DNA of 25,092 nt from a virus. Shown here piece by piece: positions 1 to 25,092 of this stretch (positions are counted from its first letter, which is position 1; every line of letters begins with the position of its first letter). Position numbers and translations under genes: made by a program. The stretch is from positions 1-25,092 of the IMG/VR virus record IMGVR_UViG_3300006793_008009; one strand, given 5' to 3'. The notes beneath the pieces are model-generated. The model did not search any database and was not told where the DNA came from. It saw only the letters and a program-made list of their open reading frames with translations.

Positions 1-256
1 GAACTTTTATTTTATTTGATAGTTTCCTCAGTGCTGCCATTTCTATCTGTCTTACCTTGAGGTAATTGATCCCCAAGCGCTCTCCTGTCTCATGTAAAGT
101 TAGAGACTTTCCAGCACTTTTGATCTGCTTTTCTTTAATAGAAATCAGGCAACAGTTCTTTTCTTGCTCGTAGTCTATCCACATCCTGCAGTCTTTGTTT
201 GGACAAGAAACATCTTTACTTTCGCACTTCTGTGCGCACTCTGGTAGTGTACTCAT
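1..256 (-). CDS. Sigma70 region 4-like transcription factor with Cys-rich N-terminus (partial, runs off window)
   Basis: The ATG at 256-254 overlaps the TAA of the upstream gene by one base (TAATG). I translated 85 codons to the window edge with no stop, so the C-terminus is missing. Residues about 50-83 match sigma70 region 4.2: TLHETGERLG is the first part of the helix-turn-helix and VRQIEMAALRKL is the recognition helix that in sigma factors contacts the -35 element. The first 36 residues carry six cysteines (C7, C11, C18, C23, C35, C36), including a CPNKDC motif, which suggests a small zinc-binding module. Regions 2 and 3 are absent, so it cannot act like a complete sigma factor on its own. 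It may be a phage sigma-like or sigma-appropriating regulator, for example of late genes. The region 4 assignment is strong; the role is inferred. Confidence 0.75.
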   Translation of the reverse strand, partial: MSTLPECAQKCESKDVSCPNKDCRMWIDYEQEKNCCLISIKEKQIKSAGKSLTLHETGERLGINYLKVRQIEMAALRKLSNKIKV

Positions 257-591
257 TATAAATCATCGTCTCCGCTTTCAATCAAATCAAAGACAAAGTC
301 AATATCCCTTTCGGTGATCCCAAGATCCTGAAGGGTCTGATTTCCTTGTTCGATGTCTTCATTTTGTTTAGCGATCTTTCTTTTTCCAATTTTACCTTTC
401 TCCTGTTTTACCTTAGTAATATACATTAATATGTTTGGGTCATTAGTTATGTAACCTGTAACCATCGACTTAAAGAAATCAACCTGGCTGATTCCATCTC
501 GCCTTAACTTCAATCTCAATTCTGCATGACGTCCATCCGTGTCAGCAAATATTATCTTTTTTTCTTCCTTTCCGTATCGATAATAGTTCAT
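256..591 (-). CDS. Small conserved phage protein, possible ribbon-helix-helix DNA-binding domain
   Basis: This is a 111-aa soluble, charged protein with no signal peptide or membrane segment. Residues about 20-55 (short strand ELRLKLRR, then DGISQVDFFKSMVTGYI) read like a strand followed by two helices. That is the layout of Arc/MetJ-type ribbon-helix-helix DNA-binding proteins, but I cannot confirm it. The rest is a lysine-rich middle (about 60-75) and an acidic tail ending ESGDDDL. Its start overlaps the GMPR/IMPDH stop by four bases (ATGA) and its stop overlaps the sigma4-like gene, so it is probably translationally coupled to both. A regulatory role is only a guess from fold impression and position. 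Confidence 0.6.
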   Translation of the reverse strand: MNYYRYGKEEKKIIFADTDGRHAELRLKLRRDGISQVDFFKSMVTGYITNDPNILMYITKVKQEKGKIGKRKIAKQNEDIEQGNQTLQDLGITERDIDFVFDLIESGDDDL

Positions 592-1586
592 TTTGTCCTC
601 ATGATGTGTGTGCTGCTCTCTATCTGTGATGCAGACGACTGAACAATGAACTCCGCCTTTGCTTGTAACTGAGTTATGTTCCTTGCACCTGAATATGATA
701 ATCCAGACCTAACGTTTTGGAGCAAGTTTCCTACCACATCCTTAACACACCCCTTGTGAGGTATTGTCGTGGATATACCCTCAAGTGATCTCGCTTCGCC
801 GCGCCAATCGGTCTGTGCTTCGACTGATGCCATTCCTCTGTATACTTTGTACCTCTTGCCGTCATTGCTTTGGAATAACTGCCCAGGACTCTGATCAGTG
901 CCTGCCAGCATCGACCCAAGCATAACAAAGTCTGCTCCAGCAGATAGTGCTTTGACGACATCCCCTGCAGTCTTGATTCCTCCATCCGCAATGATCGTCG
1001 CACCGTCCTCATAACTGCAAGTCAAGACCGACTCAAAAGTTGGAACTCCGTGACCTGTCTGCACCCTTGTGGAGCAGATGGATCCCCCTCCTATTCCAAT
1101 TCGGACTGCGTCGGCACCCCACTCAGAGAGCGCTAGGTATGCTTTTGGTGTTGCAACGTTACCCGCAATGATGTTTAGTCCTGACCCATACTTGTCCCTA
1201 ATTGACTTCAGTGCCCTCTCAACCAAAACGTGGTGACCATGTGCAACGTCAAGACAAAAAGTAATGATTCCCGCGTCTTTGTTAAGAAAATCAATTCTTT
1301 CCATGAAATCCCCAGTGACACCAACTGCTGCTGCTGATTGTGCTGGTGTCATCTTGGACTGTTCTACAACATCGCAATACCTGTGAGTAACTGCGAGTCC
1401 GCCCAACTCTCCAAACGTGGATGCCATCTCCAGTCCCGTAACTGTATCCATTGGACTTGTTATGATAGGAATCGAGTATTTCTTTGATCCCAGTTGTCTA
1501 GTCAGGTCGATTTCTGAGCGCGACTCAATATCGCTATATTGTGGCACCAACAGTACGTCATCAAAACTATGTGTCTGTCTTTTCAT
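588..1586 (-). CDS. GMP reductase / IMP dehydrogenase family enzyme
   Basis: A 332-aa (beta/alpha)8-barrel enzyme of the IMPDH/GMPR family. It opens with the family N-terminus (SFDDVLLVPQYS, 7-18). It carries the phosphate/active-site loop GIGGGSICSTR with catalytic Cys171, DGG at 201-203, and YRGMAS at 249-254. IMPDH makes XMP from IMP with NAD+; GMPR turns GMP back into IMP with NADPH. There are no CBS domains and the C-terminal flap is short, with no visible Arg-Tyr dyad, which is more like GMPR. GVP after the Cys loop and YRGM are more like IMPDH. Either would change purine nucleotide pools during phage growth. Family call is firm; the reaction is unresolved. The start overlaps the zinc-ribbon gene by 20 bases and is fixed by the conserved N-terminus. 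Confidence 0.9.
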   Translation of the reverse strand: MKRQTHSFDDVLLVPQYSDIESRSEIDLTRQLGSKKYSIPIITSPMDTVTGLEMASTFGELGGLAVTHRYCDVVEQSKMTPAQSAAAVGVTGDFMERIDFLNKDAGIITFCLDVAHGHHVLVERALKSIRDKYGSGLNIIAGNVATPKAYLALSEWGADAVRIGIGGGSICSTRVQTGHGVPTFESVLTCSYEDGATIIADGGIKTAGDVVKALSAGADFVMLGSMLAGTDQSPGQLFQSNDGKRYKVYRGMASVEAQTDWRGEARSLEGISTTIPHKGCVKDVVGNLLQNVRSGLSYSGARNITQLQAKAEFIVQSSASQIESSTHIMRTK

Positions 1587-1839
1587 TTACTTCCCTTTCC
1601 ATCTCCTTGATGAGACTTGTTGCTTTGTTCCAGCAGTTTGGACAGTAGAGATTTACTTTCTCTTCTTCTTCTCTGACCACAACTCGCCAGGACATTACCT
1701 GCTCTTTGTTCATTTTATCATAAGGTTCGTGACAAGTCAAGCAATGTGACGGCAATTTATCAAACAAACCGAGTGTGACGTGAACATCCTTTTTCGCTTG
1801 CTTTTGCTTTACTCTTTTAAGTTTCCTTTTCGCACTCAT
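1567..1839 (-). CDS. Small zinc-ribbon protein
   Basis: A 90-aa protein with a very basic N-terminus (MSAKRKLKRVKQKQAKK). Two Cys pairs, CLTC (33-36) and CPNC (66-69), are about 30 residues apart and should form a four-Cys zinc ribbon. The segment between them (DKMNKEQVMSWRVVVREEE) is typical of a beta-rich knuckle domain. The basic tail plus zinc ribbon suggests binding to nucleic acid or RNA polymerase, but no specific function is visible. Its start overlaps the dUTPase stop by four bases and its end overlaps the GMPR/IMPDH start by 20 bases, so it is part of the same cotranscribed nucleotide-metabolism cluster. Confidence 0.7.
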   Translation of the reverse strand: MSAKRKLKRVKQKQAKKDVHVTLGLFDKLPSHCLTCHEPYDKMNKEQVMSWRVVVREEEEKVNLYCPNCWNKATSLIKEMEREVNEKTDT

Positions 1840-2291
1840 GTTAGACCTGTAGACCCTAACCCTCCGCCTCCACGGTCGGTCTTCTTGCCATAAATGTTAT
1901 CTTCTTCAATCTCTACAAGATTTGGTTTTTCAATTCTCACAAAAACTCCCTGGGCGATTTTTTGACCAGGATCGATAAACTGAATATCCTTGCCTATGTT
2001 CTGCAGGTTTACGAAGATTTCTCCGTCGTACCCCTCATCAACGACACAGGCACCAGTAATCAATTGTGTCTTGGATGCAATGCCGGACTTGTTCATGATC
2101 TGAAACATACATCCTGACGGTACCTCAATTTTGACTCCCGTCTCAAGCAACACACTCTGGCCAGGTTTGATTCGCACCGCTGCGCCTTCCATAGGATTGA
2201 AGTATATGTCCAATCCAGCATCCCCTTGGTATGCCCTTGTTGGTAACTTTGCACCTGGTCTTGTTCTAAAAGTTTTTACTTCCATATTCAT
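1836..2291 (-). CDS. dut: dUTP pyrophosphatase (dUTPase)
   Basis: A 151-aa trimeric-type dUTPase that hydrolyses dUTP to dUMP and pyrophosphate. This keeps uracil out of DNA and supplies dUMP to thymidylate synthase, here the ThyX at 10095-10802. All five family motifs are visible: I DAGLDIY (24-30), II NKSGIA (67-72, with Asn where Arg is more usual), III VVDEGYDGE (83-91) with catalytic Asp85, IV GQKIAQ (109-114), and V RGGGGLGSTG (140-149), the mobile C-terminal arm that closes over the substrate. Length is normal for the family. It overlaps the HAD gene upstream and the zinc-ribbon gene downstream by four bases each. Confidence 0.97.
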   Translation of the reverse strand: MNMEVKTFRTRPGAKLPTRAYQGDAGLDIYFNPMEGAAVRIKPGQSVLLETGVKIEVPSGCMFQIMNKSGIASKTQLITGACVVDEGYDGEIFVNLQNIGKDIQFIDPGQKIAQGVFVRIEKPNLVEIEEDNIYGKKTDRGGGGLGSTGLT

Positions 2292-2671
2292 CTCCTGTTT
2301 ATCTCCTCTGTCGCTCCCACGACTATCTTTTTTAGTCCTTTGTCTCGCTCAATACTATAAGCGATTGCTCTTAGTCCTGGTTTTGCAGGGTCCATATCAT
2401 TGATAAGATATCTTGGTCCTCGCTCGATACCCATCACTAACTTGTCCCATGGCACACCCATAATGAGAAGTTCCTTGACGGTGTGATCCCTAAACTCTTC
2501 AGGTCGAGCGGTAGTGAAAACGATCATGCACCCATCCCTCTTCCACCGTTTGAGTTTCTCCAGGGCACCTGGTGTCAACTCTGGTTTTGTGGTTTTCAGC
2601 GTTTCAAATTTACGATACTTGAATATAGTGCCGTCAATGTCACAAAATATAGTTCTCTTCTTCTCTGTCAT
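2288..2671 (-). CDS. HAD-superfamily hydrolase (putative phosphatase)
   Basis: A 127-aa minimal HAD-fold protein. Motif I is DIDGTI (nucleophile Asp11, acid/base Asp13), motif II is TTAR (53-56), and motif IV is INDMD (90-94) for Mg2+ binding. There is little or no cap domain, as in small phosphatases acting on large substrates or on nucleotides and polynucleotide 3' ends. It sits between DnaE and dUTPase, so nucleotide or DNA-end dephosphorylation is plausible, but the substrate cannot be read from the sequence. The start is supported by a good AGGAGG Shine-Dalgarno at about 2675-2680, overlapping the end of dnaE. The stop overlaps the dut start by four bases. Confidence 0.85.
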   Translation of the reverse strand: MTEKKRTIFCDIDGTIFKYRKFETLKTTKPELTPGALEKLKRWKRDGCMIVFTTARPEEFRDHTVKELLIMGVPWDKLVMGIERGPRYLINDMDPAKPGLRAIAYSIERDKGLKKIVVGATEEINRR

Positions 2672-2679
2672 AATGCCTC

Positions 2680-5600
2680 CTATGCTAAAATCTTAAAGTT
2701 TCTTCTGACTGACCTTGTACTGAATCCCCACTGAGGATCCCACTGAAGTCTAGACATGTAAGGTCTGTTAATATAAACCTTGTCTTTCGCTGGGTCTACT
2801 CCCCAGCACTTGATTGTATTCTCTTCTGAGTTTGAATCAACAACCTTAACTACGTAAAATACCTTACCATTTCTTGTCTTCTTTTGCAAGACTTCTCTTG
2901 GAATAAACCAACAAACGCCCAACTCAGGATCGAATTCGGAAATAGGAGGTATCATCTTCTCTTCAAATAGTGACTGTAGTTGCTCACTAACCACCGCGCT
3001 CACCGGAAAGATGCCTGTAAGTGTAACGAGATGTTGCAACTTCTCCTCTTCAGAGAAGTCCCCTAAGTCCTTGTACAACTCTATATTCTCATTCAGATTC
3101 TTCTCCTTTCTGGGTCTCTGTATGGCGACAGCGGTCCAAAAATGTTCCAATCCAGTAAACCTCTCATCCATCAAGCAGTTGAGTGCCTGTGCCCTAGTGA
3201 GTGCGTCAACCGCTTTCTTGTTCAGTTTAGAGTAGACAACGTTCTCATTAAAGAGGAATTCCTCTATCGTCTTGAATGGTCGGTTGTTGATTATTTGCGC
3301 TATGGCAGTAGATCCAAGTCCCTTGATGGACGATAGAGGTTGTATGAGAGTTTTTCCATCTTCGCTAATCTCCCACCTTACGCCAGACGTATTAACATTC
3401 AACGGTTCGATTTTGTACCCATACGACTTCGCGACATTGATTGCTCGTTCTTTTCTCTTGTCTGGTTCTTTGTCCAGGAATGCTGCCAACCAACATTCAG
3501 GATAATAGTTAAGCAAATAAGCACACTGGTAAGAAAGAACGCAATAGGAGACAGCGTGAGATTTGTTGAAACCATATCCAGAAAAATATTCAAACTTTTC
3601 CCAAAGTTCTTTTGCCTCATGTTGCTTCATCCCCTTTTCTATACACCCTCTACGAAACTTATCGTAGATCTTGTCCTTCTCTGTTGCTGCTGATCCAGTA
3701 CCCTTCTTTGTCAGTAGTTTACGTAGTTTGTTACCGTCATCTAGAGAGAGATCCTTGCCTAGTTTGTGGGCGAGCATTGCAATCTGTTCTTGAAAAATAA
3801 GAAAACCATAAGTCTCTTCTGTAACCTCCTTGACTCGTTCATTGAGGTACTCTACATCTTCGGGGTTTTCCTTGGCGCCGACATACATCTTGTCAACGCC
3901 TGCAGACAACGGACCAGGACGATATATAGAAGTAATGGCAGCAAGGTCTGTAATATTATTCGGTCTAGCATTCTTGCAGAATGACTGTGCGCCGCCTTCG
4001 GTGAACTGGAAGATACCTGCCCACTTGCCTTCATGAAATACATTTTCCCAGACCTCCCTATCGTCAAGATCAATCTTCTCTGGATGTAACCTTTCTTCGT
4101 AAAAGTTTCTAATATCATCAAACGTAGGATCCTTAAATCCCTCATGCCTTACCAGTATGTGGCGAATTGCATCCTCCATCATGCGAAGCGAAGCAAGTCC
4201 CAAAATATCAAACTTGATAAACCCCATCGGTTCTAAGTGCCGGACGTTCATACCTTCTGACCAGGGTGTCTGACGTACGCCTCCTGAGTTGATCAGTGGC
4301 ATCCACTTATCCAAGTTTTCACCCACAACAACCCCACCTGCGTGTCGAGATGCAGACCGTGTTTGTCCGTAGAGCGTATTAACGTGTGTTTCTACCTCTG
4401 GATATTTCCTCAAGAACTGCTGCAAGGAATCGGAATACTGCATCAACTCGTCAAAGGTAGGATTGTAAACACCTGCTGTGATTCCGTGCGCTTTCTTAGC
4501 AAGCGGAGTTGCCTCGAAGACCATCTTGTTAGTTACAGCATTCACTTCAGTGAATTCAATACCGTAAAACTTTGAAATATCTTTGATCAAAGATCTTAAC
4601 TGCAACGTATTCCAGTTCGTGATTGGTACCACAACATCATCGCCCCACTCTTTGATAAGGTGCTCCTTCAGGACCATTGGGTCGGAAACATCATAATCGA
4701 TATCAGGATATCCAGATCCACCTTTTGTCAAAAAACGCTCAAATTGAAGTCCGTAACGGATCGGGTCAACTTGAGTGATACCCAAGGCATAAGCGACCAA
4801 AGAACCGGCAGCAGAACCTCTTCCTGCGCCTGCTAACTGCATCTTCGTTGCCTCGTCGGCAATCTTCTTCATTGTTAAGAAGTACTTGCTGAACCCTCTG
4901 TCCTCTATGATCTTGACCTCGTACTCAAGGCGCTCCAGATAGACTGGGTTTTCTGCAAAACCTCGGTCCCTTGCTCCTGCAACCGACAGCGCAATCAAAG
5001 TTTCTCCCGCCGTTGATCCATCCGGTACGACAAAATCTGGGAGACGTACCTTGTTGTCTGGCAAGAACGATTCTATTCTCTCATGGGCAATCTGGTGTGT
5101 TCGCTTGATGGAGTTCAAGACCACGTTATCGTCATACTCCACACCGCATTCTTTAGAATACTTTTTATAACTCTCCCACATCTGGTCACCGTTCTTTGGA
5201 TACAACTCGTATCCAATGTCGTCGACGTCAACAGGCAACTCATCGGACAACCACTCTACCTTTCTACCGAGAAAACCAAGTCTTTTGTAGAGTTCTCGGT
5301 CTTTCCAGGCATCTGGAGAGTAATAGTGCGAGTCCGCAGTAGAGATTAATTCTATTCCGAACTCATAGTGCATCTGAATAATGAACTGATTCAATATGTG
5401 TTGTTCAGGCACACTGTTCCACTGCAATTCTCCATACCATCGGTCCCCAAAGATTGCCTGCATTTTCTGTGTTGTCTTGCGCATAGCATCAAGGACTGCG
5501 TCTTCACCTTCGTCCCGGTTCTGCCAATAATCACCAGCATATACGCCACCCAGACAGGCGCTGGCAGCGATGACACCCTCTCCGTGTTTCTTGAGTAGAG

Positions 5601-6102
5601 CATAGTCAATTCTTGGATAGCGATAGAAGTGATCCCCAGTGTATGACTTGGAAATCATCTTATAGATGTTCTGTAGTCCCGTCTGGTTCTGGGCAATCAA
5701 GATCATATGACTTCTTCGATTAAGAATCGACTTCATCTTCTTTTTTGACGCCTCATTTTCCACAGTCGCGCCTGATTGCATCGACTCTAGCGCCTCCTTG
5801 TTTTTGGCATCTTCTCGCGCCTTATCGTAATCAACCTTCCAGTTTGCAATACTTGGTACAAAGTACGCCTCACAACCAAAGATTGGTTTAAACTCCTTGC
5901 CGTCAGCGTGCATCTTCTTCGCATGCAAAACCTGATACGCTAATCCGTTAGCATTGCCGTGGTCGGTCAACGCGAGCGCGTCCATGCCATTTTCAAACGC
6001 AAAGTCCATATGCTGCTGTGGATAACCCAAAGCATCAAAAATGGATCCCGCGACGGAATGTGCATGCAAACCCACAAACGGTATTGATGGTTGTTCTCTC
6101 AA
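2680..6102 (-). CDS. dnaE: DNA polymerase III alpha subunit (family C, DnaE-type)
   Basis: A 1140-aa, essentially full-length DnaE-type replicative polymerase. The N-terminal PHP domain (about 8-270) keeps what I align as all nine metal ligands: H13, H15, D23, H48, E78, H132, C183, D257 and H259. This is the pattern of PHP domains with 3'-5' exonuclease activity, and several are lost in E. coli DnaE. The polymerase core has AGAGRGSAAGSLVAYALG (425-442), catalytic Asp467 and Asp469 in PDIDYD, RHAGGVV (586-592), the third Asp632 in FDILGL, YRPGPL (727-732) and SGYGFNKSHAVSY (841-853). A helix-hairpin-helix is at about 923-937 and a probable OB fold at about 1020-1105. I see no canonical C-terminal clamp-binding tail. 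It overlaps the upstream 273-aa gene by four bases. Confidence 0.97.
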   Translation of the reverse strand: MREQPSIPFVGLHAHSVAGSIFDALGYPQQHMDFAFENGMDALALTDHGNANGLAYQVLHAKKMHADGKEFKPIFGCEAYFVPSIANWKVDYDKAREDAKNKEALESMQSGATVENEASKKKMKSILNRRSHMILIAQNQTGLQNIYKMISKSYTGDHFYRYPRIDYALLKKHGEGVIAASACLGGVYAGDYWQNRDEGEDAVLDAMRKTTQKMQAIFGDRWYGELQWNSVPEQHILNQFIIQMHYEFGIELISTADSHYYSPDAWKDRELYKRLGFLGRKVEWLSDELPVDVDDIGYELYPKNGDQMWESYKKYSKECGVEYDDNVVLNSIKRTHQIAHERIESFLPDNKVRLPDFVVPDGSTAGETLIALSVAGARDRGFAENPVYLERLEYEVKIIEDRGFSKYFLTMKKIADEATKMQLAGAGRGSAAGSLVAYALGITQVDPIRYGLQFERFLTKGGSGYPDIDYDVSDPMVLKEHLIKEWGDDVVVPITNWNTLQLRSLIKDISKFYGIEFTEVNAVTNKMVFEATPLAKKAHGITAGVYNPTFDELMQYSDSLQQFLRKYPEVETHVNTLYGQTRSASRHAGGVVVGENLDKWMPLINSGGVRQTPWSEGMNVRHLEPMGFIKFDILGLASLRMMEDAIRHILVRHEGFKDPTFDDIRNFYEERLHPEKIDLDDREVWENVFHEGKWAGIFQFTEGGAQSFCKNARPNNITDLAAITSIYRPGPLSAGVDKMYVGAKENPEDVEYLNERVKEVTEETYGFLIFQEQIAMLAHKLGKDLSLDDGNKLRKLLTKKGTGSAATEKDKIYDKFRRGCIEKGMKQHEAKELWEKFEYFSGYGFNKSHAVSYCVLSYQCAYLLNYYPECWLAAFLDKEPDKRKERAINVAKSYGYKIEPLNVNTSGVRWEISEDGKTLIQPLSSIKGLGSTAIAQIINNRPFKTIEEFLFNENVVYSKLNKKAVDALTRAQALNCLMDERFTGLEHFWTAVAIQRPRKEKNLNENIELYKDLGDFSEEEKLQHLVTLTGIFPVSAVVSEQLQSLFEEKMIPPISEFDPELGVCWFIPREVLQKKTRNGKVFYVVKVVDSNSEENTIKCWGVDPAKDKVYINRPYMSRLQWDPQWGFSTRSVRRNFKILA

Positions 6103-6920
6103 AGTACTTCCCTTTCGTCTTTCTTGAATGATTTATCAAAACACCATCTCCAGTCACCATTGACTTTGATGGGATCGGTCATCATCTCACAATAACCGTC
6201 CCAAGTGGATATGTCATAATAATAATCTACTTCATGTGTTTCACTGTTCTCAATCATTATATCATCACCGAACACTTTGTCAAGTGTATAGTCGCCTTTT
6301 GTGTCCATTCTTTTGAACAAATACGAACAATGCTTAAATTGTCTTGCATTAAAACTAAACCCGAGATGGGCACCTGTCCTGGCACTCTCTCCCTTGTGCG
6401 TGAGAAATACTGAATCGTTACTCTTCACGAGCGATCTGACCTCTACGCTTTTTGGGTAATAGACACCGTACGGCATTGACACGTAGTATCTATGTGGAGT
6501 TACCCACTTACTTATCTTGTCGCTTACCGTGTAACTCGCATAAACGCCCTCCATGACCGAGACCCCTATGCCTTTTTTGTTCATGTGCTTGTAAGAGAGC
6601 GGAACGTAGTACACCGGAACCTGTGTCCTCAAGTCTGAGGGGAATTTTGCATACTTTGCTCTCTCGTGCTGTGCTAGGTTCAAAACAAAGTCTCCACAGA
6701 TCTTCTTGAGGACTGGGGCAATTGACTCGTCACAAACTACCCATATTGTTTTGCACCCAAGATAAGAACACTCCGCTATACTTCTTTGCACAGCGTAGTA
6801 GTTATTTGCGATTGGTAACATGCTTGGGTGCAACAGGAGATCAATATCAGACTGGACTTTGGATACTGGAACTATTCCTGCGATATGCTTTGAGGATGTC
6901 ATCTCGTTTTTGTCTGTCAT
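6099..6920 (-). CDS. Unknown phage protein with nucleotidyltransferase-like (GT-A) N-terminus
   Basis: A 273-aa soluble protein. Residues about 12-80 (GIVPVSK, LHPSMLPI, YYAVQRSIAECSYLGCKTIW, VVCDES) resemble the N-terminal half of NDP-sugar nucleotidyltransferases. In those, a short proline-containing loop is followed by a helix and then a strand at a C/GCKTIWVV-like segment. The usual glycine-rich nucleotide loop is missing, so activity is uncertain. The rest (VPVYYVPL, KWVTPHRYYVSMPYGVYYP) is rich in aromatic residues and unrecognised. The start lies 74 bases inside the preceding gene; Met7 (6902) is the only near alternative, and the conserved-looking domain begins just after it. It is coupled to dnaE by a four-base overlap. 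Confidence 0.6.
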   Translation of the reverse strand: MTDKNEMTSSKHIAGIVPVSKVQSDIDLLLHPSMLPIANNYYAVQRSIAECSYLGCKTIWVVCDESIAPVLKKICGDFVLNLAQHERAKYAKFPSDLRTQVPVYYVPLSYKHMNKKGIGVSVMEGVYASYTVSDKISKWVTPHRYYVSMPYGVYYPKSVEVRSLVKSNDSVFLTHKGESARTGAHLGFSFNARQFKHCSYLFKRMDTKGDYTLDKVFGDDIMIENSETHEVDYYYDISTWDGYCEMMTDPIKVNGDWRWCFDKSFKKDEREVL

Positions 6921-7614
6921 AGTACTTAACCTTCTTGCTGCTTTTGTACACTACCTCTTCTAGTGGAGTCACCCTTCTCTCAATAACTTCAAGATTTGGG
7001 TTACGCCTAGATTCACCACGTGTTATAGGTCTGTGCAGTCTTTCGTCTTTCAATAACTCTTTCTGACTTGCGAACCTAACAATGGTATCAGAGTAATCAA
7101 AGTTTGTCAACTGCTCTTTTGTAAGGTTACAAACTGCGACTACTTCTTTTTTACCAAAACACCTAATGAGATCAATAAAAGACTCCTTTGGAAAGATTGT
7201 ATCTATATTAGTCACATTACAAAATTTTAGTCTCATAAAATCCATAGTTTTGTATAGATTTTCGTGTTCTATTTTGCGGATATCTAGGTCTGTCTTAATA
7301 GTCCGGGAAGGGAAAAGGTGACACTTCTCGAATTCGAGACTCGTGCCCCTGAAACCAATATTGTTTTTCTCTATTCTCAGGAAATCAAGTGCATCAGGGT
7401 TAATGATCAACCCCCTCATAGAGCACAGGAACTTTAACATCGACCAAGCATCAACGACTTCCAAAGTGTTGAGCGTCTCAATTCGTATTGGGTGTTCAAA
7501 CCTCTTGTCAACAGATGGAGATTCGTAATCAACAAGGACGATAGGTGTTCCCTCCGAGTAGGACTTCAAGAGGGCATGGATGCAAGATCCAACTATCACA
7601 TCACTTAGTAACAT
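6847..7614 (-). CDS. Unknown protein, possible Rossmann-like N-terminus
   Basis: A 255-aa protein I do not recognise. The first 30 residues (LLSDVIVGSCIHALL, then PIVLVDYES) have the strand-loop-helix-strand look of a Rossmann-type nucleotide-binding unit. The glycine loop is degenerate (VGSCIHA), so I do not call an oxidoreductase. The middle contains hydrophobic and charged alternation with no clear motif. The C-terminal 60 residues are strongly basic (RGESRRNP, YKSSKKVKYYDRQKR) and could bind nucleic acid. Its end overlaps the next gene by 74 bases, one of the longest overlaps in the window, and its start overlaps the lipoprotein gene by 10. Nothing in the sequence gives a function. Confidence 0.55.
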   Translation of the reverse strand: MLLSDVIVGSCIHALLKSYSEGTPIVLVDYESPSVDKRFEHPIRIETLNTLEVVDAWSMLKFLCSMRGLIINPDALDFLRIEKNNIGFRGTSLEFEKCHLFPSRTIKTDLDIRKIEHENLYKTMDFMRLKFCNVTNIDTIFPKESFIDLIRCFGKKEVVAVCNLTKEQLTNFDYSDTIVRFASQKELLKDERLHRPITRGESRRNPNLEVIERRVTPLEEVVYKSSKKVKYYDRQKRDDILKAYRRNSSSIQSPV

Positions 7615-9671
7615 ACCATCAAATCATAATCATAGCGTAGAGAGTACAGTACCGGTTCGAATAGACCAGAGTTCTCCTCTGGTAGACATATCTCATCGAG
7701 TATCGACATAAGATCATTGTACATCTGTTCGGCGTTGTCGGTCAAAACAAAGGTATCTCCACCTGTTGGTCTTGTATATCTAACCCAGCGGTTCTGGTAG
7801 TAAGACTTTGTAAAGACAAACAACTTTGTGTCTGGAGACGCAGACAGGGCATCGATCAGCGGGTCTGGATCCAAAGATGGGTCAAGGAAAGACTGGTCCT
7901 CTTCGTCCGTAAAAACAATTATTATTCTATCCGCGTCAGATCTCCAGTTAATCTTAAAGTCCCTAAGAATAGGCATAGAATCTATTTGATTGAACCTGTT
8001 GACCCATGACGCCACCGAGAGATCGTAAGGCAAATTGGTGGAAATTGTACTTATTGATAAGTAAATAGCGTCCCTCAACATTTCGCTTGTAGTACCACCG
8101 AAATTTCCAGCAGAGGAGAATGCTGACATAAAGTCTGTGAAACTAACAATGTCGGTCTCTCTCCTCAACCACTCGGTCTGCTGATTCGGGTGTATGCCTT
8201 CTACAGGAAACGACCTCGGTCCAGTGACCAATCCCCACTTCAACTTTTGTTCGGCAGAGAACTGCCCAGCGAATCTGTTCATTGCTGTTCGCACTGCATT
8301 GATACTGTATTCCATTGAACCCGACCAGTCCACAATAAAAAGAATATCTGTATCTGGAATTGCTTCTCCGAAGTCGGTGGTGCCATCACAGTCATTGTCT
8401 GCGCCGTCGCAGATCTCTCTACTTGGCACAACCTCGCCAGCACAAAAGTCAATAAGTAGGTCCCCATTCGACAGTTCTCCGAACCATTGACCTTCCTTAC
8501 ATACCATCTCTCCAAGTGCGCACACTCCCACTCCGCCAGTACCTTCTGGTCCAGAGTAGCAAGGTTTTGATAGATTTTCGTCCACTAAATCATCACAGTC
8601 TTCGTCAAAATTGTTGCAGACTTCTGGATTTACGGGTATTCCCAGTAGGGCATCACAAGATTCTGGTTCTTCTGCTGGTAACAACTCTTCAGGTAACCAA
8701 GCACATAAGGCAAGGCAATCTGAATACTTTGTGATGGAACAATCGTCGTTAGTACACTCACAAGTTTTAAATCCCATGCCGCAAGACAGGGGTGGTTCCA
8801 TACAAGGAAGTAATGCGCCTATCATTTCAGGAGGACACTCACACTCTATGTCTTCGTCGATCAATGCGTCACAGTCGTTGTCCTGCCCATCGCAGGATTC
8901 CTCTGCCGGACGGCGGGCAGTGCACCCGACCCACATGCCCTCGACGCAAACCTCGACACCGCGAGCGCACTGAGTTACACATTCTCGTATTAGATCTTCA
9001 TCGGTGTCTCCATCGCAATCGTTGTCGATGCCATCGCATGTGTCCTGCAGGAGTGGTCCGCACTCTTCGCAAGCATTCAATTGATTCTCGTCAATTAAAT
9101 TATCGCAGTCGTTGTCATAACCATCACAGGTCTCGTCAGAGGGAATACAAGTGATGCACTCACCGTAATAAAGTCGACCCTTGTCACACCTCACTTCTTG
9201 CCTGCCAGTTACTCCCAAAGTTTCGCAATCATAGTACATCGTAAAGTCCTCGTTGATACCTGGTGGGCAGTCAAAGGCGTGGTTGCAACTGCTTTCATAG
9301 ATAATCTCTGCCGGTGGGCAAGTGTCGTCCAGGTTTCTATCACAAGGAACGTGGTCTTCTCCGCAGATGTCCAAGATAGCATCCTTTGCCAAGATTTCAG
9401 TTCCAACTGGTGGGCAATACCAAGTCTGTTGCTGACAACAGCGAGGAAAGCATTCACAATAGTCCTCGTCTATGTTCTGGACGTCGGCACAAGGGTCAAC
9501 ATAAGCATCGACTGTGATGTCTGGGATTTCTATGATTTGCACGTCCGGAGACAAAAGGTCAACAGATAGACCTACGCGTAAGTCATTTGTATCGCCTTGC
9601 TGTGGCACCTCGTCTGCACAACTAGCAACCGCCAGTAATAGTATTGTAAACTTGCTTAACTTTCTTAACAT
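7605..9671 (-). CDS. Lipoprotein with MopE-like Asp/Cys repeats and a von Willebrand factor A domain
   Basis: A 688-aa predicted exported lipoprotein. Residues 1-17 are a signal peptide (Lys/Arg n-region, FTILLLA core) with lipobox VASC and lipidation Cys18. Residues 60-440 are very Cys-rich and contain five copies of a C-D-G-x-D-N-D-C-D-x-x-x-D-E motif starting at about C182, C212, C260, C352 (diverged, CNNFDEDCD) and C421. This is the putative metal-binding MopE-type repeat. Residues about 441-660 form a VWA domain with an intact MIDAS: DWSGS (448-452), TT (527-528) and FTDEED (587-592). Such proteins normally sit on bacterial surfaces and bind metal or ligands. In a phage it could modify the host surface, for example in superinfection exclusion or adhesion. 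It overlaps the transglycosylase gene by 50 bases. Confidence 0.88.
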   Translation of the reverse strand: MLRKLSKFTILLLAVASCADEVPQQGDTNDLRVGLSVDLLSPDVQIIEIPDITVDAYVDPCADVQNIDEDYCECFPRCCQQQTWYCPPVGTEILAKDAILDICGEDHVPCDRNLDDTCPPAEIIYESSCNHAFDCPPGINEDFTMYYDCETLGVTGRQEVRCDKGRLYYGECITCIPSDETCDGYDNDCDNLIDENQLNACEECGPLLQDTCDGIDNDCDGDTDEDLIRECVTQCARGVEVCVEGMWVGCTARRPAEESCDGQDNDCDALIDEDIECECPPEMIGALLPCMEPPLSCGMGFKTCECTNDDCSITKYSDCLALCAWLPEELLPAEEPESCDALLGIPVNPEVCNNFDEDCDDLVDENLSKPCYSGPEGTGGVGVCALGEMVCKEGQWFGELSNGDLLIDFCAGEVVPSREICDGADNDCDGTTDFGEAIPDTDILFIVDWSGSMEYSINAVRTAMNRFAGQFSAEQKLKWGLVTGPRSFPVEGIHPNQQTEWLRRETDIVSFTDFMSAFSSAGNFGGTTSEMLRDAIYLSISTISTNLPYDLSVASWVNRFNQIDSMPILRDFKINWRSDADRIIIVFTDEEDQSFLDPSLDPDPLIDALSASPDTKLFVFTKSYYQNRWVRYTRPTGGDTFVLTDNAEQMYNDLMSILDEICLPEENSGLFEPVLYSLRYDYDLMVCY

Positions 9672-10098
9672 AATGCAACCTTTTGTAAAAACCTTTCTTA
9701 GTGACGCACTTCATTCCTGCGTTGTAGACACACAGTCCCTTGTCAACATTTCCTTTTCCATACACTCTTATGCTATAAGAGAGGATCCTTGCTCCTGCTT
9801 CGATGGCAGTGTCGGGACTCTTCAATTGTTTGCAGGTGTACTCCCTACCCTTGGTTTCTTTTCCGCCAGTCCACTTGGGTATTACCTGCGTTAATCCGCA
9901 AGCGTTTGCACTACTGACAACGTGAGGGTAAAAAGAACTCTCAACGAACATAACAGACGCCAAGAGCGCTGGGTCTATGTTGTTTAACTTTGCCTGGTTT
10001 CTTATTTCACTCTCATATTTGCATATGTTAACCTTCTGTGTGGAAGAAAGATCATAATGCTGGTTGAACAGCAGGCAAAGTGAAAACAAGAAGGTCAT
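9622..10098 (-). CDS. Lytic transglycosylase (SLT/GEWL family)
   Basis: A 158-aa peptidoglycan lytic transglycosylase, cleaving MurNAc-GlcNAc bonds to form 1,6-anhydro ends. The fold runs from about residue 28 to 150. Catalytic Glu53 is in MFVESSF, followed by the family motifs SSANACGLTQV (62-72) and VYNAG (124-128). The N-terminus (MTFLFSLCLLF) is a short hydrophobic stretch without basic residues, possibly a weak signal peptide or signal anchor. It could act in lysis, local wall digestion, or with the adjacent exported lipoprotein. It lies outside the tail module. It starts with a four-base overlap on thyX and ends 50 bases inside the lipoprotein gene, which suggests co-expression. Confidence 0.9.
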   Translation of the reverse strand: MTFLFSLCLLFNQHYDLSSTQKVNICKYESEIRNQAKLNNIDPALLASVMFVESSFYPHVVSSANACGLTQVIPKWTGGKETKGREYTCKQLKSPDTAIEAGARILSYSIRVYGKGNVDKGLCVYNAGMKCVTKKGFYKRLHYVKKVKQVYNTITGGC

Positions 10099-10802
10099 GA
10101 CTTCTCCATCTTGCTTTTAATGAAAGACTGCACTGAATTTGGAAATAGTTCTTCTGCAATATCCAAGCATGCCTCGGCAACTTGTTGAATCTCCCACTGA
10201 GCACCAGAATGGGAACGAAGGGACACAAACTTGAGGAGATTGTGAAGATTCACAGTCCCGTAATATTGTGTATACAGGTTTTGAGGCAAAACTCCTCTTG
10301 CTTGCTCTCTGCATACTCCCGATTCAAGCATCTTGTCAAAGAGTTTTACGCACTCTTGGTGGTGCGTCTTCACCAAAGTCGAAGCGCTGGCGGAGACAGG
10401 AAACCCAGATCTGTTGTATTCGACAATTGGGTCTATCAAGTCGTCAGTGCTCGCCTGCCTGTTGCTCTTGTGTTGTTGCCTAAACTCTTTAGGTTCATAA
10501 AAGTTGATGTCTACAGACGTATAGCGTCGAGAGATCTCATTGTATGCCCAAGTACGGTGTCTATGGTGCTGACTACGTATAAAGAGAGGTACTGTAAACC
10601 TAAATGTGATAGCGCAATGCTCAAAAGGAGAACTATGGTTATGATCCATAAGGTAGTTGATAAGTTTGATATCCTTCTCATCTACTTCTTCTTTTTCCGA
10701 TCCGAAGGAAACTCTTGCCGCGTTAACGACTGACAGATCTGAACCCATATGTGAAATGTACTCAACCGCACCAATGTCGTCCCCAAATAAATTAATCTTC
10801 AT
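10095..10802 (-). CDS. thyX: Flavin-dependent thymidylate synthase ThyX
   Basis: A 235-aa ThyX, which makes dTMP from dUMP using FAD, NADPH and methylenetetrahydrofolate without needing dihydrofolate reductase. The signature RHR-x7-S is present at 81-91 (RHRTWAYNEIS), followed by RRY. The N-terminal SVVNAARVSFG and the HSSPFEHCAITFRF segment (56-69) are typical family elements, and the C-terminal SLRSHSGAQWEIQQVA region carries conserved substrate-binding residues. Length is normal. It continues the pathway from RNR and dUTPase in the same window. Its start overlaps the GroES-like gene by 11 bases and its stop overlaps the transglycosylase start by four. Confidence 0.97.
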   Translation of the reverse strand: MKINLFGDDIGAVEYISHMGSDLSVVNAARVSFGSEKEEVDEKDIKLINYLMDHNHSSPFEHCAITFRFTVPLFIRSQHHRHRTWAYNEISRRYTSVDINFYEPKEFRQQHKSNRQASTDDLIDPIVEYNRSGFPVSASASTLVKTHHQECVKLFDKMLESGVCREQARGVLPQNLYTQYYGTVNLHNLLKFVSLRSHSGAQWEIQQVAEACLDIAEELFPNSVQSFIKSKMEKS

Positions 10803-11112
10803 CTGGTCTCCTGTAAATTCCTACTATGTAGTTCTCCAAAACAACATAATGCTTTTTATCTCCAACCTCGACCGTCTCGATCATGGACCTATCTACTATT
10901 GCAGTGACAGAGTTCCTCGACAACTGCTGCATTCTTTTCAGATCCTCTTTGCAATCTGCTGCGATATCGACAACAGTCGCTTTAACGAAGCGAGACTCCT
11001 CTTGCTTGTAATCATCAGGCAACAGAACTCCCGTGTCTGTCTTCTTATCCGCAAAGTGAGGTACGATTGTCACGTACCTGTTTAGCGGTTTAAGTGATTG
11101 AATTCTAGACAT
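10792..11112 (-). CDS. GroES/Cpn10-like co-chaperonin
   Basis: A 106-aa protein with the Cpn10 pattern. It starts LKPLNRYVTIVPHF (7-20), then has a short mobile-loop-like segment KKTDTGVLLPD, whose hydrophobic GVL would dock on the GroEL apical domain. It ends HYVVLENYIVGIYRR, like the C-terminal GroES strand. The Gly-rich turn between the halves is weak and the middle (SRFVKATVVDIAADCKEDLKRM) is diverged, as seen in T4 gp31-type phage co-chaperonins. No GroEL is present in the window, so it would work with host GroEL, perhaps to fold a virion protein. It overlaps thyX by 11 bases and the 90-aa gene by 8. Confidence 0.75.
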   Translation of the reverse strand: MSRIQSLKPLNRYVTIVPHFADKKTDTGVLLPDDYKQEESRFVKATVVDIAADCKEDLKRMQQLSRNSVTAIVDRSMIETVEVGDKKHYVVLENYIVGIYRRPDED

Positions 11113-11377
11113 CCATTCCTCCGAAGTTCTGCTTCAGGTGGTTAAAGTAATCTGTAATCATTTCTAAATCGTCACCCTGTTTCAACATGCGATAAACCTT
11201 TACTGCCATTCGCATATCTTCCTTCGTCAACCAATCATTCTCAGCGTAACTGGAACGAAGATCTCGAAGGTGTTCTTTCAGTGGTTGCATCTCTTCTTCA
11301 ATAGCAACGAACGATTTAATAAACTTAACGATGTGCTCATCTTTTGTCAACATGTCTTCTTCTTTGTCACCAAACAT
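11105..11377 (-). CDS. Small helical protein of unknown function
   Basis: A 90-aa acidic, almost entirely helical protein. Residues about 13-50 form a likely coiled coil (HIVKFIKSFVAIEEEMQPL), followed by WLTKEDMRMAVKVYRMLKQG. The layout recalls GapR/DUF2312-type DNA-binding proteins, where a coiled coil is followed by a short helical unit, but the resemblance is weak and the protein lacks the usual basic residues. It is the first gene after promoter P1 and has a strong Shine-Dalgarno at 11381-11390, so it leads the transcription unit that includes the GroES-like gene and thyX. Its start is therefore well supported; its function is unknown. Confidence 0.65.
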   Translation of the reverse strand: MFGDKEEDMLTKDEHIVKFIKSFVAIEEEMQPLKEHLRDLRSSYAENDWLTKEDMRMAVKVYRMLKQGDDLEMITDYFNHLKQNFGGMDV

Positions 11378-11380
11378 AAT

Positions 11381-11390
11381 ATCTCCTTCT
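11381..11390 (-). promoter_or_regulatory. Strong ribosome binding site
   Basis: On the minus strand this reads AGAAGGAGAT, placed four bases before the ATG at 11377-11375. It is one of the best Shine-Dalgarno matches in the window and fixes the start of the 90-aa gene just downstream of promoter P1. Confidence 0.75.
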
Positions 11391-11407
11391 TTGTTGTTGG
11401 TAGAATA

Positions 11408-11436
11408 ATAATACTAGATTGTATCAAATAATGCAA
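11408..11436 (-). promoter_or_regulatory. Sigma70-type promoter P1, upstream of the 90-aa gene/groES/thyX
   Basis: The minus strand reads TTGCAT (-35, 11436-11431), a 17-base spacer, and TATTAT (-10, 11413-11408), preceded by TAG. The expected start point near 11401 would give a leader of about 24 bases. The -35 and most of the spacer overlap the last codons and stop of the HNH gene. The same ACACTTGCATT and TAGTAT-n-ATTA-n-TCTA blocks occur at matching positions in P2 on the far side of that gene. The pairing makes chance occurrence unlikely. Confidence 0.75.
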
Positions 11437-11966
11437 GTGTTTTTTTTGATTTCTTCCAGAAACTGTTCATAAGGTTTGCCTTGCTTCTTTGTGTTGCAGT
11501 CCCGACAACAAGGCACAACATTGTCTGGTACATATCCTTTGTTGCTGTCTTTTCTGTCGAGTCCAGTTACTTCTATGTCGACACCACAATAGTGACAAGG
11601 TTCGCCCCACAGTTTACTTTCGTATATCTGAAAAGGCAGCGCAAAATTTATCTCTCTTACCTTTGCGCTTCTTTTGATCTTTGTGTATTTACCTTTTGGG
11701 GTTCGATGGTGTGCTTTTTTATATTCTTTTTTATATTCTTTATTTGCTTCGTAATATGCTTTACTATATTCTTTATAATATTCTTTATTTGCTTCGCGAT
11801 ATGCTTTTTTAGTTTCTTTTATATGTTCTTTATTTGCTTCGTTATATGCTTTATTGCACTGCTTGCAAGAATGTTGAAGACCGTCCTTGGTCTTCGTCTT
11901 CCTGTGAAAGTACTCCGGTGTTGCTGGTTTTTCTTCTTCACACTTAGTGCATTTCTTGTGCTGCAT
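11424..11966 (-). CDS. Free-standing HNH endonuclease with internal repeats
   Basis: A 180-aa putative homing-type endonuclease. The N-terminus has a zinc-finger-like pair set CTKC (6-9) and CKQC (34-37). Residues 41-85 are three 15-residue tandem repeats of the pattern Y-x-E-A-N-K-E-x-x-K-E-x-x-K-A, a charged helical spacer. The C-terminal HNH domain has CHYC (124-127), GLDRKDSNKGYVPDNVVPCC (135-154) and CRDC (154-157), with the Asp/Asn/zinc-Cys pattern of the beta-beta-alpha-metal fold. HNH genes of this type are mobile and nick or cut intron- or gene-lacking alleles. It interrupts an otherwise seamless operon between RNR and the 90-aa gene, with its own promoter (P2) and a near-copy (P1) at its 3' end. 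A modest AAAGGA precedes the ATG. Confidence 0.88.
   Translation of the reverse strand: MQHKKCTKCEEEKPATPEYFHRKTKTKDGLQHSCKQCNKAYNEANKEHIKETKKAYREANKEYYKEYSKAYYEANKEYKKEYKKAHHRTPKGKYTKIKRSAKVREINFALPFQIYESKLWGEPCHYCGVDIEVTGLDRKDSNKGYVPDNVVPCCRDCNTKKQGKPYEQFLEEIKKNTCII
11712..11846 (-). repeat. Three tandem 45-bp coding repeats inside the HNH gene
   Basis: Codons 41-85 of the HNH gene encode three successive 15-residue units, YNEANKEHIKETKKA, YREANKEYYKEYSKA and YYEANKEYKKEYKKA. The DNA repeats too, with ATTTGCTTCG-type blocks recurring on the plus strand at 45-base steps. The repeat probably arose by slippage or unequal recombination and sets the length of a helical linker between zinc finger and nuclease domain. 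Confidence 0.85.
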
Positions 11967-11992
11967 TAAAACATCCTTTCATCAATAGAGTA

Positions 11993-12021
11993 ATGATACT
12001 AAGTTAATCCAATCAATGCAA
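11993..12021 (-). promoter_or_regulatory. Sigma70-type promoter P2, upstream of the HNH gene
   Basis: The minus strand reads TTGCAT (-35, 12021-12016), a 17-base spacer, and TATCAT (-10, 11998-11993) preceded by TTAG. The predicted start near 11986 gives a leader of about 20 bases. It lies in the 61-base gap between the RNR stop (12028) and the HNH start. Flanking bases match P1 upstream of the -35 (ACAC), through the -10, and beyond it (ATTA-n-TCTA). Confidence 0.75.
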
Positions 12022-12027
12022 GTGTTT

Positions 12028-13890
12028 TTACACAAAACTTATTTCGCAGGCACCGCCAGCACAGGCAACCTCGCCCTTGAGGTCTGTGTTGTCCTCTTCT
12101 TCTATCACCTTTGTTAGGTCAATATCAGTCAGAGAACTCATCATTGCCTCATAAGTCTCCTTAGAGCAATCTTCGAATGGTGCTTGAGTATAGGTACCTC
12201 CGTCATATGGCAGTACTGAAAGTCCATTATAACTCTCTCTGTTGTCCCACATCCATTCGCCGACGTCAACCCATTCAGCGTCCTTGATGGACACTGTTGC
12301 TGAGATGTTGTGGGTGTTTTGCCCTTTGCGGAATCCTGGTCTGACCCACTCATCAGTGACCCTCTTGACTCTTCTGAGCAACTGCAGTGCAGACTCAGTC
12401 CTTAGAATGGAATTGTCTGGGGACTTCTGAGGGATCGAAATGACAGCAGTACTGTGAGGACTAAAGTATTCATCTTCGACAAGTTCTGGATGATTCTGAA
12501 CCAAGTAACTGTAGATCGGTTCATTCTTCCCAACGCGAATACGACGGATATAGTAGTCATTATGCCAGGCGTGGATTCCCGATGAGGTTCCAAGAGCGAG
12601 ACTTGTGGTGCCAGCAGGTTTGACACACGTCGTTCGTGCTGCTGGTTTGATACCAAGCAACTGTGCGACTCTTGCATTCTCTTTCTTTACTGCTTCTGCT
12701 GCAGATTTCATATCAAGATCCAACACTGCACCTGATGCGATTCCGGTCATAGACACACCGATAAGGGCATCTCTCTCCGTTGTTCTTCTCCACACATCAC
12801 GGAGGTAATGGAAGTCTGTGTAACTCGCCTGCAGTGTTCCGATGAAAGTTGCTGCCTTTACGCGATTTTCATAATCTTCCTGAGATTCTATATCAGAAAC
12901 ATTGACCTCAGTAAGGTTGCAGAACTGATATGGACGTAAACCGATCTCGCAACAAGGGTTGGTTCCCCAGTCCTTATCATTTGAAAAATAGAACCCTGGT
13001 TCGCCTGCTCCTGATGCTTTTACTCTATCCCAAAGGTTCATAAAGTATTCTTTATCAATCTTGTGTCTCAACAATACAACAGAGTTGTTTGCACGACCTC
13101 TTTGAGGGTTTGTTTCCCACCAGTCACCTGACTTGCAGGCAATCATGTCATCGTCATCTGCAGAGAACAGCGATATAAGTGCCGCTCTTCGAATACCACC
13201 TGCCAATACTGCATCAGCGATGTGGCACACCATGTCGTGAACTTCAATTGGGGATAACTTGTCGCCGTTTTCTTTCCCCGACAACATGCCTTCCAACTTA
13301 ACGAGGCACTCACGAAGAGGTTGAGGTCCAGGTGCCTTGCCACCAGAAGTCACTAGAGCAGCGCCTTTAGGTCGGATATCGCTATAATCGAACTTAAGTT
13401 TAGATCCACTGTTAAAGTAAGAGCGAACAAGTGCTTTAACTGCGTCTGCCCAACCCTCGATAGAGTCGTTAACCAAGAAGCGTCGTGTCCTCTTAGAGTT
13501 AGGGCGCTGGATCTCAGGTAGTTTTTCTACATGATGTTTCTGAACACTATATCCAACACCTGTGCCTCCAAGAAGGAGAAACATTGCTTCACCGAACGAA
13601 CGGTAATCATCGATAGGCATGAATGCACAGTTGAAAATGCGGTTCGGTGCTACTTCAATCGGTTTTCCGCCGAACTGAAGTGATCTCATAGAAGGCAAGA
13701 CCTTCTTATCATATACAAGTTTATAATTCTTTCTAATCTGCAACTCAAGTTCAGGGAACTTCTTAAGGTGCATCTTCTCATTTCTAGAAACCAGTTCTTC
13801 CCAGGTCTCCCTTCTGTTGTGCTCCGGCACATATTTTGCGTACTTCATGTGTACTGTTATTTCCGATAAAATATCGTTTGATATACTCAT
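12028..13890 (-). CDS. nrdJ: Adenosylcobalamin-dependent ribonucleoside-triphosphate reductase (class II, monomeric)
   Basis: A 620-aa class II RNR of the Lactobacillus RTPR type. It reduces NTPs to dNTPs with a cobalamin-generated thiyl radical, without oxygen or a second subunit. Key residues can be placed by RTPR spacing: thiyl Cys313 and Glu315 in NPCCEI, redox pair Cys88 (FNCAFM) and Cys324 (QFCNLTEVN), and the C-terminal shuttle pair Cys610/Cys615 in CAGGAC. Cys313 to Cys324 is 11 residues, as for RTPR 408/419, and the C-terminal pair is 5 apart as for 731/736. It is somewhat shorter than the about 740-aa Lactobacillus enzyme and has no intein. A strong AGGAGG precedes the start inside the helicase 3' end. 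Activity needs host B12 uptake or synthesis. Confidence 0.95.
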   Translation of the reverse strand: MSISNDILSEITVHMKYAKYVPEHNRRETWEELVSRNEKMHLKKFPELELQIRKNYKLVYDKKVLPSMRSLQFGGKPIEVAPNRIFNCAFMPIDDYRSFGEAMFLLLGGTGVGYSVQKHHVEKLPEIQRPNSKRTRRFLVNDSIEGWADAVKALVRSYFNSGSKLKFDYSDIRPKGAALVTSGGKAPGPQPLRECLVKLEGMLSGKENGDKLSPIEVHDMVCHIADAVLAGGIRRAALISLFSADDDDMIACKSGDWWETNPQRGRANNSVVLLRHKIDKEYFMNLWDRVKASGAGEPGFYFSNDKDWGTNPCCEIGLRPYQFCNLTEVNVSDIESQEDYENRVKAATFIGTLQASYTDFHYLRDVWRRTTERDALIGVSMTGIASGAVLDLDMKSAAEAVKKENARVAQLLGIKPAARTTCVKPAGTTSLALGTSSGIHAWHNDYYIRRIRVGKNEPIYSYLVQNHPELVEDEYFSPHSTAVISIPQKSPDNSILRTESALQLLRRVKRVTDEWVRPGFRKGQNTHNISATVSIKDAEWVDVGEWMWDNRESYNGLSVLPYDGGTYTQAPFEDCSKETYEAMMSSLTDIDLTKVIEEEDNTDLKGEVACAGGACEISFV

Positions 13891-13893
13891 TAC

Positions 13894-15273
13894 TTACTTT
13901 CCTCCTTTCATCTTGTTGTATCTTTCTGCTACCATCTCTTTCTGTCTTTTTGCAGCATTTTTTGTAATATCGTCCATCTCTTCTGTCGTCAACATCTTTG
14001 GTAATACCTTTATCTTAACGTTAGCGGTATTCATAAATATAGGGTAAATGATTCCATCGGGCCCATTTCTGTTCTTTGCTACATAAATTCTTCCTGTATT
14101 GGTCTCTTTATCTGACACAGTTCGAGAAACCGAAAAGATAAAGTCTGCAACAAAGCACTTATTAAATGCCTCTGAAATAGATTCCATGGTTATAACCTCC
14201 GCACTTAGTCCTGATCTGTTTGTCTGAGATGCTGTCCATATCGGGCACTTAACTTCTTGAGATATGCCACGCAACTCTTCATACAGCGCCTCTAACTGAT
14301 GGCGCTTCTCTTCTTTCGAATTGCCGCCAGGTTTTATCAAGTCTGCATAATCTACAATAATCATATCAGGTTCAAACCCTGTATTTTTCATTTTCTCGAT
14401 ATGATTCCTTATAGTCTGAATAGTCGCGGACCTAGTAGGATACTCTTTAATAATTAACTTCCCTGGTAGGTCTTTGAGGTCGTCGTAAATCTGTTCCTTA
14501 AATGCTCTTACATCGTTTAGTTCGTATCCAGTGATACAACTATCGTACCTTGTACCAACAACAGTATCGCCTAGTTCCAGGGTATAATGCACTACGTTCT
14601 TTCCTGCCAGAAGTGCTTTAGCGCCAAGATGGACTAAAACCATCGACTTTCCTGCGCCAGTTGGAGCGATGACAACGCCGAGTTCACCTTTACCAAGTCC
14701 ACCCTTTGTTATCTTGTCAAGCGGATCCCATCCCGTCGTTACTGGGTTTCTTGCCTTCTCTTCGAATCTTAGTTCGAAGTCTGATATGTAATCATACCCA
14801 AGATCATTAGAGGTGCCTGCCTTGAGAGCATCATTAATTAACTTTGCGATCTCATCGAAGGAAGAAGACTTCATCAGATCAACCGACTTAATCATTGCCT
14901 TTTGAAGTTCTTGTTTTTTACAGAAATCAAGTGCTCGGTCCTTGATATACCCCGCCTCATTCTGATCGACGTCGTGAGATAAGACTCTGGCATAGTAATC
15001 TCTAAGCATCTTCTGAACTGAGTCCTGCTCGTCAGAGAGACCTGTTCTCATAATGCTTGTCATAATCGTTCTTGTCGGATGAACTCGATACTTTTCTCTG
15101 TATTGCTTCATCTTCTTGAGAAAGAGGCGCAAGTGTGCTAGTTCAAGATAGTTCTCGTCCAGCACTTCAAAGATTTGATCCGCAAAGGGTCTATCGTCGA
15201 GAATGATGTGGCATAGACTTTCTTGAAAACTTTTACCGAACTTAGAGAAATCCTGTTTTACTTTTTCCATCAA
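13894..15273 (-). CDS. Replicative DNA helicase (DnaB/T4 gp41-like)
   Basis: A 459-aa hexameric-type replicative helicase. The N-terminal half (about 1-160) is a diverged helical domain. The RecA-like C-terminal half starts at TGWDPLDKITKGGLGKGELG (180-199). Walker A is APTGAGKS (203-210), the DnaB catalytic Glu region is HYTLELGD (229-236), and Walker B is MIIVDYADLI (304-313). TASQTNRSG and the VAKNRNG motif near the end fit the DnaB H4 and arginine-finger regions. It would unwind the fork ahead of the phage polymerase. No primase domain is fused and no separate primase is visible in the window. Its start overlaps the exonuclease stop by four bases; Met2 (15270) is an equally possible start. 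Confidence 0.93.
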   Translation of the reverse strand: MMEKVKQDFSKFGKSFQESLCHIILDDRPFADQIFEVLDENYLELAHLRLFLKKMKQYREKYRVHPTRTIMTSIMRTGLSDEQDSVQKMLRDYYARVLSHDVDQNEAGYIKDRALDFCKKQELQKAMIKSVDLMKSSSFDEIAKLINDALKAGTSNDLGYDYISDFELRFEEKARNPVTTGWDPLDKITKGGLGKGELGVVIAPTGAGKSMVLVHLGAKALLAGKNVVHYTLELGDTVVGTRYDSCITGYELNDVRAFKEQIYDDLKDLPGKLIIKEYPTRSATIQTIRNHIEKMKNTGFEPDMIIVDYADLIKPGGNSKEEKRHQLEALYEELRGISQEVKCPIWTASQTNRSGLSAEVITMESISEAFNKCFVADFIFSVSRTVSDKETNTGRIYVAKNRNGPDGIIYPIFMNTANVKIKVLPKMLTTEEMDDITKNAAKRQKEMVAERYNKMKGGK

Positions 15274-16238
15274 CTAAAACCAATCTGATCAGAGACCATA
15301 GAGTTAAAACTCGTGTTTAGGCATTGGATGTTTACAGACATCAGTCCGTCCATAGATAACATCTTGTTTATTTCCGTCTTATTGTACAATGGTTCATACT
15401 CCTTGAACGTCTCGTTTATCCTCTGGGCACACTGTATTGAGATCAGAGGTTCGCTTAACTGCATTATTGAGTAATTATCGCACACCGTACTGAATTCTTC
15501 AACAACTTTAGTGTATACTGACAATTTTGAATCGACAGATTCTGCATGTTCTTTGATGTCACTAAGGTAATAGTCCTTGTTTTCTGATAAGAACGGGAAC
15601 GCTTTAGCGACAGTCTTCAAACCTACGCCTGATATCCCATCTATATTGTCACTCTTGTCGCCCACCATTGACCTGGCAAGGGCGAAGTTCTTAGGGTGAA
15701 TAGAGTGTTGTTCGACAACTGTGCTTTGGTTCAAGACTTCATCCTGCGTGGGTCTGATTAACAACGTTTTGTCATCTAGTAACTGAATGAAGTCTTTGTC
15801 AGATGATACGATTGCCTTTAACCACCCACTGAACGCAGGCATGGACTTAATATAAGATATCACATCGTCCGCTTCAACACCTGGTTCTCTAAATTGCAGC
15901 ACAGGTGTTTGGTTGATGTATTCAATGCACCTGACCTGTTGCCACATTCTGTTTGTCTGGATCTGAGAAGGACTTAGGTTTTGTGCCCACCTGTTGAGTT
16001 TCGGTGGTTTTCTGCCTGCTTTATAGTTCTTGTTCTTGGATCTACGCTTTGAAGAACCTCCGTCGCCATCCCACACAACCACGAATGCATCAGGATTAAC
16101 CTGTCTACAGAGTTTATTCAATGTCTGCAAGAACCCAACGACTCCCCCGCAAGGGTCTCCGTTTGGTGACAGTGTCGGGTTCACAATGTAGGATCTCATA
16201 AATTGGTTTTGCGCATCAACTATAAGCAGTTTCTTCAT
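15270..16238 (-). CDS. 5'-3' exonuclease / flap endonuclease (PolA exo domain/T4 RNase H-like)
   Basis: A 322-aa metal-dependent 5' nuclease, expected to remove RNA primers and flaps. Acidic ligands are visible: D8 in LLIVDAQN, D57/D59 in VVWDGDG, E122/D124/D125 in GVEADDV, D147/D149 in VSSDKDF, and D194/D197 in VGDKSDN. The helix-3-turn-helix GISGVGLKTV is at 201-210. The frame stays open to 16310, but the extra 24 codons run through the intrinsic terminator at 16274-16304 and encode nonsense (VRPWETGGVFFY). The conserved N-terminus begins MKKLLIVDAQNQF at 16238, so I place the start there. It supplies the nuclease that the very small family A polymerase downstream of the tail module lacks. 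Confidence 0.9.
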   Translation of the reverse strand: MKKLLIVDAQNQFMRSYIVNPTLSPNGDPCGGVVGFLQTLNKLCRQVNPDAFVVVWDGDGGSSKRRSKNKNYKAGRKPPKLNRWAQNLSPSQIQTNRMWQQVRCIEYINQTPVLQFREPGVEADDVISYIKSMPAFSGWLKAIVSSDKDFIQLLDDKTLLIRPTQDEVLNQSTVVEQHSIHPKNFALARSMVGDKSDNIDGISGVGLKTVAKAFPFLSENKDYYLSDIKEHAESVDSKLSVYTKVVEEFSTVCDNYSIMQLSEPLISIQCAQRINETFKEYEPLYNKTEINKMLSMDGLMSVNIQCLNTSFNSMVSDQIGFS

Positions 16239-16273
16239 GTTCTCAGTCTCTCTTGTTCTGTTACCTAGTAAAT

Positions 16274-16304
16274 AAAAAAAAACGCCCCCGGTTTCCCAGG
16301 GGCG
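16274..16304 (-). terminator. Intrinsic (rho-independent) terminator after recA
   Basis: On the minus strand a 22-base hairpin at 16304-16283 has nine pairs (CGCCCC with GGGGCG, a G-T pair, then GG with CC) closed by a GAAA tetraloop, followed by nine T residues (16282-16274). It begins ten bases past the recA stop codon at 16314-16316. It should end or attenuate the transcript from P3 after ssb and recA, and is the only convincing intrinsic terminator I see in the window. Confidence 0.93.
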
Positions 16305-16313
16305 GACCAACTA

Positions 16314-17462
16314 CTAGTCGTCGGTCTTTGGTGGGGTGTCCTCTTCCTGATCATAAAAATCAGATGCATTACCTGTCTTATTACTGAACTTCATAATAAC
16401 ATCATCATCCATGATTTGCAAGACTCTTTTGTGAAACTTTTCATCTTCTAACTTTTTCAACCAATGTGCTCGCTGGAACTTCTCTCGGGTTCCATCTTCA
16501 TGGACGAGTGAATACCATGCACCTGATTGCTCTAAGTTTTCAGATATCTGAATCGCATCAAACCAACTTTCCTTATCTTGTACGCCGACTGCTGCTGCGT
16601 CGCCCCAAAGAATCTTAAAGTTGCAAGTACGTCCGGTTGATCCAAACCTAGACTTTTCGATCTTACATTTCACCTCTGACCCAATTCTGAATCCGTTCTC
16701 GTCTGTGACGAAAGATGCTTTCGCTTTCCTTCCCGTCAACCAGATTCTCAACGAATAAGAATAAGGCAAAGTCTTTCCACCAGGAGTCATATATGGCGTT
16801 GTCATTGCTTCAGAGGGAGACCTTGTGATATTAGTCTTCAACTGATTAAGCACCAACAGGGTAGCACCAGCATTAGCAATGGGTTGTACCAGTTTTGGCA
16901 TACCCTTAGACAATACTCGTGCTTTCATTGCCATAGATGACTGAGGATTGTAGTCAGATTCTATGTCATGCACAGATGGAGTAAGAGCAAGTGAGTCCCA
17001 AATAAATAACCATTTTTCTGGCATCTTTAAGAGGTTCTCGATTGTCTCCATTACCATCTCTACGGAATGTGCCTGAACATAAATCAGACCCTTTTCTTCA
17101 TCATCCAAATCACACCCTGCTTTCCTAAGAAAGTCAGGGTCGATAGCAGACTCTGAATCAAAATAAGCAACGCGGCAACCCATCTTCTGAGCGTTTGCAG
17201 CAATCTGCGCTGCCATAAATGACTTGCCCGTTGCTTCTAAACCTGCAATCTCGGAGATCTTCCCTACTGGGATTCCCGCGTACCTGCCTTTGCAGGCAAT
17301 GGAATCCAACCATCGCGACCCAGTCGGAATCCACTCCTTGACTTCCGTTGGATTGTCCTCCGAAAGATTGTAGGCGACTACACCGCCTGACGCTTTGTTG
17401 AGCGACGCAATAATGTCTTTGGTGGATAATCCACCAGGTTTCATTTTAGTCACTTTACCCAT
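16314..17462 (-). CDS. RecA/UvsX-like recombinase
   Basis: A 382-aa RecA-family strand-exchange ATPase. The N-terminus has the UvsX-like lead-in (IPTGSRWLDSIACKG, 45-59). Walker A is GLEATGKS (74-81), the catalytic Glu is in YFDSESA (100-106), Walker B is WLFIWD (151-156), and the L1/L2-region includes VLNQLKTN (204-211). The C-terminus is acidic (QEEDTPPKTDD), as in RecA. It would drive recombination-dependent replication and repair with the adjacent gp32-like SSB; no UvsY is visible. The start overlaps the SSB stop by eight bases; Met7 is a possible alternative. Transcription probably begins at P3 and ends at the terminator just past its stop. Confidence 0.95.
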   Translation of the reverse strand: MGKVTKMKPGGLSTKDIIASLNKASGGVVAYNLSEDNPTEVKEWIPTGSRWLDSIACKGRYAGIPVGKISEIAGLEATGKSFMAAQIAANAQKMGCRVAYFDSESAIDPDFLRKAGCDLDDEEKGLIYVQAHSVEMVMETIENLLKMPEKWLFIWDSLALTPSVHDIESDYNPQSSMAMKARVLSKGMPKLVQPIANAGATLLVLNQLKTNITRSPSEAMTTPYMTPGGKTLPYSYSLRIWLTGRKAKASFVTDENGFRIGSEVKCKIEKSRFGSTGRTCNFKILWGDAAAVGVQDKESWFDAIQISENLEQSGAWYSLVHEDGTREKFQRAHWLKKLEDEKFHKRVLQIMDDDVIMKFSNKTGNASDFYDQEEDTPPKTDD

Positions 17463-18228
17463 TATTCATGAGTCCATCAAGCGCGGTGTCGAACTTGCTC
17501 CGCACTGGGTCCGAATCAGTGCTAGTGTTGTTAGTGAAGTTACCTCTCGTTACTTCAGAAGTCCCTCCTCCGTCAGTGTTCAAGTGCGCCTCCAAGATTG
17601 TTGAGACTTCTTCAGTTGACTTGCGCTCGAAGATTGTCTCAAAGTTCGGTACAGTCTCCAAGAGTTCCGTGCAACGTTCATCGCCGCCAACGGCATCGTC
17701 ACAAAGGACCGACTTGCGTGGACGAGGTCGAATATCCGTAGTCGGATAAGAAGCACCAGGTTGCTTGCCGTACATCAACTTGAGATCATTACCATCATCA
17801 GGATCAGTAATATCTCCATAATCTGGATCCAACACAATTCCTAACAACTTCTGGTACGCCAACTTGCCGTAACCCCAAACCTTGACTCCTTCTGACTCTT
17901 CTCCTCGGACTAACACTGGAGAAAAGAATCGTTGCTTGGCAAACATCTGCTTTGCCATCGCCTTGCTGTCCTCCGTACCGTCATTCCATAGTTCGTTTGC
18001 AAGGTTGCAAACTGGGCAATCATCTCCATAGTTGCGCTTTGGGCACAAAAATGACTGTTCGCCTACATTGTAGTGGAAAAACCGCTCCTTAAACGGGTCT
18101 CCATCTGAAGTGGGAACGATGCGAATATTATTCTCACCTTCTTGGGGACGCCAGAAGTTCTTCTTCTTTTCTCCCTTCCCGTTTAGAGTATCCATCTTCT
18201 GTTTCATCAGATCTAAATTCAGTGCCAT
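17455..18228 (-). CDS. Single-stranded DNA-binding protein (T4 gp32-like)
   Basis: A 257-aa OB-fold SSB. Its N-terminus is basic (KGEKKKNFWRPQEG, 18-31). A zinc-binding insertion in the OB fold uses H52, C62, C71 and C74 in a pattern like T4 gp32 (H64, C77, C87, C90). The C-terminal about 50 residues are low-complexity and mildly acidic (TDGGGTSEV, TSTDSDPVRSKFDTALDGL), the part that in gp32 binds partner proteins. It is the first gene after promoter P3, has a perfect AAGGAGGT at 18234-18241, and follows a 75-base structured leader. High and possibly autoregulated expression fits, since SSB is needed in bulk. It overlaps recA by eight bases. Confidence 0.9.
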   Translation of the reverse strand: MALNLDLMKQKMDTLNGKGEKKKNFWRPQEGENNIRIVPTSDGDPFKERFFHYNVGEQSFLCPKRNYGDDCPVCNLANELWNDGTEDSKAMAKQMFAKQRFFSPVLVRGEESEGVKVWGYGKLAYQKLLGIVLDPDYGDITDPDDGNDLKLMYGKQPGASYPTTDIRPRPRKSVLCDDAVGGDERCTELLETVPNFETIFERKSTEEVSTILEAHLNTDGGGTSEVTRGNFTNNTSTDSDPVRSKFDTALDGLMNNG

Positions 18229-18233
18229 TATAT

Positions 18234-18241
18234 TACCTCCT
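18234..18241 (-). promoter_or_regulatory. Near-perfect ribosome binding site of the SSB gene
   Basis: The minus strand reads AAGGAGGT, five bases before the ATG at 18228-18226. It is the closest Shine-Dalgarno consensus match in the window, in line with strong SSB translation. It lies just downstream of an A-rich single-stranded stretch of the leader. Confidence 0.85.
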
Positions 18242-18278
18242 TATGGTATTGCTTTTTTGCACACTTTCGGCTATAGCA

Positions 18279-18298
18279 GGTCAGCAAATCTCCCGACC
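18279..18298 (-). promoter_or_regulatory. Leader stem-loop, possible autoregulatory operator of SSB
   Basis: In the RNA this 20-base element folds as a six-pair stem (GGTCGG with CTGACC, one G-U pair) and an eight-base loop. It lies just after the predicted P3 start. It is followed by a short palindrome GCTATAGC (18270-18277) and an A-rich unpaired stretch up to the Shine-Dalgarno. T4 gene 32 has a structured element followed by an unstructured A/U-rich operator that gp32 binds, so a similar layout here is suggestive. The role is inferred. Confidence 0.5.
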
Positions 18299-18308
18299 AA
18301 CTTTCTAT

Positions 18309-18337
18309 ACTATACTAAATGTTTTTTTGTTTGTCAA
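18309..18337 (-). promoter_or_regulatory. Sigma70 promoter P3, upstream of ssb-recA
   Basis: The minus strand reads TTGACA (-35 consensus, 18337-18332), a 17-base A-rich spacer, and TATAGT (-10, 18314-18309) preceded by TTTAG. The -35 starts one base after the stop codon of the FtsZ-like gene. Start near 18302 gives a leader of about 74 bases. It shares the TAG-TATnnT -10 context and 17-base spacing with P1 and P2, so the three probably use the same RNA polymerase holoenzyme. Confidence 0.88.
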
Positions 18338-19174
18338 TTAAAAGTCTTGAACTTTTGAAGAAAAGTATTTTGTATAACAAAAGTCCCAATTGTATTGAGT
18401 CTCATAGACCCCATAACTGTATTTGCACAGTTCTTCGTTTTTATCTTTAATCAATTTTATAATGTTTCTTTGCAGGTTCTTGTCACTGTTTAGCGTATCC
18501 TTGGAGATACCATAGTACAGTCTAGTATCCATGATATTGTCACAAGAGAAAAACTTAGTCTCAGAACCATCTTCAATGTTTAAAATACCAAGTGTACACA
18601 CCCTTCTTGCTTCATTGATCTCTGAAAAGTTTGACACAACTGCCTCCTGATGGTCAAACACCATTATCATGTGAAAAACTGAAACAATCATCTTGTTTAT
18701 CGCAGGATAATATTCTTTAATACTTGCATCTTCAACAAGTTTATCGATTTCCGAGTTACTTGTCAAGTAAATTCTTTCAAAAAGTCCAGATCTTGTATAT
18801 TCTTGCAAAACTGAGAATATCACTTTCTCTTGTGCAGACTTGGTAACATCCATAAGGTCTTTTTCGGGTCTTATGCACAAAACTGTGATGCTTTTGTCTC
18901 TCAACTGGTGCAACAACCTTAACGATATCGACGATACGATACTTGCGCCGCTTAAAACCACAACAACGTTATCTTTGATCTTGTCTTTTTTTGCTTTGGT
19001 CAACCCCTTGAAGGATTCTTCGTAGTCTTCAGGTCTTTTTTGCTTTGGCACCAAAACTTGGTCTTTCCATCCCGTAGGATCATCATCTACGCACAATATG
19101 TTGTACTGTTCATACGCAGAAAAGCACTTTGCCACCTTGCACCCAACGCCGCCGACTCCAATTACAGTATACAT
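18338..19174 (-). CDS. Degenerate FtsZ/tubulin-like protein (putative)
   Basis: A 278-aa protein. The N-terminus YTVIGVGGVGCKVAKCF (2-18), followed by NILCVDDDP (25-33), closely follows the FtsZ opening (a glycine-rich nucleotide loop, then a strand ending in Asn/Asp). NVVVVLSGASIVSSISLRLLHQL (69-91) followed by SITVLCIRPEKD (95-106) sits where FtsZ has its tubulin signature strand, loop and helix, but the GGGTGTG loop is replaced by SGASIVSS. A later conserved-looking block is FSVLQEYTRSGLFERIYL (120-137). The protein is shorter than FtsZ (about 320-400 aa), and no clear T7 catalytic loop is visible. If related, it may bind nucleotide or assemble without hydrolysis. It overlaps the polymerase start region by one base. 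An alternative is a Rossmann-fold protein unrelated to tubulins. Confidence 0.55.
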   Translation of the reverse strand: MYTVIGVGGVGCKVAKCFSAYEQYNILCVDDDPTGWKDQVLVPKQKRPEDYEESFKGLTKAKKDKIKDNVVVVLSGASIVSSISLRLLHQLRDKSITVLCIRPEKDLMDVTKSAQEKVIFSVLQEYTRSGLFERIYLTSNSEIDKLVEDASIKEYYPAINKMIVSVFHMIMVFDHQEAVVSNFSEINEARRVCTLGILNIEDGSETKFFSCDNIMDTRLYYGISKDTLNSDKNLQRNIIKLIKDKNEELCKYSYGVYETQYNWDFCYTKYFSSKVQDF

Positions 19175-20286
19175 TATATTTTGTTCATCTCTCCGAAATT
19201 TTTGCCAATGGACATATTGACTCTATATTGTCCAAGTCTTGTATCGCCAAAGATTCGCCTTGCTTCGAGCATTTTTTGTTTGTCTTCTTTCTTACAGTCT
19301 AGTATAACAGAGTCGTGCATCAAATAGCAAATTTTTGTTTCATTATTTTTAAAAAACTCTCTCAACTTAAATGCTTGCTCGATACAGATATCGCTACTTG
19401 TGCTTTGCACAATGTAATTTAAAGCGCGTCGGGAGTCAGTCTCAATTTGGCGTGAGAATGGCGTTCTAATCGACGTTCCATCGTAATACAGGTCTTTCAC
19501 CGTGTTGCGCTCATAAAGTCCCTCCAGCAGCGAATCTGACGCTTCAGGGTTGTATAACCAGGCGAATGTTCGCTTCTTTACATCTTCGCGATTAAGTCCT
19601 AGTTTTTGCGATGTCCATTCATGTATATCTTCGTCGGGTTGTTGCTTTTCGGATAGCGCCAGAAGAGTTCGCAACTCTGCCGCGTTGAAGTCCAACTCCA
19701 AGAAAAAGTCGTTTGTAGGTCGAAGTAGGTGCCTATCCTCTTTTTTAAGTGTTAGGATCGGTATCTCTGCTTTTGCGTTCGACAGTCTTCCTGTTTTTGT
19801 CCCGAAGATATTGTAACTCGTGCGCTTAAGTTTGCCCTTGTATAGATTTCTTTTTGCGTTCATCTCTTCTGTCAAGATGTGTGCCTTTCTCAGTATATCG
19901 TAATGATGTGGCTTTGGCGTATCCTCAATGCAGTGCCTTATGATTGCCTGCTTGTTTGACAAAAAATCCCGCAAAAAATTCTCGGGTATAAAATCGTATA
20001 TACAGTTGTTTTCTAGATCACACTTAGAACTCATAGCAGATTTAACGAGTGCTGAGATCCTATTAGAACTAGATTCCCACGATTCTTGTACGAAACCGGG
20101 ACATGCTGTATTTATATCTCCGCTCTTCGTGTAAAGGTAGGCATACTCTACGTTGTCTCGATTTTTCAAATGAATGGAGTGACGCCAAGTGTGTGTCATC
20201 TGAGGACTGTCCTCATAATCCACTAACTCATTGTGTACAAACGCTTTGAGGCACTTTTCGTTGCTGTCAACTATTTGGAAATACAC
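19174..20286 (-). CDS. Minimal family A DNA polymerase (PolA palm/fingers)
   Basis: A 370-aa family A polymerase, about half the size of T7 or Klenow polymerase and lacking any recognisable 3'-5' exonuclease domain. TKTGRLSN is at 163-170. Motif A is LELDFNAAELR with catalytic Asp199. Motif B (O-helix) keeps R233, K237, F241 and Y245 with exact E. coli Pol I spacing (R754, K758, F762, Y766). R286/N290/Q294 match R841/N845/Q849. Motif C is HDS (324-326) instead of HDE, keeping the catalytic Asp325 but losing the Glu. The N-terminal 150 residues are diverged and may form a reduced thumb. It is adjacent to the tail genes and is the second polymerase in the window beside DnaE. It may act in gap filling, with the separate 5' nuclease. 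Confidence 0.9.
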   Translation of the reverse strand: MYFQIVDSNEKCLKAFVHNELVDYEDSPQMTHTWRHSIHLKNRDNVEYAYLYTKSGDINTACPGFVQESWESSSNRISALVKSAMSSKCDLENNCIYDFIPENFLRDFLSNKQAIIRHCIEDTPKPHHYDILRKAHILTEEMNAKRNLYKGKLKRTSYNIFGTKTGRLSNAKAEIPILTLKKEDRHLLRPTNDFFLELDFNAAELRTLLALSEKQQPDEDIHEWTSQKLGLNREDVKKRTFAWLYNPEASDSLLEGLYERNTVKDLYYDGTSIRTPFSRQIETDSRRALNYIVQSTSSDICIEQAFKLREFFKNNETKICYLMHDSVILDCKKEDKQKMLEARRIFGDTRLGQYRVNMSIGKNFGEMNKI

Positions 20287-21392
20287 TATCTAATCCTATC
20301 AGGTTTACTCTTCAAGATCTTCATCTCTGCAAAAAGGTATGCTTTCTCAAAACTATACTTTTCTAACATATAGTAGCATTCTTTAAACAGTGAGTCAAGT
20401 TTTGTTTTATGCATTTCTGCTTTCTGCTCTTTGAGAAGAATCTCGATATATGCTCTAAACCAGAAACTTGAAGAATATCCAGATAGTATTTGTCTTGGTT
20501 CTTGCCTGACTCTGAACTCAGTTTTGGTCTTTAACTTGCCATTCTTGCAAATTCTTGTTTCAGACCTTCTGGGTGATTCATCGAGGAAGGACTGGTAGCA
20601 GTTTAACAGAAACCCTTGCAGCAAGTCAATATCACTGTCTTTGCATTCATAGAAATATTCTTCCAACACTTGTTTCTTGTTAAGTGCATCATATTGAATC
20701 GCATAGTTGATCATTACCTGAGAGTCGAGGTTTGCCACAATGCACCAAGGTGCATGCTTAGGAATAACAAAACCGTATTCCTTTGCAATACTTGAGACTA
20801 GATTGAAAGAGGGGTGATTAACCAATTCGATCCTCTCATCGTCATCGTTGTGCGATCCGGCCTTGAAATCTAACATCAATCCCGTGCCATGCATCGGACA
20901 CAGCGAAGAGTTTACGAAAGAAGAGTACATAATGGGGTACCTATCAGCATAGTCCGACAAAAACCGATCGAACTGATGCAGGACATCATCAAATTCCTTG
21001 ACTCTTGCTTGCTCTGGGAGCAGATACTTATCTAAAAATATGGTTTCTAATCTTTTTTGGTGTTCAAGGTAGAGGGATAGGGGTTTAATGTACGCTTTCT
21101 CTACCTTGAGAGTAAGCAATCCAGCAAACGGTTCGAGTCCACTGACTACTTTTTCCCTGTAGTGTTCTTTAAAATCATTGAAAGCGTCTGCTACAAAATT
21201 AAAACAAATCTTCGTATCACTTAGTTGAGTCATGGTTGAAATATCAAAAGGAGCGATTGTTCTGCCTTTCTCGTTTTTTCTTGCGTAAAAGAATTGGTCC
21301 TTATCCCAGTTGTCCAAAGTGGCAACTACTTTGTTGGACGCTACCCTTCCGTCATAATGTCTTTTCCTTTCCATGTTTGACTTAATACTCAC
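20286..21392 (-). CDS. Unknown protein between tail module and polymerase, possibly virion structural
   Basis: A 368-aa soluble protein with no signal peptide or membrane segment. It is rich in aromatic residues and contains FNFVADAFNDFKEHYREKV (64-82), a long predicted helical section (about 90-150), and a Cys/His-bearing stretch (SSLCPMHGTGLMLDFKAGSHNDDD, near the middle). It is not an exonuclease domain: no DxE or other catalytic Asp/Glu set is visible, so I do not treat it as the missing N-terminal half of the family A polymerase. Its stop adjoins the polymerase start (one-base overlap), and its start overlaps the 760-aa gene by four bases. Position argues for a neck, tail or baseplate role; nothing in the sequence proves it. 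Confidence 0.5.
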   Translation of the reverse strand: MSIKSNMERKRHYDGRVASNKVVATLDNWDKDQFFYARKNEKGRTIAPFDISTMTQLSDTKICFNFVADAFNDFKEHYREKVVSGLEPFAGLLTLKVEKAYIKPLSLYLEHQKRLETIFLDKYLLPEQARVKEFDDVLHQFDRFLSDYADRYPIMYSSFVNSSLCPMHGTGLMLDFKAGSHNDDDERIELVNHPSFNLVSSIAKEYGFVIPKHAPWCIVANLDSQVMINYAIQYDALNKKQVLEEYFYECKDSDIDLLQGFLLNCYQSFLDESPRRSETRICKNGKLKTKTEFRVRQEPRQILSGYSSSFWFRAYIEILLKEQKAEMHKTKLDSLFKECYYMLEKYSFEKAYLFAEMKILKSKPDRIR

Positions 21393-23671
21393 TTTGCAAC
21401 CCCCTTCTTGGCACTCGCTATCGTTTTGTTTATGTACTTCTGGGTTGAGATATTGTATGCTTCCAAACTTGTAGTAAATCCATCTTGACTGAAGGTGTGG
21501 TGAACTTTTAATGTCATGAAAGTTCCCATAAGTCCAAGATCCTTAATGATACTGTCTTTTATCGCTGTAGAAACTCCAAGTATTGTTGGCATAAGATTAA
21601 ATAGATACCCCGGTAAGAAGTTGAGATTGCCTACCACGTCCATCTTTACGTTATAGAGTTGCGGGATAACACCTAGATTATTACTTCTAAGAGCGGCGAC
21701 GATATTGTCATCCTGCCTTGCTGCCATAGTTGCTGAGTTGACCTGAGAGAAATTAACTTTTTTCACAATGCTACCGGCTGCACCAACAACATAGTTGTCC
21801 AGACTCGCCTCTGGAGCATCATCTGCAGGTCCAGCGACTATGCAGTACAGGTTTGCCAATTTTTCAGGATTCAGGGATCTCAAGTCAGACCTGATACCAA
21901 GTTTGAGTGTAGCAACATTCGGGGCGTTTCTGAGTCTGTCTCTGCTTGTCGGCGAACAAGTTATTTGTGTTGACCTGAGACTGTTTGCTGACAATATTTT
22001 TCCAGCGTCCAGTATAAGATCGCCTTGCATGTAGTACTTCCTAGCTTCCTTCAAAATGGTTGCTATAAACGCACGAAGTGAAACTTTTGTTTTTAGTTTT
22101 GATGTGTACAACTTCCTCACTGCCTCTTTCAAGGTCGACAGGGCAATGGGCAAATCGTACAAAGAATACACTTTGTCGTGTGCCTTGTTTTCTGGATTGG
22201 ATATCTTTATGGTGCCCAGAATCAACGTTACATCTTTTTCAGCCATCAAATCCTTTACACCCGTACTTTTTTTTATAAAATTTTCAAGTATCTTGCCGAG
22301 GGTTGTTACATCTATGAATTTAGTTTCCATCAACTCCTTAGATGTGGGGACTACCGACGTCGTCTTCAACGGCAAAGACTTAGACAAAGTCGCTGCGACT
22401 TCTACTGCGGTTGCGGCCATATATGCACTTTCTGCGACTGCTTCCTGGGAAAAGAGTTCGTCAGTCAGAAGGAACCGCTTCAATCTCTCTTCGAGATTGT
22501 CGGTTGGTCCGTTCTTGCCATAAAACCCTGGTAAAGTATTGGACTTGTTGGTGGGTGATCCCAAAACTCTCCTCATTGCCCGTTGCAAAAACTTTGCATT
22601 CATTTGACGGATTGGTAACTCGTATGTCAAATACGGGATTTCTTCAAACATCTGTTCAAAGTGCTGGACAGCAAGTTCGTCAATCCTCAATTTGTATTTA
22701 CTTATGTTATCAGCAACGTTCCCGTGCGCAAGGGCATTATATACTCTCTTCTTGTAGTCTGACGTAGCGCCTTCATGATTTTCCTTTATGTAATTCATGA
22801 TAGACTCATGCACATTTGGCTCCAGTTTCTTTTCTGGTTTTTTTAGTTTTGGATAAACCTCATTCAATATTTCCTTGTCTCCAAGAAAGTTTGCATCCCT
22901 CATCACACCATCGATGTAGGAGACATATTCAACCTGCAGTATGAAACTACCGTTCTCATTGAAACTAAAGTTGTGCGAAGTGTAGTTCATAACATAGGTT
23001 TGAAACTGTGATTTAAGTGCCGCCTTCTGGTCGGCGGTAAAATTCAATGATTTTATCGTTGGTCCTGATGGCATTGCCCAACCTACTTGAAACAACATCT
23101 CGGATCCCGTGCCATCCTTTGACGCGAAGTGCGGATTAATCAAATCTACGTATTCTGGATGTTCCTGAAAAACTGCGAGTGTGTTCCCAAAGAAAGTTGC
23201 GGAAGCGTTGATGTCGTTCGTCGCTGTTTCTGGTGAAGTGCCCGCAAGATCAAAATCAATAGCCTTTAGTCCTATGGTTGCACCTGATACATCAGGACTC
23301 TTCCCAAATGGCATTTCTGGTTGTAGATTCTGAATGGGGATAACCTTTGTTACATACTTGTTAGGTCCGGTCCTTCTTCTAACTATGATCCGAATCTCTG
23401 GTACGAGAATCGATAATTGTGCGTTATTGAATGTGTTAAATATTGATCTTAGTTTAGCGTTTTTGCCGTTTGTGTTTAAGAAATTGGCAAACACAAAGGG
23501 ATCGACCTTATCAGAAATAGGGATTATCTTACTAGTGTTCTTAAAGCGATTGTCAGACTTCACATTTTCCATAACCTTGGGCAGGTAACTGGATATTATA
23601 TACTGGTCGTTAAAAGATGACCTGATCTTGTCGTATGTCTCTGAGATCTTTTGATTTTGTGTTTTTGCCAT
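21389..23671 (-). CDS. Large probable tail/baseplate protein, unrecognised
   Basis: A 760-aa protein between a gp53/LysM-like gene and the 368-aa gene. It has no transmembrane or signal sequence. It mixes beta-rich segments (NAQLSILVPEIRIIVRRRTG, about 83-102; FNENGSFILQVEYVSYIDG, about 235-254) with helical ones. The repeated strand pattern near 80-270 could be a baseplate-hub or tail-spike base. The last 150 residues contain NFLPGYLFNLMP and the hydrophobic TFMTLKVHHTFSQDGFTTSLEAYN, reminiscent of baseplate-hub C-termini that end in a strand-rich domain. None of this identifies a family. Context makes a virion structural role likely. Confidence 0.6.
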   Translation of the reverse strand: MAKTQNQKISETYDKIRSSFNDQYIISSYLPKVMENVKSDNRFKNTSKIIPISDKVDPFVFANFLNTNGKNAKLRSIFNTFNNAQLSILVPEIRIIVRRRTGPNKYVTKVIPIQNLQPEMPFGKSPDVSGATIGLKAIDFDLAGTSPETATNDINASATFFGNTLAVFQEHPEYVDLINPHFASKDGTGSEMLFQVGWAMPSGPTIKSLNFTADQKAALKSQFQTYVMNYTSHNFSFNENGSFILQVEYVSYIDGVMRDANFLGDKEILNEVYPKLKKPEKKLEPNVHESIMNYIKENHEGATSDYKKRVYNALAHGNVADNISKYKLRIDELAVQHFEQMFEEIPYLTYELPIRQMNAKFLQRAMRRVLGSPTNKSNTLPGFYGKNGPTDNLEERLKRFLLTDELFSQEAVAESAYMAATAVEVAATLSKSLPLKTTSVVPTSKELMETKFIDVTTLGKILENFIKKSTGVKDLMAEKDVTLILGTIKISNPENKAHDKVYSLYDLPIALSTLKEAVRKLYTSKLKTKVSLRAFIATILKEARKYYMQGDLILDAGKILSANSLRSTQITCSPTSRDRLRNAPNVATLKLGIRSDLRSLNPEKLANLYCIVAGPADDAPEASLDNYVVGAAGSIVKKVNFSQVNSATMAARQDDNIVAALRSNNLGVIPQLYNVKMDVVGNLNFLPGYLFNLMPTILGVSTAIKDSIIKDLGLMGTFMTLKVHHTFSQDGFTTSLEAYNISTQKYINKTIASAKKGVAK

Positions 23672-23674
23672 ATT

Positions 23675-24034
23675 TTACTCAAACTTCTCGTTGCCTTCTA
23701 TTACAGCATTATACACGATTTCCCATTGAGTTGGTATATAAATCAACTCTCCGATCTTTGCATGAAAATCTGTTGGTTTTTTATTAAAAAGAGCGATGAC
23801 CCACCATAGCGTTGGATCTCCGTAGTGCTCTGCTGCCAGTTTATAAAATCTAGTTGAAATGTTCCAGTACACGAACTCAACATCGACTGATTGTATTATC
23901 TCATCTGTCAAGACAAAAAACTTTGGAGCAGTATAATGCTCTACTTTCTTCATGTCTCGGCGTTTGAGCAGATCTTTATAAAGAGGGTTGTTGTTCTCTC
24001 TTGTTTTTCTTAAACCATATCTAGAGTAAGTCAT
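23675..24034 (-). CDS. Baseplate protein, gp53/LysM-like
   Basis: A 119-aa tail protein. The core (64-103) reads FYKLAAEHYGDPTLWWVIALF, a few polar residues, then GELIYIPTQW. This is the LysM-like pattern found in the baseplate wedge protein gp53 of T4-like phages and in small tail-tube-associated proteins: an aromatic strand, helix with GDPTLWW, a second helix, and the G-x-x-I-x-I-P ending. It would sit in the baseplate at the tail end, not bind peptidoglycan. The first 40 residues are basic and of unknown role. It ends three bases before the 760-aa gene and overlaps the 286-aa gene by four. Confidence 0.82.
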   Translation of the reverse strand: MTYSRYGLRKTRENNNPLYKDLLKRRDMKKVEHYTAPKFFVLTDEIIQSVDVEFVYWNISTRFYKLAAEHYGDPTLWWVIALFNKKPTDFHAKIGELIYIPTQWEIVYNAVIEGNEKFE

Positions 24035-24891
24035 ATACTTGCCTTTCCTTTGAACACTTTACCTATGAGTCCTTTTGCTACACTGCCACCTGTTCTGGTT
24101 GTCGCGACTGCTTCGGCGTCGAGTTTGTGCTTTCCGCCGGACAGTGTTTCCACACCATATGGAAATGAATCTGTCTTGTTCGCCAACCAAGATTGGTTTT
24201 CCCATCCTAATTTGTGTTCATGAACAACAGTAAGTGTGAAACTTATGTCTAACACCTTTGGTAGGAAGGTGTGACTAGAATTGAAACCTTGCGATGGTCC
24301 TTCGAATACACCGTTGTATGCTGCCTGGTCGGTCTTGTTCATGTTTGGACTCATGTGATGAAATCCTGACTCTAAATCTGGTGAAAAACTAACATTGTTT
24401 ATCCATCCCGACAATCCGCCAGCAGCAGCGTTGACCGCGTTCTTTCTTACGTTGGCATTTTTAATAAGGTTTGCAAACTTCACCTTTACCATGGGAGACC
24501 CAGACATAGTATGAACTTTTTCCCCGTTAAAGTCTCGACTTGTATAACTCGGGTAAAGATTTGCAATAAGGTGTTCTAATTGGTGCATATTCTCTCTTGC
24601 TTCAACAACACTGTATGAAGGTATCTTCATTGATATGCTGATACTTCTCGTTGTTCCCTGGAAGTTGCCGATCTTGTCATTGCGACCAAACACACTGTCC
24701 GTGCTCCACTCGCTTGTGAATGTATCTGTGAATTCAGTAATCCAAGAGGGAAATACTGCTGCCTTGGCAGAGGAGATGTGCAATATCTCAACTATATATC
24801 CCGCTTCTTCGAAAGCAGCAAGAACTGGATCTATGTTTGGTTTCCCATCTGCGCCCAAGGCGTTCTTGCCAAAATTCTTATAAAATCCCAT
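24031..24891 (-). CDS. Tail/baseplate structural protein
   Basis: A 286-aa protein. An N-terminal beta-rich part contains WITEFTDTFTSEWSTD (about 50-65), VFGRND and IGNFQGTTRSISISMKIPS. The stretch ARENMHQLEHLIANLYPSY follows, then GSPMVKVKFANLI and GWINNVSFSPDLESGF. This succession (a target segment with a mixed aromatic face, RND motif, beta sandwich) resembles phage tail proteins of the baseplate or tube-terminus class. The C-terminus is Gly/Lys rich. Its position between the tape-measure end and the gp53-like gene supports a baseplate role. Family is inferred from pattern and location only. The start codon immediately follows the stop of the preceding gene. Confidence 0.68.
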   Translation of the reverse strand: MGFYKNFGKNALGADGKPNIDPVLAAFEEAGYIVEILHISSAKAAVFPSWITEFTDTFTSEWSTDSVFGRNDKIGNFQGTTRSISISMKIPSYSVVEARENMHQLEHLIANLYPSYTSRDFNGEKVHTMSGSPMVKVKFANLIKNANVRKNAVNAAAGGLSGWINNVSFSPDLESGFHHMSPNMNKTDQAAYNGVFEGPSQGFNSSHTFLPKVLDISFTLTVVHEHKLGWENQSWLANKTDSFPYGVETLSGGKHKLDAEAVATTRTGGSVAKGLIGKVFKGKASI

Positions 24892-25092
24892 TTATACAGT
24901 TCTCCTATGTATTGCTGCGAATGCGCCATCTACCGCTTGGGCAAGTTTCCTCTCACTAATATCTAGGTTAACATCCCGTTTTTCTTCTATCAGTTTATCT
25001 ACTGCTGTGAGTACTTCATCTAGTGCGTTGGCAATAGCACCACCATCTTTTGCTGCATAAAACTTGTCTTGCTTGTTAAAAACTGGTTGCAC
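24892..25092 (-). CDS. Probable C-terminal end of tail tape measure protein (partial)
   Basis: The frame is open to the right edge of the window and enters at GTG (25092-25090), which here is more likely an internal Val codon than a start. The 66 visible residues end with DVNLDISERKLAQAVDGAF and IHRRTV. An LD-x-x-x-x-x-x-AV pattern with a final charged helix is common at the C-terminus of tape measure proteins and similar tail proteins. The middle (DEVLTAVDKLIEEK) is predicted helical. The bulk of the gene lies beyond 25092, so the call is tentative. Confidence 0.5.
   Translation of the reverse strand: MQPVFNKQDKFYAAKDGGAIANALDEVLTAVDKLIEEKRDVNLDISERKLAQAVDGAFAAIHRRTV

Follow-up and report, generated by a model that had tools for sequence, protein, structure and literature searches.

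The window analysed here is an IMG/VR virus record of 25,092 nucleotides, linear and probably a fragment. Among its minus-strand genes is an open reading frame, starting with ATG, for a protein of about 70 kDa that combines a lipobox, Cys-rich repeats and a VWA domain and to which we refer as the lipoprotein. Its features and those of the neighbouring genes are collected in Table 1. The gene sits between thyX and dnaE, outside any structural block, in agreement with a preliminary description which had placed it inside a replication/nucleotide operon. The overlap with a lytic transglycosylase (SLT) gene reported there was also found, with the 3' end of the SLT frame covering 50 nt of the lipoprotein leader. 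At its other end the lipoprotein gene is overlapped by u255 over 10 nt, an arrangement which is kept in most relatives.

Several further observations concern the surroundings of the gene. The adjacent u273 and u255 are kept together, their distances tracking each other (correlation 0.91), and are retained in a sister clade without the lipoprotein at the locus; u273 has no match in cultured phages. The ORF at 10792–11112 appears GroES-like by eye, and a GroEL-type chaperonin is present in 12 of 13 long relatives. The ORF at 11424–11966 appears by eye to be HNH endonuclease-like with a K/E/Y-rich N-terminal repeat, and was found in only one relative (L092). In L008, L010, L137, L139 and L241, unrelated proteins share the N-terminus M-x-x-[LI]-[MI]-E-x-W-R-x-[YF]-[LI]-x-E, which is reminiscent of the T4 capsid-targeting sequence and may tag proteins for packaging into the capsid in these phages.

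Table 1. Features of the lipoprotein gene and its neighbours (window positions; residues of the lipoprotein where applicable)
Feature	Residues	Position	Strand	Basis
VWA/MopE-repeat lipoprotein gene, 688 aa		7605..9671	(-)	ORF, Pfam, viral-contig relatives, alignment
Signal peptide ending in lipobox; Cys18, predicted lipidation site	1-18	9618..9671	(-)	Sequence; Cys18 invariant
Disordered acidic tether	19-60	9492..9617	(-)	pLDDT < 50 for 17-56
N-terminal Cys-rich beta domain	61-180	9132..9491	(-)	Model strands 79-174
Repeat 1, CDGYDNDCDNLIDE	182-195	9087..9128	(-)	Sequence, PF11617, invariant Asp/Cys
Repeat 2, CDGIDNDCDGDTDE	212-225	8997..9038	(-)	Sequence, PF11617 best stretch 210-225
Repeat 3, CDGQDNDCDALIDE	260-273	8853..8894	(-)	Sequence, conserved
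Repeat 4, CNNFDEDCDDLVDE	352-365	8577..8618	(-)	Sequence, conserved
Repeat 5, CDGADNDCDGTTDF	421-434	8370..8411	(-)	Sequence, conserved
VWA/integrin beta-I-like domain	441-662	7686..8351	(-)	AlphaFold2, Foldseek
MIDAS DWSGS	448-452	8316..8330	(-)	D448, S450, S452 invariant 42/42
Glu530, proposed integrin-beta-type MIDAS residue	530	8082..8084	(-)	Invariant 42/42
Asp589, last MIDAS residue, TDE motif	589	7905..7907	(-)	Invariant 42/42
Small SLT lytic transglycosylase, hydrophobic N-terminus		9622..10098	(-)	PF01464, 4e-17
ThyX thymidylate synthase		10095..10802	(-)	PF02511
u255		6847..7614	(-)	ORF; no Pfam/PHROG match
u273		6099..6920	(-)	ORF; no Pfam/PHROG match
DnaE-type DNA polymerase III alpha, clade marker		2680..6102	(-)	PF07733, 9e-50

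The leader ends in the lipobox LLLAVAS-C18, so that the protein has the signal peptide with a lipobox cysteine that marks bacterial-type lipoproteins, as had been proposed. Cys18 is invariant in an alignment of 42 sequences, and a strict lipobox rule is passed by 91 of 110 family members; for most of the 19 that fail it, a lipobox is visible on inspection or the true N-terminus is missing. The tether begins with A-D-E directly after Cys18. At position +3 after the lipobox cysteine (window 9612–9620) Asp is found in 35 of 41 relatives, and the +4 residue is acidic in about half of them, the rest of the tether being variable. The conserved Asp is perhaps a sorting signal. Together with the acidic +4 residue it is similar to the B. 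fragilis consensus of the Bacteroidota LES, an acidic run of the S-D-D-D-D type after the cysteine (PMC5080379). These residues suggest a Bacteroidota host, but Shine–Dalgarno motifs precede 16 of the 22 genes, compared with a background of 21%, which argues against such a host.

Five D/N- and C-rich repeats of the type C-D-x-x-D-N-D-C-D, the number given in the preliminary description, can be recognized by eye within residues 182–434, the fifth ending in DF rather than DE. Pfam assigns four significant stretches to PF11617 (Cu-binding_MopE; E = 5.6e-15, 55.7 bits against a gathering threshold of 27). The β domain which precedes the repeats has no Pfam match and belongs to no known family, and the lipoprotein as a whole matches no PHROG and no NCBIfam family. 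It contains 48 cysteines and would therefore need an oxidising compartment. The repeat is shared with MopE, but MopE is secreted to the medium whereas the phage protein has a lipobox. The copper site of MopE consists of two histidines and a Trp-derived kynurenine (PMC3423442). This set is absent from the lipoprotein, which has three histidines in all, none of them in an invariant column. The PF11617 match might suggest a metal scavenger, the repeats of which would bind copper or calcium for host or phage enzymes as MopE binds copper in Methylococcus. Given the histidines, and since the VWA head would be left unexplained, we regard this as very improbable.

The VWA family PF00092 is matched just above its cut-off (E = 5.1e-5; 24.0 compared with 23.8 bits) and over residues 442–483 only, but the remainder of the domain was confirmed by AlphaFold2 and Foldseek. 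The AlphaFold2 model, built on 42 relatives, has a mean pLDDT of 78 and a pTM of 0.44, a low value which means that the domain folds can be trusted but not their arrangement. It comprises a tether with values below 50 (17–56), a β-rich N-terminal part, the Cys-rich part with the repeats and, modelled with confidence, a Rossmann domain (441–662). The top Foldseek matches are integrin β headpieces (E = 7.4e-7), and the list also includes the vWF A1 domain. A profile built from the VWA sequence and compared with solved structures finds integrin β8 weakly (E = 0.008), pairing 'DTDILLIVDWSGSM' and 'KINWRQNADRIVIVFTDE' with integrin strands. The lipoprotein shares with the integrin βI and vWF A1 domains (PF00092) the Rossmann fold, the DxSGS MIDAS and, with the β integrins, the spacing of invariant Glu and Asp residues; identities in the structural matches are 9–17%, and no partner chain is known for the phage protein.

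The preliminary description spoke of a complete MIDAS, and this holds in part. Asp448, Ser450, Ser452, Glu530, Asp534, Asp589 and Glu590 are invariant in the 42 sequences, which gives a VWA domain with the DxSxS motif, the later Asp and the Rossmann fold. The pattern is, however, not the canonical DxSxS-T-D, as the Thr expected at position 527 is present in only 24 of 42 relatives whereas Glu530 is invariant. We take the spacing E530-x3-D534-A to match E220-x3-D224-A of integrin β3, and this spacing, with the invariant residues, is why we call the head integrin-β-like. The metal sites of integrin β3 use Glu220 and Asp251 (PMC3792891). The head of the lipoprotein may bind metal and, as its ligand, an acidic group. 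Other phages have CobT-like VWA proteins of the same fold, which are annotated as cobalamin-biosynthesis-like and are not known to be Cys-rich lipoproteins. Among the viral structures of BFVD, the one that matches best is the unnamed viral protein A0A516KYY5 of UniProt (E = 5e-20, 31% identity), which is short, with 266 residues compared with 688.

With 82 relatives in viral contigs of up to 281 kb, and with 69 invariant columns in 42 sequences, the family lies far beyond chance. A wider set of phage proteins in which the repeats precede a DxSGSM VWA domain brings it to at least 110 distinct members, while the 50,697 cultured-phage records contain no relative. The loci compared were fetched by DnaE alone and are thus unbiased towards the lipoprotein. 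Where DnaE is at least 72% identical the lipoprotein is present at the locus in 28 of 28 cases; below 72% it is present there in none of 31. The sister clade keeps the genes that flank the slot, and in its three tested genomes longer than 100 kb the lipoprotein is encoded elsewhere in two (G018 and G019) and is absent from one (G020). Most long relatives possess it. Comparison with related phages thus identifies it as a standing family-wide gene of these large phages which is fixed at the locus in one clade. We also note two tandem copies in L040 (7983–12609), the second about 31% identical to the protein of the window, and a divergent subfamily, about 30% identical, which occupies the same slot in L105 (6372–8405), L108 (5997–8108) and L111 (6250–8325) and is also found in L244–L248.

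The lipoprotein does not follow the replication genes closely. In L013 the DnaE is only 40% identical, compared with 62% for the lipoprotein, and in the lipoprotein tree the out-of-place copies, from distant large-phage genomes, fall within the in-place ones, and branches with strong support force at least five changes of label between the two. For the in-place members, lipoprotein distances correlate with those of ThyX at 0.62 (0.59 with DnaB held constant) and with those of the replication genes at 0.13–0.18 when ThyX is held constant; the distances of u255, u273, DnaE and DnaB track one another (0.66–0.91). ThyX also lies directly before the lipoprotein in L061, which belongs to another lineage. 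By these sequence comparisons, the lipoprotein has been exchanged between phage lineages and is co-inherited with its ThyX neighbour.

One pair of loci shows such an exchange at close range. L016 and L019 are 97.9–98.2% identical over 7.6 and 9.9 kb. Where L016 has 563 bp covering the SLT and the region of the lipoprotein leader, however, L019 has about 120 bp of dissimilar sequence. Each of the two leaders ends in a lipobox followed by x-D, although MLKKLSIYTVCFLTIVSC and MKKLTLLLFLFAC are unrelated. That an unrelated replacement leader again ends in a lipobox is a natural sign that lipidation matters, and indicates that selection maintains the lipobox. Synonymous divergence (dS) between the two loci amounts to 0.61 in ThyX and 0.32 in the lipoprotein, compared with 0.01–0.04 in DnaE, RNR, u273 and u255. 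In L002 an L003-like upstream part is joined around position 8055, close to codon 21 of the lipoprotein gene, to a window-like downstream part (99.9%). This contig resembles a recombinant; because it may be an assembly chimera, the argument from leader replacement rests on L016 and L019, where both flanks match. Diversifying selection on the lipoprotein was not seen, most pairs being saturated at synonymous sites, and the one unsaturated pair indicates purifying selection (dN 0.04, dS 0.32).

Conservation across the family could also mean that the protein is part of the virion, as a tail or capsid component whose lipobox would serve as a membrane-targeting signal in assembly or entry, and a baseplate-like gene (23675–24034) is transcribed in the same direction. 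We consider this quite improbable, since there is no PHROG match, the gene lies between thyX and dnaE and not in a structural block, the lipobox was retained when the leader was replaced, and the roughly 48 cysteines point to an oxidising compartment.

The preliminary description took the gene to be a host-derived moron and its repeat type to be a clue to the host. Among the matches listed, bacterial similarity is confined to the repeats, at about 31% identity, and comes mostly from Myxococcota and deltaproteobacterial MAGs. Some of the Myxococcota surface proteins with MopE repeats also have a VWA domain, but in all nine proteins with both parts among the matches listed the VWA precedes the repeats, the reverse of the phage order, and none matches over the full length. 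A profile which does match virus records found no full-length counterpart in 379 genomes of one bacterial phylum, that of the repeat matches; an orthologue may exist in other phyla. The comparison of base use gave no indication of foreign composition, the GC3 of the gene (0.46) being within the range of its neighbours. The patchy presence and foreign composition typical of a moron were thus not observed. Although Myxococcota and deltaproteobacterial MAGs are rich in MopE repeats, we find recent acquisition from a host scarcely credible in the face of 110 distinct phage members, fixation at the locus, a GC3 like that of the neighbours and no full-length homologue in the sampled genomes. As a clue to the host, the Myxococcota-like repeats offer a weak hint which, at about 31% identity, is not decisive. 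Judged by ribonucleotide reductase (66%), the cultured phage that comes closest is Microcystis phage Mel-JY01, the RecA of which is only 30% identical. The papers searched contained nothing relevant on VWA/MopE phage proteins.

The neighbouring SLT raises the question of whether the lipoprotein works with peptidoglycan hydrolases as an envelope or lysis factor, keeping the wall open or coupling the outer membrane to the peptidoglycan. The SLT overlaps the gene in the window and is nearby in nine of the 28 loci, and some other genomes have their copy of the lipoprotein close to a gene for an M74-like endopeptidase, phage lysozyme or PG-binding protein. The SLT is nevertheless facultative. It is missing from most loci, and it is present in L016 and absent from L019 while the lipoprotein is kept in both, so it was rejected as an obligate partner; in the sister clade it can occupy the slot without the lipoprotein (L120, L124 and L139). 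As the lipoprotein gene is moreover placed among replication genes, we judge such a role to be unlikely.

Our best guess from these sequences is a surface-displayed, metal-dependent binding lipoprotein. The lipobox, the 48 cysteines, the invariant MIDAS and the retention across the clade together suggest an exported, anchored binding protein, and its fixation in 28 of 28 loci and presence in most long relatives suggest that it is useful in nearly every infection. Of the surface lipoprotein originally described, the predicted exported, lipid-anchored character is supported and action at the host surface is probable, while the moron origin is not retained. Judging from the operon, the protein would be made with the replication proteins. 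It would be exported via the host Sec/lipoprotein route and, as judged by the E. coli +2 rule, probably anchored in the outer membrane, Asp being seldom found at position +2. The N-terminal β domain and the five EF-hand-like Asp loops would form a long, Cys-rich stalk, probably stiffened by calcium and disulphides, which holds the integrin-β-like head away from the host membrane, and the MIDAS would then engage a ligand of the host envelope. The phage would most likely benefit because a receptor is occupied or masked so that competing phages cannot adsorb.

We tentatively favour superinfection exclusion as the purpose of this putative exported, lipid-anchored, disulphide-rich binding protein. 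A precedent is the outer-membrane lipoprotein Llp of T5, which, like the related Cor proteins, acts on the receptor and so prevents superinfection (PMC9586334). The likeness to Llp and to Cor of T1 and phi80 is that of a phage-encoded lipoprotein with an outer-membrane role, and no sequence relation was found, the cultured-phage collection giving no match. Horizontal exchange with ThyX would fit a trait tuned to hosts or competitors. Three points speak against exclusion. Llp, which works in the periplasm and binds FhuA (PMC9586334), is small, as is Cor, whereas the lipoprotein is large and carries repeats and a VWA domain. The selection detected is purifying and not the diversifying selection that an arms race may leave. 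Finally, the peptidoglycan enzymes nearby in some genomes would also fit an envelope or lysis role. The protein may instead be an adhesin through which an infected cell attaches to other infected cells, to uninfected cells or to particles, bringing the progeny into contact with new hosts. Adhesins are usually built with an integrin/vWF-type VWA head carried on a Cys-rich stalk, and the leader with its lipobox would suit this role, but there is no direct sign of adhesion and a lytic infection leaves little time for aggregation to pay. Adhesion as the purpose is conceivable but rather unlikely.

The feature itself is confirmed and the preliminary interpretation of it is supported in part, the lipoprotein being a phage-family variant among phage-encoded surface lipoproteins and not a host moron. 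Those studied so far, Llp and Cor, are small, and a 70 kDa integrin-like protein encoded by a standing gene of a large clade differs from them. The pair L016 and L019 constitutes a natural experiment on retention of the lipobox, and the MIDAS residues and Cys18 are clean targets for tests of exclusion or adhesion. A clade-wide gene with no cultured-phage, PHROG or NCBIfam match suggests that, during infection, large phages remodel the surface of the host with big receptor-like proteins. It is possible, though far from assured, that large uncultured phages dress infected cells with an integrin-like, calcium-stiffened adhesion protein of their own as a core and near-universal function, trading its alleles between distant lineages, often together with thyX; this would be a new class of cell-surface receptor or adhesin.
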